Source of the DNA: Corynebacterium cystitidis
GTDB taxonomy: Bacteria; Actinomycetota; Actinomycetes; Mycobacteriales; Mycobacteriaceae
Length of the DNA stretch: 64,000 nucleotides
Assembly (NCBI RefSeq): GCF_900187295.1
Contig: NZ_LT906473.1
Location: 558,001 to 622,000 of the forward strand
Reading direction: 5' to 3'
Shown here: positions 1 through 64,000 of the stretch, one piece after another
How positions within the stretch are numbered: position 1 is the stretch's first letter
Layout of the letters: every line of letters starts with the position of its first letter
Translations under genes and position numbers: made by a program
The notes under the pieces: model-generated
What the model was told of the DNA's origin: nothing
The model's input: the letters and a program-made list of their open reading frames with translations, nothing else
Databases searched by the model: none

Positions 1-87
1 TTGTCTTATAACCATTCCAACGATTATGCGGTGAAGGTTCGTGACGCTGCGGCCGCGTATGCGATCCCGCAGCCCGCGATCCGGTAA
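1..87 (+). CDS. C-terminal end of a secreted protein, probably lytic transglycosylase-like (partial)
   Basis: The reading frame is open from the first base and ends in a double stop (TAA TAA) at 85-90. The visible tail contains SYNHSNDYAVKV. A transglycosylase-type secreted protein is the usual gene upstream of eno in corynebacteria, and the asparagine/tyrosine-rich tail resembles such proteins. The rest lies outside the window, so the identification rests mostly on position. Confidence 0.45.
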   Translation: MSYNHSNDYAVKVRDAAAAYAIPQPAIR

Positions 88-184
88 TAATAATCACACC
101 ATTCGGTTAAAATGGGCGCTAGGCACCCACCGGGCGCGGTTTTCTGGAACAATTGCTTACGGAAAACATTTTTCTAGTCTTTGA

Positions 185-1474
<1,290 letters not shown>

Positions 1475-1517
1475 GCTTCTCGGATCTTCAGCCTTTAGTA
1501 CGCGCGCTTTTCGACGA

Positions 1518-1559
1518 CCGCCTGGGCCCCACTTGTGGGTGTGGCCCAGGCGGTTTCTC
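1518..1559. terminator. eno intrinsic terminator
   Basis: An 11-bp GC-rich stem (CCGCCTGGGCC at 1518-1528 with GGCCCAGGCGG at 1543-1553) is followed by TTTCTCT on the plus strand. It lies 43 bases after the eno stop and probably also stops transcription coming from the minus strand. A degenerate copy occurs at 4568-4604. Confidence 0.85.
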
Positions 1560-2375
1560 TATGGGGTTGGTGGTCGAAGGTTGCTTAGCCGTGGAGTGGT
1601 ACTGATTGCTTCGAAATGATCTCGAAGTTGCGGGGCCATAGCGTTGAGCAATTGAACCATATCGTTATATCGTGCTGGGATATTGACGGTTAGTAAGTGT
1701 TCAGCGTGAGCGACTCGGTTTCTTAAAGCATGAATCCGGTCTACTCTGTCATAGACTCCGCGTCCGTTCGGATCGGCCTGTAAGTTGGGGAATGAGTCTC
1801 GAATGTTTGCGTCCCAGAGTTCGTGTCGGATGCGGCTAAGGTTTTGTTCCCTCTGTAATTCTGTTTGATAATCGGGAGCAGAACTTGAGACGGGCTTTGT
1901 GTGAGGGAGAAACTGTTTCCAGTCACCAAATGTCATCTGGGCTACAAGGTCATCGTGAGAGATTGCGGAATTTTTACGGGGGTGGGAGGGGGCTCGTTTA
2001 CTCCGGGCTCTTCTAGCACTTCTGTCTAAGTATCGTCGCTTATCGCTGGGGATCCAGAGCAGCTAGGTCTCCACGTGGGCGATCGATCCAGCGCCACGTG
2101 GCGCCTGGTTCACCCTGTCTATTCCACTCTCTTAGTGCTGTGTCGATCTTCTGCCTGAGGCTGACTTCCACAAACGCGAGGTCTTTTGAGAAACTGGCTG
2201 ATAATTCTGCGTTCCACTCATATAAGGATGCTGCCAGAAACTTATTACCGTTGGCATGGGCTAGGTATTGTCCGTTTCTCGCCGGAGATCCTTGATCGAA
2301 AACGGCACTGCGTAAATCAAATTCCATATTCTTAGTAGACTTTAAATTGTTAGAATATTCCAGCGGAATCGACAT
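1559..2375 (-). pseudogene. Abi-family (abortive-infection-like) protein, frameshifted
   Basis: Two minus-strand frames together resemble one Abi-family protein. The N-terminal part (2375 down to about 2050) has YLAHANGNKFLAASLYEWN and AFVEVSLRQKIDTALREWN. The C-terminal part (about 2050 down to 1559) has SHDDLVAQMTFGDWKQFL and ALRNRVAHAEHLL, the R-x4-6-H type motif shared with HEPN-like Abi proteins. The frames meet near 2040-2060, where the first stops at DPQR and the second is open through PSDKRRYLDR, so a one-base shift separates them. The start at 2375 is the likeliest ATG but has no clear ribosome site; 2327 is an alternative. It is probably a dead defence gene, though a sequencing error cannot be excluded. 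Confidence 0.6.
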
Positions 2376-2433
2376 CACTGTAGGGTTCGTGGTAGTCTGC
2401 ATTGTGCAGGGCGCATCGTTGCCCATTTTCCAA

Positions 2434-2461
2434 GAGGCCCCCTCGTTCGCGAGGGGGCCTC
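2434..2461. terminator. Perfect GC hairpin with TTCG loop
   Basis: A 12-bp perfect stem (GAGGCCCCCTCG with its complement) closes a TTCG tetraloop. It lies just upstream of the Abi-like frame and before the ATPase gene. No T-run follows on either strand, so terminator function is uncertain; it may be a structured insulator. Confidence 0.45.
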
Positions 2462-2706
2462 CTCGTATTCCTAGCGGACGATAGGGCTTGAGGGTTTTTG
2501 TCATCCCTGAAGGATGCGTTCGATTGTTGAACCACCTATGCACATCGACAGTCAATTGTCGTCCAACGTTCAGTTCGCGGACTGGGTGGTTGCTTTTCTA
2601 ACCAGGGCAATTGACCGGCAGTTCATCGAAAACTCCAAGTACAAATGGGTCGCCGATTTGTAGAGTGGAGATTTGATAGAGTGGGAACGAATTTAAGGAG
2701 GAGATT

Positions 2707-4071
2707 GTGGTTTCTCCCGTAATCACTGAACTGCGTCTGACATCGTTTAAATCTTTTCGCAACGAGGTTCTTCCTCTCGATCCCGTGGCATTTCTCATTG
2801 GACGTAATAGCTCGGGAAAATCTAACGCGTTCGATGCTTTGGATGTTTTGGCTCGACTTGCGGAGGGCGATGAGCTAACAGATTCGCTTGATGGGCGTAG
2901 CAGTCAAAGAAAGCCGGTGCGGGGACGCTCCAGCGGGTGTGCGCCACACGGTGAGACTTCTTTTGCGTTAGGGTGCACGGTTGTTGTTGGGGATGACCAT
3001 TTTAATTTTGATGTCGAAATTGCCGTTGATGATTATCTTCGGGTTATTTCGGAAGAGTTGACAGGCCCGGGTACGGCGGTAAAAAGCGGAAAACGAGAGA
3101 TTGGGGCTACGCTTTATAAAACGAACCCAGCTTCTGGCCAGAAGGTAGGCATCGATGTTCAGATCTATAACGGCAAGGAAGGGCGCAACCCCTCTGAGAT
3201 GATGAGGGATTCGAAGTTGGTTTTAACCCAGATTCCATTGCATGTCCCGGGCAAGAACCGGGCTGAAAGGTCCGTGCTTGACGCTGTTAATCTGGTGCGG
3301 ATGGCCTTACGGTCGGTATTTCACCTAGATCCTGTTCCACATTTGATGCGTGAATTTGTCCCTGAATATGATGTTGATCTTCGTCGTTCGGGCGAGAACG
3401 TTTCTGCTGCGTTGAAGGAAATGCGTGAAGAAGATCCAGAGGCTTTCAACAAGATTGAGTCATTAGTGAAGGAAGTGGCCGATGAAACCGTCGTGGGGAT
3501 CGATTTTGTTGAATCTGATTTGCAGGACGTGATGATTGCCCTTCAGGAAAAGCTATGCAGGCGAGTTAATGCCGTCGATAGCTCCGCGCAGCGTACACCT
3601 GCCAGAGAGATGAGCGATGGCTTATTGCGTCTGATTGCTATTGCTACCGCTCTACAGTTGCCCCCTAGTCAGCTTTCTATTGAGGGGGCTAGCGATCGGG
3701 AACAGAAGCATCAACCGGTTGCTCACGTTGTCATTGAAGAAATTGAAAACGGCTTGCACCCATCTCAGACTGGTCTGCTTTTAGATCTGGTGAGAGATAG
3801 CCACGAGACTTTAGGCACGCGGATGTTGTTGACCACTCATTCGCCTGCGCTGCTTGATGCTATTGATGGTGAATTAAATCGGAGCGTGGTCGTGGTATAT
3901 CGCGATCCAGAAACAGGCTGGAGTAGGATCAAACCGCTTGTTGAGCTCGATAACTATGTTCCCGCAGTCGCTCAGGGCAGCTTAGGTGAGGCGGCTACCG
4001 CAGGCACGCTTATCGACGAATCACTTGCTAATCAAGATTATTCGGCACTAGATGAACTCCTGGGTATCTAA
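2707..4071 (+). CDS. AAA/ABC-type ATPase of the AAA_15/AAA_21 (OLD-like) group, probable defence ATPase
   Basis: Cytoplasmic 454-residue ATPase. The N-terminus LTSFKSFRNEVLPLD is typical of SMC/RecF/OLD-like ATPases. Walker A is GRNSSGKS at about residues 32-39, an ABC-signature-like segment MSDGLLRLIAIATAL lies near 300, Walker B is VIEEIENGLHPSQ and the switch histidine is in TTHSPALLD. No nuclease domain is fused to it. The GTG start at 2707 follows a strong AAGGAGGAG site. Its stop overlaps the start of the next gene by one base, so the two are translationally coupled. ATPases of this group act with a separate effector in PARIS-, AbiL- and Septu-like defence; here the partner is a PIN protein. 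The molecular role is inferred. Confidence 0.85.
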   Translation: MVSPVITELRLTSFKSFRNEVLPLDPVAFLIGRNSSGKSNAFDALDVLARLAEGDELTDSLDGRSSQRKPVRGRSSGCAPHGETSFALGCTVVVGDDHFNFDVEIAVDDYLRVISEELTGPGTAVKSGKREIGATLYKTNPASGQKVGIDVQIYNGKEGRNPSEMMRDSKLVLTQIPLHVPGKNRAERSVLDAVNLVRMALRSVFHLDPVPHLMREFVPEYDVDLRRSGENVSAALKEMREEDPEAFNKIESLVKEVADETVVGIDFVESDLQDVMIALQEKLCRRVNAVDSSAQRTPAREMSDGLLRLIAIATALQLPPSQLSIEGASDREQKHQPVAHVVIEEIENGLHPSQTGLLLDLVRDSHETLGTRMLLTTHSPALLDAIDGELNRSVVVVYRDPETGWSRIKPLVELDNYVPAVAQGSLGEAATAGTLIDESLANQDYSALDELLGI

Positions 4072-4550
4072 TGACGGTTAACAAGCCTCCAATTTTGTTC
4101 ATCGATACTTCCATTCTGACCAACCTTCTTAATGTTCCTGGAAAGAATCAAGACCGAGCAGAGGTCAACGAGGACTTTAAGCTGTATCGGCAACAGGGTG
4201 CACAGTTCATACTTCCTATTACTGCAGTGATCGAGACGGGAAACCACATAGCGCACCTTCCTGACGGAAAGATGCGTCGGGAAATAGCGGAAAAATTCCG
4301 CGCTATCCTGCAACAGGTCGTGGACGGAAAAACTCCGTGGCTATTGCATGATTTCGATTGGGATAAGGATTTCCTCAAACTTTTTCTGGCTGGTGCATCT
4401 TCTGGTTCGAGTTATGTTGAGCTGGCTGTTCAGCAGGTCGGAGCGGGGGATTTGTGTATTTTAACCGAAAAGGACATTTTTGCCAGGAAAGATATCCCGG
4501 GAGAAGTGGAAGTGTGGACGCTTGACCATGGCCTTGATGCTCGTACATAG
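4071..4550 (+). CDS. PIN-domain protein, probable nuclease partner of the preceding ATPase
   Basis: The 159-residue protein opens with ILFIDTSILTNLL, the first PIN strand with its metal-binding Asp (D12). It continues with ITAVIETGNH (E55) and VGAGDLCILTEKD (D127), then a final WTLDHGLD. This spacing of acidic residues fits a PIN ribonuclease. The ATG overlaps the ATPase stop (TAATG), so the pair is one operon. A PIN fold alone would suggest a VapC toxin, but no antitoxin gene is present. Coupling to an AAA ATPase makes an activated effector more likely. This is inference from arrangement. Confidence 0.72.
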   Translation: MTVNKPPILFIDTSILTNLLNVPGKNQDRAEVNEDFKLYRQQGAQFILPITAVIETGNHIAHLPDGKMRREIAEKFRAILQQVVDGKTPWLLHDFDWDKDFLKLFLAGASSGSSYVELAVQQVGAGDLCILTEKDIFARKDIPGEVEVWTLDHGLDART

Positions 4551-4567
4551 GTCGAGTGGGGTCGGGC

Positions 4568-4604
4568 CCGCCGGGCCACACTTGCTGGCGGACCAGGCGG
4601 TTTC
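4568..4604. repeat. Degenerate second copy of the eno terminator
   Basis: The segment with GGGCCACACTTG and CCAGGCGGTTTC aligns with the eno terminator at 1518-1556 (GGGCCCCACTTG, CCAGGCGGTTTC) with several mismatches. It marks the right edge of the Abi/ATPase/PIN insertion and may still serve as a weak terminator for the PIN gene. Confidence 0.5.
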
Positions 4605-4639
4605 GCAGTTTTGTTTCTTAAGCCATGGTGCTTTTCGTG

Positions 4640-5257
4640 CTAGCGGAAGATGTTGAGCAGCTTCTGGAAGAAGTCCTTCAGGATATCTATGATGCTGCTG
4701 CCCGAGCTGCCCTGGCTGCCCTGGCTACTCTGGAGGGCATCGCTTATATTACTGCTGAGTCCGTCCGCGGAGTCTGGCTCTTCGCCTGGCTTTTCTGGCT
4801 CCTCTACCTCCGGCAACTCTGGTGCGAAGTTGATGGTAAAGGAGTAACTGTTCCAGTTGGAGGTGCGTACTTGGACGGTGTATTCGCCGTACTCTTGGGT
4901 TTCGCCAAACTGGTCTTCAGGTGCTTTCGGCGCAGTGATGGTCAGTACTGGCAGGTCTTCTTCGTTAACAGAGCGCTTGATAGTCCATTGTGCGCTTGTA
5001 AAACCTGGTTCAAGCTCAACATATGCGTTGCGGATTGTGATACCTTCAGCTACCGAATCTGCTGTGAACTCTAGGGTTTGTTCTGGGAGAATATATGCGC
5101 CGTCGGAAGATTCGAAGGAGATCTCAGAGTGTCCCTGCTCAATTTCTTCTTCGGTGATGGGTTCTGTGCCTGGCTCGTAGGCAAATGCAGCCGGTGCGCT
5201 GACCAGGCCTAGCGTGAGGGTTGCTGCTGCGAGTCCGGTGAGGAGGTTGCGTTTCAT
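4640..5257 (-). CDS. Secreted protein of unknown function
   Basis: A 205-residue protein starting MKRNLLTGLAAATLTLGLVS with a signal peptide that probably ends at AFA-YEP. The mature part is acidic, with beta-rich segments (YTVQVRTSNWNSYSFTINF). A Pro/Glu-rich stretch (PELPEVEEPEKPGEEPD) and a Ser/Gln/Gly-rich linker precede an amphipathic tail IIDILKDFFQKLLNIF. There is no LPXTG motif. The ATG at 5257 has an AAGGAAA site; an upstream in-frame start at 5371 would bury the signal peptide. The family is not recognised. Confidence 0.8.
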   Translation of the reverse strand: MKRNLLTGLAAATLTLGLVSAPAAFAYEPGTEPITEEEIEQGHSEISFESSDGAYILPEQTLEFTADSVAEGITIRNAYVELEPGFTSAQWTIKRSVNEEDLPVLTITAPKAPEDQFGETQEYGEYTVQVRTSNWNSYSFTINFAPELPEVEEPEKPGEEPDSADGLSSNISDALQSSQGSQGSSGSSIIDILKDFFQKLLNIFR

Positions 5258-5425
5258 GGTTTTCCTTTCGTACGGTTTTCTGGTGGGCCTATTGCCCGTG
5301 CCGTCGACGATAAAAAACCTGATAAAAGTTACAGGGGTCTGAGAAAAAATTAAAACAATTTCAGAACCCATGAAGGCGGGCTCTCGAGTCGCTAAGCGTC
5401 AGCAATCATGCATTGCCGATCGCCC

Positions 5426-6226
5426 CTAGGGGTTTCCGCTGTCCTGCGGAAACAGGAGCGTGTAGATTCCCACACCAAAGATATCTCCAAGCACATGGGC
5501 AAGCACAAAAGGATAAATCCGCTGGCCCGGGCACCTCACAGCAGCCAGGTAAAAAACAGTCCCCAGGCCAGCTCCGATCAACGCCGCGTTAAATAAACCT
5601 TGGTAGGTGTGGAAGGCCGTTCTCGCAACCACCGAATATAGGTAGAGCAGTCGTGTGCTTTTGGTGGGCAAAGACAGGCAGAGAACAAGGAAGAAGAACT
5701 CTTCATAGAAGCCGTTGAGGATTGCATAGGCAATCAGCGAGGGGGAGACGCTTATCGACGCCGCCGTCTCGCTTGCATCATCGTCTTTGGCGGCACCTTC
5801 AATGTGGGTTTCCTCGCATTTTGTGAACAGCCCATAAGCGGTGTAGGCGGCGTCGAAAAGCACTCCGCACGCTGCGAACAGGCCGAGCCCGATAGCGGTG
5901 CCGCGCAAGGTGGGGCGCAGGTTCCACGGGAGCAGGTCGATTTTGCGCAGGCTGATATATGCGGTTGCGCCTGCGAGTTGGAGGGACTGGAGTCCGAGGG
6001 CTCGCCAATTGTCCTGGGCTGTGAATTCCGGCACGGTGGGCGCGATCGAGTCTTGTGAGCTAAGAAGGCTGTAGCTAGAGCTGGCGATGGCTGGCCCGAA
6101 CATGATCCCTGTGAGGGTGCAGAGATCGCCCCAGGTCATTGCGGTGTGGGGCAGCCGCCGGTCTGTTTGTCGGGGCCAGAGCAAACGGCGCGTTCTTCTT
6201 AATAGTGCAGGTAGTCTCAGAACCAT
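5426..6226 (-). CDS. CPBP-family intramembrane metalloprotease (CAAX/Abi type)
   Basis: A multi-pass membrane protein of about 266 residues. CPBP motifs are visible: NGFYEEFFFLVL (the paired glutamates), RTAFHTYQG (motif 2 with His) and FVLAHVLGD (motif 3 His and Asp). The Arg that usually follows the EE pair is replaced by a hydrophobic residue, so activity is uncertain. The start at 6226 (MVLRLP) is chosen because it leaves the inverted repeat at 6321-6355 upstream; a longer reading from 6352 would translate that repeat. Members process peptides or bacteriocin-related products or act in immunity; no substrate can be named. Confidence 0.75.
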   Translation of the reverse strand: MVLRLPALLRRTRRLLWPRQTDRRLPHTAMTWGDLCTLTGIMFGPAIASSSYSLLSSQDSIAPTVPEFTAQDNWRALGLQSLQLAGATAYISLRKIDLLPWNLRPTLRGTAIGLGLFAACGVLFDAAYTAYGLFTKCEETHIEGAAKDDDASETAASISVSPSLIAYAILNGFYEEFFFLVLCLSLPTKSTRLLYLYSVVARTAFHTYQGLFNAALIGAGLGTVFYLAAVRCPGQRIYPFVLAHVLGDIFGVGIYTLLFPQDSGNP

Positions 6227-6300
6227 AGTCGGCTTGATCTTACGGCGGGTGAAAATCCTAGGCAAATTGCTCAGGGATTGCTTAGGCCACGATATGTACA

Positions 6301-6355
6301 CCGAATCGACACATCCGCTCAATATGTCGATTTTTCCGCTGAAAATCGACATATT
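6301..6355. promoter_or_regulatory. Perfect inverted repeat and a third half-site, probable operator
   Basis: A 14-bp perfect inverted repeat (AATATGTCGATTTT at 6321-6334 and its complement at 6342-6355, 7-base spacer) lies about 100 bases upstream of the CPBP gene. A third AATCGACA half-site lies at 6304-6311. Three copies of TGTCGATT in 55 bases look like a regulator binding region. No regulator gene is adjacent. Confidence 0.45.
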
Positions 6356-6554
6356 ACCAATGGGGTCGCAGGTTTCTTGATCGGTTGCGTGCAGATTGAA
6401 CTCCGAATCGAGAGGGATCCACCTAAATCCCGTAGGCCTTACGCCCTTGGTTTCTAGCTTTTATCGGTACCTGGCCTGATCGCCAACTCCTATCCCGCCC
6501 CGTGCGCGCCGAACACCAGAAACTCTCCTTGCACGCGTACACTAAACTTTCACT

Positions 6555-7190
6555 ATGACCACATCAGTATCACGCGGAGAGCGCGGAGAGCGCGGAGAGC
6601 GCGGCGAGAATACCCCGCGCAGCCAGGGCAGCGGGCGCACCCCGCGCATCCAGCGCCCGCGCCACACACCTACCCAGGTGCCGGTGGCCAGCCGTGATGC
6701 CCGCCGCAAGGCCCAGCAAGCCGAGCGCAAGAGCAAGCGCACCAACCGCCTGTCCATGAAAGGCGACTATATCGGTATCGCCGTGATCATCGCTGTGCTG
6801 CTTGTGGTGCTGATCGCCATCGCGGTACCCATGCGCACCTATTACGAGGGTCGCAGCGAGATCAACCGCCTCAACGAGTCCATCGCTGCGAAGCAGCAGC
6901 AGCGCAATGACCTAGTCGATAACATCAACAAGTACAGCAATGAGGACTACATCAAGCAGGAGGCCCGCCGCCGCCTGGGCATGATGGAGCCTGGTGAGAC
7001 GGCGTGGCGCATCATTGACCCGCGTATGGATAAGGACCAGGCCGTCACCACCGAGCGTGAAAGTGCGGCCCCTCCTGCGCGCCCGTGGGCCGAGGTGGCG
7101 TGGGATTCGTTGGCGGATCCGAGTTCGCTTATCGACGATGCCCCTGCCGCACCCCAGAGTGAGATCCCGCGGACGTCGGCGCAACCGTAA
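6555..7190 (+). CDS. Septum formation initiator family protein (FtsB/DivIC-like)
   Basis: Division protein expected in the cytoplasmic membrane with the FtsQLB-type complex. The N-terminal 70 residues are basic and disordered and begin with RGE repeats. A transmembrane helix follows at about 71-93 (DYIGIAVIIAVLLVVLIAI), then a coiled coil at about 97-130. The conserved end of the domain is EDYIKQEARRRLGMMEPGE. The C-terminal 60 residues are low complexity. The position between eno and the DUF501 gene is the standard actinobacterial order. The GC-rich 5' tandem (gcggagagc units at about 6576-6604) could vary in copy number. Confidence 0.9.
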   Translation: MTTSVSRGERGERGERGENTPRSQGSGRTPRIQRPRHTPTQVPVASRDARRKAQQAERKSKRTNRLSMKGDYIGIAVIIAVLLVVLIAIAVPMRTYYEGRSEINRLNESIAAKQQQRNDLVDNINKYSNEDYIKQEARRRLGMMEPGETAWRIIDPRMDKDQAVTTERESAAPPARPWAEVAWDSLADPSSLIDDAPAAPQSEIPRTSAQP

Positions 7191-7291
7191 GAAGCCCCAG
7201 CCGAGAAGCTCTAGCTCCACGAGCTGGTCACGGTAAGTACCAGTGCTCGCCTCAGTATTCGCCGCAGTGCTGGCTGTGTACGATTACGGGC

Positions 7292-7861
7292 ATGACTGTC
7301 GCGCAAGCAGATCTAGACATTATTAAAGAGCAGCTGGGCCGCCCGGCTCGCGGGGTGGTGGAGATTTCTTATCGCACCCCGGATGGCCAACCAGCGGTGG
7401 TGAAAACGGCGCCGCAGCTGCCGGACGGCACCCCATTTCCTACCTTGTATTACCTTACGGACCCACGCCTAACGGCCGAGGCATCTCGGCTGGAGGTAGC
7501 ACAAGTGATGAAGTGGATGGAGGCCCGCCTTTCCACTGATGCAGCGCTTGCTAGCGATTACTTGGCTGCCCATCAGCACTACCTTGCTGAGCGCAACAAG
7601 CTCGAGGACTTAGGCACTGATTTTTCCGGCGGTGGGATGCCAGACCGGGTGAAGTGCTTGCACGTGTTGATCGCCTACGCCCTGGCAGAAGGCCCGGACC
7701 ATTTCCGTTTGGGCACTGAAGCAGTAGCGCTGGCCGCTGACCACACCCCAGAGCTGCGTGGCACAGCCATTCCGCAGGACTGGCCTACCGCAGACCAGCT
7801 GGGCATTACCCAGGCCGTTAACGAGCACACCAAACTCACCACGGGGGAGGAGCTGCTATGA
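7292..7861 (+). CDS. DUF501 domain protein
   Basis: A 189-residue cytoplasmic protein. It contains GRPARGVVEISYRTPDG, PTLYYLTDPRL and GGMPDRVKCLHVLIAYALAEG, the characteristic conserved blocks of DUF501. Its stop overlaps the start of the Ppx/GppA gene (ATGA), indicating coupled translation. DUF501 is almost always found between ftsB and ppx in actinobacteria; its biochemical function is unknown. Confidence 0.93.
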   Translation: MTVAQADLDIIKEQLGRPARGVVEISYRTPDGQPAVVKTAPQLPDGTPFPTLYYLTDPRLTAEASRLEVAQVMKWMEARLSTDAALASDYLAAHQHYLAERNKLEDLGTDFSGGGMPDRVKCLHVLIAYALAEGPDHFRLGTEAVALAADHTPELRGTAIPQDWPTADQLGITQAVNEHTKLTTGEELL

Positions 7862-8817
7862 CCCGCGTTGCAGCCGTGGATTGCGGGACTAACTCGCTGC
7901 GTTTGTTGATCAGCGACGTCTCCGGAGATACTCATAAGGAGATCGCTCGTGAGATGGAGATCGTCCGCTTAGGCCAGGGTGTGGATGCTACCGGCGAGTT
8001 CCACCCCGAAGCCCTTGAACGCACCCGCCGGGCGCTGGAGCGTTATGTCAACTTGATGGAGTTTGAGAATGTTCGCACGGTGCGCATGGTGGCTACGAGT
8101 GCGACGCGCGATGCCTCGAACCGCGACGAGTTCTTCGATATGACTGCAGACCTGCTCGGACGTATTCAGCCAGGAGCCCAGGCTGAGGTGATCAGTGGAC
8201 AAGAGGAGGCAGCTCTGTCATTCCGCGGCGCCACCTATGACATCCCGGCTGAGCAGGGCCCGTTTTGCGTGATCGATTTGGGTGGGGGTTCCACGGAGTT
8301 TATCGTCGGCACGCACGACGGCGAAATCTTGGGAGCACATTCCACGCAGATGGGCTGTGTGCGCTTAACGGAGCGGATGATGCTCACGGACCCGCCGACG
8401 GATAGTGAGCAGGACATTGCTCGCGATTATATTCATGAGCGTCTCGACGAAACCACCACACTGGTGCCTTTTGCGAAGGCGCGCACGTTTGTGGGGTGTG
8501 CTGGCACCTTTACGACGATTTCTGCGCTGGCCCAGGGGCTTGAGGAGTATGATCCGCGTGAGATCCATATGAGCCAGCTCAATTTCCAAGCACTGCGGCT
8601 GATTACTCGCCAGCTGGTAGCAACACCTTCGGATGCGCGTGCGGCGCACCCGGTGATTCATCCGGGCAGGGCGGATGTGATTGGGTCTGGCAGTGTGATC
8701 GTTGAGGAGATTATGAGCCGGATTGAGGAGCTGACCGGGGTGGGCCGGTTCGTGATCAGTGAGAAAGACATTCTCGACGGGATCGTGGCCCAGCTTTCAG
8801 AGCAGCTATCCGCCTGA
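7858..8817 (+). CDS. ppx: Exopolyphosphatase / guanosine pentaphosphate phosphatase (Ppx/GppA family)
   Basis: A 319-residue member of the ASKHA superfamily that hydrolyses polyphosphate or pppGpp. It shows the phosphate-1 motif VAAVDCGTNSLRLLI at the N-terminus, the catalytic-site region SGQEEAALSFRGA, and the phosphate-2 motif VIDLGGGSTEF. It is the short form of about 320 residues typical of actinobacteria, without the C-terminal HD domain. The ATG overlaps the DUF501 stop. Which substrate it prefers cannot be told from sequence. Confidence 0.93.
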   Translation: MTRVAAVDCGTNSLRLLISDVSGDTHKEIAREMEIVRLGQGVDATGEFHPEALERTRRALERYVNLMEFENVRTVRMVATSATRDASNRDEFFDMTADLLGRIQPGAQAEVISGQEEAALSFRGATYDIPAEQGPFCVIDLGGGSTEFIVGTHDGEILGAHSTQMGCVRLTERMMLTDPPTDSEQDIARDYIHERLDETTTLVPFAKARTFVGCAGTFTTISALAQGLEEYDPREIHMSQLNFQALRLITRQLVATPSDARAAHPVIHPGRADVIGSGSVIVEEIMSRIEELTGVGRFVISEKDILDGIVAQLSEQLSA

Positions 8818-8833
8818 CGCGAGTTTACGAGCG

Positions 8834-9079
8834 TCAGTCCTCGTCTGGTTCGAGGATTTGGTCGCCACCTTTGCCCTTGCGCAGGTTTTTGACTTCCTTC
8901 ATGCGCGGGTTGGGGTCCAGGCGGTCTGCGAGGGCTTTGCGGGTGGAGCGCACCACCTGTTTGGTCACCGGCGAGTTGACGGCTTTGGCGGTGGCCTCTT
9001 TGATTTGGTGGTAGCGCTTGCGGCCTGCTTTCGTGCCGAGCACGTAACCGGCAGCTGCTCCGACGACGAATTGAATCAT
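8834..9079 (-). CDS. Small YtxH-like membrane-associated protein
   Basis: An 81-residue protein, MIQFVVGAAAGYVLGTKAGR, with a single short N-terminal glycine-rich hydrophobic helix followed by a basic region (KRYHQIKEATAKAVNS) and an acidic tail (LEPDED). This is the YtxH-like pattern. It is convergent with ppx and divergent from the YwiC-like gene. Function unknown. Confidence 0.8.
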   Translation of the reverse strand: MIQFVVGAAAGYVLGTKAGRKRYHQIKEATAKAVNSPVTKQVVRSTRKALADRLDPNPRMKEVKNLRKGKGGDQILEPDED

Positions 9080-9179
9080 GCTGCCATGATACAGACATTG
9101 GCCCTGCTGCTGTTAAAGTGAGGTGAATCATCCGAAAGTTTGATTCAACGGTGGCCGTGCCCGTCAAGGAGTGACCTGT

Positions 9180-10070
9180 GTGAGTATTACCGAAGCTAAC
9201 ACCAGCCCCAGTGCCCGCAATTCCCGCCCCAGGGGCAAGAAGCGGAGGCGTGGTATTAGCCCATGGGTGCCTAACCAGCATGGCGCGTGGGCGATGCTGA
9301 TTTCCCCGGCCGTGTTGGGTACGGTCGCTGCGATCAGCGCCATGGTGCGTGCCGACGACCTTTCCTGGCACCGCCTTGTTGCTGTACCTGCCGTCCTGGT
9401 GGCCTGGTTCTTCGGCTATTGTGCATTTTTTGCTTTTGGTTTGGTGGCGAAGGCGCGTACCCGGGGTAGGAAGAAGCAGTATGCCCCTCCGGTGGTTGTT
9501 TATGGTTCTGTTTCCCTGGTCGGCATCGTCGTGGCGCTGGTGGCCCAGCCGCAGTTGGTGTGGTGGGCTGTGTTCTTTGGGCCACTGGTAGCTATCGCGG
9601 TGTGGGAAACACTGCAAGGGAGGGCGCGCTCGATGGTCTCGGGCGTATCGACGACTATCGCTTCTGCCCTTCTTGTGCCGGTGCTGAGCATGAGTGGTGA
9701 GGGCACCACCATCGGTAATATTGCACCGGCGGCCTGGGGTGCTGCTATCTTCTTGGCTCTTTACTTCTCTGGCACGATCCCTATGGTGAAGACCATGATT
9801 CGCGAGCGGGGTAACGCGAAGATGTATTGGTTTTCGGTGATTTACCACGCTGTGGCGTTGGGTGTAGTGGTGCTGGTGGTGGTGTGGGGCCAGCCGGGTG
9901 TGGTGGCCACGTTGTTTATATTGGCCACCATGGTGATGGCCCTGTTTCGTGCGTGGTGGTTGCCGCGCTCTGTGGCTTCGGGGCGCTCTTGGACGGCTAG
10001 AGATGTGGGTATGGCTGAGGTTCCGCTGCTTCTCGTCGCGTGTGTGGGCGTGCTTGCCGCGTTTGTATAG
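9180..10070 (+). CDS. YwiC-like membrane protein
   Basis: An integral membrane protein of about 296 residues with roughly nine hydrophobic helices. The N-terminus has a basic stretch (RPRGKKRRRG) followed by WVPNQHGAWAMLISPA, the most conserved block of the YwiC family. The GTG at 9180 is preferred because AAGGAG (9165-9170) lies 9 bases upstream; the GTG at 9171 would be too close. The role is unknown; YwiC proteins are sometimes placed near nitrate or quinone functions, but nothing here supports that. Confidence 0.85.
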   Translation: MSITEANTSPSARNSRPRGKKRRRGISPWVPNQHGAWAMLISPAVLGTVAAISAMVRADDLSWHRLVAVPAVLVAWFFGYCAFFAFGLVAKARTRGRKKQYAPPVVVYGSVSLVGIVVALVAQPQLVWWAVFFGPLVAIAVWETLQGRARSMVSGVSTTIASALLVPVLSMSGEGTTIGNIAPAAWGAAIFLALYFSGTIPMVKTMIRERGNAKMYWFSVIYHAVALGVVVLVVVWGQPGVVATLFILATMVMALFRAWWLPRSVASGRSWTARDVGMAEVPLLLVACVGVLAAFV

Positions 10071-10213
10071 GTGCTTGTTTTAGTTGCGCCGCTTAAAGAA
10101 TTTCTTCCTATTAGGTAGCGAAGATGTGTAGCTTGGTGTGGCGCGTGTTGTGTCGGCGGTGTATGTTAGTTGTAATATCAACTGAATTGCATTGCTAGCG
10201 CATAGGAGCTCCC

Positions 10214-11371
10214 GTGTCCTCAGTGAAGACTAAGGTTATGGCCGTTTATGGCACTCGCCCCGAGGCCATTAAGGTTGCGCCAGTTATCGCCCGCTTGCAA
10301 AGGGATGATCGTTTTGAATCAATCGCCGTCTCCACCGGCCAGCACCGGGAGATGCTGGAGCAGGTGAACTCGATGTTCGGCATTACACCGGACCATGATC
10401 TAGCGTTGATGAAGGATGGACAGAGCCTTAACGAGTTGGTGTCTCGTGCCTTGATCGGCCTGGACAAGGTGATTGAGAAAGATGATCCAGATGTGATCAT
10501 CGCTCAAGGCGATACCTCGACTGCGATGGTTGCCGCGCTTGCCGGATTCAATCGTGGTGTACGCGTTGTCCATCTCGAGGCAGGCTTGCGTACGGGCAAT
10601 ATCCATTCGCCGTTTCCGGAAGAGGCGAACCGCCGCCTTATTGGGCAGGTGGCAAGCCTGCATTTGGCCCCCACGCCGGAGGCGCGCGAGAACCTGCGTA
10701 AGGAGAACTTCCGCTCCAAGGACATCGTGGTGACGGGTAACACCGTGATCGATGCGCTGCTCAAGGCTACCACCTGGGACGTGAAGTTTGATGATCAGAG
10801 CTTGCAAGAGGTTGTCGATGGGGGCCAGCGCATCGTGCTTGTGACAACCCACCGCCGCGAAAATCTCGATGCGATGGCTGAGATTGGTGGTGCTGTCCAG
10901 GATTTGGCGAAGAAGTACCAGGACCACCAGTTTGTGCTCCCATTGCACCTCAACCCGAAGGTGCGTAATGCGGTGCTGCCTGAGGTGGAAGAACTGGCTA
11001 ACGTCACTATCACGGATCCTCTGCCGTATGACCAGTTCACGTCCCTGATGAAGAACTCCCACCTTGTGCTGACTGATTCTGGCGGCGTGCAGGAGGAGGC
11101 GCCAGCGCTGGGCAAGCCAGTCTTGGTCATGCGCGAGAATACTGAGCGCCCTGAGGCAGTAGTGGCAGGCACCGTGAAGCTGGTAGGAACGAACCGTCAG
11201 CTCATTGTGGCGGAAGCATCCAACCTGCTTGACCAGGAAGCTGCCTATAAAGCCATGGCGAATGCGGTGAACCCGTATGGCGACGGGCAGGCTGCAGCAC
11301 GCTCGATTGCTGCAATTGCCCAGTTGGTTGGCATTGGTGAACGCATCGGTGAGTTTTCGCCAGAGATCTAG
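10214..11371 (+). CDS. wecB: UDP-N-acetylglucosamine 2-epimerase (non-hydrolysing)
   Basis: Cytoplasmic enzyme converting UDP-GlcNAc to UDP-ManNAc. The 385 residues match the family length. Family motifs are GTRPEAIKVAPVI, STGQHREML, HLEAGLRTGN, PFPEEANRRLIG, TTHRRENL and DSGGVQEEAP. The GTG at 10214 follows TAGGAG. The product would feed the dehydrogenase WecC at 14005, although the two genes are separated by an MFS gene, two tRNAs and a hydrolase gene. Its end overlaps the convergent MFS gene by four bases. Confidence 0.95.
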   Translation: MSSVKTKVMAVYGTRPEAIKVAPVIARLQRDDRFESIAVSTGQHREMLEQVNSMFGITPDHDLALMKDGQSLNELVSRALIGLDKVIEKDDPDVIIAQGDTSTAMVAALAGFNRGVRVVHLEAGLRTGNIHSPFPEEANRRLIGQVASLHLAPTPEARENLRKENFRSKDIVVTGNTVIDALLKATTWDVKFDDQSLQEVVDGGQRIVLVTTHRRENLDAMAEIGGAVQDLAKKYQDHQFVLPLHLNPKVRNAVLPEVEELANVTITDPLPYDQFTSLMKNSHLVLTDSGGVQEEAPALGKPVLVMRENTERPEAVVAGTVKLVGTNRQLIVAEASNLLDQEAAYKAMANAVNPYGDGQAAARSIAAIAQLVGIGERIGEFSPEI

Positions 11372-12570
11372 GATAACACCCTGTGCCGTGCTATGAGACT
11401 GCGCAGGAATACCGTCTGGGCCACTGCACCTACCGCCATCACGATGAGCATGGGCACGGCCGTAGTGCCGTCGCCGATACCTGTCAGTGGAGCGATGATC
11501 GCGGCGAAGCTGAATTGGACGGCTCCCATTAATGCAGAGCCTGCGCCACGGCGGTCAGCAGAGGCTTCAATGCAGAGAGCCGAGGCGTTTGGCAAGATGA
11601 TTCCGGCCGCAGTGACAACACCGAAGAAACCTGGAATCATCGCCCAGGAAGCGGTATCGAACGCGATTACTCCAAGCCCCAGCCACACGACGGAGACTAC
11701 GGAGAGTACGACACCTCCTTGTGTTAAGCGAACCGGCCCCACTTTCGGTACCAGCGCTCGGCTCACCAGGTTCATGAGGAATAGTCCTAGTGCGTTGACG
11801 GTGAATACTACCGAGTAAGCCACCTGCCCCAAGGATCCGATGCGCTGAAGGACGAAAGGAGAGGCCGCGATGTAGGCGAACATTACCGCGAACGTGGCAA
11901 CAAACACGGTAAGCGGTGCCACATATGTTGGGTTGTTCAACAGCACTCGGATGTCGCGTAACGACGCTTTCACGCCCCCGGAACTGCGTTCACTTTCCGG
12001 TAGTGTTTCGGGGACGAGGAAGAACACGCTGACAAACATGATGGCGGCTAGTGCTGCCAAGAACCAGAACACGCTGCGCCAACCCAGGGAAGGGATCATG
12101 AGACCACCTACGATCGGTGCGACAAGGGGCGCTAAGGACTGGATGGACATCAACATCGCGAAGGCTTTTGCCACGCCTATTCCTTGGCCGAGATCGCCCA
12201 CAGCGGCGCGTGCGAGGACAACGCCTGCTGCACCGAAACCGCCTTGGAGAATCCGGGCGATTATCAGCACCCAAATATTTGGTGCGAGAGCACACGCCAC
12301 CGATGCCACTGTTGCCCCGAACAAGCCGACGAGCATTAGCTTGCGTCGGCCAAATTGGTCTGACCACGGCCCAACAACCAGTTGCGTCAGCCCAAGGGCT
12401 AACAGGAAGCCTGTGAGAGTGGCCTGCGTCAATGAGGCGGTAGTTTGCAGATCTTCAGTAATTTCGGGAAGTCCCGCAATGTAGGTGTCAATCGCGAAAG
12501 GGGAGAAGCCGCTGCACAGCGCAAGTGTGAGCAGGATGGGGGTGGGGATGCTTTGCGCTTGCTTGTTCAT
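11368..12570 (-). CDS. MFS drug-efflux transporter, Bcr/CflA type
   Basis: A 400-residue transporter with about 12 transmembrane helices. The N-terminus PTPILLTLALCSGFSPFAIDTY and the motif VVGPWSDQFGRRKLMLVG (MFS motif A, between helices 2 and 3) identify the Bcr/CflA drug:proton antiporter group. Its substrate is unknown. It is convergent with wecB and breaks the polysaccharide gene order, so it is probably a separate transcription unit. Confidence 0.9.
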   Translation of the reverse strand: MNKQAQSIPTPILLTLALCSGFSPFAIDTYIAGLPEITEDLQTTASLTQATLTGFLLALGLTQLVVGPWSDQFGRRKLMLVGLFGATVASVACALAPNIWVLIIARILQGGFGAAGVVLARAAVGDLGQGIGVAKAFAMLMSIQSLAPLVAPIVGGLMIPSLGWRSVFWFLAALAAIMFVSVFFLVPETLPESERSSGGVKASLRDIRVLLNNPTYVAPLTVFVATFAVMFAYIAASPFVLQRIGSLGQVAYSVVFTVNALGLFLMNLVSRALVPKVGPVRLTQGGVVLSVVSVVWLGLGVIAFDTASWAMIPGFFGVVTAAGIILPNASALCIEASADRRGAGSALMGAVQFSFAAIIAPLTGIGDGTTAVPMLIVMAVGAVAQTVFLRSLIARHRVLS

Positions 12571-12591
12571 GAGGCGGACCTTAGCAGTATG

Positions 12592-12620
12592 AAAAACCCG
12601 AAGCGTTTCCGCTCCGGGTG
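12592..12620 (-). terminator. Terminator of tRNA-Asn
   Basis: Reading on the minus strand, an imperfect GC stem (ACCCGgagCG with its complement around a GAAA loop) is followed by TTTTTC. It lies directly behind the tRNA-Asn gene. Confidence 0.7.
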
Positions 12621-12625
12621 ATTTG

Positions 12626-12698
12626 CTCCCCCAACTGGGCTCGAACCAGTGACCTTTCGATTAACAGTCGAATGCTCTGCCAACTGAGCTATAGGGGA
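12626..12698 (-). tRNA. tRNA-Asn (GTT)
   Basis: A 73-nt cloverleaf on the minus strand. Acceptor TCCCCTA pairs with TGGGGGA, the D-arm is GCTCAGTTGGCAGAGC, the anticodon loop is CTGTTAA with anticodon GTT, and the T-arm is CTGGTTCGAGCCCAG. CCA is not encoded. Confidence 0.96.
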
Positions 12699-12931
12699 AT
12701 AGTTTGTTGCTATCGTGCTCTGTGCAACGAATAGTTACTCTAGCCTGAAGCGAGGATTGATTACAAATCGCCACTTCAAAGCGATAAAGATGGCTTCGTA
12801 ATAGGTGGGATCGGCGTCTCTGTATCCGCGTAGATGGGGTCCCGCAGCCTTGTGAATGCGTTAAGGTGTGGTCCGATTCTTACTCTTGTGTGGTAGGCAG
12901 TTATACTGCTTGGCAGCGTGAAAACGTGGGA

Positions 12932-13005
12932 GGGGCTATAGCTCAGTCGGTTAGAGCAGTGGACTCATAATCCATTGGTCGCGGGTTCGAGCCCCGCTGG
13001 CCCCA
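12932..13005 (+). tRNA. tRNA with CAT anticodon (elongator Met or Ile2)
   Basis: A 74-nt cloverleaf. Acceptor GGGGCTA pairs with TGGCCCC, the D-arm is GCTCAGTCGGTTAGAGC, the anticodon stem-loop is GTGGACTCATAATCCAT with anticodon CAT, and the T-arm is GCGGGTTCGAGCCCCGC. Elongator tRNA-Met and lysidine-modified tRNA-Ile2 cannot be separated by eye. Its 3' end is repeated downstream. Confidence 0.93.
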
Positions 13006-13040
13006 CAACTCCGCTGGCCCCACAACTCCGCTGGCCCCAT
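12994..13040 (+). repeat. Tandem copies of the tRNA 3' end
   Basis: The 17-base unit CCGCTGGCCCCACAACT starts inside the tRNA T-stem at 12994, is repeated exactly at 13011, and a 12-base third copy plus one base begins at 13028. Each repeat carries the last bases of the tRNA, which is how integrase attachment sites or slipped duplications look. Confidence 0.9.
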
Positions 13041-13051
13041 CCTCGATGCTG

Positions 13052-13915
13052 CTAGCTGAATTCAGGGTCAGTAAGGAAACTATCCCAATCACCAGCAGCT
13101 TCAGCTGCATACGCCAGGGTCCCCTGCAGGAGTACTTGTGGGGGAGCGGAGTGGCCATCACCCCAATCGCCTATCAGTGCTTTCCAATGCGTTCCGTGCC
13201 AGGAGGCACATGCTTTCTGCCAGGGGGTGAAATGATGCTCAAGATGAAAGTCATCGTGTTTATTTTGCAGATAGGCCACGTGGTTGGGGAAGCCGCCCGA
13301 ATATAGCTCAGCGACATTGAACACTGCTGTCGATTGTGGCGGTACGACGCCTTCCCAGCAGGTATCCACATAGTGCCGTACTTGTTCTTCGTGGTAGTGA
13401 ACGATATTGGTCTGCGGGTTGGCAACAATTGCTAAAGAGCCAGAGAAGCGGTGTGAATAGAACAGGGCAGCAAAACCCCCGGCGGAGGATCCGTAAAAGA
13501 TAAGATGCTTTGAGTCCAAGGCGTCGATTGCGTGTGAAAATACGCGCACAAGGTCGGATTGCACTCTGCGCTGGTTGTCTCCTGCATACCAGCCTATATT
13601 TACTCCATAATCCAGTGCTGGCTCAGAAACGTATATAACGTTAGCCCCAGAGAATTCGGTAATTTGAGCCCCAACGAAGATGGGAAGGGTAGTTTGTTCA
13701 GGGTTGATGGCGGCGTGAAAACATACGATGGTGGTGGCAGAACCCCGATCGACAACTCGGAGATCCAGGAGATAGTCGCCATAGGAGATGCTATGACACC
13801 CAGCAATCACGGGGGCGGTGAGAAACTCGTCGAGGCCTCGATGGAAAATTGTGATATCCCCATAACGCGAATAGTTTCTGACAATTGGCATAGATAGCAT
13901 CCTAGTCGGCGACAC
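13052..13915 (-). CDS. Alpha/beta-hydrolase fold protein in the polysaccharide locus
   Basis: Up to 287 residues. The nucleophile elbow is HLIFYGSSAGGFAALFYSHR, preceded by strand-helix segments (TTIVCFHAAIN, ANVIYVSEPALDY), which fits a serine hydrolase fold. A late His in LEHHFTPWQKACASWHG may complete the site. Start codons at 13915 (GTG), 13900 and 13891 (ATG) are all possible and none has a clean ribosome site. It is divergent from wecC. In this setting an acyl- or glycan-esterase role is conceivable, but no substrate is supported. Confidence 0.7.
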   Translation of the reverse strand: MSPTRMLSMPIVRNYSRYGDITIFHRGLDEFLTAPVIAGCHSISYGDYLLDLRVVDRGSATTIVCFHAAINPEQTTLPIFVGAQITEFSGANVIYVSEPALDYGVNIGWYAGDNQRRVQSDLVRVFSHAIDALDSKHLIFYGSSAGGFAALFYSHRFSGSLAIVANPQTNIVHYHEEQVRHYVDTCWEGVVPPQSTAVFNVAELYSGGFPNHVAYLQNKHDDFHLEHHFTPWQKACASWHGTHWKALIGDWGDGHSAPPQVLLQGTLAYAAEAAGDWDSFLTDPEFS

Positions 13916-14004
13916 CAGCCTTAGTATGCCCCTTCGCGCTGTGGGAAACCGTACGTTGCCGGGTAAACTAATGCAAGCACATTTTATAGGAAGGCGAAAA
14001 TACG

Positions 14005-15306
14005 GTGAACCAGCAGGAAATTACCTCCGAGGGAGCCTTGAAGCGCGCACCTGAGTCTTTTCATGTTCAGAGCATGGTGAGCGTTATCGGCCTGGGGTAC
14101 ATTGGTCTTCCTACCGCAGCCTTCATCGCCTCCAAAGGCATCAGCGTGGTTGGTGTAGATACCAACGATAGCACTGTGGCCTGCATTAATCGTGGAGTGG
14201 TGCCTTTTTATGAGCCTGGTTTTGACCAACTTTTAGGTAACGTCACGGCTTCGGGGCGACTCATTGCGCAAACGACTCATGTGGAAGCAGATGCTTATAT
14301 TATTTGCGTTCCCACCCCCTTCTCTGAAGAACATAAGGTTGACATACGTTACATCAAAGAAGCTGCTGAAGCGGTTGCCCCCTTTCTGCGACCCGGTGCC
14401 CTTGTCGTTTTGGAATCCACAGCTCCGCCGGGAACCACTGAAAGGTTGGCGCAGTTTCTCGTCGACAAGCGCCCAGATCTTTCCCTTGATGAGCATGCCG
14501 CCAACGCGATTTATGTGGCGCACTGCCCAGAGCGTGTGTTGCCTGGGAAAATCATGGAGGAAATGGAAAGCAATAACCGTATTATCGGTGGCCTCAACCC
14601 GACGTCGACCAAGGCTGCCGCACAGCTTTATGGTGCTTTCTGCACCGCAGAGCTCCTGCACACTAATGCGCAAACAGCAGAAATGGCAAAGCTGACGGAA
14701 AATTCCTTTCGCGATGTCAATATTGCTTTCGCAAATGAGTTGTCGCAGATTTGTGATGGTTTAGATATTGATGTGTGGGAGCTCATTGAGTTGGCTAATC
14801 ATCATCCTCGAGTCAATATTCTGCAGCCTGGCCCTGGTGTGGGAGGTCACTGCATTGCTGTTGACCCGTGGTTCATTGTTTCTGCCGACCCAGAGAATGC
14901 GCGCTTGATCCGCACCGCACGTGAAGTTAATGATGACAAACCTAAATATGTATTGGCGAAAGTTGAGGCTCTATTAAAGCAGCAGCCGGATGCTGTGGTG
15001 ACTGCCTTGGGTATTGCCTTTAAAAATGATATCGATGATTTACGCGAATCTCCATCGCTGAATATTGTCAGTGAGCTGGTGTTGCGCCACCCGGGCCTAG
15101 ATATTCGTGTGGTTGAGCCGAACGTCACCGAGCTTCCCGCGTTCTTGGCTGCTCGCCCCAATGTGAGAAAACAGGATGTTGCCAGTGGCATTGCCGCAGC
15201 CGATATTGTGTTGCTACTGGTGGACCATAAGGAATTTCGCGCTGTGGATCCCGCGCTGCTAGCAGGGAAGCATGTGATTGATACTAAAGGGTTGTGGCGT
15301 GGTTAG
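14005..15306 (+). CDS. wecC: UDP-N-acetyl-D-mannosamine dehydrogenase
   Basis: NAD-dependent oxidation of UDP-ManNAc to UDP-ManNAcA. The 433 residues include a Rossmann motif SVIGLGYIGLPTAAF after a 25-residue leader, PERVLPGKIMEE, and the catalytic-cysteine block GPGVGGHCIAVDPWF. This last motif is of the WecC type rather than the UDP-glucose dehydrogenase type. The GTG at 14005 has an AAGGCG site. Together with wecB it points to a polymer containing ManNAc uronic acid. The next gene follows 21 bases later, so this is probably the first gene of the 14.0-22.6 kb operon. Confidence 0.93.
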   Translation: MNQQEITSEGALKRAPESFHVQSMVSVIGLGYIGLPTAAFIASKGISVVGVDTNDSTVACINRGVVPFYEPGFDQLLGNVTASGRLIAQTTHVEADAYIICVPTPFSEEHKVDIRYIKEAAEAVAPFLRPGALVVLESTAPPGTTERLAQFLVDKRPDLSLDEHAANAIYVAHCPERVLPGKIMEEMESNNRIIGGLNPTSTKAAAQLYGAFCTAELLHTNAQTAEMAKLTENSFRDVNIAFANELSQICDGLDIDVWELIELANHHPRVNILQPGPGVGGHCIAVDPWFIVSADPENARLIRTAREVNDDKPKYVLAKVEALLKQQPDAVVTALGIAFKNDIDDLRESPSLNIVSELVLRHPGLDIRVVEPNVTELPAFLAARPNVRKQDVASGIAAADIVLLLVDHKEFRAVDPALLAGKHVIDTKGLWRG

Positions 15307-15327
15307 CCCGGAAAGGAGCCATTGTTG

Positions 15328-16755
15328 ATGAGCTGCTTGTTTGTAGGTCACACCCGTTATAGCTTGTTTTCGCCCGATTCCCCAGCGTGGCGCGCGTCCA
15401 GTTTAGGTGAGAATCGTTCGGTGGAGGATTACCGGAACTATCTTTTCCACCCCGACCGATTAGAGTTCCGCGATTGGGTGTTTACTCAGCTGTCGGTTCC
15501 CGCACTGGCTGCAGCCGCGCAAGGGCACCGCGTGATCCACGTTGTGTCTTACTCTGCCTCCTTGCCAGAGAAGTTTAAGCAATCGTTGCATAGCACTGCG
15601 GAGAAGTATCCTCTTGTGCGGCTCGATGAGGTTCCTGACGGGGCAGCGCCGCTGAATCCCGCCACGGTAGCTGCGCAAGAGATCGGCCCCGGTGAGGTGT
15701 TTGCCAAGTATCGCCTGGATGATGACGATATTTTGAGCCAAAGCTATTTCACCATGATGCAGCGTTACGTTGATCCCAGATTCGTGGGCATGGTGGTGAG
15801 CCTGCCTGCTGGTATCGAATCCATCTATTCCGGTAAGAACCTGTTTAACCTGCGCCAAGCGCATGTTCCGATGCATTCGATGGGGTTACTATCGGTGTGC
15901 AAGCTTAACGACGACGGCTCGGTGACCTCCCCCAATGAAGGCCCTCATGATCTGAGTGATCGCTATGGACCGGTGATTATTGATTCCCGTGAGCTGAGCT
16001 ATTTCCGCCTTAACCACCTCGATCAAGATAATGTGTTGCGCTACGGGGATCAGTCCAAAGAGCTTCAGATGGTCAAGAACCTGGATAAATTCCCGCTTTT
16101 TGATCATCTTGCTAGGCTGCGGCGACAGTTTCCTACGGTTTCACAGGCCATCAGCCAAGCTCCCAGCGCCACAGACGTGCTTATCGACGACACACTTGGC
16201 GAGGGCCTCCACCTGGAATTTACCGGGAATACTTCGGGGGTAACCCTTTTTATTGAGGGGACAGCCCCTGAGGGTATTCAACCTAGGACATGCGCGGTGG
16301 CTTACCTTATTGAGGGGGAAGATGGGCGGTTCAAAAGCGTTGGGGATGATGTCGCCGGTGTGGGGCGTTCCCCTAATCCGCGCATCGGGCACTTCCAGTA
16401 TGTCACTATTCCCGGAGGGGAGTTTTCTACTCTGACCAGTATTTTCCTTGCTGATGGTGAAAAGGTTCGGGCGCTTCGCCTGCTAGCGCTGCAGGATACT
16501 GCACGCGAGGTGGCGGTATCTAAGCTCCGCGTGGTACACGACGGGGAAGAAGTACACCTGATTGAACCTGGCCGTTTTAATGGATTGAAGGATTCCCAGA
16601 AGCAAGCAAAGGATGTTCTTGCTCAAGTTGCTTACCATGTTGAGACAGGTGTGCTGCCCCGGGTAGCGAAACTGGTTACGCCGTTGGTGGGAACAACCCG
16701 CGCCCAAGCGATCACGCCATGGGTGACTAGGCAAAGGTGGTGGCCACAATCATGA
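15328..16755 (+). CDS. Putative glycosyltransferase with YRLDDDD motif
   Basis: A 475-residue cytoplasmic protein opening MSCLFVGHTRYSLFSPDSPAW. The motif FAKYRLDDDDILSQSYF near residue 130 has the DxD character of a metal-binding GT-A site and resembles the putative rhamnosyltransferase group. About 150 C-terminal residues form a beta-rich extension (VLIDDTLGEGLHLEFTG). The ATG at 15328 has an AAAGGAG site 9 bases upstream; TTG codons at 15322 and 15325 are less likely. Its stop overlaps the next start. A shorter paralogue lies at 29723. Confidence 0.7.
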   Translation: MSCLFVGHTRYSLFSPDSPAWRASSLGENRSVEDYRNYLFHPDRLEFRDWVFTQLSVPALAAAAQGHRVIHVVSYSASLPEKFKQSLHSTAEKYPLVRLDEVPDGAAPLNPATVAAQEIGPGEVFAKYRLDDDDILSQSYFTMMQRYVDPRFVGMVVSLPAGIESIYSGKNLFNLRQAHVPMHSMGLLSVCKLNDDGSVTSPNEGPHDLSDRYGPVIIDSRELSYFRLNHLDQDNVLRYGDQSKELQMVKNLDKFPLFDHLARLRRQFPTVSQAISQAPSATDVLIDDTLGEGLHLEFTGNTSGVTLFIEGTAPEGIQPRTCAVAYLIEGEDGRFKSVGDDVAGVGRSPNPRIGHFQYVTIPGGEFSTLTSIFLADGEKVRALRLLALQDTAREVAVSKLRVVHDGEEVHLIEPGRFNGLKDSQKQAKDVLAQVAYHVETGVLPRVAKLVTPLVGTTRAQAITPWVTRQRWWPQS

Positions 16756-18068
16756 AAATCTTAGTGCTTTCCCAGTATTGGTACCCGGAAAATGGGGTGC
16801 CACAGCGCCGTTGGCAATGGCTTACTGATATTCTCCAACAGGCGGGCCACGAGGTGACAGTGATTACGCCACCACCCCACTATAAGCGCAAGCTATCTAC
16901 TACGCAGTGGTTTGATCAGCAGGGTTTTCGTGCAGCGAAAAAATATGAGGTAGGCCCACTCGGTGAGAGGATCGTGCGCTGTGGTTTCTTTCCCTCTGGA
17001 AGGTCGTTGACCAAACGAATTTTTAACCAGGCTTCGGTGGCTGCTGCGATGCTTGTTGCGGTGTTTGGCAAAACTCCTGCACTGCGTGACTATCACCCGG
17101 ATCTGATTATTGGTACAGTCCCGGCGCTGCCCACAGCATCAGTGACCTGGCTCGCAGCAGTGAAGTACAAGGTGCCGTATATTATCGATCTGCGTGATGC
17201 CTGGCCGGCGCTTTTTCGTGAGAGCAATGATTGGAATACGGGCACGGGAAAATCTTCCCTGCGGGAAAAAGTCTTATCCAAAGGTGCCTTTCAAACATTA
17301 ACCTGTGTGACTGAGCAATCCCTCAACAAGGTGTTAGGTCACGCCTCTGGCATAATCACTACTTCCAAGTTGCTTGAAGAACAACTTCACGGGGAGCGCA
17401 AGACCACAACCGCTGGGCAGCTGCGGCGGGTTACCACGGTGCGCAATGTGTTCCCGGAAGGCACTAGCTATCGAAAGGAATCCACCAAGATAGTCGACAA
17501 GGGGCGGGCGCCACGGTCTCTGCGAGTACTGTATGCGGGAACGGTGGGACGGGCCCAGAAACTTCACAACGCTATCGAAGCAGCCCGTTTGGCGAAGAAC
17601 GCCGGAGTAGATATTGAGTTTGCCATTGTTGGCGATGGTGCCTCCTGGACGGATATTCGCGATATCGCCCCAACAGTTAATTTTCCACTGCGCGTTGAGC
17701 ACAGCACCACCCCAGACCAGCTAGTGGAATACTACTCGTGGGCCGATACAGCGCTGGTGCATCTCACGGATTGGGATGCACTGCGCTTTGCTATCCCGTC
17801 AAAAATATATGAGCTGTTTACAGTAGGGCTGCATATCTCTGGCGTGGTGCAGAGTGAAGCCGCTGATTTGATCCGTCAGCTAGACGCCGGTAGCGTGATC
17901 GCGCCAGAAGACCCACACGCTTTGGCTGCCCTGTGGCAACAACTAGCAGCTGATTCCCAGCGACTTGCTGTCAGTGATGCTGGGCGACAGTGGGTTATTG
18001 AGCAGAGGGAGTATGTAGCGCCGCGTCAATTGCTTGAGATTGTGGAGAGGAGCGCTGCGCAGCAATGA
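16752..18068 (+). CDS. Glycosyltransferase family 4 type
   Basis: A 438-residue GT-B enzyme. The N-terminal domain starts MKILVLSQYWYPENGVPQRR, with HEVTVITPPPHYKR and IIGTVPALPTASVTW. The C-terminal nucleotide-binding domain has LRVLYAGTVGRAQKLHNAI, VEFAIVGDGASW-like strands and IPSKIYELFTVGLHISGV, the usual E-x7-E region. The ATG at 16752 overlaps the previous stop (ATGA), and its own stop overlaps the next start. It probably adds a sugar during polymer assembly at the inner face of the membrane. Confidence 0.9.
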   Translation: MKILVLSQYWYPENGVPQRRWQWLTDILQQAGHEVTVITPPPHYKRKLSTTQWFDQQGFRAAKKYEVGPLGERIVRCGFFPSGRSLTKRIFNQASVAAAMLVAVFGKTPALRDYHPDLIIGTVPALPTASVTWLAAVKYKVPYIIDLRDAWPALFRESNDWNTGTGKSSLREKVLSKGAFQTLTCVTEQSLNKVLGHASGIITTSKLLEEQLHGERKTTTAGQLRRVTTVRNVFPEGTSYRKESTKIVDKGRAPRSLRVLYAGTVGRAQKLHNAIEAARLAKNAGVDIEFAIVGDGASWTDIRDIAPTVNFPLRVEHSTTPDQLVEYYSWADTALVHLTDWDALRFAIPSKIYELFTVGLHISGVVQSEAADLIRQLDAGSVIAPEDPHALAALWQQLAADSQRLAVSDAGRQWVIEQREYVAPRQLLEIVERSAAQQ

Positions 18069-18709
18069 TCAACGCAGACCGCAGTAGGCCAGCACGTTAT
18101 GGGGTTGGCAGCCTTATTATTCTTGCAGATACTGTCACGCCGGTTGAGCTAGAGGAAATTAGCAGCGGCGCCACCTTTGCCACTTCTCCTGAGCAGGTGC
18201 GTCATGGACAGTGGGATACTGTCATCTTAGTGAATCTTACAGCCTTACAGGTTGCACAGGTTCTTGAGATTTTGGGTGAGCAGCATTCACTATTCCCAAC
18301 TACCATCGAATATTGGGTGAATACCACTGCGCTTAGCATTATTGATGGCGCCGTAGCCCAGCTCAGTGATTTGCACCTTGTGTCATGCGAAACGTCTTCC
18401 GGCTGGTTGCGTCTGACGATGAGTGCTCCGGTTAGTAGCGCGACCACCGTAGCGCACGCCGAGGCGTGGACCTTGTTCCGCCAGGGACTTGCAGCTGGGA
18501 TCGCGCTGAGCAGTAGCGCCTTATCAGCGCTGGAACGCTCACCCGCCGTGCCACCCTCCGAGGATACTTCGCAAAGCCGTCGAGCGCTGCGTGGCTCTGC
18601 TGCAGCTGCGCTTTTATCCCGATTAATGGCTATAGCTAAACCCATTAGGCCCTACTTACCGCCTACAGTGGTTGCTTACGTGTACAAATTATTGGAGAAG
18701 CTGCGATGA
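18065..18709 (+). CDS. Unknown protein of the polysaccharide operon
   Basis: 214 residues with no family recognised. The centre has alternating hydrophobic strands (GSLIILADTVTP, DTVILVNLTALQVAQVLEIL), a Ser/Arg-rich linker (EDTSQSRRALRGSA) and a basic amphipathic C-terminus ending YVYKLLEKLR. It overlaps both neighbours by four bases (ATGA), so it must be translated with the glycosyltransferases and is probably part of the same pathway. A membrane-peripheral helper is a guess. Confidence 0.7.
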   Translation: MINADRSRPARYGVGSLIILADTVTPVELEEISSGATFATSPEQVRHGQWDTVILVNLTALQVAQVLEILGEQHSLFPTTIEYWVNTTALSIIDGAVAQLSDLHLVSCETSSGWLRLTMSAPVSSATTVAHAEAWTLFRQGLAAGIALSSSALSALERSPAVPPSEDTSQSRRALRGSAAAALLSRLMAIAKPIRPYLPPTVVAYVYKLLEKLR

Positions 18710-20799
18710 ATACCCCCACCCCTGGAATCAGCATCATTGTGCCTAACTTCCGCGGTGACCTGCGCATTCGTCGGGCCCTCGACTCGCTAGCAGCCCAGAC
18801 GATTGATAGGGCGTTTATTGATGTGATCGTGGTGGTTAACGGTGAGATTGATAACTTTGACCAGCTGCGTCACACACTGGAAAACGAGTATCCGGCACTT
18901 CCCTTGCGAATCGTACGGTACCTAGGTGCTGGGGCGGGACAAGCCCGCAATATTGGGCTGAATCTGGCTCGCCACAGCCACATCACATTTGTCGATGATG
19001 ATGATTATCTTTCCCCGGAGTTTCTTCAGGTGGGCTATGAGCTTAGCGGACCTGACTACATTGTGCTGATGCCTATGAGGGATGAAACCCTCGAAGGAGA
19101 GGAACTGCCTTCATCCCTTGGTGCCCGCATTAGCATGTTGAGCGGAAAAACAGTGCATATTTCCTCCATTGCATGGGCTCTAGGCTTCAACGCGGCAAAG
19201 ATTGTGCCCCGCGCACTGCTGGAAGGTGTACGCTACCCAGAGCACCTCGCAAGTGGTGAAGATGTGGTGTTCTTCTCCCACCTGCTGTATCCAGGCACTA
19301 TTGAGGCAGTGGTAGCCCCCAAAAACACTCGGGCATCTTACCGAAGAATCTTGCGCGACGATTCAGTCTCCCGCAAGCCCGAAAGTTTTGACTTTAATGT
19401 GCGCCAGCGTCTGGATGTGATCGCCGCACTGCGCCGTACCGAAGACAGCGCGCCGGGTACTGGTAGTGCCTTGCCGCTGGTGCGGTCACAATTCAACTTT
19501 GTGGTGAAATATCTCAATGGACATTCGGAGGTCTACGCTCAGGTGGCTACCGAGGCAGCAGTTCGCGAACTCACCGGCTTGGAGTGGTCGCTGGTCCAGC
19601 CAAAAACTACTGATACCCTTGTTATCTCGTATTGTTTTCCACCGTATTCTGATACTGCAGCGAATGTGGTGGCAAAAAGGATTGCTACAGCGCAGCGCCA
19701 TGTAGACGTGATTTCTGCGAATATGGATGCAGTGCGCGGGACTGATCGTTCCACTTGGGCCATTGTGGATCCGTGGGTGCTGCGCCATGAAAGGATTAAT
19801 CGCCCCGCAAGTTTTGCCAATTGGCCGTTAATCTCTGAATTTGCCGAGCAGGCAGAAAAAACCGCCAAGAAGTGGATGAGGTCTGGCCGGAGGTATTCCA
19901 CCGTGTACACCCGGGCGATGTGGTCTGGCTCGTTAGCCGCAGGTGCTTTGATTAAATCACAGTGCCCGGAGTTACAGTGGGTGGCTGAGTTTTCGGATCC
20001 GCTTCGGTTTGACTCGGTGGGTAGTCACCGCGCAGGTCCACTGAGCAATGGCGAAGTGACCCGCCGATTGCACGATGTGCTTTCCACAACTAATTTTGCG
20101 CGCCTTCCAATAGAGACCCACTTTGATCTTGTGGAATACTGCACCTTTGCGTTAGCCGATAAGGTGCTGTTTACAAACGAGAATCAGATGGAGGTCATGC
20201 TAGAGAGTTACCCGGAGGAACTTGCTCAGCAGGTGCGTTCAAAGGCTGAAATATCTGCCCATCCGGTGTTGTCCAGTGAGTTTTACCGTGCTGAGAGTCA
20301 GCATGACAAACAACAACCCTTGGGCTACAACCACACAACCAATGTTCGCAGCCTGGCCTACTTTGGTAACTTTTATGAAAACCGCAGTATTGGGCACTTG
20401 GTGGAGGAGATTGCTCAACTTCCACCTGCTACACGGTCCAGGCTTAGCCTGACTATTTACTGCAATAATGGTGAAGGTCTCGCGGAGGCGGTTGCGCGCC
20501 AAGGGCTGGAAGGCACAGTAGAAGTGCGACCTTTCGTGCCATATCTGGAGTTTTTGCGCAAGGCGGGCACTTATGATGTTTTAGTGGTGGAAGATAGTAC
20601 CACCAGTGGTTCGTCGTTCAGTAAGAATCCTTTTCTCCCGTCAAAGTATGCGGACTATCTGGGGGGTGGTTCGGATATCTGGTCGATTGTCGAGCCTGGA
20701 TCGCCGTTATCACAGCTGAGTACCGCTTATCGTTCTACGGTAGGTGAAGCGGAGTCTATCCGGGCTACGCTGCACGAGATTGCCGGAGCACAGCGTTAG
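18706..20799 (+). CDS. Two-domain glycosyltransferase: GT2 N-terminus, GT4-like C-terminus
   Basis: A 697-residue fusion. Residues 1-280 are a GT-A domain: ISIIVPNFRGDLRIRRALDS, VVVNGEIDNF, AGQARNIGLNLARH and FVDDDDYLSPEF with the metal-binding aspartates. From about residue 300 a second domain starts TLVISYCFPPYSDTAANVV, resembling the N-terminus of GT4 enzymes, and continues with WVAEFSDPLRFDS and LAYFGNFYENRSIGHLVEEI. Two active sites in one chain suggest addition of two sugars, for example a repeating disaccharide. It overlaps the previous gene by four bases. Confidence 0.82.
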   Translation: MNTPTPGISIIVPNFRGDLRIRRALDSLAAQTIDRAFIDVIVVVNGEIDNFDQLRHTLENEYPALPLRIVRYLGAGAGQARNIGLNLARHSHITFVDDDDYLSPEFLQVGYELSGPDYIVLMPMRDETLEGEELPSSLGARISMLSGKTVHISSIAWALGFNAAKIVPRALLEGVRYPEHLASGEDVVFFSHLLYPGTIEAVVAPKNTRASYRRILRDDSVSRKPESFDFNVRQRLDVIAALRRTEDSAPGTGSALPLVRSQFNFVVKYLNGHSEVYAQVATEAAVRELTGLEWSLVQPKTTDTLVISYCFPPYSDTAANVVAKRIATAQRHVDVISANMDAVRGTDRSTWAIVDPWVLRHERINRPASFANWPLISEFAEQAEKTAKKWMRSGRRYSTVYTRAMWSGSLAAGALIKSQCPELQWVAEFSDPLRFDSVGSHRAGPLSNGEVTRRLHDVLSTTNFARLPIETHFDLVEYCTFALADKVLFTNENQMEVMLESYPEELAQQVRSKAEISAHPVLSSEFYRAESQHDKQQPLGYNHTTNVRSLAYFGNFYENRSIGHLVEEIAQLPPATRSRLSLTIYCNNGEGLAEAVARQGLEGTVEVRPFVPYLEFLRKAGTYDVLVVEDSTTSGSSFSKNPFLPSKYADYLGGGSDIWSIVEPGSPLSQLSTAYRSTVGEAESIRATLHEIAGAQR

Positions 20800-20832
20800 G
20801 CTTGTGTAGCAGAAGTGGAGAAAGGAGCTGAG

Positions 20833-21759
20833 ATGGGTCGGCCAGGCAGGCATCGTTTACGTGAAGAAAACATTAAAGCCCTAAATGAAGCGGTTGTGAA
20901 TCATTCGGGAGTAGTGCTGATTGTTGAGGCGAGCGAACTCGATCCAGTGACTTCGCGGCCACGGTTGCCGGACTATATCAAACAGTCATGGGATCGGCGA
21001 CACTTCATCTGGGCGGATGCGCGGTCTAAGGCGCTCAAATCAACTAAAAACTACCGGTTGTGGCGGTTTTGGCTGGTGGTCAATCCGCTTCTCGACGTTG
21101 CACTGTACGGTTTCCTTTTTGGTTTTCTCCTTAAAACGTCGCGCGGTGTTGATAATTTTGTCGGGTTTCTCGTTTTGGGAATTATCTTCATGCGCATGCT
21201 TACAGGTTTAGTGGGGCAGGGCAGTGGGCTGATTAAAGCCTCCAAGGGCATGATCACGGCATTTCAGTTTCCCCGCGCATCATTGGTGTTGTCACAATCG
21301 ATCCGAGCCTGCATTGATAATTTGGTGCCAGCACTAGTGGCCATTGTGTTGGCATTGCTGGCGCAGTATCACATGCCCCCCAGTTGGACTTTGATGTTGG
21401 TAATCCCTCTTTATTTTTTGTTACACCTTTTTGGTGCTGGTTTGATGTTTCTGGCTGCACGCGCCACTGCGGTCATTCCAGATTTGCAGGCGCTGATTCG
21501 GGTGGGTACCCAGGCGTGGTTTTTCCTTTCTGGGGTGATGTATTCAGTGGAACGCTTCGCCTCTGATCCGATCATCTACACAGCAATGTCGCTGAATCCG
21601 GCGTATCAGCTACTTACCGCTATCCGTGATGCAACCATCTACGCTACGGTGCCCACTCTTTCTACGTGGCTCGTTCTTTGTGCCTGGTCTTTTGGCACAT
21701 TCGCCGTTGGTTTTATTTACTTCTGGAGGGCGGAGGAACGCTATGTCAGGTTCGCCTAA
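20833..21759 (+). CDS. ABC-2 type polysaccharide export permease (Wzm-like)
   Basis: A 308-residue inner-membrane protein. About 75 cytoplasmic N-terminal residues precede six hydrophobic helices, the first being FWLVVNPLLDVALYGFLFGF. The ABC-2 signature region lies around FLVLGIIFMRMLTG and ends with YQLLTAIRDATIY. The ATG at 20833 has an AAAGGAG site. The long N-terminal arm (LREENIKALNEAV) is unusual for Wzm proteins. It pairs with the ATPase gene that overlaps its 3' end by 17 bases. Confidence 0.9.
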   Translation: MGRPGRHRLREENIKALNEAVVNHSGVVLIVEASELDPVTSRPRLPDYIKQSWDRRHFIWADARSKALKSTKNYRLWRFWLVVNPLLDVALYGFLFGFLLKTSRGVDNFVGFLVLGIIFMRMLTGLVGQGSGLIKASKGMITAFQFPRASLVLSQSIRACIDNLVPALVAIVLALLAQYHMPPSWTLMLVIPLYFLLHLFGAGLMFLAARATAVIPDLQALIRVGTQAWFFLSGVMYSVERFASDPIIYTAMSLNPAYQLLTAIRDATIYATVPTLSTWLVLCAWSFGTFAVGFIYFWRAEERYVRFA

Positions 21760-22618
21760 TTCAGCAAATCCGGAGGCAATCCCACGGTTTGAGTATATTT
21801 CTGATGCCACCGTGGCAGTCCAGAACGTTTCTAAGCGGTATGTGATTTCTGGCAGTCAGTCCACTGATGCGGCCGCTATTTCTCATGTGGGTAAAAAGAC
21901 TGTGGTGAATGCTTTGCACGATGTGTCTTTGGTGGCCCGTGCCGGTGATTCAGTGGGCATTATTGGGTTGAATGGTTCTGGAAAATCTACTCTGTTGCGT
22001 ATGATTTCTGGTGGCGAAGCCGTCACTAGTGGTCAGGTTTTTGTCCGCTCGCAGCCCACTCTTTTGGGCGTTACACCGGCTTTGCAGCGTGACTTGAGTG
22101 GTGAGCAGAATATCTATCTTGGCTGCCTCGCTGTAGGTATGTCACCTACTGAAGCTAAGGCTCAGATCCCTATCATCTCCGAATGGACTGAACTTGGCGA
22201 GGCGATCCATCGCCCCATGGCTACTTATTCTTCCGGTATGACGGCACGTCTTGGGTTTGCCATTTCTACTGCGATTGAGCCGGAGATTTTGCTTATCGAC
22301 GAAGCCCTATCCACTGGTGATGCAGCATTTGGGGCAAAAGCAGAAGAGCGGATGCAAAAACTGCTGGATAAAGCCGGTAACCTCTTTTTGGTTTCTCACT
22401 CTATCGGTACCGTAGAAAAGCTGTGTTCTCGCTCGATTTGGATTTATCGTGGGAAAATCATTGCCGATGGCACCACCGACGATGTTTGTCCGCTCTATCA
22501 TGAGTGGGCCCGCAGAATGGGCAAGGACGATAAAGGCCCCGCCTACGAATTCCTAGATGAAGTCCGCGCCAACTACACACCACCTTTCGTGGTGTTTGAT
22601 AATGCAAAGCCTCAATAA
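21743..22618 (+). CDS. ABC transporter ATPase for polysaccharide export (Wzt-like, short form)
   Basis: A 291-residue ATPase. Walker A is GLNGSGKST, the signature is YSSGMTARLGFAI, Walker B is ILLIDEALSTGD and the switch is LFLVSHSIG; this belongs to the polysaccharide/teichoic-acid export branch. It lacks the C-terminal carbohydrate-recognition domain found in Wzt proteins that read a terminal cap, so chain length is probably not set by cap recognition. The ATG at 21743 has a GGAGG site and lies inside the permease 3' end. A hairpin after the gene ends the operon. Confidence 0.93.
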   Translation: MSGSPNSANPEAIPRFEYISDATVAVQNVSKRYVISGSQSTDAAAISHVGKKTVVNALHDVSLVARAGDSVGIIGLNGSGKSTLLRMISGGEAVTSGQVFVRSQPTLLGVTPALQRDLSGEQNIYLGCLAVGMSPTEAKAQIPIISEWTELGEAIHRPMATYSSGMTARLGFAISTAIEPEILLIDEALSTGDAAFGAKAEERMQKLLDKAGNLFLVSHSIGTVEKLCSRSIWIYRGKIIADGTTDDVCPLYHEWARRMGKDDKGPAYEFLDEVRANYTPPFVVFDNAKPQ

Positions 22619-22662
22619 TAATGTCTTCAAAAGGTCCTGCTAATGGATTGTTGGGAGGGTGT

Positions 22663-22700
22663 TTGGGCGGTCTGAAGATTTCACTTCGGCGACCGCCCAA
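22663..22700. terminator. Bidirectional hairpin between convergent operons
   Basis: A 10-bp stem TTGGGCGGTC (22663-22672) pairs with GACCGCCCAA (22691-22700), with further pairing GAAG/CTTC near the loop. It lies between the convergent ATPase and glycosyltransferase genes. The T-runs are weak. Confidence 0.6.
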
Positions 22701-22703
22701 CTG

Positions 22704-23819
22704 CTAGAGGGGCCCTCGAATATAGGGAGTGAGTGCACCGAGAGTTTGCCTATCAACCAGCGATTGGGAGTGCGTTCCTCGGATTCTAGCTCGAGCGTGG
22801 TGCACAATGTTTAAGAAGAGCTGCGGGTCACTCAGGGCCTTAACTGTAGATTGAGTTGCAAATGCTTGTGTGCGGGGAGAGTCCTGAGGTAGGGGATAAT
22901 CCCCGAAATTACACCAAACTCCGGTATCCAAATTCTCATTCCATTGAAGCCCGACAGCGTCAAACTTTCCCACTGCAAAAACAGGGGTACCTATAGCTAT
23001 AGATTTGATAGCGGTTCGTCCCGCGCCGATTGTCAAAACAGCGTTTCGCATTTCATCTTCAACGATGCTCGGCTCAACCCAGCCCCTGAAATCGAAGTAA
23101 ATGTGTGGAATATCGCGTGTAAATTCTCTTGCAGTGTTTTCAAAAGCATGTCTGTGGGAGCCATCACCGAGTACAACGACCTCCCATTCTAACTCCTTAC
23201 CAGATGCCGTCTTGGGTAGAGACCCGATTAATTTGAAGATCGCGTCTTGTTGTTGGATTTTATCAGGCTCTAGACGGCTAGCCATGACTATGCGAGCACG
23301 TCCTTCGCTGATCCTGTCTTCTAAGGAAAGAGGTTCTAACTCGAATAGATGATCGGAAACCCCGTTGTAAATAGTGTGTGTTTTCCAGGAAGGAACCAAA
23401 GCATATCCAGTGAGAAGTTGCTCAATTGCGGGAGCCACTGCAATGAAACGATCGACTTCTCCTTTCCATCGACCTACCTCATCGGCGTAATGGCCGTGAA
23501 ATGCCATTACCAACGGTGCGTTCAAATCATGGCGGAGCATCAGTGCGGCTCGTCTCGACTTGATGGGGGTAGCATAAATTAAGTCGATGTCGGGGTGGTC
23601 TCTTTTGACGGAGTCGGAAGATTCGACCAGGTCATTCGCCCAGTCTGTTGGGACGACGGTCACTCCTATTGATGAGAGTACTTCAGAAAAATTTCCATGC
23701 CGAGCCAGGGCAACTACTTGGTTACCATTTTGTATTAATGCTTTCGAAAAAGCTGCGACATTTTCGTGGAGTCCGCCCCATTCCGCATCGGTCGCGGTAC
23801 ACAAGAGAATCTTGGTCAT
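22704..23819 (-). CDS. Glycosyltransferase, GT4 type
   Basis: A 371-residue GT-B enzyme. It begins MTKILLCTATDAEWGGLHENV, with VVALARHGNFSEVL and PLVMAFHGHYADEVGRWK. The second domain has ARIVMASRLEPDKIQQQDAI, VVLGDGSHRHAFE and VLTIGAGRTAIKSIAIGTPV. It is the last gene of a minus-strand operon of four (27098 down to 22704); its start overlaps the stop of the preceding gene by four bases. Confidence 0.85.
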   Translation of the reverse strand: MTKILLCTATDAEWGGLHENVAAFSKALIQNGNQVVALARHGNFSEVLSSIGVTVVPTDWANDLVESSDSVKRDHPDIDLIYATPIKSRRAALMLRHDLNAPLVMAFHGHYADEVGRWKGEVDRFIAVAPAIEQLLTGYALVPSWKTHTIYNGVSDHLFELEPLSLEDRISEGRARIVMASRLEPDKIQQQDAIFKLIGSLPKTASGKELEWEVVVLGDGSHRHAFENTAREFTRDIPHIYFDFRGWVEPSIVEDEMRNAVLTIGAGRTAIKSIAIGTPVFAVGKFDAVGLQWNENLDTGVWCNFGDYPLPQDSPRTQAFATQSTVKALSDPQLFLNIVHHARARIRGTHSQSLVDRQTLGALTPYIRGPL

Positions 23820-24445
23820 TTAAGCCCCCTTATCGTCAAACCCAATCCAACCGAAGATAGTAGATCCGCAGCCTTGCCCCAAAAAACGTGATTCGGGTAC
23901 GCCGAGGTTAACTCGATAGAGGCTGATTCGAAATCTTGGGCTACTAGAACCGCCGCAGCAAGCATTGCTCGTTCCGGGCCTTCCATATCCAATAACTCAG
24001 CATTAGCGCTAACGCTCATCCCTCGGAGCCAATTCATCCTTCCAAGGTGTTGCGAGCGAGGAAACAAAACGAGCTCACGGTCACTTTGATCAAGATCTTC
24101 TCGGACGAGAGGTTGGTTGGATTTGCGTACTCGTAGTCTTGTAATTCCATTCAAAATTGGTTTGGGGCCGTCATCGACATCGCCAATGAAGACTGCCGCA
24201 GGTGAACAGTAGCGTGTTATCGCAGCAGCAGTTACCGCGTTGATTCTAGAAGGAAATTGCAATGTCCCAGCGCAGTAGTCCCCGAACAGGAGTGTGAGCA
24301 CAACTGCATCTCTATCTGGATGGCGGTGAATCGGAACATAGTCAATCAAGAACTGGTTGAAGATTGGTGTAGCGTCCCATCTACCTCCAGCTGTAGGCTG
24401 AATTATTAAGACACCACGACCGTTCTCTTGAAATTCGAACTGCAT
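23816..24445 (-). CDS. Unknown protein of the minus-strand glycan operon
   Basis: 209 residues, family not recognised. It starts MQFEFQENGRGVLIIQPTAG and contains FGDYCAGTLQFPSRINAVTA and AVFIGDVDDGPKP. No signal peptide or membrane segment is seen. It lies between two glycosyltransferase genes with overlaps of a few bases, so it probably acts in the same pathway. Confidence 0.65.
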   Translation of the reverse strand: MQFEFQENGRGVLIIQPTAGGRWDATPIFNQFLIDYVPIHRHPDRDAVVLTLLFGDYCAGTLQFPSRINAVTAAAITRYCSPAAVFIGDVDDGPKPILNGITRLRVRKSNQPLVREDLDQSDRELVLFPRSQHLGRMNWLRGMSVSANAELLDMEGPERAMLAAAVLVAQDFESASIELTSAYPNHVFWGKAADLLSSVGLGLTIRGLK

Positions 24446-24456
24446 ACCTTGTCCTC

Positions 24457-26511
24457 CTAACTGAAACGAATTAGACTTTCATTTGCTGGGAGTTCGTTTT
24501 TATCAGGTGCTGCCTGAGGAGCTATCAAACCGGAAGGCGCTTCAGTCTCCGTCAAGAAAATTGCTTCATCCTGCAGGCCTCGAACTTCGAGCAGAATTTC
24601 AAGAATGAGAAGATTTGTCGAGCTCGCAGCGGCACCTTCACTGACCCGGAAGGTGTGCCCTTCCCATTTGACATGGCAGTGTTCTAAAACTGCTTGGCGC
24701 AAACTTGACCGTATATCGACGGGATTAACGCCTTTACGTACCCCATCGTTCCAGTAATGGCGGGCGACTTGGAACTGCAAGCCGTTTCGGCGCATTAAAG
24801 CCATGTCTTTCCAGGTAACCGCACTAAGGTATCCTGATTCGAATTTAGCCTCGCCGTTTTGGTATAACGTCACCTTGCCTTGAAGCTTCCCACTTGAATT
24901 TAAATAGCAATGCGCTGAGCCCAACTCCCCAGTGTAGAAGACATCACGGATCACTAATTCGTCTGGCAGCCAGGCGCCAACGTGACTAAACATATCAGTT
25001 TTCTCGGGAAGGTTGGGCCACTTTATATTCTTATAGCTAGCCTTGGAGACCTTGCGCGTCTCTCGATCGGAAATTGACTCAAACCAGAATTGTGCAGATT
25101 TTGCAGCTTTCTTTTGGTTGTCACCATCGTGCTCGGAGATTTGACGATCGTGTAGCCGCCGCATCAGGAGTACACGCTCGGTATGCTTCCATTTTATGCC
25201 CAAAGCTGCGAGTCGAATCGCCACGTTATTGTCAACTGCAGAGGTCAAAGTTTCATCGTAAGGCACGAGTTCCATCAATTTACGAGGAACCAACCAAGTC
25301 GAATGTCCGGGAGCATCTCCGTTTCCGGAGATAGTTGATTCCCCAAAACCCAATTTCGATACGTTTAATCCAAACTCCCGCGTGTCTGGTGTGAAGTTAA
25401 CGAATGAACCGTAACTTGCTTGATAGCCCTTTTGGATGGCACGTAGACTCCGTTCCAGGCGATTGATGGGCATAAGGTCGTCATCATCAAGGACGGCGAT
25501 GAAATGACCACGGGCGTTTTGGGTGCCCGTATTCCTCGCTTTGGAAATTCCCGATGGTTCGATATTGATCAAGCGAAGGCGCGGATCATCGATAGAAAGT
25601 ACTACCTCAGGCGTATTGTCGTCGGATCCGTCATTTACAACAATTACCTCTAAATCCAGAACCGTTTGAGCTAAGGCGGAGTAGATTGATTCTGCTATGA
25701 GATCCCCTCGATTGCGACTAGCTATCACAACACTAACAATGGGATGCTCGGGATCACGGAAATAAACTTTTCCAGTGGTGTTTCTAATTATTGTGGGATC
25801 GCGTTCCAAAAGCTTTTTGTTCTCGGCGATTGCCTGAGATCCGGCAGGAGAGACACTTGCAACAGCTCGAGATGAGGGGTGCCAAATATGGTACATTCGT
25901 ACATCGGAGTTCTCGAGCCAAACAATGCGATTGCCAGCGTCCTGGGCGCGTTTTGCAAAGTCTAGATCCTCGCCACCGTAAGTGTGCATTCTTTCGTCCA
26001 GGCCGCGGAGAAGGCTAAACAGCTCTCTCCGTACTGCGAATAGGCCGCCCATCCCCCATCTTGGGCGTAAGTGGGCTTTACTTTCGATAAAGGACCAGTT
26101 TCCAAAGTTTTCTCGAATTCCAGAGGCATCTAGCTCTTGTGGTAAGTCTCGGCATTGAACTGCGACAGCGCTGTTTGGGTTGCTCTCGATTGCGGTAACT
26201 ATGTGCTGAAATGTATCGGGAGTAAATAGCATATCGGCATCGGTCATCGCGATAATTCTTCCTTTAGAGATCTCAAACGCGCTATTGATCGCTTTTGACC
26301 TTGACCAGTGATCCGCTTGAGTGAAATGGTGAACTACGTCCATTCGTTCGCACACAGACTGAACTGATTCCGTATCAGCTGAGCCGAAATCTGAAACGAT
26401 AATTTCAGCCTCTAGGTCTTTAATGCAGTTCTTGAGTGACTTTAGAGAAAGCTCTAATCTTTCAAGTCCCCAATCCCGAAAGCCGATGATTATAGTGAGT
26501 TCCATTACCAA
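24457..26511 (-). CDS. Double GT2 glycosyltransferase (chondroitin-synthase-like arrangement)
   Basis: 684 residues with two GT-A domains in tandem. Domain 1 has LTIIIGFRDWGLERLELSL, AMTDADMLFTPDTF and a GT7-like second block LRPRWGMGGLFAVRRELF followed by GGEDLDFAKRAQDAG. Domain 2 starts VSVVIASRNRGDLIAESIY and has VNDGSDDNTPEV, SKARNTGTQNARG and AVLDDDDLMPINR. About 200 C-terminal residues are of unknown type. Two active sites in one chain are typical of synthases that add two alternating sugars. It overlaps the upstream gene by seven bases. Confidence 0.88.
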   Translation of the reverse strand: MVMELTIIIGFRDWGLERLELSLKSLKNCIKDLEAEIIVSDFGSADTESVQSVCERMDVVHHFTQADHWSRSKAINSAFEISKGRIIAMTDADMLFTPDTFQHIVTAIESNPNSAVAVQCRDLPQELDASGIRENFGNWSFIESKAHLRPRWGMGGLFAVRRELFSLLRGLDERMHTYGGEDLDFAKRAQDAGNRIVWLENSDVRMYHIWHPSSRAVASVSPAGSQAIAENKKLLERDPTIIRNTTGKVYFRDPEHPIVSVVIASRNRGDLIAESIYSALAQTVLDLEVIVVNDGSDDNTPEVVLSIDDPRLRLINIEPSGISKARNTGTQNARGHFIAVLDDDDLMPINRLERSLRAIQKGYQASYGSFVNFTPDTREFGLNVSKLGFGESTISGNGDAPGHSTWLVPRKLMELVPYDETLTSAVDNNVAIRLAALGIKWKHTERVLLMRRLHDRQISEHDGDNQKKAAKSAQFWFESISDRETRKVSKASYKNIKWPNLPEKTDMFSHVGAWLPDELVIRDVFYTGELGSAHCYLNSSGKLQGKVTLYQNGEAKFESGYLSAVTWKDMALMRRNGLQFQVARHYWNDGVRKGVNPVDIRSSLRQAVLEHCHVKWEGHTFRVSEGAAASSTNLLILEILLEVRGLQDEAIFLTETEAPSGLIAPQAAPDKNELPANESLIRFS

Positions 26512-27098
26512 ACTTTCTTTTCAATCTGGATGAGAGATCTGGTGCCAGCCGTGTCTAACGCTGAGGTTGCTTCGGCAGTTATACCCTTGAATACTGCCGT
26601 TTCATCCAATGTGCTTTTCTGTGCGTTCCAGAAGTGAACTTTGATTGAGAGAGCGTCAGTTGGTTTCGGGAGCTTCAATACCGGCAAATCGACGCCGGAA
26701 TCCGCACTGGTTCCGGGAATGTAGCAGTATATTCGTTGAAGACTTTCGGAATATACCCACCTTTTGCTTAAGGGGTTGCTTCCGAGTTCTACGTTTGCTA
26801 CCTCTTCCAGTGTTATTAGGTAGTCTTTATCTTTAGTGGGAGAGGGGCCGGTGAACATTGTGAATACTATTTCTGAGGTTGGAATAAGCCAGGTAAAGTC
26901 GAACCCTTTGATTGATTGGTCCCTGTGTGCTGGCACAGTCGCCCGTGGGGTAGGTATAGCCTGAAGTTTGTTATTCAAAGGCTGCAAGCGGCGTGGCTCT
27001 AGTGAATTTTGGACTCGTCGTCGGACTTTTTCGTATATGTCTTTCCCGGCTTCCTGTGAGGGCATAAGATCTCTGTCCTTTGTGGTTTCAACTATCAT
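26505..27098 (-). CDS. Unknown protein, first gene of the minus-strand glycan operon
   Basis: 197 residues, no family recognised. A charged N-terminal third (EKVRRRVQNSLEPRRLQPLN) precedes a beta-rich region (FDFTWLIPTSEIVFTMF, LITLEEVANVEL, RIYCYIPGTSAD). Its 3' end overlaps the double glycosyltransferase. The IS3 element begins 64 bases upstream of its start, so its native promoter region may have been replaced. Confidence 0.6.
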   Translation of the reverse strand: MIVETTKDRDLMPSQEAGKDIYEKVRRRVQNSLEPRRLQPLNNKLQAIPTPRATVPAHRDQSIKGFDFTWLIPTSEIVFTMFTGPSPTKDKDYLITLEEVANVELGSNPLSKRWVYSESLQRIYCYIPGTSADSGVDLPVLKLPKPTDALSIKVHFWNAQKSTLDETAVFKGITAEATSALDTAGTRSLIQIEKKVW

Positions 27099-27207
27099 TC
27101 ATTTGAATGCTACATCAAGTTGAAGCGTCCTGGGTTTAGTTCCTACCTCAACTAAGGAAGCGGACTGGGTTTGTGAGAGGGCATGATGTACCCAAGGAGG
27201 TTACACC

Positions 27208-27531
27208 ATGGCTATCAGCCCTTATGATCAGGAAACCCGCGAGCGTGCAGTGAGGATGTACTTCGATATCCTTTCCGATGGGGCGCCATCGAAGGCGGCC
27301 GCGATTCGTGATGTCGAAGCCAAAACAGGAATCAAGGCATCCACTCTGCGTAACTGGACACGCAAGGCCGAACACGACAATGAAGAAGCGATAGAGGTCA
27401 GCGAGGCCGATAAAGATGCCGAGTTGAAGAAGCTGCGCAAAGAAAAAGCCCAGCTGAAAGAAGCTAACGAGATCTTGAAGCTGGCATCAGCTTTTTTCGC
27501 CCAGGCGGAGTGCGAGCGCAAACTAAAGTGA
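27208..27531 (+). CDS. IS3-family transposase OrfA
   Basis: 107 residues. The helix-turn-helix (MYFDILSDGAPSKAAAIRDV, ASTLRNWTRKAEHDN) is followed by a leucine-zipper segment ELKKLRKEKAQLKEANEILK ending LASAFFAQAE, the standard OrfA pattern. ATG 27208 has an AAGGAGG site. OrfA appears intact and would normally be joined to OrfB by a -1 frameshift near its end. Confidence 0.93.
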   Translation: MAISPYDQETRERAVRMYFDILSDGAPSKAAAIRDVEAKTGIKASTLRNWTRKAEHDNEEAIEVSEADKDAELKKLRKEKAQLKEANEILKLASAFFAQAECERKLK

Positions 27532-27775
27532 TTGTGGAGTTTCTCCACCATCACTCGGCACCTGTATTCCACCCGGGCGGATGAGACAGGTGCTTAATGA
27601 GCATGAATACAACATTTGTCCTGCAACCTACTACCGGTATCGTGACCGTGGCTTCGGTCCGACTCACGCCGATCTTGAAGACGCCTATGCCGCCAACAGG
27701 TTGTATGACCTGTGGAAAAAGAACAGGCGCGTCTACGGCAGACGCAAACTGTGGCATGCCGCCAGACGCTCAGGC

Positions 27776-27845
27776 TGGGATATCGGGCGTGACCAGGTGC
27801 AACGGTTGATGAACATTGTGGGAATCACGGGTGTGCTGCGTAAAA
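27776..27845 (+). repeat. 70-bp target duplication, left copy
   Basis: This 70-base stretch of IS3 OrfB (from tgggatatcgggcgtgacca to ...gctgcgtaaaa) recurs without mismatch at 28395-28464. It directly abuts the left inverted repeat of the 549-bp element. Confidence 0.93.
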
Positions 27846-28394
27846 CCTGACTTGGCTCATTTTGGGGTGTGGTAAATCATATTGACATTGTGACCGGCAG
27901 GTTTACGTCGGATTAGTGCGAAATGTCGTACTAAGAGGGTATTCATGGGGGTAGGTTTAAGCTGTTAACTATGTCACCGAAGACCCGTATGTTTACCAAT
28001 GCCTCTAGTGCTATAGCTGTCCAAAACCGTGTAGGGATATCGGTATCGTAAACCCGTGCGTGGTCACAACAATGAATAAGCACACAATGACGATGATGTC
28101 GCGGTGCTAAAACAAAGGCGCAGTGTGTTACTGACGGTGAGCAAACCCAACTGGCACTTGATCGTGCTGGTCTTGGAGTTGATGTGGGCACAACAGGTAA
28201 CGCGCATAATCCTGTGCGGATAACACATCTCCGGCCTATTGCTGAAACGAATCGTGCGAACTCTCAAGAAATATCACAGCTGCACCATCAAGGTCGCAGG
28301 CCAAACAATGCAAGCTGAAACATCAAATCCAGCTAATATCCAAGAATTCCTCGAAAACTACCTAAACTGTCGTACTAAAATGACCCAACTCAGG
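27846..28394 (+). mobile_element. 549-bp remnant of an IS1634/IS1549-like element
   Basis: Imperfect terminal inverted repeats are CCTGACTTGGCTCATTTT (27846-27863) and AAAATGACCCAACTCAGG (28377-28394), 16 of 18 matching. The ends share CCTGACTT with the IS1634 element at 42797. The plus strand near the right end encodes LKRIVRTLKKYHSCTIKVAG, resembling the C-terminus of IS1634-type transposases; the rest of the gene is missing. It is flanked by an exact 70-bp duplication. Members of this group (IS1549) are known for unusually long target duplications. It must have been mobilised by a full-length relative. Confidence 0.65.
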
Positions 28395-28464
28395 TGGGAT
28401 ATCGGGCGTGACCAGGTGCAACGGTTGATGAACATTGTGGGAATCACGGGTGTGCTGCGTAAAA
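28395..28464 (+). repeat. 70-bp target duplication, right copy
   Basis: Exact repeat of 27776-27845, abutting the right inverted repeat of the 549-bp element. From here OrfB continues normally. Confidence 0.93.
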
Positions 28465-29100
28465 AGACCCGGTGCACGACTGTGCGCAACAACGGCGATC
28501 CACGTTTCGCAGACCGGATTAAACGCGCGTGGAAGGATGCCACACACCCGAACCAGTGGTGGGTGGCGGACTTCACTTATGTCTACACCTCCCAGGGCTG
28601 GGTGTATGCCAGCTTCGTTGAGGATGTCTACACCCGCGAAATCTTGGGTGTTGTGGTCGATAGCATCCGGAATAATACCCTGGTCACACGTGCCTTAGAA
28701 CAGGCACTGGCGATACGAAAACGCCAGGATCCGTCCTTCCAGTCCGCTGGGGTCATCCACCATTCTGACGCAGGTTCTCAATACACCTCGAGTGATCTGC
28801 GAGAACTTCTGCTCCGTCACGGGATGGACGGTTCGATCGGTACCGTTGGTGATGCATACGATAATGGGCTAATGGAGTCAGCTATCGGGCTTTACAAGTC
28901 TGAATTGATTGATTTTGATGCTGCGACCTGGCGAAACATTCAGGATGTAGAAACCTCTACCATCGACTGGGTCCACTGGTACAATACGCACAGGTTGCAT
29001 TCGTCGATCGGGAATATCCCACCAGCCGAGAAATACACCAACCACTTTCAACTATCAGCCCTCGAGGCTGCCTAACACGCCTCTCTCAAAAACCCAGGCC

Positions 29101-29531
29101 GATTCAGTCCAGCCTGGCACGCCATGCGTAGTACCCGGAGGTCGATACCTCAAGCAGTCTGGGCATCATGGTCACCGGAAACCGTGGGTTTACGGCGCCT
29201 TGCTTGCCCAAAGTGGTAGATCACCGGATAGATTTCCGGGGCTAGTGCTCCTTGGCGAAGCAAGGTAGTACGCTTTTTTTAAAAACTCGTTTTCTCGTTC
29301 CAGCTCAGCGATACGTTTGGCCATTTCGGCAGGGTCATCCAAGTTCGGGTCAGCCTTACGGCGATGACTGCCTGAACCGGTACCAGCGGTGCCTTGCTGT
29401 TGGGCGACCCAGCGACCCAAGGTCGAGGTAGCGATGTCATACTCGACAGCGACCTCAGCCCGGGTCTTACCTAACACAACAACAGCGTCAACACATTGCT
29501 GACGGAACTGCTCAGAATATTGACGAGGCAT
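29101..29531 (-). pseudogene. Remnant of a second IS3-type element (OrfA plus start of OrfB)
   Basis: The minus-strand ATG at 29531 with an AAGGTGAG site opens MPRQYSEQFRQQCVDAVVVL, followed by TLGRWVAQQQ and the zipper segment ELERENEFLKKA, a typical OrfA. The frame then degenerates. In another frame FPVTMMPRLLEVSTSGYYAW is visible, the usual start of IS3 OrfB. It stops at the right end of the IS3 element at 29100, so that element inserted into or deleted this older one. Confidence 0.75.
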
Positions 29532-29722
29532 GATCACTCACCTTCCAGATCAGTGAGTTTCACTGTCCACCAGAATCATGGCACGCCAGTATATATCAAC
29601 CTCATTCGGCATTAGGGTTCATCCCGTCAGAGGAATACAGGAAACAATGGTTATAAGCTGCTTAAGTTAAGTGGCCCTAAAAACCAGACCACTCCATGGC
29701 CTATGTAAAGGAAGGCTTAACA

Positions 29723-30553
29723 ATGATCGTCGGACAGACTCGCTACAGCATACTAGCCCCTGATTCTAAAGCTTGGCGTGTAAGCCGTGGAGACGCTTTT
29801 AGCTCATACCAACAATACAAGGATTATTTATTTTCAGAGAAGCGTCTCGAGGATCGAAATACTATTTTTATAGAGCAAACGTTACCAACTCTCGCTGATA
29901 CTGCGCGAAAGCTTGAGTTAAAGCATATAATAAGTTACTCCACACAGCTTCCAGGAAAGTATCGTGTTTTCTTGGAAGAGTCAGCTACAAAGTACGATTT
30001 CATCATTCTTGACCCACTCGAAGTAGGCGAGACTCCCATGAGTCCGGACAGTATTGCGGCCGAAGTTCTTAACGGCAATGGTGTTTATGGAAAATACCGA
30101 CTCGACGATGACGATATCGTCTCTAAGACATTTTTCGATCGGATGTCAGAGTACATTCATCCCCATAACGTCGGTATGGTGGTAAGTTTCCCGCGAGGCG
30201 TCGTGGCCGTTTGGGATGGAGGAATCACGAATGTCAGAGAGGCATACTGGCCAAAGATCGCTATAGGCCTTACATCAGTATGTGAAGTAAGGAAGGGGAT
30301 ATCTTTTAAAGGTCCCAAATACAACAGTCACACTTCGGTAGATACACATGCTCCTCTCATTTTAGATGGCCGGTACGTGAGTTATATCAGGCTCATGACT
30401 TTAGAGCAGGACACCACTGTAGGTACGGATGCAGGTGCCGATCTGACAGCGCTTAAGGACAGCTTGAAGCGGTACCCAGAATTAGATAAAGAGATAAGTC
30501 TCGACATTCTGTTCCCCCACTCTAAAATGTACCTTGAGAACGGAAATACATAA
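29723..30553 (+). CDS. Putative glycosyltransferase, short paralogue of the gene at 15328
   Basis: 276 residues. MIVGQTRYSILAPDSKAW, YGKYRLDDDDIVSKTFFDRM, NVGMVVSFPRGVVAVWDGG and the final third match the N-terminal catalytic part of the 15328 protein block by block. The C-terminal beta-rich extension is absent. ATG 29723 has a GAAGGC site 7 bases upstream; an upstream ATG at 29696 lacks one. Its base composition is more AT-rich than that of the paralogue. It is isolated between IS remnants, so expression is uncertain. Confidence 0.65.
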   Translation: MIVGQTRYSILAPDSKAWRVSRGDAFSSYQQYKDYLFSEKRLEDRNTIFIEQTLPTLADTARKLELKHIISYSTQLPGKYRVFLEESATKYDFIILDPLEVGETPMSPDSIAAEVLNGNGVYGKYRLDDDDIVSKTFFDRMSEYIHPHNVGMVVSFPRGVVAVWDGGITNVREAYWPKIAIGLTSVCEVRKGISFKGPKYNSHTSVDTHAPLILDGRYVSYIRLMTLEQDTTVGTDAGADLTALKDSLKRYPELDKEISLDILFPHSKMYLENGNT

Positions 30554-30610
30554 GAAGAACATCTGCGTCAGACTCTAAATGAGTTACGCTACGGGGTCAC
30601 TGGCGTGGTC

Positions 30611-32515
30611 CTAGCCCGGATTTTTCATTGGGGGTTAGGGTGTGGTGTTGGTGGTGTGGGGTTGGCTAGGTCCCCAACAACCTTGGGTGGTTTTGGGGTC
30701 TGTCCGTGTGGTGTGTTGCGGTTAGGGTCTTCGTGTCGTGCGTGTTGGTGGTGTGTGCCCGGTGTGGTGAGGTTTAGCGTGATGGGGGTTGGGCGTGGTT
30801 TCTGATGATTGCAAGGATACGTTTGAGTAGGTTGGTGTAGCGGTTGTAGGTATCAAATCTGATGGTTATTGTCCTAGCGTGTGTGCTGATACTGGCTGCG
30901 GTACTCAGGACTCTGGCCCGGAGTGTTTTCGGTTGCCATGACCAGATGTTATGCCAGTGTGGGTCGGTGGGGTTGGTGCTGGTGGTGGCGTGGTGGAAAC
31001 TGAGCAGTTTGATCCAGGACAAAAGACTATGGGCTAGGCCTACTACGTGTGCCCATATGGTGTTGATCGCAAAGGATGCTGATGGCATGGAGGTCAGTGA
31101 GAGTTCTTTAGCTTCACTGATGCGTTGTTCGCATCTGGCGCGTTGGTAGTACAATCGGTCACGTTCTGCTGGTGTTAAGTCCAGGTTGGTGCCACAGATT
31201 TGAAGGCGTCGGCCTTTATGATCCAAGGTCGTGGGACGAGCCCCGGACTGTGGGTAGGATACCCGCATGATCACACGCATATCTGGTGGGTAATCGTCTG
31301 TGGCCAGGCGAGTGTTATACCCACCAAGCTTCAGCAGCGGGGTGATATCGGCAATGTATTCATCGGGAAGATGATCGTTATTAAGCAGCAAGCACAACGC
31401 ATCAATGATCCCGGCTGGTGCGCTGGCCTGACCATCGCTATCAGCACTGTCCTGCGTGGTGTTTGTGGTGCTGGTAGTGGTGGGATCCGACCCCTTGGTG
31501 GTGTGGTTGGTGGTGTCGAAGAGTGTGGTGATGGCATCAGCGGTGATTTCAGAGACTGGTCGTAGTGGTTAGACACCGGATTGCGTGAGATCGTGGGTCA
31601 GGGCAACAATGGCGTGTGTGGTGGGTAAACCCACGATAAACCCCAGTTTTTGGTCGTGAAGATGCTGTAAGAATTGTTTCGTTCCTCCTGCTCCATCCAC
31701 CCGGATAGCCAGGCGTTTGCCCCACGGGGTGCCATCGCCATGACTATGTCCTACCGCGTCAAGGATGGAGCTGAGCATGGTGATGTGATCTGTTGCGGTG
31801 TTTGCGCCAGCGTTTCCGGCCCGGCACATAATGCGCAGGATTTCCCCGCCGAGTTGATCCCCGTAATCAACTGCTGCTACCAGGGGATGGTATCCATAGT
31901 TACCGCGGTTGGCTCTGGCCTGCTCTTTATCGGAATGCACCGCAATTAACGTGGCATCAATATCAACAACCATGGGGTTATCGATACTGGCCACACACGC
32001 GGGATTACAGTCTTCTAGCTGTGCCCACACTCGGTGACGAGCCCGAGCAATCGCTGTGTTTAACCGCGTGCTGGCGGCCTCATCATCCCCGACAGCTTTG
32101 AGTTTGCGATACATCGTGGCAACAGACAGACCACGAGTGTTGTCTGCCCTGGTGGTCGGGGCAACCAATTGACAGTCTTTGATGTCATCGCCACCTAAAC
32201 ACAAGGCGTGAGCCATCGTGACCAAGGAGGTACCAACAAAAGTGGTGACGCCACGGAGGTTGATCAACAAATTCAGCGTCAATACACTCATCAATCCTGG
32301 TCAAAGCACACATCTCACTTACTAACAACCCCCCGGCAGACGAAATAACGTTGTTGCTATCCGACCCAATGCGATAAGTGGTTTTCACCATAAGGGTGAA
32401 CCTTTCTGCTTGATGATTTTAGTGTCGTAACTTCAAATCATACCCGGTCAGAAAGCTCACCCGCCTACATTTTCGGCTCTAACACCCTAACCCCCCCATG
32501 AAAAATCCGGGTTAG
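30611..32515 (-). mobile_element. IS1380-family insertion sequence, inactive
   Basis: Terminal inverted repeats are ctagcccggatttttcattg at the left and the matching catgaaaaatccgggttag at the right, each followed by a conserved ggggttagggtg block. The 1.9-kb length fits the family. The transposase gene inside is broken. No clear target duplication was found. Confidence 0.85.
30774..32391 (-). pseudogene. IS1380-family transposase, frameshift and nonsense mutation
   Basis: The frame from 32391 (TYRIGSDSNNVISSAGGLLV) leaves the family pattern near 32285, where the frame from 32294 takes over (TMAHALCLGGDDIKDCQLV, VDIDATLIAVHSDKEQA, RGNYGYHPLVA). That frame meets an in-frame TAG at 31569-31571 after LTHDLTQSGV and then stays open to 30774 (ERDRLYYQRARCEQRISEAK). 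One shift plus one stop make it non-functional. Confidence 0.85.
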
Positions 32516-32562
32516 AAACCAGACCAAGCCAGTGGTCCCGGCTACTCTTTGCCATTCGATCT

Positions 32563-33732
32563 TTAATCTCGACGGTAGAGATCCCGGGAGTATACCTTTT
32601 CCTTTACAGGTTCAAGATCATCTGACCAGCGGTTGGACAAGATAATGGAAGAACGCTCAAAGAAGCGGTTGAGATCATTTTCTACTTTGTGCCCAGAAAA
32701 GGTAGTTTGACTGATCTCAGGTTCGTAGATGATTAATTCAATGCCACGATCGTGCAATCGTTGCATAACGCCTTGGATTGAAGAAGAGCGGAAGTTGTCT
32801 GAGCCTGACTTCATAGTGAGCCGATAGATACCTACAACTTTAGGGCTGCTCGACGCGATGTCGTTTGCAATACTGGTCATGCGGAGTTGGTTTGATTCCA
32901 CCACGGCGCTGATCATTGTTTGCGGAATCCCTCGATAATTAGCCAACAACTGTTTAGTATCTTTCGGCAAACAGTACCCGCCATAGCCAAAGCTAGGGTT
33001 GTTATAGTGGTCGCCTATGCGAGGATCCAAACTAACCCCGTCAATGATCTGCTTTGAGTTAAGCCCGTGAGCTGATGCGAAGGTATCCAACTCGTTGAAA
33101 TAGGCAACTCGCATGGCCAGATAAGTGTTACTGAAAAGTTTGATTGCTTCTGCCTCTGTAGTGTTAGTAATGAGGACCGGGACCTCCGGAGTGAGGCAGG
33201 ACTGCAGAAGAAGATCAGCGAAGTCTTTAGCTCGTTTGTAGTCGTTAGCTGCTGCTATGATGCGTGTCGGATAGAGATTATCGTGAAGAGCTTTACCTTC
33301 ACGGAGGAACTCCGGACTGAAAACAATAGTGAGTTCAGGAAACTTCTCTGACATGCGCTGGGTGAAACCAACCGGGACTGTCGATTTGATGACGGCGATG
33401 GTTGAAGGGGAGATCTCCTGGATTTGGTGAAGGACTGATTCAACAGAAGCAGTATCGAAAAAATCAGTTTCGTCATCGTAGTCAGTAGGTGTGGCGATGA
33501 CGGCGAACTTTGCACCATCGAGCGCTGTTACAGCATCAGTAGTAGCGCTTAGATCCAAAGATTTGGTCGTTAGAAAAACGGAGATGTCATCATCCCCGAT
33601 AGGAGAAATACCGTTGTTCAGGGAATCAACGCGTAGCTGATTAATATCTACGGCATGCACTGTGTTGTGCTGCGCAAGAAGTACCCCGATTGAGAGGCCG
33701 ACATATCCCAAACCAAATACAGCGATTTTCAC
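32563..33732 (-). CDS. ugd: Nucleotide-sugar dehydrogenase, UDP-glucose 6-dehydrogenase type
   Basis: 389 residues. The Rossmann motif is MKIAVFGLGYVGLSIGVLLA. SPEFLREGKALHDNLYP and the catalytic block FGYGGYCLPKDTKQLL are of the UDP-glucose dehydrogenase type rather than the WecC type. It would make UDP-glucuronate for the polymer of this locus. The product is shorter than many family members but complete in motifs. It is now separated from the other sugar genes by IS elements. UDP-GlcA is inferred; another UDP-hexose is possible. Confidence 0.85.
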   Translation of the reverse strand: MKIAVFGLGYVGLSIGVLLAQHNTVHAVDINQLRVDSLNNGISPIGDDDISVFLTTKSLDLSATTDAVTALDGAKFAVIATPTDYDDETDFFDTASVESVLHQIQEISPSTIAVIKSTVPVGFTQRMSEKFPELTIVFSPEFLREGKALHDNLYPTRIIAAANDYKRAKDFADLLLQSCLTPEVPVLITNTTEAEAIKLFSNTYLAMRVAYFNELDTFASAHGLNSKQIIDGVSLDPRIGDHYNNPSFGYGGYCLPKDTKQLLANYRGIPQTMISAVVESNQLRMTSIANDIASSSPKVVGIYRLTMKSGSDNFRSSSIQGVMQRLHDRGIELIIYEPEISQTTFSGHKVENDLNRFFERSSIILSNRWSDDLEPVKEKVYSRDLYRRD

Positions 33733-33814
33733 GATCGCCTCCTTAATAATTTTAATGTGTAACTAGCTACGTTAGGAAAACAATACCCGAGCTCAGTTCG
33801 CTGAACGGCATTAA

Positions 33815-33907
33815 CGAGAAGTCGTCGCCGAATCACTGATGAACCGAATAATCGGCAACGCTGAAATCATCAACCTCGACGGGCCAAACATGCGCTTACC
33901 ACAGTAA
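33815..33907 (+). pseudogene. IS21 IstB C-terminal fragment
   Basis: A 30-codon open stretch, bounded upstream by a stop, reads VAESLMNRIIGNAEIINLDG and then PNMRLPQ before its stop. This resembles the C-terminal end of IstB, the ATPase of IS21-type elements. Nothing else of the element is visible here. The remaining ~200 bases between the flanking genes hold no recognisable feature. Confidence 0.5.
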
Positions 33908-34030
33908 GGCCCACCCCCGCCACCGCAGTGACAACTACCCCCACATCACAACTATCACTGCGGTGCTTCACAACCATCACCACACCACTTCAAAACCCCC
34001 GTTCCTATCATTTATACGCATGTTCTCGGT

Positions 34031-34237
34031 GTGTCACCGACGCATATCAATCTCAATGAGAATCTCAAGGATCTTGAGGGAGAAATCGCTACTGACCTTT
34101 GGAAGAAATTTAATCAGGCGCGTCGGCATGCTAATCAGGCGATGCACAGCGGAGATTACGAGCTGAAGGTGAACAACGTCTACTTTTGCCTCAAGACCCT
34201 TGACGAGGGGATAGAGTTGTTGCGAACCTTCTCCTGA
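34031..34237 (+). CDS. Small unknown protein, possibly 5'-truncated
   Basis: 68 residues (SPTHINLNENLKDLEGEIAT, AMHSGDYELKVNNVYFCLKT). The GTG at 34031 has no ribosome site, and the frame is open upstream (PIIYTHVLGVSP), so it may be the end of a longer lost gene joined to the IstB remnant. It is helical and charged. It stops two bases before the next gene, suggesting an operon. Confidence 0.45.
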   Translation: MSPTHINLNENLKDLEGEIATDLWKKFNQARRHANQAMHSGDYELKVNNVYFCLKTLDEGIELLRTFS

Positions 34238-34239
34238 CT

Positions 34240-34753
34240 ATGGAAAACGGTGACTTGGTACACCACCTGGATTTCCGGAGCATTGTTGAACTCAATTTAG
34301 ATACGGCAGAATCGCAGATCTTTGAAATGGTAGAGCTTCACTGCTCGGACTGCTTTCATCTTTTTTCTTCGCCGGTTTTCTGGAGTGACAAGCCAAGCGT
34401 CTCACTCTCAGGTGCTCATATTCGGTGGCATGGCAAGGATCTTTTAGTTTGTGGACGACGCTACTGTCAACTTTAGATTGCAACTTTCTCTTGGTGTGAT
34501 GGTAATCGTGGCTGGTGGGCTTAGTCGGCCCGTCGCGCCTTCGTGTATAACCCATTCCTTAATGGCGCAGCTTGGTAGAACAGACATTGGATGGAATAGT
34601 CAGATTCCTAGAAACCTTTTAAGGCTCATGCCTGTATGGGAAGTTCCTGATGCTATGGATCCGGGGTCGAATGAGGCTTGGGAGTTGGATAGTTTGGGCT
34701 ATAGCGGTTGCGTAATTCTCCTTTCTATGGAGCGGAGTCCATCGCTGATATGA
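34240..34753 (+). pseudogene. Unknown protein, apparently frameshifted
   Basis: The first frame, from ATG 34240, reads MENGDLVHHLDFRSIVELNL to about 34450, then runs only to RRYCQL. A second frame from about 34450 continues with DDATVNFRLQLSLGVMVIVA and VPDAMDPGSNEAWELDSLGY to 34753. The second frame looks protein-like, so one gene of about 165 codons with a single shift is likely. The family is unknown; it overlaps the convergent PIN gene. Confidence 0.4.
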
Positions 34754-35294
34754 CTGCCGTGGAAAAACCGGGCGCAAAAGGTTGAAACGATTTGACAAGT
34801 TGTTTGGGCGTTATCGGTGGTTTTCTCCTGCGGGCGCTCATCTGGTGAATCACAGTGATGACCGTGTCTTGTGAGATATCAAGAACATCAAGCAAGAATT
34901 CGTCAAAGTTCTTTGCGTGCAATCCATGGTGAGCAAGGGCGGTCGCAGGGAAGTCAGCAGTATTCTCTGTCACAATTGCAGAGGCGTTTCCCTCAATCGC
35001 CGCCGCGACAACGTGACGATCATCATCGTCAGGAAGCCCTTGGATACCCTTTTCCAAGTCCTCCCAGTTAGTGACTAAAGCATCTGGAAATGCCTGATTC
35101 ATCGCAGAAAAACGAGTGATCGACCTGCTGCGTGGAAGGATACCTTTCTTTTCTAAATTACGGATTACTTCCTCTGCAATCCGCTCGCTCCATAAAGGGA
35201 CGAAAAGCCTTTCTACCGCCAAACTAAGAAGTAGATCCGTTTGGACGATCGGAAACAAGACACAAGCATCAAGAACAACACGAAACCCTGACAA
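34725..35294 (-). CDS. PIN-domain toxin (VapC-like)
   Basis: A 189-residue probable ribonuclease. It opens FRVVLDACVLFPIVQTDLLL with the first PIN Asp, then ERIAEEVIRNLEKKG (Glu) and LPDDDDRHVVAAAIEGNASAIVTENTADF with the paired aspartates. It has a C-terminal extension of about 50 residues, common in the PIN_3 type. The gene starts three bases after the stop of the antitoxin gene, giving the usual antitoxin-toxin order. Target RNA unknown. Confidence 0.85.
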   Translation of the reverse strand: MSGFRVVLDACVLFPIVQTDLLLSLAVERLFVPLWSERIAEEVIRNLEKKGILPRSRSITRFSAMNQAFPDALVTNWEDLEKGIQGLPDDDDRHVVAAAIEGNASAIVTENTADFPATALAHHGLHAKNFDEFLLDVLDISQDTVITVIHQMSARRRKPPITPKQLVKSFQPFAPGFSTAVISAMDSAP

Positions 35295-35297
35295 GAT

Positions 35298-35783
35298 CTA
35301 ATCCTCCGAATCAGTTGCATAAAGACCGGCGTCTTCTGCATCTGCGGTCAGGAAGTCGAGGATCTCATGCTGTTTTCGGCGGTGATCTTCCTGGAATGCG
35401 AGCAGATCCGTGAGAAGAATTCGCCGATGGCGAGAATTCGGCATTTTCTCATAAGGGATCGACCCATTCTCCAACATCTTGATCAGCGTTGGACGAGAAA
35501 AACCCAGGAAATCTGCTGCCTGCTGGGTGGTAAGTTTGTGATCTACAGGAGTAAGCGCCACCGCTTGATTTCTGGCCATTGCGTCGGCGACCTTCACTAG
35601 GGTTTCAAAAACCTCCCGGGGAAGCGAGACCTGCTGGCCATCTGGGCCGAGAAGCATGGCTTCAGCGCCTGCATTTGAAAGAAATTTTGAGAAGTCAATC
35701 AATTCTTCAAGGTCAGAGCTGCCTGGAGGGATTACCATTTGACTTTTATCGGTTCTAGGTCGAGTGCTTTCGGTGGTTTCCAT
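35298..35783 (-). CDS. Antitoxin with excisionase/MerR-like helix-turn-helix
   Basis: 161 residues. The central DNA-binding region is KLTTQQAADFLGFSRPTLIKMLENGSIPYEKMPNSRHRRI (two recognisable stretches, HTH_17/excisionase type), followed by a helical, acidic tail HRRKQHEILDFLTADAEDAG that could bind the toxin. It should repress its own promoter. The ~290 bases upstream to 36075 hold no gene. Confidence 0.82.
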   Translation of the reverse strand: METTESTRPRTDKSQMVIPPGSSDLEELIDFSKFLSNAGAEAMLLGPDGQQVSLPREVFETLVKVADAMARNQAVALTPVDHKLTTQQAADFLGFSRPTLIKMLENGSIPYEKMPNSRHRRILLTDLLAFQEDHRRKQHEILDFLTADAEDAGLYATDSED

Positions 35784-36075
35784 AGATCAATATTCTCAAT
35801 TAATCGAAATAATCGCAATACCCCGCGGGGTAGAAATTTTAGCTAGGATCAGAGTGTGATCCGGGGTAGTTCTTAAGGATTGTTGGAGTCGGGTGAAATG
35901 GGGTGGTGGTAGGGCACCGGGGCCGGCCAGAGCGCTTTCGGCAGTCCTAGTGGCGAGGCGGATTTGGCTCCGGAACGGAGGCGTGCTGTGACGGAAATTG
36001 GGTTTCGGTAGCTGGATCGTGGGTTGCGCGTCGGCAAGCATGCAACGCCCCGGGCGCGGGCGCAAGCTGGCGTGG

Positions 36076-36440
36076 CTATTCGCAGGCGAGGCCATCGCCG
36101 TCGCGATCCATTTTGCTCCTGTACCCAAGTTCGCCGACATAGATCGGGGCGGTGCCAGCTGCTCTTGCCTCGCTACAATTCGCGAAGTACACATCTTCAG
36201 GCGCAGGCGCGGCTGCCGGGGCGGTAGCAGGCTCAACGGTCACGGTCTCTGTGACAATGACAGCAGGCAGAGATTCTGTGACCGTGGTGGTTGAACTAAC
36301 CGTGGTTGTGGTCACCTGGGTGACGGTCGCCGTACCTTCAAGTGTTGCTTGCGCGGTATTGCCTGGGCTTTCCGCGCGGGCTGCGGTCGTCATAGCTGTG
36401 GCGGAAAGAGAAGCAAGGGTAGCAAGGTGATGGAATTTAG
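36076..36440 (-). pseudogene. Excalibur-domain secreted protein, start lost
   Basis: The minus-strand frame ends with a complete Excalibur calcium-binding domain: VYFANCSEARAAGTAPIYVG, then GYRSKMDRDGDGLACE with the DxDxDG loop. Before it lie a Thr/Val-rich linker (TVTQVTTTTVSSTTTVTESL) and a signal-peptide-like stretch KFHHLATLASLSATAMTTAA. No start codon precedes KFHH; the sequence switches to the DUF3800 fragment at about 36440. The gene was probably cut at its first codons by that junction. Confidence 0.65.
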
Positions 36441-37002
36441 GAAGACACCGTCCGAATTTCACGAGTACGCTCTCATGAATGGATTGAATGACTGGGAAAG
36501 TCTGAGAGGGAACTTTGGTGCCTGTGCGAGCATCAACCAGAAAGTGATACACGTGACTCAAAATTCGGGCACTATAGTATATCTCGTACGAGTTGATGTG
36601 AAACGACTCAACGTGCGCTATAGATACCCAGACAGCCCACACGAGATTACGCTGAGGTGCATGCTCGAACGCGTCAGTGAGTACTGCTCCGGTACCAGCG
36701 AGATGGGTAACGTCAACGTCGACATAGTTCCACAGCAGAACGATTTTGACGAGGGAGTAAAGGCATTCACGCGCGTCAATACCCCGGTCTATCGCAGCCA
36801 AAAATTCCTCTGCGTTGGCGGGGATATTGAGTTCGTTGACTCTCGAAGCAGTAGAGGCGTCCAGGCCGCTGATATGTCGGCTTACATACTTCGCCGCTAT
36901 CGTGAGGAAACAGGTGGGAGCAAAGCTGGGAGAAAGGTGACGAAACGACTAGTCAAAGCTCTTGGGTCTGCGGTTGTGCACCAACGTAAATGGCTTCCCT
37001 AG
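36430..37002 (+). pseudogene. DUF3800 protein, N-terminally truncated
   Basis: About 190 residues from ATG 36430, which lies in the antisense of the Excalibur signal peptide. The C-terminal half has FTRVNTPVYRSQKFLCVGGD and SSRGVQAADMSAYILRRYRE, the usual end of DUF3800 (an RNase H-like fold linked to mobile elements and defence). The N-terminal block with the first Asp (YxDESG type) is missing. It may still be translated but is unlikely to be active. Confidence 0.6.
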
Positions 37003-37040
37003 GATAAAAAGCTCTGGAGCCTACGCGGCTCCAGGCGACA

Positions 37041-37090
37041 ACGCTCCGGTAACCGGCTCGTCGTAACTCCAATCTAACAGATTGAATGTG
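37041..37090 (+). repeat. 50-bp direct repeat, copy 1
   Basis: Begins acgctccggtaaccggctcg and ends near ttgaatgtg; it matches 40168-40217 with two differences. It contains the palindrome CCGGTAACCGG-like core (CCGGTTACCGG on the other strand). The copies bracket 3.1 kb. Confidence 0.9.
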
Positions 37091-37157
37091 GGTGATCATT
37101 TCGCGCTCATCTTGACATGAGGCACTACGCCGCGCGGGAAACAGGTAGAAGAGAAAA

Positions 37158-37185
37158 GCGGGCACCCTGTGAACAGGATGCCCGC
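37158..37185 (-). terminator. Terminator of the Excalibur gene at 37222
   Basis: Stem GCGGGCA (37158-37164) pairs with TGCCCGC (37179-37185), extended by CCTGT/ACAGG around the loop. On the minus strand it is followed by TTTTCTC. It lies just downstream of the Excalibur gene. Confidence 0.8.
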
Positions 37186-37221
37186 GAGGTCACGTGTGCT
37201 GGTACTTAGAAAAGTAGGAGA

Positions 37222-37758
37222 CTAGCGCGGGTCGTATTCGCAGCCCACGCCGTCTTTGTCGCGGTCAAGGCGGTGATTGTAGCCAGCCTCGCCTGCATAG
37301 ATTGGGCGGCCAAGGCGGTTCCACACATCCGTGCAGTTTTTATATGTGGTTGATGGGCTGGGTGCTGGCTGTGGTGCTGGCTGTGGGGCCGGTGCAGGTG
37401 CTGGTGCCGGACCAGGAATGATACCGGGCAGAGGGTTAGGTATGAGGTGCTCCTGGATTGCCCAATACGCCCCGCCGGCAGCTGCTGCGACAACCCCTGC
37501 AACCGCAACCAGCCCGATCCAAAGGCCCGGACTGCTTGATCCACTGTCGTCTGTAGAAGACAGGGAAGACCCAGAAGAAAGGGATTCTTCAGAACTTTCC
37601 GAGCTGGACTCAACAGAACCCTCATCCTCACGGGTTTGGTTTTCTGCCCCTGCCTGAACCTGGATTTCTGTTGCGGGATCAGTTTCGGCATGGGCGACAA
37701 AGGTGGGAGAAGTTGCGACGGCCAAAGCGGTGGCAACTGCGATTAGTTTTGAACGCAT
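37222..37758 (-). CDS. Secreted or membrane-anchored Excalibur-domain protein
   Basis: 178 residues. Signal peptide MRSKLIAVATALAVATSPTF is followed by a Ser/Glu-rich stretch (SSSESSEESLSSGSSLSS). A transmembrane helix (LWIGLVAVAGVVAAAAGGA) and a Pro/Ala-rich spacer (PAPAPAPAPQPAPQPAP) lead to an Excalibur domain YKNCTDVWNRLGRPIYAG, then GYNHRLDRDKDGVGCE with a DxDxDG calcium loop. It should sit in the cell envelope. The start 37758 is chosen over 37785 because the signal peptide begins there; the ribosome site is weak in both. Confidence 0.82.
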   Translation of the reverse strand: MRSKLIAVATALAVATSPTFVAHAETDPATEIQVQAGAENQTREDEGSVESSSESSEESLSSGSSLSSTDDSGSSSPGLWIGLVAVAGVVAAAAGGAYWAIQEHLIPNPLPGIIPGPAPAPAPAPQPAPQPAPSPSTTYKNCTDVWNRLGRPIYAGEAGYNHRLDRDKDGVGCEYDPR

Positions 37759-38077
37759 AACAATTATGTTTACTTTATGCGGCAAGGAAAAGTGGGGTAT
37801 TGGCCGAAAAGCTCCACAACTATTGTGAAAAGCTGGATTATCAACACTTGTGGGGGTAGTTTTGGCCGCACCCCTGTGTGGTCGCTGGTCAAGGAGTCGT
37901 CGTTAAGCGTGCCTTGAACACGGGAGGAGGCACACCGCAACCAAAATAGGTTGAGGGAAAAGTGTTGGCGGTTGTGGCTATCCCCCTGCACCTGCTAGAA
38001 AAAGCCGCTGTCCTGACAGTAAGCGTGAAAGTGTGGCGCACTTTCAGCACAGCTGATTGACCAAAGGGGGGAAACGC
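37759..38077. other. Gene-free stretch before the decayed DUF726 gene
   Basis: No open frame or RNA gene is supported here. The only item noted is one reverse copy of the motif variant GCTTAACGACGA at 37897-37908. Confidence 0.5.
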
Positions 38078-39444
38078 GTGGTTCTACTCCGAAACTCGTT
38101 AGATATCTTCTTGCGCCTCCAAGGCGATCATGGAGTGGCCGCAATTCTTGCCTTGAAAGACGGCTTCACAGTAGAGATGGAATGGCCCAGCCTGGGCGAA
38201 GAGCTACGCGACTTCGCCTACCCACGCCAAGATCAGCCGTACCGTTTATGCCAACCTTCACTTCCTCAAAAACAACCTGATCGAAGCAGCGCTCTCGGAA
38301 GCAGGCCGGGGCGCAGAGGCAATGAAAACCCTGCGTGCCACCGCTGATGCGGCCCAATATGCCCTCGTGGACTTTGCTCGAGTTTTGCAATCCGGCACCA
38401 ATGAAAGAGGCGAACAACGCCACGCGTGGTGCTCTGCATGTTTGAAGCATTCCATGCACTTAAAGCTCGACGTACCACGGTTGTGGGAACCGGCATTTTA
38501 CTGCATCGCGTGCGGAATGCTCACTAGTCAGTGCGCTGCACCAGGTTGTGAGCATGCCGCAGTACGTGGTACAGCACCTCGGCGTGGCCTTACTAGACGG
38601 TGGAACTGAGGATGCTTGCGGGCTTGGGATCACCGGCGGAAAAGGGTTAGCCACCACCGTCGGTGCGTAAGCTAGCGGGGCTGTTGGTCAACGGGTGGCC
38701 ACCGCCTACCTGCTGAAGGACCGGACCTTTCACATTGAGAAGAAGCGTGCTGGGCCTGGCATACCCGTCATTTATGCCGGCGGGGTAACTGCGGACGGTA
38801 ATGATAAGCGGGCATGGCAGCAACTGATCGATACGCAGTATCCGCACTCGCCGGTCTATCGGCTCCGCTGGGCGGCGCAGCCTTTCAAGCGAGTCTCCAA
38901 AGAATTGGCCAAGAGAAACGGCCTTGCAGCTGTTCAAAAATCCCAGGAGCGCCTGTTTGGGCCGGCCGCCCCGGTGTCATGGGTGCCTGGAGTGACGAAC
39001 ACTGAGTGGCACGATGCCCAGACGTGGGCTGTTCAAGCAGGCTGGACCCTGGCCAATATTCTCACGAGTACCCACTTTGAGCACGGCGTTGTTCTGGTGG
39101 GGCATAGCTTCGGTGCCGCCGTGATGGCTGAAGTTGCTATCGCTTAAGGGTCGGCAGATACCGGAAAGCAACCGACGGCTGTTCACCTACTGGCCGCTGC
39201 GTTGCCAGCGCAATCCGGGCACGCACTCCTGGCCAGCGCGGTAAAGGGGAAAGTGTTCAACTACTTCTCGCTTCACGACGACATCCTGCGCCACCTGTAT
39301 CCAATAGCAAACTTTGGCGCCCAACCGGCTGGTCTGGCGGGCTTTAAGGAATCTGATGCCGCAGTAGAGCAGGTGGATTGCTCTGGTGTTGTATCAGACC
39401 ATCATGGATACTTCGGGGCGATTGATCTGCAGCGCGGTGATTAG
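38078..39444 (+). pseudogene. DUF726-type zinc-ribbon/hydrolase protein, decayed paralogue
   Basis: GTG 38078 has a good AAAGGGGG site. Pieces in three frames follow the gene at 40283: a zinc-ribbon part (HAWCSACLKHSMHLKLDVPR, FYCIACGMLTSQCAAPGCEH) at about 38350-38560, the hydrolase part (IPVIYAGGVTADGNDKRAWQ, VVLVGHSFGAAVMAEVAIA) at 38695-39147, and the C-terminal part (GKVFNYFSLHDDILRHLYP, GVVSDHHGYFGAIDLQRGD) at 39202-39444. At least two shifts and a stop (39145-39147) separate them. The catalytic GHSFG is retained, so decay is recent. Confidence 0.7.
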
Positions 39445-39515
39445 GGCTGGCGGTGTGTTTCGGGTATTTGCTGGGTCAACTTAGCCTGAAAAGTACCGTA
39501 ATGTAAGCTGCGATC

Positions 39516-40142
39516 ATGGGTAAAGTTCGCTGGATTGTACGTACGGTCTTTGTCATTCTGTTGATTGTAGGGGCGGTCTTGGTGGCATATTGGCTTGGGA
39601 CTCGCGCAGAGGAAGGCGAGCAAGAACCGGTTGTTACGCGGAGCACGGTGGAAGTTGAGTTCGAGGAAATAGCCGAGTTATCGGTTGAAGAGTACAACTA
39701 CACCAACGTGGGCAAACGCGAAGATCCGGGCCGGTCCCTATTCGGGCGAAACGTGCCACTAACCGGCAATTCATATCTGCTCACATACTCCGGTGTGGTA
39801 AAAGCCGGAGTTGCGGACTTTGAAGCCATCGACGTGGACATTGACAACCCGGCGGGTCGGGTCACCCTTACTGTCCCTGCGGTGCAAGTTACTTCCGCGG
39901 AAATCGATCCAGACTCAATTGTGGTATACGACCAATCCATGAACCCCTTCAACCAGGTGGAAATCCAAGATTTCACCCAATTCATCGCCGAGGAAAAACG
40001 CGTTGCGCAAGACCAAGCGATAGAAGCAGGACTACTCGATAGGGCAGAGAAGCGCGTGGAGCAACTCATGATCGCCCATGTTGAGGCCTTGGCAGAAGGC
40101 ACAGAGCAAGAGGACTACGCCGTGGTGGTGAACTGGAAATAG
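39516..40142 (+). CDS. DUF4230 family membrane-anchored protein
   Basis: 208 residues. An N-terminal transmembrane anchor (IVRTVFVILLIVGAVLVAYW) is followed by the DUF4230 pattern: TVEVEFEEIAELSVEEYNYT, YLLTYSGVVKAGVADFEAID, VTLTVPAVQVTSAEIDPDSI, then a charged helix (EEKRVAQDQAIEAGLLDRAE). Members face outward on the membrane and are of unknown function. It lies between the two DUF726-type genes. Confidence 0.75.
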   Translation: MGKVRWIVRTVFVILLIVGAVLVAYWLGTRAEEGEQEPVVTRSTVEVEFEEIAELSVEEYNYTNVGKREDPGRSLFGRNVPLTGNSYLLTYSGVVKAGVADFEAIDVDIDNPAGRVTLTVPAVQVTSAEIDPDSIVVYDQSMNPFNQVEIQDFTQFIAEEKRVAQDQAIEAGLLDRAEKRVEQLMIAHVEALAEGTEQEDYAVVVNWK

Positions 40143-40167
40143 GGGCGCTGGCGCGGCGACTCACAAA

Positions 40168-40217
40168 ACGCTCCGGTAACCGGCTCGTCGTAACTCCAAT
40201 TTAACAGCTTGAATGTG
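40168..40217 (+). repeat. 50-bp direct repeat, copy 2
   Basis: Matches 37041-37090 with two differences. It lies 65 bases upstream of the DUF726-type gene start, so it may include that gene's promoter or operator. Confidence 0.9.
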
Positions 40218-40282
40218 GTGAGCAAAGGATTTGCACTGTGGGGGCGGACGTTTGCCCGCGGCATATAGATTTAGGAGGCATA

Positions 40283-42085
40283 ATGGCTGCGGAAGTCACA
40301 TTCCGAGAAGTGGATCTCTCTCGGATTATTGTCACTGTGGAGTTCCCAGATCTGTCGAAAATTGAGTTGGACTGGGACACACGCCTCGGTGAACCGAAAT
40401 ACCGAGGGGCTGCGAACATAACTTCCAACCCTATGATTCAGGCGTGCATGCTCGACTACGCAAACCGGACCCTTATGGCGCAGCGCCCAGATGAGGAGCT
40501 CGACGTAGACGAGTGGGATGACATCGCCCTAGCGGTTCGCGCCGATGAGGACGCCGACGATGTCGCGGATGGGGAGGCAGACAATGTCGTGGATGAGGGG
40601 GACTGCGGAGGAAAGCAAGAGGAAAAGGCACGCAAGAAAGAGGAACGGCAGCGAAGGAAGAAGCGAAAAGAACTCGACAAGAGCGTTAAGAACGCGAAAA
40701 AGACACTGCAGGGGTATGCCGAACTATTAGCCTTCGGATTTGACGAAGAAGGCGATAAGCAGGGGTGGTGCTCAGTTTGCTGCGTGTTCTCTGTGCACAA
40801 GAAGATAGCAACACCAAAGACCTGGGTGCCGTCATACAGCTGCAGCAACTGTGGTGGAGCAACCAGACGTTGTCGATTACCTGGTTGCGAGCATTTTGCG
40901 CTGCGCAGCCTGGGGCCAGCTGATGCAGGCGCTTGGTGCGCCGAACATGACAACTCTATGCCCGACTTCGACCGACAGCATGAGCGTATTGCTGAACTTA
41001 GCGATTGGAAGAAGATCTGGGAACCCCGGGCAAAGAACATGTCGCTGGTGACTAAGGTCGGCGCGGGGGTAGTAGGTGCGGGGTTATTGCTAACACCTTT
41101 CTTTGCGGCTGCGGCACCGGCGATTGGTGGGGCTATTGGTGCCGTTGCCGGGTATTCGGGTGTGGTGGCGCAGAATTACGGTCTTGCCTTGATTGCCGGA
41201 GGAGCGAAAACCGCTGGTGGATTGGGAATGGCGGGCGGAAAACTTGTGATCGCGATGACGGGTACTGCGGTCGGAGGAGCTACAGGAAACCGGGTAGTAG
41301 GGGCATATACGCGTGACGATAAGTCATTTGGGATCAGGAAGATCCGAGGAGGCTCGGGGCCGACGGTGGTTTATGCGAGCGGCTGGCTCACCGAGAAGAC
41401 AGAAGAAACCGATGATTGGGTCGCTCTGATTGATACGGCGTATCCAGATTCACCAATCTATCGCGTTACTTGGGGCGCGAAGGAGCTTCGCGCATTGACC
41501 GCCTTTGGACTATCTAACCTGGCTACGGCTCAGGGAAAGCGACTGTTCGTCACTGTCGCTAAGCAAGCTACAAAGTTGGCAGCAAAGCAGCTAAATCCTG
41601 TGGCAGGAATTCAGTTTGCAGCCTCAATCTTGACTAACCCATGGACAACTGCCATCAATAGAAGCGAACAAGCAGGAAAGACAATTGCAGCTTTGATAGC
41701 TCGCACCGACGCAGAGGAGGGGTTCGTTCTCGTGGGGCATAGCCTCGGCGGGCGGTTAATGGCCCGGGCTACTGAAGAACTGGGAATAGCTGGCGTGGGC
41801 CCGAACCTTGTTCACGGTGTGCACCTGCTGGGGGCCGCATTCGGAACGGGCAGGAGCGCTGTTGGATTAGGGAAATTGGGGGCTCCGGTGATCAACTACC
41901 ACTCACGGAACGACCAGGTGTTGAAGATGGCATTCCGTGGTGCTCATGCTGGTTTGATCAAAGCTGCCGGCCTTGTTGGGATTGAGGGAGTAGACGCGGG
42001 ACCTGTAGTAAACAAGGACGTGTCTGGAGAAGTTGATTCCCACGACGGGTACTTCCGCAAGGTGAGGTTAGAGAATATTCGGTAA
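40283..42085 (+). CDS. DUF726-type alpha/beta hydrolase with zinc ribbon and acidic/basic linker
   Basis: 600 residues in four parts. An N-terminal domain of about 80 residues starts AAEVTFREVDLSRIIVTVEF. A very acidic then very basic linker follows (DADDVADGEADNVVDEGD, KKEERQRRKKRKELDK). A zinc ribbon has WCSVCCVFSVHKK, YSCSNCGGATRRCRLPGCEH. A glycine/alanine-rich hydrophobic stretch of about 60 residues follows, probably membrane-inserting, and then the hydrolase with FVLVGHSLGGRLMARATEEL and a late His in VDSHDGYFRKV. ATG 40283 has TAGGAGG; GTG 40238 is less likely. Substrate unknown; lipase-like or effector roles are possible. Confidence 0.75.
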   Translation: MAAEVTFREVDLSRIIVTVEFPDLSKIELDWDTRLGEPKYRGAANITSNPMIQACMLDYANRTLMAQRPDEELDVDEWDDIALAVRADEDADDVADGEADNVVDEGDCGGKQEEKARKKEERQRRKKRKELDKSVKNAKKTLQGYAELLAFGFDEEGDKQGWCSVCCVFSVHKKIATPKTWVPSYSCSNCGGATRRCRLPGCEHFALRSLGPADAGAWCAEHDNSMPDFDRQHERIAELSDWKKIWEPRAKNMSLVTKVGAGVVGAGLLLTPFFAAAAPAIGGAIGAVAGYSGVVAQNYGLALIAGGAKTAGGLGMAGGKLVIAMTGTAVGGATGNRVVGAYTRDDKSFGIRKIRGGSGPTVVYASGWLTEKTEETDDWVALIDTAYPDSPIYRVTWGAKELRALTAFGLSNLATAQGKRLFVTVAKQATKLAAKQLNPVAGIQFAASILTNPWTTAINRSEQAGKTIAALIARTDAEEGFVLVGHSLGGRLMARATEELGIAGVGPNLVHGVHLLGAAFGTGRSAVGLGKLGAPVINYHSRNDQVLKMAFRGAHAGLIKAAGLVGIEGVDAGPVVNKDVSGEVDSHDGYFRKVRLENIR

Positions 42086-42262
42086 AACTGGGACACAAGG
42101 CGTGGGCAGTACGGGCGCTACGACCGATGGCAGGTCACACGCTCATTTGTTTGAGGCACTATCCGCATTCAGGCTCTGTACGGTACATCGGAAGGGTGAT
42201 TGCGCTGTTGTGGCTGTGCCCTGGCGCCACATTCGGGGTTAATGCCAAACGTAAACTCGCGA

Positions 42263-42281
42263 ATGTGCGAATATCGCACAT
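42263..42281. promoter_or_regulatory. Perfect palindromic operator before the HTH gene
   Basis: ATGTGCGA and TCGCACAT flank a three-base spacer, just upstream of the HTH-ImmA gene start. Its position suggests autorepression by the XRE domain. Confidence 0.6.
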
Positions 42282-43694
42282 ATGGGAGAAATGTCGGATA
42301 TGACAGAGGTGATCGTGGCGCGCATCCGAGAAGCCAGAGAACTGCGCGGTAAAGAGCAACAATGGTTAGCAAATCAGGTATCGCTTAACCGCACCGATAT
42401 TTCGCGAATTGAGAATGGCAAACGCCACGTTAAAGCGGTAGAGCTGTCAGCTATCACTGAAGCACTTGACTTACCTATTGGATGGTTCTTGCGCAACACC
42501 CCTCCAGTGGTGGCAAGCAGGCGAGCCACCTTGCACTCAAAAGGAAGCACAGACTTCAACGTGGCCTTGGAAAAAATTGTCTTCATCGTGTCCAGGCTCG
42601 TGGACATCGGGGTAATCCGTGCGAGGCGACGCACGGTCTATGACTTTCCGAGAACGCACGATGACACATAACTACTTTCCCAACGTGTCCGCGAAGCTGC
42701 GGGCCTAGGACAGGGGCCGTTAGATGATCTCGGGGCACTGTGTGAATCGTTTGGAATGCTCCCGTTCGCGCTAGCATCCACAAACTCGCCCTTCGACCTG
42801 ACTTCCACAAGAACATGTGTTCTAGGGGTGTGATTTTGGTTTGACCTTGGGGTTTGTTTTTTGTTGGGTGGGTGTTGGGGGACTAATTGGGGTGATAGGG
42901 TTAGCGGGTGGCGTCTATTAAGTGTGCTCGTACTGCTTCGGGGGCGGTGAGTGTGCAAGTAGTACGAAAAGTTGGTGGGCGTACTGAGGTGATTAAGCAT
43001 TTTGGGTCTGCTCATGATGATGGGCAGTTGGCGGTGTTGTATTTAGCTGCGGAGTCTTTTTTAGGCCGTGGCCAGCAGTTATCGTTGCCGCTTGAAGGTG
43101 TAGGTGATGATCGGCGTATCCCGGTGATGGATGATTTTGCTGATTATCGTCACCGTGATGACAGTGTTGATCAGCAGGAACTTGATCTTGGTGCGGTTCA
43201 GACACACACCGAGTCGGTGCATGCTGCCCAGGATTCGGGTGCTGGTGATCGGTTATCGGGTAGTCGGGATGGGCAGGCTCGGGTGGTTGATACTGCGAAT
43301 AAAGTGTTGTGGCAGGTGCTTGCGCGGGTGTGGGATGTGTTGGATTTCGGGATTGATGATCCCTCGTTTCAGGCGATGGTTATTGCCCGGATTGTTGAGC
43401 CAACCTCAAAAGCCCAGGTAGGGCGGGTACTGACAGGTCTTGGTCAGCCTTCCCGGCATGTTAATACCTGGTACAACACACTAAAACGTGCTGTTAAAAA
43501 TGATTATCGGGCTCGTATTGGTGCTGCATGTCATCGTTATGTGCGTTCACGTCATCAGGTGACAATGGTGTTATATGACGTGACCACCTTGTATTTTGAG
43601 ACACCGAAAGAAGACGAGCTACGCAAAGTTGGGATGAGCAAAGAACGCCGTGTTGATCCTCAGATCGTGGTCGGCCTGATTACTGATCTGGAAG

Positions 43695-45129
43695 ATGGTG
43701 TCAGATGGTTTGTGTGTGGGATACCGATCCTGCATGAGGAGATGAACCACAATGACGACTATGACGCGACGTGATCCAGAGGATAAAGCTCGGATTGATG
43801 CTATTGAGGAGAAACTGCTTGCCAATCCTGAGGTAGCTAAAATCATCAAGGAGCTTGCAACCTCTACTACGGATGCCAATGAACTGGTCAGGGGCATGCT
43901 GCAAGCCTCGCTATCGGCAGCATTGCAGGCGGAAATGGATGTCCACCTCGGCTATCAGTCTGGTGACAGGGCAGCCAAAAACGCTGCTCGGGCTGATAAC
44001 CACCGCAATGGCAGCTATCCAAAGACCGTGGATTCTAACTATGGGCCTGTCACCATTGATGTGCCCCGTGATCGGCAGGGGACGTTTGTTCCGACGATGG
44101 TGCCTAAAGGAGTACGTCGCCTGACCGATGTCGATGACATGATCGTTAGTTTGTATGCCGGTGGGATGACCATCCGTGATATCCAACACCACCTAGCCAC
44201 AGCCTTGAAGATCGATGTGTCGCATGAGACGATCTCTGCGGTTACTGATGCAGTGCTCGACGAAGTACTGCAGTGGCAAAGCCGCCAGCTAGATGAGTTC
44301 TACCCCGTGGTGTTCCTCGATGCACTGCGTATCAAAGTCCGTGATGGTGGGCGAGTGGTCAACAAGTCTGCTTATCTGGCTATCGGGGTGGATATGGACG
44401 GTATTAAGCACATCCTGGGTATTTGGATTGCCAAAGAAGAAGGAGCCTCGTTCTGGGCACAGGTCTGTTCCCACCTGGCTAACCGGGGTGTTAAAGACGT
44501 TTTCATCGTGTGCTGTGATGGGTTGAAAGGCCTGCCAGAAGCAGTCGAAGCGACCTGGCCGAACTCGATGGTTCAAACCTGTATCGTCCACCTGATCAGG
44601 GCAGCCAACCGGTGGGTTGCGTACGGGGACCGTAAAGCAGTATCAGCGGCTTTAAAGCAGATCTACACCGCTGCTGATGAGGACCAGGCAGCGCAAGCGT
44701 TAGAACACTTTGCTGCAACTGAGCTGGGGCAGAAATATCCGCAATCAGTGAAAGTGTGGCGCGATGCGTGGGATCGGTTTATACCGTTTCTACAGTTCCC
44801 GCCAGCAGCGAGGAAGGTGATCTACACGACGAATTCGATTGAATCGTTTAACAATCAACTACGTAAAGCCACCCGTAATAGGGTGCAGTTCACTAACGAT
44901 GAATCCGCAGTCAAGACGCTGTGGTTGATGATCTGCAATATCGAAGATCGCCGTGCCGCCAAACGAGCCAAAGAAGGCAAAAAGGTTGCTGCCACAGCCG
45001 GACGCCTCATAGAAGGTGCACGCGTGGCAGGGTGGAAACAAGCCATCAACCAAATGTCCGTAGCCTACCCCGACCGCTTCCAAAACTACCTATAAAATCA
45101 ACCCCACACACAAACAACTTGACACCCTC
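43695..45129 (+). mobile_element. IS256-family insertion sequence, apparently intact
   Basis: About 1.43 kb with imperfect terminal inverted repeats (tggtgtcagatggtttgtgt at the left; acaaacaacttgacaccctc at the right). Flanked by the 9-bp duplication ATCTGGAAG at 43686-43694 and 45130-45138, the normal length for IS256. It interrupts the IS1634 transposase. Confidence 0.93.
43752..45095 (+). CDS. IS256-family (mutator-type) transposase
   Basis: 447 residues. Conserved parts are LRAEMDVHLGYQ-like (LQAEMDVHLGYQSGD), NHRNGSYPKTVDSNYGPVTI, MYAGGMTIRDIQ-like (SLYAGGMTIRDIQHHL), VVFLDALRIKVRDGG with the first Asp, FIVCCDGLKGLPEAVEATWP with the second, and YTTNSIESFNNQLRKATRNR with the Glu. ATG 43752 has a GAGGAG site. 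The gene is complete, so the element may be mobile. Confidence 0.96.
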   Translation: MTTMTRRDPEDKARIDAIEEKLLANPEVAKIIKELATSTTDANELVRGMLQASLSAALQAEMDVHLGYQSGDRAAKNAARADNHRNGSYPKTVDSNYGPVTIDVPRDRQGTFVPTMVPKGVRRLTDVDDMIVSLYAGGMTIRDIQHHLATALKIDVSHETISAVTDAVLDEVLQWQSRQLDEFYPVVFLDALRIKVRDGGRVVNKSAYLAIGVDMDGIKHILGIWIAKEEGASFWAQVCSHLANRGVKDVFIVCCDGLKGLPEAVEATWPNSMVQTCIVHLIRAANRWVAYGDRKAVSAALKQIYTAADEDQAAQALEHFAATELGQKYPQSVKVWRDAWDRFIPFLQFPPAARKVIYTTNSIESFNNQLRKATRNRVQFTNDESAVKTLWLMICNIEDRRAAKRAKEGKKVAATAGRLIEGARVAGWKQAINQMSVAYPDRFQNYL

Positions 45130-46666
45130 ATCTGGAAGGGTTCCCGCTTCACGTGGAATTTTTTCACGGTAAAACAGCCGAAACAACAACATTGATCCCG
45201 ATGATCAACGCCTATATCCAAGCCCATGATCTTGTTGGTGTCGTCGTTGTTGCTGACGCGGCGATGCTATCAGCAAAAAACCTAGATGCACTTGATGCCG
45301 AGGGTATTGACTACATTGTTGCTGACCGACTGAAAAAAGCGCCCTACGACATCACACTTGATCCCGATGACGAGGACAGTATCGATGCTCATGATGGTGC
45401 CATCGTTGAAACCACCAAAACAATGGGAACAGGTACACAGGCTATACAGCGACGTGCGGTGATCGGGTTTAGTGCCAAACGCTACCGCTACGACATCAGC
45501 TCGCTAGATAAACAACGCCAGAAAGCACACGAGATAGCCACCAAGAAACGCTCAGCACGCCTACCGAGATTTGTGGCCAAGAAAAACGGGCAGTTTGTCA
45601 TCAACGGACAAACCTTTGCTCAAGCCCGGGGTTTAGCAGGATGGAAAGGCTATGTCACCAGTATCGATGCCCAACAGGTAGACGGCAGTCAGATCATCGG
45701 GTTTTATCACCAGCTCTACCACATCGAGCAGGCCTTTCGAATGGCGAAAACAGACCTTGATGCGCGCCCAATGTATCACCACACCGAAACCGCTATCACC
45801 GCACACATCACCGTTGTCTTCGCCGCCCTAGCCCTGTCAAAACACATCTACCTGACCACCAACACCACCGCCCCGAAACTAGTCCAACGCCTCAGCACCT
45901 ACCGCCACAGCACAATCGAAATCAACAACACCCGCATAACCATCCCACCCGCAATAACACCAAAAGACCAACAACTAATCAACACCCTCACCCAACACAA
46001 ACCGGGGGACTAAACCCAATTGTGTAAGTCAGGTTCGACGGCTCAATGGTTGAGATAGACACGGGAGAAGACGAGCAAGAGCGCGGCCCTGCGGTGGCCC
46101 TTGTCAATAGCAATACGACGAACTCCAGGGCGAGGTTTACTCTTGCCCATGAACTTGGGCATTGGTTATTCGGCGACCCATATTCCACCTGTGACCACGG
46201 TGGAAGCCAAGAACAGATGGTTAATTCCTTCGCCGCGTACTTGCTGATGCCACGAAGTTTTCTAGCACGTCGATGGCGCGAAGCGCGCCGGAAATACACA
46301 GAAAGAGACACAGCGATCTTCATTTCGGCGGAGTGTGGCACGAGTTGGTCGTCCACACTCCTTCACCTGCAACACTTGGACTTATTAGCGGCTGATCGTC
46401 GTGAAGCACTAGCGCAAGACACTCCCACCAAGGGCGATTTTGAAGTTCTCGGGATTGAACTGCCACTGGTCCGTGACGTGCCTGAAATACCCCAAGTCTA
46501 TAAAGTGGCAGTGCTTAAGGCTTTCCAAGACCGCAGGATCACCACGGGGGCCGCTCTGGATTCGTTGCTCAACTTGGTTGACGAGACACACCTTCCGAAG
46601 CGGACGCCACGAAAGCGTAGCCGGGCGCAACTTAAAACAATTAACGAAGCACTTGGTATTTAATTA

Positions 46667-46819
46667 ATGGGTGTTTTCGTCATCGACACTGGGCCACTGT
46701 CGCACGCAGCTCAGGCAGGAGTACTCGACGTGCTGGAACGGTTATTTCATGGCCAGGAGTGCTACTTTCCGCCACAGGTTTACGAGGAACTACGGGTACA
46801 CGAGCCCAGCACAAGATAA
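46667..46819 (+). pseudogene. Truncated PIN-domain protein next to the HTH-ImmA gene
   Basis: 50 codons from ATG 46667, four bases after the ImmA stop: MGVFVIDTGPLSHAAQAGVL, then FPPQVYEELRVHE before a stop. The first strand with Asp and a Glu-containing helix match a PIN domain of about 150 residues; the remaining two thirds are missing. It was presumably the toxin-like partner of the HTH-ImmA regulator. Confidence 0.6.
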
Positions 46820-46846
46820 ATCGGCAACAGAACGAAAGTGATTGCG

Positions 46847-47125
46847 CTAACGACGACGGCTGCTGGGCGTTCCGCTGTCCCTGCAAAAAACTGCCCCTAG
46901 CTGGAGGACGCTTCGGAGGGTGCCGAGGACCCCGAGAATCGCGACAACAAGTGCTATGTGGATGCCGACCTTAGGTTGCTTGATACCAATGGCACCAAAA
47001 ATAGCGATGACAGCCCCCAAGGTTGACGGGATGAGGGTGGTCCAGCTGACCATTCCGGTGGCAAAATATGCGACAATGCCGAGAGTAATGAGGATAACTC
47101 CGAAAGAAATAGTGATCCTAGGCAT
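46847..47125 (-). CDS. Small three-helix membrane protein
   Basis: 92 residues, MPRITISFGVILITLGIVAY, with three hydrophobic segments (to about residue 80) and a short basic C-terminus. ATG 47125 has an AAGGAG site. No family with a known function recognised. Confidence 0.7.
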   Translation of the reverse strand: MPRITISFGVILITLGIVAYFATGMVSWTTLIPSTLGAVIAIFGAIGIKQPKVGIHIALVVAILGVLGTLRSVLQLGAVFCRDSGTPSSRRR

Positions 47126-47371
47126 AAGCCGGTCTCCTTTGATAGGGCAATCGGCATTAACGGGAATGTGGGGATCAGTGTAGCCACTGAATCATTTAGA
47201 TGCCTAAGGTGCGTGGCTGGGGGTGGGCCGTTGAAGCAGTCTTCCTTGTGGCGGAAAGTAACCCTTCCCGAATCTTCTCGGGTCAGGTTGACCGCGAGCT
47301 GTCACACTTTGAACACATTCGCGTTGACATGAAAGGTAGTCGTGACAGGTCCATTATGCGGTTACCTCAAA

Positions 47372-47569
47372 TCAGAGCCCAAGAACATTGAGAACCGCGA
47401 GTCCCGAATTCAAACTTGGTGTGCCTGTCCCGTGCTCGATATCGCGGACTGTCTTGTCTGATAATCCAGCGAGTTCTGAGAGCTGAACTTGGGTGAGGTT
47501 GTACCCTTTGCGGATTTGGTAAATCACCTTGCCAATGTTCACGGCTACGTCGTTACGCGTCTCTGTCAT
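47372..47569 (-). CDS. Small XRE-family HTH protein (HipB-like)
   Basis: 65 residues starting MTETRNDVAVNIGKVIYQIR with the helix-turn-helix LTQVQLSELAGLSDKTVRDI and the usual HGTGTPSLNSGLAVLNVLGL. The start 47569 has GAGGTG; an upstream GTG at 47674 would add an unrelated leader. HipB-like regulators normally precede a HipA kinase; none is present, so it is an orphan or a remnant. Confidence 0.7.
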   Translation of the reverse strand: MTETRNDVAVNIGKVIYQIRKGYNLTQVQLSELAGLSDKTVRDIEHGTGTPSLNSGLAVLNVLGL

Positions 47570-47856
47570 GGGCACACCTCGGAACGATACTTCGGATTCG
47601 TGGGCGTGGAGTGGGCGGGCAAGAGCGGAACCATAGCTGGTGTAGGTGTCAGGAAAACTGGGGCCGGTGGTCAACTACCGGTCAACTACCAATCGCGCAA
47701 CGGCTGGGTGCTGGTGTCGGTTCACCCGATCCGCTGCAAGCTGCAGCGATGCTAAAATAGTGCCTTAACAGGCTAAGCGTTAACAATTTAACTACTTACC
47801 TCACCTAATTATGACCCGAGTCCACTCTAGGCTCTTGAAGTGCAGTGAAGGCTGAC

Positions 47857-49014
47857 ATGAGAATTAAACGCATTAATGCAACTAACTGGCGCAACTTCAG
47901 CTCTATTGAAGCGGAGCTGGGTAATCGCCTTTTCGTCGTCGGCCCCAACGCCTCGGGAAAATCAAATTTCCTCGACATTTTCAGATTCCTGGCCGATGTT
48001 GCTAAACCCGGTGGTGGTCTAGCGTCGGCGTTGGAGGAGCGAGGTGGTTGGAGCGCTGTGCGAAACCTGAATGCGAGGAATACCAACCATGGTGCTGTCA
48101 CGATTCAGGTCGACCTGGAAGATCATGACCACCAATGGAGTTACCTCTTGACTTTTAGGTCGGAACAGGCGGGAAATCATCGGCCAATTGTAAGTGAAGA
48201 GAAGGTCAAAAGGGATGGTCAAGTCATACTTAATCGTCCTCAAACAGAGGACGAAAGCGATCCTGAACTTCTCACCCAAACTCATCTTGAACAGATCGCC
48301 TCTAATAGAGCGTTTCGGCCTATTGCAGACTTTTTCGCCTCCATCAGCTATTTCCACATTTCGCCACAGGCGATCAGACAAGCTAACAAGGGGCCGAAAT
48401 CTGACGATCCGTACGGTTCAGGATTCTTGGCCGCAATCAACGCTACGCCCGAGAAGACCCGCAATGCTTGGTTAGATAAGATTCAGACCGCCCTGACCGC
48501 TGCTGTACCGGATTTTGAAACTTTGAAGCTTGAGACAGATCCTTCTGGTCAACCTCATTTGATCGCAGGTTTTAAAAATTGGCGCAAAAGCCCTACACAC
48601 CAAAACGAGGCTGCTTTTTCGGATGGTACTTTGAGATTGATCGGGTTGCTCTGGGCGGTTATCTCCAAATCCACTACTTCTGGTCTGCTTCTGTTAGAAG
48701 AACCAGAAATCTCGCTTAATGCAGCGATTGTCCGCGTACTTCCTTCTATGCTGGCAACCGCGCAACGGGGCACTACTATGCAAGTAGTTATGACAACGCA
48801 TTCGCCCGACTTGCTCGACGACGAAGGTATCCACCCGAACGAGGTTCTAGTCTTAAAGGTTGGCGATGAAAGTACTACTGCTTCGCTCCTCGGCCAGATT
48901 GACAATCCAGAAGCACAAGCCTTGCTAGCTGCGCCGGGCCTAACAAACTCTGATGTAGTTGAACGCCTAATCGATCCTATTGAGCTGCGGCCCCTTATTC
49001 AGTTCAGCAGGTAA
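47857..49014 (+). CDS. AAA_21-type ATPase, probable defence ATPase
   Basis: 386 residues. MRIKRINATNWRNFSSIEAE leads to Walker A VVGPNASGKSNFLD. The signature-like AAFSDGTLRLIGLLWAV, Walker B GLLLLEEPEISLNA and switch TTHSPDLLD follow. It is the COG4637-like type and is distinct from the ATPase at 2707. ATG 47857 (GAAGG upstream) is preferred to GTG 47845. The next gene begins two bases after its stop. Fused or paired TOPRIM effectors are known for this ATPase group. Confidence 0.85.
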   Translation: MRIKRINATNWRNFSSIEAELGNRLFVVGPNASGKSNFLDIFRFLADVAKPGGGLASALEERGGWSAVRNLNARNTNHGAVTIQVDLEDHDHQWSYLLTFRSEQAGNHRPIVSEEKVKRDGQVILNRPQTEDESDPELLTQTHLEQIASNRAFRPIADFFASISYFHISPQAIRQANKGPKSDDPYGSGFLAAINATPEKTRNAWLDKIQTALTAAVPDFETLKLETDPSGQPHLIAGFKNWRKSPTHQNEAAFSDGTLRLIGLLWAVISKSTTSGLLLLEEPEISLNAAIVRVLPSMLATAQRGTTMQVVMTTHSPDLLDDEGIHPNEVLVLKVGDESTTASLLGQIDNPEAQALLAAPGLTNSDVVERLIDPIELRPLIQFSR

Positions 49015-49016
49015 TA

Positions 49017-49595
49017 ATGATTTTCAACTATGTGACAGAAGGCCGTTCAGATAGTGGAGTCGCAAAAGGTTGCTCGAATATTGTGGGCACGATCTCGGTC
49101 ACCACGATAAACAAACGGGGTGTGGCGAACTTAGACCAAAAAATTTCCGGCTACCATAGTGCCGCCCAACAATACACCGATGTAGGATGGCTGATCTTGA
49201 GAGATTCTGACAATCAGTGCCCGGTCACGCTTCGCGAAAGATTTGATCCACCGTCGAATGGATCTGCGAATTTTATATTCCGTGTGGTCCACTCAATGAC
49301 CGAGGGATGGCTCTTATCAGACGCTCAAAGTTGCGCTGACTATTTTCGTATTCCAAAAGATAGAATTCCGAAACAACCAGAAAAGATCCCCCACCCAAAG
49401 GGACTTCTGCTCGAACTCTGCCGGAAACATTCCCCAAAGGATATCCGCGACGATATGGTCACGGATGACCATAGAATGGGTCCACTTTTTGCGGACAGAC
49501 TTATAGAGTTCGCAGAGCAAAGCTGGAACATCAAGACCGCTGCATCAGTTAGCCCTAGCCTGAACCGGGCTGTCCAACGACTCCGAGAGATCTAG
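49017..49595 (+). CDS. DUF4276-like (TOPRIM-fold) protein, probable effector of the ATPase
   Basis: 192 residues. YVTEGRSDSGV at the N-terminus supplies the TOPRIM glutamate, and VGWLILRDSDNQCP (D63, D65) supplies the DxD. VHSMTEGWLLSDAQSCADYF and PHPKGLLLELCRKHSPKDIR are typical of DUF4276. The gene follows the ATPase with a two-base gap (TAATAATG). By analogy with PARIS (AriA/AriB) and AbiL-like pairs, ATP-dependent sensing may release or activate this nuclease. The function here is inferred. Confidence 0.78.
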   Translation: MIFNYVTEGRSDSGVAKGCSNIVGTISVTTINKRGVANLDQKISGYHSAAQQYTDVGWLILRDSDNQCPVTLRERFDPPSNGSANFIFRVVHSMTEGWLLSDAQSCADYFRIPKDRIPKQPEKIPHPKGLLLELCRKHSPKDIRDDMVTDDHRMGPLFADRLIEFAEQSWNIKTAASVSPSLNRAVQRLREI

Positions 49596-49935
49596 GCCAC
49601 TGAGGCGTTATGAATCCCTCCAGTACCGCGAAAGTCTGGGGCCAATTGCGTCATAACCACAATTGTCGAAGCACTCGCTATCCTGAGGGTGGTAGTGGTC
49701 CACCGTGGCACTGGGGGCACTGCGACACACAGCCTCAGGCAGAAGTGGGGCGAGTTATCGTCGACAAGCCATCGGGTGGGCCGACACGGACCGAGCCAAG
49801 ATTCCATTGCTTCTTGCACGCGGACACATCGGGACCGACTGGTTCACACTGGTGTAGCGGCAACCGAAGGAACATTGTGCTCGCAGACGACGGGCTTAAA
49901 GTCGCCTTGGGCATCCAGGAAATCACCTGACAGCA
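49596..49935. other. Gene-free stretch
   Basis: Short frames exist on both strands but none has a start with a ribosome site or a recognisable product. No terminator hairpin was clearly seen. Confidence 0.5.
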
Positions 49936-51399
49936 TCAGGACTGTTGCTGTTTGTGCGAGGGGAGGAGGAGCCGAATCGCAATAACCGCGATGATCGCTC
50001 CAATTAATAAGGTAGATAGAGACATTGTTCCGGCCTCGCGGACTGCCACATTCGACTGCTCACCAGTGTATTCAATGATGCGGCCCACGATTTCGGAACC
50101 GGAACCGCGTTGAGAAAAGGCGGAAAACACCGTTGAGGCGATAGCCAGACCGAGCGCAGATCCCAAGGAGGAAGCCATCTTAAAAATGCCCGAGCCAGCA
50201 CCCACGATATCCTGTGGCAGGGAGTTGAGAGCTGCCGTCGTCGCAGGAGTGGCGAATAGTGCCAAGCCGATGCCGTAGATCGAAAACGCAACCACTGCAA
50301 TGATCACATACTGCTTCTCCAGGAGGTTGGTAAACATCAGCATGAGCACTGAGAGCACCACTAGTGAAGAACCGATCAACATGGGAGTTCGGTAGCCCAG
50401 AGACTTCATGAGTCGCTCGCCGGTGGTCATAAAGGCCAACACACAGATCGCATACCCGATGGTGAGCAGGGAGGCCCTAGTGGCGTCATAGCCTTTGCCG
50501 GAGGCCTGCATGACCCACAGAGCAATCGTGATCATGCCAGCGGAGGTAGTGACCAAGAAGTTCGCCGTTATGGCACCAGTAAACGTGCGGTTGCTAAACA
50601 CCGAAAAGTCAATGAGAGGATCTTGGGCCTTTAACTCGTGGCGGATGAATACAACGGTGACAACAATGAACAGCGCAAGCAGGCCGAGTGTAATAGGAGA
50701 AGTCCAGCCCAACGCCGAGCCCAGGGTGATGAAGAATTGCAGAGAGAGCATTGCTACAGCGAGGCAGATAATGCCTACGAGGTCGAGCTTCTTGCCCGAA
50801 TCTGCCAGCGGGGCCACATCGGGCGTGTTGCGGAGCATGACAATCACCACTACTGAAAGCAGCGCCGAAATTACGAAGATGCCACGCCACGTCAGTGGGC
50901 TGCCAGCGATTAAACCACCCACGATGGAAGACAACGCCATCCCACCGAAAGTGCCCATGGAAACGATAGAAATGGCTCGACTACGCTGATCACCGTGCCA
51001 GTAAGAATTTACTAGTGCGAGTGCGGCAGGAGTGATCGCGCCACCGGCTAGTCCGTGCAAAACCCGACCAAGCAGTACCATCACGCCGCCCGGCGCACCC
51101 GCCGCAAAGGCGATCAGTAAACTCCCCACAATATTGAGCAAGCTACCAATGCGCACCATTTTCAGGCGTCCGTGTGTATCACCCAGTGACCCCCACATCA
51201 CAATCAGCATGCCGCACACGAGTGAACCCATTGAGACAGCAAGGTTGGTCAGCTCGGAAGACATGCCTAGGTCAGTGCCCACGGTGAGGCCAACATTCAG
51301 CATGGATTGGCCAAACATCCAAAAGGTCAGTACGGCAAGGACTAGAGCGAAAAGGTCAGACTTCGTTCCCACATAGGAGCGAGTAGTTTGATTAGACAT
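49936..51399 (-). CDS. MFS transporter, DHA2 (14-helix) drug-efflux type
   Basis: 487 residues with about 14 hydrophobic helices. Motif A is GSLGDTHGRLKMVRIGSLLN, motif C-like is GGMALSSIVGGLIAGSPLTW, and the N-terminal motif QSMLNVGLTVGTDLG corresponds to the D1 motif. This is the EmrB/QacA drug:proton antiporter group. It has no adjacent regulator; the gene may be a core gene bordering the accessory island. Confidence 0.92.
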   Translation of the reverse strand: MSNQTTRSYVGTKSDLFALVLAVLTFWMFGQSMLNVGLTVGTDLGMSSELTNLAVSMGSLVCGMLIVMWGSLGDTHGRLKMVRIGSLLNIVGSLLIAFAAGAPGGVMVLLGRVLHGLAGGAITPAALALVNSYWHGDQRSRAISIVSMGTFGGMALSSIVGGLIAGSPLTWRGIFVISALLSVVVIVMLRNTPDVAPLADSGKKLDLVGIICLAVAMLSLQFFITLGSALGWTSPITLGLLALFIVVTVVFIRHELKAQDPLIDFSVFSNRTFTGAITANFLVTTSAGMITIALWVMQASGKGYDATRASLLTIGYAICVLAFMTTGERLMKSLGYRTPMLIGSSLVVLSVLMLMFTNLLEKQYVIIAVVAFSIYGIGLALFATPATTAALNSLPQDIVGAGSGIFKMASSLGSALGLAIASTVFSAFSQRGSGSEIVGRIIEYTGEQSNVAVREAGTMSLSTLLIGAIIAVIAIRLLLPSHKQQQS

Positions 51400-51651
51400 G
51401 GCATCTCCTATCGGAAATCGCTCCTAGTTAACGTCGGTGACGGGTTAATCAACAAGACGGCAGAGTCAAGCCTTATGCCTTCTGCTTACAGAACGGTGTT
51501 AAGCTATGGACTTATTTTCTCATAAAAAACTTATTTTGGTAGGGAAACAGGCGGGAAAATTACTCCAGGTTTAATTAGGAGAGCACGTTTCTACTTCCCT
51601 GCTGGGGTGGAGCATAGAGTGGGGTAAAAGAGCCCAGAAAAGAGCGAAACG

Positions 51652-51924
51652 ATGGAAGATTTCTTGATCACCTATCACCGCAAATCTGGTGAAGCGCACG
51701 TTCGACGCTTCACTAACCCGCACTTGGCACTAGAGTGGCGGATGGCCCTTGAAATGCAGCACACCGGCCCCCACGAGGAAGTTGCATACATCTGCTCGGA
51801 TTCGCTTGAAAACCTTAAACGCTCGCATTCCCGATACTTAATGCGAGGTAACGCCACTATTGAGGATGTCGACGAAAAATCGAGCATCCCGGATTCCTTA
51901 ACTAGATATGCGAGGGGGTCCTGA
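51652..51924 (+). CDS. Small unknown protein
   Basis: 90 residues, MEDFLITYHRKSGEAHVRRF, charged and soluble (HLALEWRMALEMQHTGPHEE). Its own promoter could lie in the AT-rich 250 bases that separate it from the divergent transporter gene. No family recognised. Confidence 0.6.
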   Translation: MEDFLITYHRKSGEAHVRRFTNPHLALEWRMALEMQHTGPHEEVAYICSDSLENLKRSHSRYLMRGNATIEDVDEKSSIPDSLTRYARGS

Positions 51925-52020
51925 AGTTACACAGAACTCGATAGTGGAATCGTCGATACGCGTGCTTAGGATGGCTTCCAACTCTGAGTGTGGGGGATAG
52001 TTTGCCCTCATGGTTGGTTT

Positions 52021-52911
52021 TCACCTGGTGGTGCCTTGCTGGGATTCATCGGACTGGTTAAGTGCCTTTAAATACTCTGGTGCGTCTACTCCTGGGGGAG
52101 CGACTTTGCGAAGCGTCTTGCGCAGCCGATCGGACTGGGTCCGAAGAGCAATAAATGTAACGCTGGCGGAAACAACACCGCCAACCACTGGGACGGCCTT
52201 ACCCACGGCCTTCCCTACACTATCTCTGGTTACCCTAATGCCGATCGTGCGAAGGACCCTTTTCAAAGTGGGGTACCAGGCGGTTTTTGTCAAGGCTTGT
52301 CGTGCAACCCGCTTTTGAACTTCTGGGGCGGCAACACTCGTGAGGAACCGATTGAGGCCCACGTTGGCACCCCCTATGCCCATCATGACTCCGATCAGTA
52401 AACCGATCTCAGCTAGAGTCTCATCGTCGATGGAACGGGAATCTTCAAAGAAATCCTGCCATCCGTTCACATAGGCGAGTTTCTGCATTATTCGCAGAGC
52501 ATGCACAAAATATTGGGCAGTGTCTACTGGGACGGTAGCTAAGAGGGCTACTCCACCAGGAAGACCAAAAAGAAACGACGCCGCTGAGGACCTGTTGGTT
52601 TCAAAACGGATCGACGATTGCGCGATCTTTTCTAAAATCTTCGCTGATATTCCGGCTTGAACCGGAGTAGTTGCAAGAGACTCTGCAATCTGCTGTTCCC
52701 CGATGCCAGCTTTATGCAGTTCCGTACGGAGGAAGTGTTCGCGGTCGATCCGAACTGCGCGGAGAGAGGCGAGTTCGAAGAAAAGTCTTTTAGCGGCCTC
52801 CTCCGGCTCAAGATCCGACAAATTAGGGAGGACATCTTTGACTTCTTCAAATCGATTACGCGCATTGCTTAACACTTTTGGTCGGCGTTTTTGAATCTGC
52901 TTATCGTTCAA
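52021..52911 (-). CDS. EcsC family protein
   Basis: 296 residues. The second half has the EcsC pattern: SSAASFLFGLPGGVALLATV, DTAQYFVHALRIMQKLAYVN, LLIGVMMGIGGANVGLNRFL and a glycine-rich AVPVVGGVVSASVTFIALR. The first 100 residues are helical and charged. The start at 52911 is TTG with an AAGGGG site; a GTG 12 codons later is the alternative. EcsC proteins are membrane-associated, with the B. subtilis member linked to the EcsAB transporter; no such partner lies nearby. Confidence 0.82.
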   Translation of the reverse strand: MNDKQIQKRRPKVLSNARNRFEEVKDVLPNLSDLEPEEAAKRLFFELASLRAVRIDREHFLRTELHKAGIGEQQIAESLATTPVQAGISAKILEKIAQSSIRFETNRSSAASFLFGLPGGVALLATVPVDTAQYFVHALRIMQKLAYVNGWQDFFEDSRSIDDETLAEIGLLIGVMMGIGGANVGLNRFLTSVAAPEVQKRVARQALTKTAWYPTLKRVLRTIGIRVTRDSVGKAVGKAVPVVGGVVSASVTFIALRTQSDRLRKTLRKVAPPGVDAPEYLKALNQSDESQQGTTR

Positions 52912-53153
52912 GATTCGCCCCTTCGTCGGCGTGGATACGTACTTTCTTGCCCAACCCTACTATCAGTTGATTTTGCAAGTTAATGGGGTCGTGCCAAGCA
53001 CCATCCCCGGTTTAATTTGTTTTCAGTAGCTGTCCGCAGGACGACTTCCTAGTGGAATTGCAAAAATTGCCTCCGCCACCAAGCGTCTAGAATTGTCAGC
53101 AAACGATACTGGGAAACCTGCAAGGGGGCGTCAGCGCTCGCATAATCGCTTCG

Positions 53154-53206
53154 TTTGTATCAATACGGGTGATACAAATGAAGTGAACAGTGATGCAAAC
53201 TAAGTG
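53154..53206 (+). promoter_or_regulatory. Inverted and direct repeats before the AbiEi remnant
   Basis: TTTGTATC (53154-53161) and GATACAAA (53171-53178) form a perfect 8-bp inverted repeat. GTGATACAAATGAAGTG (53169-53185) recurs as GTGATGCAAACTAAGTG (53190-53206), 21 bases apart or two helical turns. AbiEi-type antitoxins bind such repeats to repress their own operon. The rest of 52912-53215 holds nothing else recognised. Confidence 0.5.
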
Positions 53207-53215
53207 TGAGGTGAT

Positions 53216-53918
53216 GTAGATGAAAAAGCGGAGGTTCTCGAAGCGCTTGAATCACTGGCTTCGGATCAGTAGGGAATTATCACCACAGCGCAAGCAGGGC
53301 GTGAAGGTATTACCCGCCTACAGTTGGGGCGCTTAGCCGAAGAGGGAGTGCTTCAGCGCGCTCGACGCGGCGTGTACCTCCTGCCCTCCTCGCGACATGG
53401 GCCATTTGTAGACATCTGCTCGGCGTGGGTGGCACTTGATCCAGGTTTATACCCCGATGAGCGGCGAGAGGGCACTGCACTCATTGTCGTATCGCATGAG
53501 TCTGCAGCTAGCCTCCATCATATCGGTGATCTCATCCCCCAAAAAGCATTCGTTTTCCGCCGTAAAAAGAAAACAAACCAGCCAGGAGGACACCAGGATT
53601 TACAGCAACCGGAATCTACCGCCAGAAGACGTAGTAAGTATTGATGGGCTTCCGGTAACTTCTGTGGAACGGACAGTTGCTGACCTCGCGGCTAATAAGA
53701 TCGAACGCAACTATCTAGCAACATTAGCTGCTGACGCTTTAAGGAAAGAAGGAGTGCGCTTTAGAACCTTAGCCTCCTATCTTGACCCTTATGCAGCCTT
53801 CTACCGATCCACCTCGGGAGAAGAACTGCTCCATGAGTTTCAGACGGAAGCCTCTTCAATGAAGACAGAAATGATTTATTCGACCGCATTCCCAAAGAAT
53901 GGGCAAAAGGGTATTTAA
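53216..53918 (+). pseudogene. AbiEi-type antitoxin (type IV TA system), decayed
   Basis: The frame EKAEVLEALESLASDQ hits TAG at 53270-53272, then continues GIITTAQAGREGITRLQLGR and RARRGVYLLPSSRHGP, the winged-helix of AbiEi-like proteins. SHESAASLHHIGDLIPQKAF follows. Near 53570 the frame shifts to one with SIDGLPVTSVERTVADLAAN. The end is cut after FQTEASS. A stop, a shift, loss of the start and absence of the AbiEii nucleotidyltransferase gene show that the system is dead. Confidence 0.75.
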
Positions 53919-54163
53919 CCTTGAAACATTCACATGTGAGATAAGCTGAATTCGAGGCACGTAACCACCAACCTGCTTCAACAAGAATCAGGGTCAACGG
54001 CTTCTTCTTGATAAGGCGAGCCTGGTGATCGTCGTCAAGCGACGCACAGCACACGCGTTGCCAGACTTTAACGGATTTTGGTGCTCTCGCCGTACTTGTT
54101 GTGCATAATGGGGTATGGCTGAAACGCGCCCGAATCGTTTAAACGCAGTCCCTTTCGCCCCCG

Positions 54164-54540
54164 TTGAATGCCCGCTTCCGATTACTAACGCGGACAACTT
54201 GCCCGAGTAGCCCACGGCGGACACTCGCGAGGTCGTGGGGCGGTTCGTGGAGTGGGCGGAGGCGATCGTCGATAAGCAACAATGAGAAAGCCTGCGCGAT
54301 GCAGCCGACGAACTGCTCGCGTGGGACAGATTACTGGCGGTGGAACGCGCCGTACAAACCGTGTACTCCCAGATCCTGGGGCATTTCGACCAGCAACAGT
54401 TTTACAGCCTTGATGAGTTTAAAGAAGCGATCGCCGAGCTCGTCGATGAAATGAATGATATCCGGCAACGGAGCGATGGGCTAATACGGCGAGAGTTGTT
54501 TGAGGCCGATGAACGACCTGTGATGTGCCCGCTGCGTGAC
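54164..54540 (+). pseudogene. Remnant of an IS21-type transposase
   Basis: Pieces in two frames, with stops. FVEWAEAIVDKQQ comes first, then WDRLLAVERAVQTVYSQILG, YSLDEFKEAIAELVDEMNDI and RRELFEADERPVMCPL. The last block matches the region of IS21-like IstA transposases before the C-terminal domain. Ends and partner IstB are missing here; a possible IstB tail lies at 33815. Confidence 0.55.
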
Positions 54541-54544
54541 GAAC

Positions 54545-54727
54545 CTGGTGCTCTTTCACCCAGTTACGCAGGATCTCAACGGTCAAATAGCAGACTACTA
54601 CTCTTGGTCGTTGTTCCGGCGACTGGAAGTTGACGATTCTGAACACTAGAAACAGCTAAAGGGAACTACACACTGGACTGAATTCGATCTGTTCAACCAA
54701 GGCCACGCACGATACTGGGAAAAGTGA
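54545..54727 (+). pseudogene. DUF3800 C-terminal remnant
   Basis: 61 codons with one internal TAG. LVLFHPVTQDLNGQIADYYS and WSLFRRLEVDDSEH resemble the C-terminal block of DUF3800 (QxADYxxWxxFRxxE), and after the stop comes FDLFNQGHARYWEK. It begins where the IS21 remnant ends, so it was probably left behind by that element. Confidence 0.4.
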
Positions 54728-55122
54728 CCACCCCGCATATCGCTCTCAAGCGAAGAGCCCAGGGGCTCTTTCAACGAGGTGGAACCTTGAGTCCCATTTT
54801 TTACACAAAACAGGCTAGAGATGTTAGATAGTTGCGATCGCCCCGTTACGAGCTTTCACGGCCTCCTCGTTACAGAAGACCTTACACATTTCACTTGACT
54901 CAGAGGTGTTCGTCGGAAAGCGTCTGGGGTGTCACATCCGGGCGTGCGATGCCGGATTACGCGGGTAAATACTGCGCCGATCAGAGGGCACCCACCATGA
55001 AAAGTTCGAACTGACTACACGATATCCGAACCACTTATCAGGGGTGAGATCGGAGTCCTTCCCCATCAGATCTATCGTGTAGTCGTCCGAAGGTACGGCA
55101 GGCGCGAACCGAGGGTAGTCAG
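54728..55122. other. Gene-free stretch downstream of the surface protein gene
   Basis: No frame with a supported start or recognisable product on either strand. It includes the 3' region of the large surface protein gene. Confidence 0.5.
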
Positions 55123-57546
55123 CTAATTCTGGAAGAAAGCTTTTACCAGCGGAAGGACACTCCACAGCGCACTGACTCCTCCGAAGAAACCAACCAGCAC
55201 CAGTAACAATGGCTGATACCTGTTCCAGAAATTGTGCGCGGAGCCAATCAGATCCGTAGTACTGCTCTCCTTTTTGTCTTCAGGTTCTCCAGTGTTCTGA
55301 TCAGCATTCGGGTCCTCGCCCTCACCATTACTTTGCCCTTTTGGTGGCAGGGGTAGATCACTAGGTGTGTCTTTCTCATGGTCTACTGGAGGGTTTTCCA
55401 CCTCAGCCCCTGCTTGAGCAGCGGCAGCGTTGCCGATGGCAAAGGTCAGTGCTTCCGGCTCAGATGTAAGCACTTCGCCATCTTTTGTGGTCAGGCTGTA
55501 CGTTAGATCGAAAACATACTCACCGGGTGTGCTAAATGCCCAGCTGACGTGAGTATGGGCGGGGTAGCCAATCTCAATGCTGTGGTCATCAACTGTAGAA
55601 TCCGTAAGAATCTCCAGGTTGTGCCCGCTGCCTTTGAACATTCCCCAGGTGGCCCCTTCGGGAACGGTGCGCGGCGTGAGAGTGAGGGTGACGTGCCCAT
55701 CCACATCGTCGTAGTTGATGCCCGTGGTGTTGTAGCCGGGCCAGATGATTCCTCGGTCCTGCGCCTCAGGTAGGTAGTAGAACATCTGCCCTACCTCGCC
55801 CATGAAATCGAATCTAGCATCGGACAGCTGCTCGGTGCGCTGCTGTAACGCGTTGTCGCGCACCACTAGTACCACTTGGTCTAGCGGCCGCTGCACCGTT
55901 TGGTTTGCATGAAGCCCAGTATCGTCTTTGAGGCGGGCAACAAGCTGGCCGTCTTCTTGCAAAGCGAGGATGTCTACGTGCCCTTTATCCAGCAGGATCG
56001 TTTGCTGGGCACCGTCATCGCCTGGCCCCGCGTCCGGCCCCTCCGGCTTGCTAATTTCCGGCGGCACTACCGCTGAATCGGGTGTTTCGAAGGTGGCGGT
56101 TCCTTCAAAATTCTTCCCATATTCGTAGTTATCGGTCAGTACTACGGTGGTGGCATGCTCATCAATGGTTGGGTGCGGGGTGATAGTGAAGCGCACCTGG
56201 GTGCCGTTTAACCAGTCGTAGGTGTTGCCGTAGAGCTCTACTTTGCCGCCTTCGATGGTTCCTTCGATCGTAGACGTCGGGTTTTCATCATCCGGGTCAG
56301 TATAAAATCCGCCATGTATGAAGCCACGCAAGCGCGGATCAGCCTGCAGAGTGATCTTCACCATATCTGGATTCGCATACTCACCAGCCTCCACTGGTCG
56401 ACCAGCCACGTGTTGTGCGGTGACCGTAAATTCCGGCGTGGAAATAGCAGTTGGCAGGTTCCAGTTGCTGCGCCACGAAAAACCGGTGCGGTCATTCCAG
56501 GATTCGGCTGATTCTGCTGAGGAAACTTGCGCACTACCACCTTCGGTGTAGCTGAGCTCTGGTGAGATCCACCGCGGGCCTTCCCCCGCTGCCGGGGTGA
56601 ATACCGCTTGCAGGCGAGAATCGACTGGCCCGAGGAGCTCATCCCATTCTGTCTGCCCGTCAACAACGTCAAGGTCGGTGAGGAAGTAGCCGTCGATAAG
56701 CACTGTCAACGTGCCGTTTGCGCCATTGCCGGCCTTAAAGGAGATGGTGCTGAGGTTCTTCCCTGCCTCGGCGGGGCCGACGGAGAAGGTGTAACCAGCC
56801 GCTGCGGCATCGCCGCTATCGGCGGCATCATAGCGCTGCTGCAGGCTCGGCGTGGCCGTATCCTTCGGGCGTTGACCGCCGACTTGCACTACCAGATCTT
56901 GTGGCTCAGACTGGATCAGTTCACCATCCACTGTGCGCGCGCTGGCTTGGTATTCCAGCACGTAGCGCCCCGGTTTGGTAAAGATGGTGGCAGCGTGTTC
57001 GTGGGTACCCTTCACAATGGGCACCGTATGTGGGGACTTGTCTCCTGAGCCCAACTGGCGCTTGGGGCCGAATTGGCGGCCTTGGTCGAAGAACATCTCC
57101 ACCTGGCCGGGGCCTTCAACACTAAGCAAGTCCAAGGCGCCGATGCCATGGCGGAAAGACTCAGTCGGTATGCCTGTGTCTGCACCATAGCCCCACCAGA
57201 TTGGGTAGTTAAACATGAAAGCGCTTTGCGGTGCCATGTAGTACGTCTGGCCAGGTGCGCCGAAGTCATCGAAAAAGCCTTCATCCGGCAGGGTGTACTG
57301 ATAATACTGGGGATCCTCGGTTTTACCGACCCAGAGCACACCCTCTTGAAGATCGACACCTTCGAGGATTTCTAGGTTGAAGTTGTTGTCCTCCCAGAAT
57401 GCTTTGGGGGCGTCAATGTGCTGTTCGGTGCCCACTATTTTTCCGTCGTCTGGGCCGGCGTGTGCTAGCGGGCTTCCTACGGGGCTTACCGTTGGGCTGA
57501 TCAATGCTAACGCTGAGACCAGCCCAACAAGCCATGTCCTCTTCAT
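55123..57546 (-). CDS. Large surface-anchored repeat protein (choice-of-anchor M type)
   Basis: 807 residues. Signal peptide MKRTWLVGLVSALALISPTV is followed by two or more copies of the actinobacterial surface repeat. Copy 1 is around WVGKTEDPQYYQY to HEHAATIFTKPGRYVLEYQA and copy 2 is around GHVDILALQEDGQLVARL to HTHVSWAFSTPGEYVFDLTY, each ending in SEPQDLVV- or SEPEALTF-type strands. A Pro/Glu/Asn-rich spacer follows, then a C-terminal transmembrane helix PLLLVLVGFFGGVSALWSVL with a short tail and no LPXTG. The ATG at 57546 starts the signal peptide; upstream codons to 57660 are unlikely to be used. Such proteins often accompany metal or haem ABC transporters, absent here. Confidence 0.85.
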   Translation of the reverse strand: MKRTWLVGLVSALALISPTVSPVGSPLAHAGPDDGKIVGTEQHIDAPKAFWEDNNFNLEILEGVDLQEGVLWVGKTEDPQYYQYTLPDEGFFDDFGAPGQTYYMAPQSAFMFNYPIWWGYGADTGIPTESFRHGIGALDLLSVEGPGQVEMFFDQGRQFGPKRQLGSGDKSPHTVPIVKGTHEHAATIFTKPGRYVLEYQASARTVDGELIQSEPQDLVVQVGGQRPKDTATPSLQQRYDAADSGDAAAAGYTFSVGPAEAGKNLSTISFKAGNGANGTLTVLIDGYFLTDLDVVDGQTEWDELLGPVDSRLQAVFTPAAGEGPRWISPELSYTEGGSAQVSSAESAESWNDRTGFSWRSNWNLPTAISTPEFTVTAQHVAGRPVEAGEYANPDMVKITLQADPRLRGFIHGGFYTDPDDENPTSTIEGTIEGGKVELYGNTYDWLNGTQVRFTITPHPTIDEHATTVVLTDNYEYGKNFEGTATFETPDSAVVPPEISKPEGPDAGPGDDGAQQTILLDKGHVDILALQEDGQLVARLKDDTGLHANQTVQRPLDQVVLVVRDNALQQRTEQLSDARFDFMGEVGQMFYYLPEAQDRGIIWPGYNTTGINYDDVDGHVTLTLTPRTVPEGATWGMFKGSGHNLEILTDSTVDDHSIEIGYPAHTHVSWAFSTPGEYVFDLTYSLTTKDGEVLTSEPEALTFAIGNAAAAQAGAEVENPPVDHEKDTPSDLPLPPKGQSNGEGEDPNADQNTGEPEDKKESSTTDLIGSAHNFWNRYQPLLLVLVGFFGGVSALWSVLPLVKAFFQN

Positions 57547-57781
57547 GTGTATCGGGGTACCTTTCTGACAGTTTTCCAACATTTGGCAAGACTTCCGTCT
57601 CCAACTATCACACTTTTGACAATGTTTTTCAATATTTTGTCGGGCTCGGAAGCACCCCACGGAGCCGTTACACTATTGTCTGAGCGCCAGTGCGCTTGCC
57701 GACGACGCATCCCGCTCTCCCCGGCGGCTGACTGAAATTCGGAAAACAGTGCCATGCTCCGACGAAAGGAAGGACATCGTT

Positions 57782-58489
57782 GTGAAAAAACGCCGTGTGC
57801 TCATCGCACTGACTGTCTCTGGTGCAGTGCTTTTGGCGGGCTGCAACGCAAGCACTGATAGCCCGGTTCTCGAAGACTCAGCGAAAGAAAACCCAGCTGA
57901 AGAAAACTCGGTGGAGGAAGGCCTTAGCCACCAGCAGGGATCTAGTTCTAAGGAACCCAGTTCTGCAGCCCCTAGTTCTTTTGTCTCACTGCCGCCCACA
58001 CAGACCACAGACAAAGCACATTCACCGGTTGGAGCAACAACTCCCACTGAAGCCTGCGACCCTTCGGCAGCCAATCCGCTGGCCAGTATTTCTTCTCTAC
58101 CGATCATTGATTCCGGCGGGCACCAATTCACATTCAGTATCACCCAGGATGCTTTCGATCCGTGTGCACCGTTGAGTTGGTCTGTCATTGCCGGTGGCGT
58201 GGGCCCTGGCAACTCGTTGCGCCAAGGTGTGGTGTTCTTTCATCAGGGGCGGCCCATTTCTCAGCCGGCACCACTCATGCAGGAGCAAGTGACAGCAGTG
58301 ACACCCCACGAGGATGGTTCCGTGGAGGTCTCCTACCAAGTCTTGGACGGGCCGCGTGCTGCCGGAAATACGCTGCCAGGCTCAGCCCGCTTCGCTCTTA
58401 CAGGCGAGGGCACTTTGGAAAACGTCGACAACACTCTGCCCTTGGTGGCCAACGAGGCCGGGATCCAACTAGATGTCAGCGGCGTCTAA
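57782..58489 (+). CDS. Secreted lipoprotein (LppP/LprE-like)
   Basis: 235 residues. The lipobox is VSGAVLLAGCNAS after the basic VKKRRVLIALT. A long Ser/Glu-rich linker (ENPAEENSVEEGLSHQQGSS) leads to a folded domain with two cysteines (EACDPSAANP, FDPCAPLSW) and strands NSLRQGVVFFHQGRPI and ARFALTGEGTLENVDNTLPL. GTG 57782 has an AAGGAAGG site; an earlier ATG would precede the lysines without need. It is divergent from the surface protein gene, and both may be co-regulated from the 235-base gap. Similar lipoproteins occur throughout Corynebacterium and Mycobacterium. Confidence 0.85.
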   Translation: MKKRRVLIALTVSGAVLLAGCNASTDSPVLEDSAKENPAEENSVEEGLSHQQGSSSKEPSSAAPSSFVSLPPTQTTDKAHSPVGATTPTEACDPSAANPLASISSLPIIDSGGHQFTFSITQDAFDPCAPLSWSVIAGGVGPGNSLRQGVVFFHQGRPISQPAPLMQEQVTAVTPHEDGSVEVSYQVLDGPRAAGNTLPGSARFALTGEGTLENVDNTLPLVANEAGIQLDVSGV

Positions 58490-58702
58490 ATCTAGCAACG
58501 TATTGGTGGTAGCGCAGATGCCCGGGACGATCAAGCGCCCGCGGAGTGCTCGTCGATAAGCGACTAGATCTTCGGTGCCCTATCCTTTCTGGTTGCAAAT
58601 TCCTGCTCATCAATACCCCGGTTACGATGAGAGCTAAACAAGTGGTCGCAAGATAACGAAGACAGGTCGTCGGAGGGGAATTCTGGCCTCGGAGAGGAGT
58701 TT

Positions 58703-59293
58703 ATGTTTTCCGCAAAACCGCATATTCTCATCCCTGGAGATCCGGCTTTTGACGATCTCGAACGGTGGGAATGGGCAGACGATGCCCTTCAGAACTTTCT
58801 CGCACTGCGGAACCGGGATGCGGTCGCATTTAACTGGATTTACGCGAATATGAAGCAGTGGAACCGAGAGGGGTATCATCCAATTACTCGCCAAGACCAA
58901 AAAGCCATGGAAGCTCCCAGTGGTTTCGATGCTGCACAGCAGGTAGATCACCCGCCATGGATGGGAGAAATCCGAGAAATTCAAAGCTCGCTTAGCCAAC
59001 GTCAAAGTAGCTCTCAGCGGAACCCTCGCCATTACCGCCTCTACTACTTCGATATCGCCGATGTTTCAGGGGAGCCAGCCCATCGAATGCTTGTGACCCA
59101 GTTTTCGGAGAAGCGGATTTACTACAAGCGTGATGGAAGCGTCGACAACGCGCGGACTGACAAGGCCCAGACCGCGCAGATGATCAACGCAATGGAGGCC
59201 GCGAAAAACTGGTGCGCTGACAATGGTCGTGCCTATCGGCCGTGGACTTTCCCTCCCACCCCAGATCAACAAAATGTGCAGCTAAGCAATTAA
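58703..59293 (+). CDS. Unknown protein, first gene of a three-gene operon
   Basis: 196 residues. The first 90 are rich in Trp and charged residues (DDLERWEWADDALQNFLALR, NWIYANMKQWNREGYHP). The rest has RHYRLYYFDIADVSGEPAHR, VTQFSEKRIYYKRDGSVDN and MINAMEAAKNWCADNGRAYR, vaguely like the strand-helix layout of RelE/HigB toxins. ATG 58703 has a GAGAGGAG site. It is followed by an XRE regulator, the HigB-HigA order, so a toxin role is possible. No family is recognised with certainty. Confidence 0.65.
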   Translation: MFSAKPHILIPGDPAFDDLERWEWADDALQNFLALRNRDAVAFNWIYANMKQWNREGYHPITRQDQKAMEAPSGFDAAQQVDHPPWMGEIREIQSSLSQRQSSSQRNPRHYRLYYFDIADVSGEPAHRMLVTQFSEKRIYYKRDGSVDNARTDKAQTAQMINAMEAAKNWCADNGRAYRPWTFPPTPDQQNVQLSN

Positions 59294-59301
59294 ATGTGTA
59301 A

Positions 59302-59342
59302 TATAATGCACGGCGCGTCGCTATGATTAATTTAGTTACTAA
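59302..59342 (+). promoter_or_regulatory. Possible promoter and operator before the XRE gene
   Basis: A perfect TATAAT lies at 59302-59307 and a palindrome TTAGTTACTAA at 59332-59342, 15 bases before the start of the XRE gene. A -35 box is not clear. Together they suggest a second, autoregulated promoter inside the operon. Confidence 0.35.
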
Positions 59343-59357
59343 AAGGAAGAAAACACC

Positions 59358-59882
59358 ATGGCCAAGCTGGAACTTGATCCCACACTGCGCCTCGGCGTGG
59401 ACCTCGCGAGCTCCGACATCAATCTTCTTAACCACCTCACTGCTCTGCGGAAATGTAAGAATATGACGCAAGAAAGTGTGGCTCAGAAGATGGGCGTGGA
59501 TCGCAGTGTCATCGCCCGCTTAGAATCCACGACGGGGGACCACTCGAAGAACCACACAATGGAATCGATTAGGCGCTACGCCGAAGCCATTGGCGCCTTT
59601 ATAGGACATGTTGTTTTTGACACCTCCATTCAGGCCGAGCGTGAGGAAGCCGAAAAGTTCAAGGCGATTGCACGGGAAAGTCTTCGAGAGCGTCGCATGA
59701 AAGGCGACGGACACGAGCGTTTATCTGACAAGGCCTCACAGAAAGTGAAAAAGAGCACCGTGCATTTTGAGGAGCAGTTCGGCCCTGTAAGCCACAAGCG
59801 AGGCTATTATGCCCAGGCTACACAGGCGAAAGGCGTGATGGTGGTTGGACAAGACCTCGTTGATGTGACAAGGGGTCGGTAA
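59358..59882 (+). CDS. XRE-family HTH regulator, possible antitoxin
   Basis: 174 residues. The helix-turn-helix is LLNHLTALRKCKNMTQESVA, KMGVDRSVIARLESTTGDHS, with the conserved TMESIRRYAEAIGAF helix after it. The C-terminal half is charged and helical (EREEAEKFKAIARESLRERR) and could bind a partner protein. ATG 59358 has AAGGAAG. Its stop overlaps the start of the third gene by one base (TAATG). Confidence 0.8.
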   Translation: MAKLELDPTLRLGVDLASSDINLLNHLTALRKCKNMTQESVAQKMGVDRSVIARLESTTGDHSKNHTMESIRRYAEAIGAFIGHVVFDTSIQAEREEAEKFKAIARESLRERRMKGDGHERLSDKASQKVKKSTVHFEEQFGPVSHKRGYYAQATQAKGVMVVGQDLVDVTRGR

Positions 59883-60328
59883 TGGTCGACAGCAGGACAG
59901 GTTTCGCTCGGTGGTCTGTGCGTAAGATCTACGCTGAGAACATCGCGGAGGGGATGAATGAATCTAGCGTGGACAGTGTGGGTACTCCGGACGCAGAGAG
60001 CGAAACTACGCGACAGGTGAAATCAGAGATCGAATTGCGGAGGTTCATCCAAGAAGACCGTGACCTTATCGTGCAACTGGATATAGCCACCGAGGTGGAA
60101 GGGGCCGCGAAATACCAGTTAGAACTGCAGGGGGCGTGGCAACTATCCGAAGAAATCCTCGCCGAGGGGGTAGACGAGCGCACTATCGACGATTTAGCAA
60201 TGGGATATCGCCTCGATGAGATCACTGCAGTAGCCAACGCAAAGTTGCTGGGATTAGCGCAAGATATCAACCAGCCACCAGTTGCGATTTCGCAGGAGCA
60301 CCTCGCAGGAATTCGCGATCAGGCATAG
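59882..60328 (+). CDS. Unknown protein, third gene of the XRE operon
   Basis: 148 residues, acidic and helical (SEIELRRFIQEDRDLIVQLD, LELQGAWQLSEEILAEGVDE, DLAMGYRLDEITAVANAKLL). It is translationally coupled to the XRE gene. No family recognised. Confidence 0.6.
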   Translation: MVDSRTGFARWSVRKIYAENIAEGMNESSVDSVGTPDAESETTRQVKSEIELRRFIQEDRDLIVQLDIATEVEGAAKYQLELQGAWQLSEEILAEGVDERTIDDLAMGYRLDEITAVANAKLLGLAQDINQPPVAISQEHLAGIRDQA

Positions 60329-61008
60329 ATTGAAGGCCTAGGACGCTATAAAAGTTAAATACTGGAAACTAATGCCCGGCGATCCGCTCGCCCCATAAGC
60401 GGACGTATAGTCCTTCTCCCGCCAGACTAAGAAATAGAACAGTCTTTGCTACGGGGAGCAGAAGATCGTCGTTAAGCGAATGTCTTTTCCAGCTAATTAG
60501 AATCAGCCTAGAAAGAAAATCGGAGAAAGCTGCACAGTGAGGGTTTCGGCCAGTAACGCAGCGACCGCCTGTGGGCCTCGCAGTCTGCGAGCTTCCCCGC
60601 GTTTTTCTCGGCAGAACTCAGCACCGTTGGTAAGCGTCTGGTTTGTCGATTAGGTGAATGAATCGACTCTCGGGCCTCTAGTGGGAGTGGGACTTTCCGT
60701 TCTCGGCAGTGAGGTACTTAGTCGCAGAGAAGATGGGCTCCATTTTTATCGAGTTCGGAACATTGATGAATGGCTCGAAGATTCAGGGGACAGCTGAAGT
60801 GCTCGATGGCTTGGATTGGTCATTGGTCGGTGGGCCATGGTTGAAGTCGGGGTTGAATCTGCTTCCTACCAGACGATTAAACGCTACCTTCCTACCTAAG
60901 CCACTGATCGGTGGGGAAGCGTGGGCGATTTTCAGGTGTGCTCCGAAATCGCAGGTCTGTTGGCTTCAGGTGAAGCTGTGCGCAAAAATCTCGAATCCAG
61001 CGTAGTAG
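60329..61008. other. Stretch with gene debris only
   Basis: No frame carries a start with ribosome site. Near 60700-60790 one frame reads EVLSRREDGLHFYRVRNIDE, then a stop; it looks protein-like but is not recognised. A reverse copy of the GCTTAACGACGA motif lies at 60466-60477. Confidence 0.4.
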
Positions 61009-61026
61009 GTGTTTAGGCTGAAGAAT

Positions 61027-63237
61027 ATGGAACTCGCCGACCGCTTGGAGCGCTTAGAAAAGCTCAGCCACCTACTCGCAGAGGAGATCGCTGCTCTCCG
61101 CTGTGAGTTAGCAGTACGCCAAGAACATCCTGTTCAGAAGCAGGAATTAGTAAGTAACAAAGCGCCCTCCGGTGACAAAGAAGCTCTCCTGGACGTGTAC
61201 ATGTCCCTGTTTGTCGGCCGCAGTGACGTGTACGCCTACGCCTGGGAGAACAAAGAGAAGGGGATCAAGGGATGGGCGCCGTCGCGAGAGAAAAACTACA
61301 ACGTGCCACAGCAGCAGCGGCGATTCCTACCACTGACTCGCGACGTGATCCGGGACCACATTTGGAATCCGAAAGCCTCGCATAAGGGGCTCTACGTGAT
61401 GCTTCCAGACGATACCTGCCGAGTGTTGGTGTGCGACTTTGATGATGGCGACTGGAAAGAGGATGCGACCGCCTACGCCGAGGTGGCGGCACAGTATGGG
61501 TGTGACCCGTTGGTGGAGTTATCGCGAAGCGGTGACGGTGCCCACGTGTGGATCTTCTTTACCCAGCCGGTTCCAGCGCGGCTGGCTAGACAGCTGGGAT
61601 ACGGGCTGCTGGGTGAGGTGGCGCACGAGTATCCCCACGTGCGGTTGCACTCCATGGACCGGTTCTTCCCGGCACAGGACACCCTGCCGGTGCGCTCCAA
61701 AGGAGCAGGCAAGCTAGGTAACCTTATCGCGCTTCCATTACACGTAGGAAGTTGGCACACCAAACGCACGACCGTGTTCGTGGACCCGTCCACGTGGCAG
61801 GAATATCCGGAGCAATTCGCACGGCTCCGTGAGGTCAAAGCGATGGGAGTAGCAGACGTAGATGCGGTCGTCGATAAGCTCGATGATCAACCCCCGCAAC
61901 CGAAACCGAGTGAGCATCGCGGACCTGTGAACCTCCGTGTCGCAGAGGGGATGCATGTGCCGCGTGAAGTAAGCGTGGCTGCCGAGCTGAAATGGCTGGC
62001 CAGCGTGCCCAATCCGGAGTTCTACCGCAAGCAAAACTCACGAATGTCCACGTATGGGACACCACGCATTATTACGCGGTGGGAGGAGCGCGATGATGAG
62101 TTGGTGCTCCCGCGCGGGCTTGTCGACGATGCCGTCCACGTATTGGAACGGGCAGGGTATGAGGTGAACGTGTCGCGGCCGCGGCCGGCCAAGAAAATTG
62201 CTGTGGAGTTCACCGGGACGCTGCGGCCAGAGCAGAAGAAGGCAGTGCGGGATGTGTGCGCTGATCCGGTGGGGATCCTGCTGGCGGACCCGGGGCAGGG
62301 CAAGACGGTGATGGCGTGTGCGGTGATCGGCAATCGGAAGGTGCGCACGGCGATCGTCGTGAACCGGAAAGAGCTGCAGAAACAGTGGGAGTCGCGGCTG
62401 GACACCTTTCTCGACTGTGTTGACGGCGTGGAGGTTGTGTCGCAGCAAGCGCTCGCGCGCTCGGGCCCGGGCTTGCTGGCAGAGTATGACCAGATCATTG
62501 TGGACGAATGCCACGGAGCGGTCGGGCCGGCGACGGAAGCGGCTTTGAGTTCTGTGAAAGCGCGCTATTGGCTGGGGTTGACCGCGACGAACTACCGCTA
62601 CGACAAGCTAGACCGGCTGATCAACTTCCAGTTCGGGCCCGTGCGGCATCACATGGTGCGCGAGACCGGGGTGGGCAAGCGGACTGTGATCGTGCGGCGC
62701 ACACCGTTTAGCAGCGAAAGTGCAGATTTAGTAGAACTCTGTAACGAGATCGCCGAGGATTCTGCTCGGGTAGAACTGCTCGCCCAGGATGTGGCAGAAG
62801 CGCTCGGCCAAGGGCGGTGCTGCCTGGTGCTAGTGAACAGGTTGGCGGGTGTAGACGCAATGTACAAGGCAGTAGTATCTGCCCTGGCGGGTGGCGCCGA
62901 TAGTGAAATCCCCGTACTTACTATGACGGGAGCACAAACGACGGCGGAACGATCTGAGTTACGTAAGCAGTTAGAAGCACCGCAGTTGTGCTTAATCGCG
63001 ATGAACAAAACTGCCGGTGAGGGCCTAGATGTGCCACAGTTAGATGCGCTTTTTCTGGCCGCTCCATTTAGATTCAAAGGGCTGGTAGTACAGTACACGG
63101 GTCGCATCACCAGGCGCGATGACGTAGATGCAGTGGTGTACGACTACGTCGATACGGCAGTGCCGATGCTAAACCGGATGGCGGGAGGCAGACACCGGGA
63201 GATGAAGAAAATCGGGTGGGATGTCGTGGAAGGGTGA
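61027..63237 (+). CDS. Primase-helicase (TOTE conflict-system type)
   Basis: 736 residues. Residues 1-45 form a coiled coil (MELADRLERLEKLSHLLAEE). A domain of about 220 residues follows with RVLVCDFDDGDWKED (paired Asp), ELSRSGDGAHVWIFFTQPV and LGNLIALPLH, the archaeo-eukaryotic primase pattern seen in TOTE proteins. The SF2 helicase begins GTLRPEQKKAVRDV, with Walker A ADPGQGKTVM, DEAD-box VDECHGAVGP, motif III LGLTATNYR and motif VI VQYTGRITRRDD. ATG 61027 fits the coiled coil; GTG 61009 is an alternative. It stands alone. The role (defence, repair or element replication) is not known. Confidence 0.8.
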   Translation: MELADRLERLEKLSHLLAEEIAALRCELAVRQEHPVQKQELVSNKAPSGDKEALLDVYMSLFVGRSDVYAYAWENKEKGIKGWAPSREKNYNVPQQQRRFLPLTRDVIRDHIWNPKASHKGLYVMLPDDTCRVLVCDFDDGDWKEDATAYAEVAAQYGCDPLVELSRSGDGAHVWIFFTQPVPARLARQLGYGLLGEVAHEYPHVRLHSMDRFFPAQDTLPVRSKGAGKLGNLIALPLHVGSWHTKRTTVFVDPSTWQEYPEQFARLREVKAMGVADVDAVVDKLDDQPPQPKPSEHRGPVNLRVAEGMHVPREVSVAAELKWLASVPNPEFYRKQNSRMSTYGTPRIITRWEERDDELVLPRGLVDDAVHVLERAGYEVNVSRPRPAKKIAVEFTGTLRPEQKKAVRDVCADPVGILLADPGQGKTVMACAVIGNRKVRTAIVVNRKELQKQWESRLDTFLDCVDGVEVVSQQALARSGPGLLAEYDQIIVDECHGAVGPATEAALSSVKARYWLGLTATNYRYDKLDRLINFQFGPVRHHMVRETGVGKRTVIVRRTPFSSESADLVELCNEIAEDSARVELLAQDVAEALGQGRCCLVLVNRLAGVDAMYKAVVSALAGGADSEIPVLTMTGAQTTAERSELRKQLEAPQLCLIAMNKTAGEGLDVPQLDALFLAAPFRFKGLVVQYTGRITRRDDVDAVVYDYVDTAVPMLNRMAGGRHREMKKIGWDVVEG

Positions 63238-63696
63238 GTGTTTAGGCGTCGCATTGGTTGTACGGAAGCGATTAGGTCTGGTGACTGTCAGGATTTGTCA
63301 GGATTTGGGCGACTCAAACATGTATGTAGTGAAAACCTATCCTATGTTGGATCGCGTGCCGATGCGGAGGATCTCACCCAGGAAACGCTGTTAACCCTGT
63401 TGACTAAAACCCCATGTTTTAATGATGAGGAGCACGAGAAGGCGTGGGTGCTGCGAGTAGCGATCAATAAGTGCAAGGAGCATCTGCGCAAACATGCTCG
63501 ACTAGTGCCACTCGACGAGCAGGAACTAGCCGTGCGTCAACCTGTCGGAAATAAACACCACGGCGCCGTTGGGTGTCTGCCACCGTTTTCGGCTTTGGGG
63601 TGTCGGACATGGAAATGCTGGACACTATTGGCAGACCAATCAATGCACGCGATACGTAGGCGGGGTGACGATCAGCGCAGAGGCGATCATAGGTGA
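63238..63696 (+). pseudogene. ECF-type sigma factor, truncated
   Basis: The region-2 core is SRADAEDLTQETLLTLLTK followed by EEHEKAWVLRVAINKCKEHL, as in small sigma-70 factors of Gram-positive bacteria. The N-terminal helix of region 2 is missing, and after LVPLDEQELA the frame is non-homologous, so region 4 is lost. Only about 63340-63540 is real sigma sequence. Confidence 0.65.
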
Positions 63697-63997
63697 CGAA
63701 AGTCAACTCGCAGTGCGCTATCGCATTGAGTTTGAGGAAGGCCGAGAAGTTCCCCGCACTATCGAGGAATTGCACTTTGGCTACCATGAACTTGAAGTGC
63801 GCGCGATGCAGGGAGGTGGATTGACCCACAGTGAATTCCATGATGAAAATTCAGGCGATAACGCTATCGTGTTCTTCAGCGATCTGCGGGATGGTCAAGA
63901 AGTGGTGGCACCCGGCCTGTGGAAAATGCGTTTTGAAATTAACTTTCCTGAAAATGGTCGTACGCTGAACATTGATGGCAGTACCGGCATTACTTAG
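63654..63997 (+). pseudogene. DUF4179-like (anti-sigma type) fragment
   Basis: About 110 codons of ectodomain-like sequence: GVTISAEAIIGDESQLAVRY, REVPRTIEELHFGYHELEVR and GLWKMRFEINFPENGRTLN. DUF4179 proteins are usually encoded behind a sigma factor and act as its membrane anti-sigma factor. The cytoplasmic and transmembrane parts are missing and it stops at 63995-63997. Its position behind the sigma remnant supports the assignment. Confidence 0.5.
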
Positions 63998-64000
63998 GTA

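What the first reader, a model, noticed from the sequence alone, without database searches (positions are those of the whole stretch)
2707..4550. AAA ATPase translationally coupled to a PIN-domain protein: candidate defence pair
Seen: an OLD/AAA_15-type ATPase with intact Walker A, signature, Walker B and switch His, overlapping by one base a 159-residue PIN protein with D12, E55 and D127. No antitoxin is present. Known: similar ATPases work with TOPRIM (PARIS), HNH (Septu) or DUF4276 partners. Inferred: the PIN protein is an RNase effector held inactive until the ATPase senses infection. An ATPase-PIN pair is not a system I can name.
Basis: partly seen in the sequence, partly recalled or inferred. 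Interest (0 to 1): 0.72.

Follow-up and report, generated by a model that had tools for sequence, protein, structure and literature searches.

The report
ATPase-PIN ribonuclease defence candidate pair
Two overlapping bacterial genes encode an ATP-driven switch protein and a toxin-like, probably RNA-cutting protein that travel together as a mobile unit; the pair is real and probably anti-viral, but it is already catalogued as a defence candidate.

The parts
2707..4071 (+). PDC-M07A: OLD/PtuA-like ABC ATPase, 454 aa; Walker A 32-39, signature SDG 303-305, Walker B EE 344-345, switch H378
   Evidence: (PDLC04389, 1.1e-176)
4071..4550 (+). PDC-M07B: PIN-fold protein, 159 aa; acids D12, E55, D127, D152; motif ETGNHIA 55-61
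   Evidence: (PDLC04394, 2.2e-53)
2695..2701 (+). Shine-Dalgarno-like AAGGAGG before the GTG start of the ATPase
   Evidence: sequence
4069..4073 (+). TAATG stop-start overlap joining the two genes
   Evidence: sequence
1543..1557 (+). left 15-nt direct repeat, in the 3' arm of the hairpin 1517-1554 after eno
4590..4604 (+). right 15-nt direct repeat (14 of 15 the same); with the left copy the only two exact matches of GGNCCAGGCGGTTTC in the 3.01 Mb genome
1559..2555 (-). degraded gene in two frames (ORFs 2040-2555 and 1559-1936) inside the same accessory block; C piece has a weak HEPN_Swt1 similarity
   Evidence: (E 0.04)

Best explanation
The pair is a PDC-M07 member: a two-gene, probably anti-phage module. 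The ABC ATPase (PtuA/AriA-like) is the sensor and switch; the PIN protein is a VapC-like, metal-dependent ribonuclease and the effector. In an uninfected cell the RNase is silent, either bound by the ATPase or lacking its active complex. On infection a phage protein, or a change in nucleotide or nucleic-acid state, alters the ATPase dimer or oligomer, and the PIN protein cuts tRNA or rRNA, halting translation and phage growth. Shown here: gene structure, family membership, intact motifs, predicted folds, paired inheritance, accessory location. Inferred: infection sensing, RNA as target, translation arrest, complex formation.
Confidence: 0.65

Rival explanations
1. A toxin-antitoxin or addiction module: the ATPase is simply the antitoxin of a VapC-like toxin and the pair persists by stabilising its DNA, with no role in phage defence.
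For: VapC fold, order restrainer then toxin, presence on plasmids and in a 3 kb accessory block.
Against: No VapB-like partner seen; the ATPase keeps its ABC catalytic residues in 76 aligned homologues; some copies lie inside restriction operons.
Confidence: 0.15
2. The PIN protein cuts DNA (invading or nicked) and the ATPase loads it, as reported for one Septu.
For: ATPase resembles PtuA, Rad50 and SMC heads; one E. coli Septu is reported to target nicked DNA (PMC11555353, passages); human exonuclease 1 appears once, at Foldseek rank 45, E 0.64, probability 0.13.
Against: Nearest folds of the PIN protein are VapC/FitB toxins, VapC20 first; no flap nuclease among the 50 rows.
Confidence: 0.08
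3. A cellular, non-immune role such as RNA turnover or cell-cycle control, as for the archaeal OLD ATPase Cran1.
For: An OLD ATPase with a cell-cycle role exists (PMC12796447, abstract start in search listing).
Against: Sporadic: a PIN hit in 4 of 101 related genomes, the window's own included and one a fragment; 3 of 396 in the phylum sample and 4 of 296 in the class sample, own included; absent between eno and ftsB in 20 of 20 same-genus genomes.
Confidence: 0.07
4. A decaying remnant without function in this genome.
For: The neighbouring gene in the same block is degraded.
Against: Both genes are full length with the conserved residues in place.
Confidence: 0.05

Closest known systems
PDC-M07 (PADLOC-DB 2.0.0 phage defence candidate)
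   Same: Both proteins match its A and B profiles strongly; genes adjacent
   Different: No difference found; this is a member. I found no test of the family, but the founding preprint is not held
OLD-ABC + PIN-endoRNase dyads of BREX neighbourhoods (PMC12839542, passages)
   Same: Same pair of domain types
   Different: No PglZ match in this genome; whether their PIN family is the same was not tested
Septu / retron PtuAB
   Same: ATPase: first Foldseek rows and best PDB sequence profile hit are PtuA
   Different: PIN fold in place of HNH PtuB; the pair has no reverse transcriptase gene in it
PARIS (AriA/AriB)
   Same: ABC ATPase plus small nuclease; AriA profile matches at 3.2e-28
   Different: PIN in place of TOPRIM AriB
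VapBC toxin-antitoxin
   Different: Partner is an ATPase, not VapB

Membership tests
PDC-M07 | ATPase matches PDC-M07A profile | tested here: met
   PDLC04389 1.1e-176, residues 1-454
PDC-M07 | second protein matches PDC-M07B profile | tested here: met
   PDLC04394 2.2e-53, residues 7-158
PDC-M07 | the two genes adjacent | tested here: met
   one-base overlap; PADLOC's own system rule was not available
PDC-M07 | protects against phage | not testable with these tools
   no experiment on it found in paper searches (open-access library; founding preprint not held)
Septu | PtuA-like ABC ATPase | tested here: met
   first Foldseek rows are PtuA; tied with Rad50/SMC in Z
Septu | HNH PtuB partner | tested here: not met
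   partner is a PIN fold
PARIS | TOPRIM AriB partner | tested here: not met
   partner is a PIN fold
Gabija | TOPRIM domain fused to the ATPase and a GajB helicase gene beside it | tested here: not met
   no TOPRIM match at E 1 in the 454 aa ATPase; the next gene is PIN
MADS mad3 | score over NCBIfam cut-off 420 bits | tested here: not met
   57.9 bits
VapBC | VapC-like PIN fold | tested here: met
VapBC | VapB antitoxin gene beside it | tested here: inconclusive
   the partner gene is the ATPase; short ORFs of 30-76 aa near by were not searched
BREX-associated OLD-ABC + PIN | BREX core gene pglZ near by | tested here: not met
   no PglZ match at E 0.001 in the genome
ABC/OLD ATPase | Walker A, signature, Walker B Glu, switch His | tested here: met

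The most novel reading that the evidence does not exclude
PDC-M07 is a further effector branch of the PtuA/AriA sensor ATPases, in which a VapC-like PIN RNase has replaced HNH or TOPRIM, so a classical toxin fold has changed its keeper from VapB to an infection-sensing ATPase and kept translation RNA (tRNA or 23S sarcin-ricin loop) as its target.
Probability: 0.4. Interest if true: 0.6.

Novelty: new member of a known kind. Interest (0 to 1): 0.38.

Why it matters
The pair would link toxin-antitoxin RNases and ABC-ATPase immunity: the same sensor chassis with HNH, TOPRIM or PIN nucleases. By the organism names the family occurs in Actinobacteria, Cyanobacteria, Proteobacteria, Firmicutes and Bacteroidota. 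It is small (under 2 kb) and easy to test, and a named candidate for which I found no mechanism gains a concrete one to check.

Tried and rejected
The idea of an unnamed system was dropped (PADLOC names both parts). The idea that the pair belongs to a BREX island here was dropped. The idea of a fixed, universal PIN partner was weakened by L105, whose M07A-like ATPase (5.6e-67) is followed by a 193 aa protein with no Pfam match at E 0.01 and no PADLOC match at 1e-10; it looked TOPRIM/DUF4276-like to my eye only. Pfam scans of 80 PIN homologues: 23 match PF01850 and 18 PF16289, best E 0.0013 and 0.00025, weak. No match in 50,697 phage records for either protein, nor in the E. coli genomes for the Vibrio pair at blastn sensitivity. 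A PIN profile against PDB sequences gave one row, a protein kinase at E 0.73; the fold evidence carries that point. In the VIA look the ATPase is tied with Rad50 and SMC heads, so PtuA is favoured by Foldseek rank and profile, not by Z. Two integrase probes found none in L021-L101. Neighbour scan: 94 neighbours from L060-L101 (L061, L075, L092 and some outer genes left out), crude gene calls, most Actinobacterial loci not scanned, so it gives examples, not an enrichment; no matched control was run. The ATPase profile search scored only 5 candidates per genome, so it can miss copies. A Walker B pattern had a wrong spacing and matched nothing; it is not used. No complex was modelled.

Full report
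What is there. The two ORFs stand at the given coordinates, 454 and 159 aa, overlapping by one base in a TAATG, with AAGGAGG before the GTG start. The ATPase has the full ABC set; the PIN protein has D12, E55, D127 and also D152. The window lies in a single-contig 3.01 Mb genome. I infer Corynebacterium: six of the 80 loci, including the best one, are from that genus. The gene order eno-ftsB-DUF501-ppx (names recalled, not from a call) is kept in 20 of 20 same-genus genomes read.

What it is. PADLOC-DB gives PDC-M07A for the ATPase (1.1e-176; next differently named family HEC-01A at 1.8e-37) and PDC-M07B for the PIN protein (2.2e-53). PDC means phage defence candidate: non-validated systems found by guilt-by-embedding and added in PADLOC-DB 2.0.0 (PMC10855318, passages; PMC11514479, passages); validation is pending for most (PMC12988326, passages). 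A full-text search for PDC-M07 returned 0 papers. Caution: the preprint that I take to be the source, Payne et al. [quoted passage not shown] Which PIN system that is I could not see, so I cannot exclude a test of PDC-M07 there. [quoted passage not shown]

How tightly the two go together. The PIN alignment A1 found 371 relatives in the genome collection; the best 80 were kept. In 79 of 80 an ATPase ORF lies directly upstream on the same strand; in L063 the PIN gene begins at base 2 of the held sequence. The one viral contig found, with a terminase gene upstream, has the pair too. Of 10 plasmid records with a PIN hit I opened 7; all 7 have an ATP-binding protein gene just upstream, overlapping. 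Pairwise distances of the two proteins over 88 loci correlate at 0.94, and at 0.78 among the 3181 pairs below 50% ATPase identity; no permutation of 2000 exceeded 0.17. Shared species history inflates this. In the reverse direction, an ATPase profile in 296 genomes of the phylum hit 7 at 1e-30 (5 candidates scored per genome). Four hold close relatives: the window's own, two with broken copies whose PIN is broken too (G240, G271), and one (G373, L105) with another partner.

Setting. Here the pair and a degraded gene form a 3.05 kb block between eno and ftsB. A 15-nt direct repeat brackets it (1543-1557, 4590-4604), with no third exact match in the genome; the left copy is the 3' arm of a hairpin after eno. 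The nearest relative by enolase (G027, 97% identical) has one such terminator and no block. The pair is missing at this site in 20 of 20 same-genus genomes read, chosen from 60. A PIN hit occurs in 4 of 101 related genomes, the window's own included and one a fragment with a stop. GC is 0.50 and 0.475 against 0.59 for eno. On Vibrio campbellii and Photobacterium damselae plasmids the pair lies between hsdS and hsdR. Type I restriction-like genes lie within 8 kb in L066, L072, L088 and L091, and JetC, HmaC, AbiLi and HEC-01A stand next to it or one gene on in L099, L077, L085 and L068. Other neighbours are ordinary, such as tRNA synthetase or ammonium transporter genes, and no control set was scanned.

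Mechanism. Shown: genes, motifs, predicted folds, pairing, accessory location. Inferred: the ATPase senses infection and governs the PIN RNase. Closest models differ. AriA sequesters AriB, which cuts tRNA once a phage protein is sensed (PMC12409363, passages). PtuA and PtuB of retron-Eco7 are toxic only together and deplete tRNA-Tyr (PMC11555353, passages); Septu EcB88 needs both active sites and cuts tRNA-Tyr in the variable loop (PMC13096335, passages). A VapC-like nuclease on such an ATPase fits tRNA or rRNA cleavage. One small asymmetry fits a costly PIN: three loci (L017 a plasmid, L038 and L075 chromosomal contigs) have a damaged PIN gene beside a full-length ATPase, and none of the 79 assessable loci shows the reverse, although loci were found through the PIN motif. 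Assembly errors could explain some.

Other PIN-based defences exist: DefensePredictor validated DS-3 and DS-5, whose PIN catalytic residues are needed (PMC13092281, passages); in those passages DS-3 is one protein and the DS-5 partner is a DUF5830/AcrIF4-like protein, not an ABC ATPase.

Verdict. A real, well-conserved pair; a new member of a named candidate family for which I found no test; moderately interesting because the mechanism is directly testable.

Noticed in passing
window 1559-2555 (-): A degraded gene in two frames upstream of the pair; both pieces match proteins on some of the same actinobacterial plasmids (for example Rhodococcus sp. DK17), and the C piece has a weak HEPN_Swt1 match.
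   Followed up: partly
window 1543-1557 and 4590-4604: 15-nt direct repeat with exact pattern matches only at these two places in the genome brackets the accessory block; the left copy is in the hairpin after eno, suggesting insertion into a terminator.
   Followed up: partly
window 5426-6352 (-): Rce1-like CAAX protease gene, not found by tblastn in the eno-ftsB regions of 20 same-genus genomes: a second accessory gene at the same site.
   Followed up: no
L105 1501-3483: M07A-like ATPase followed by a 193 aa protein with no Pfam or PADLOC match instead of PIN: a possible further partner type.
   Followed up: partly
L017 5992-6474: Anabaena cylindrica plasmid copy in which the first catalytic Asp of the PIN protein is Tyr while the ATPase is full length.
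   Followed up: no
L101 4420-6393: The pair in a viral contig downstream of a terminase large subunit gene, upstream of a DUF3800 gene: a phage-borne copy.
   Followed up: no
L118 and L128, between eno and ftsB: Other inserts at the same site in same-genus genomes (by eye an HNH-containing ORF in L118 and an IS3-like transposase in L128; L120 has a gap of similar size, not opened): a variable site.
   Followed up: partly
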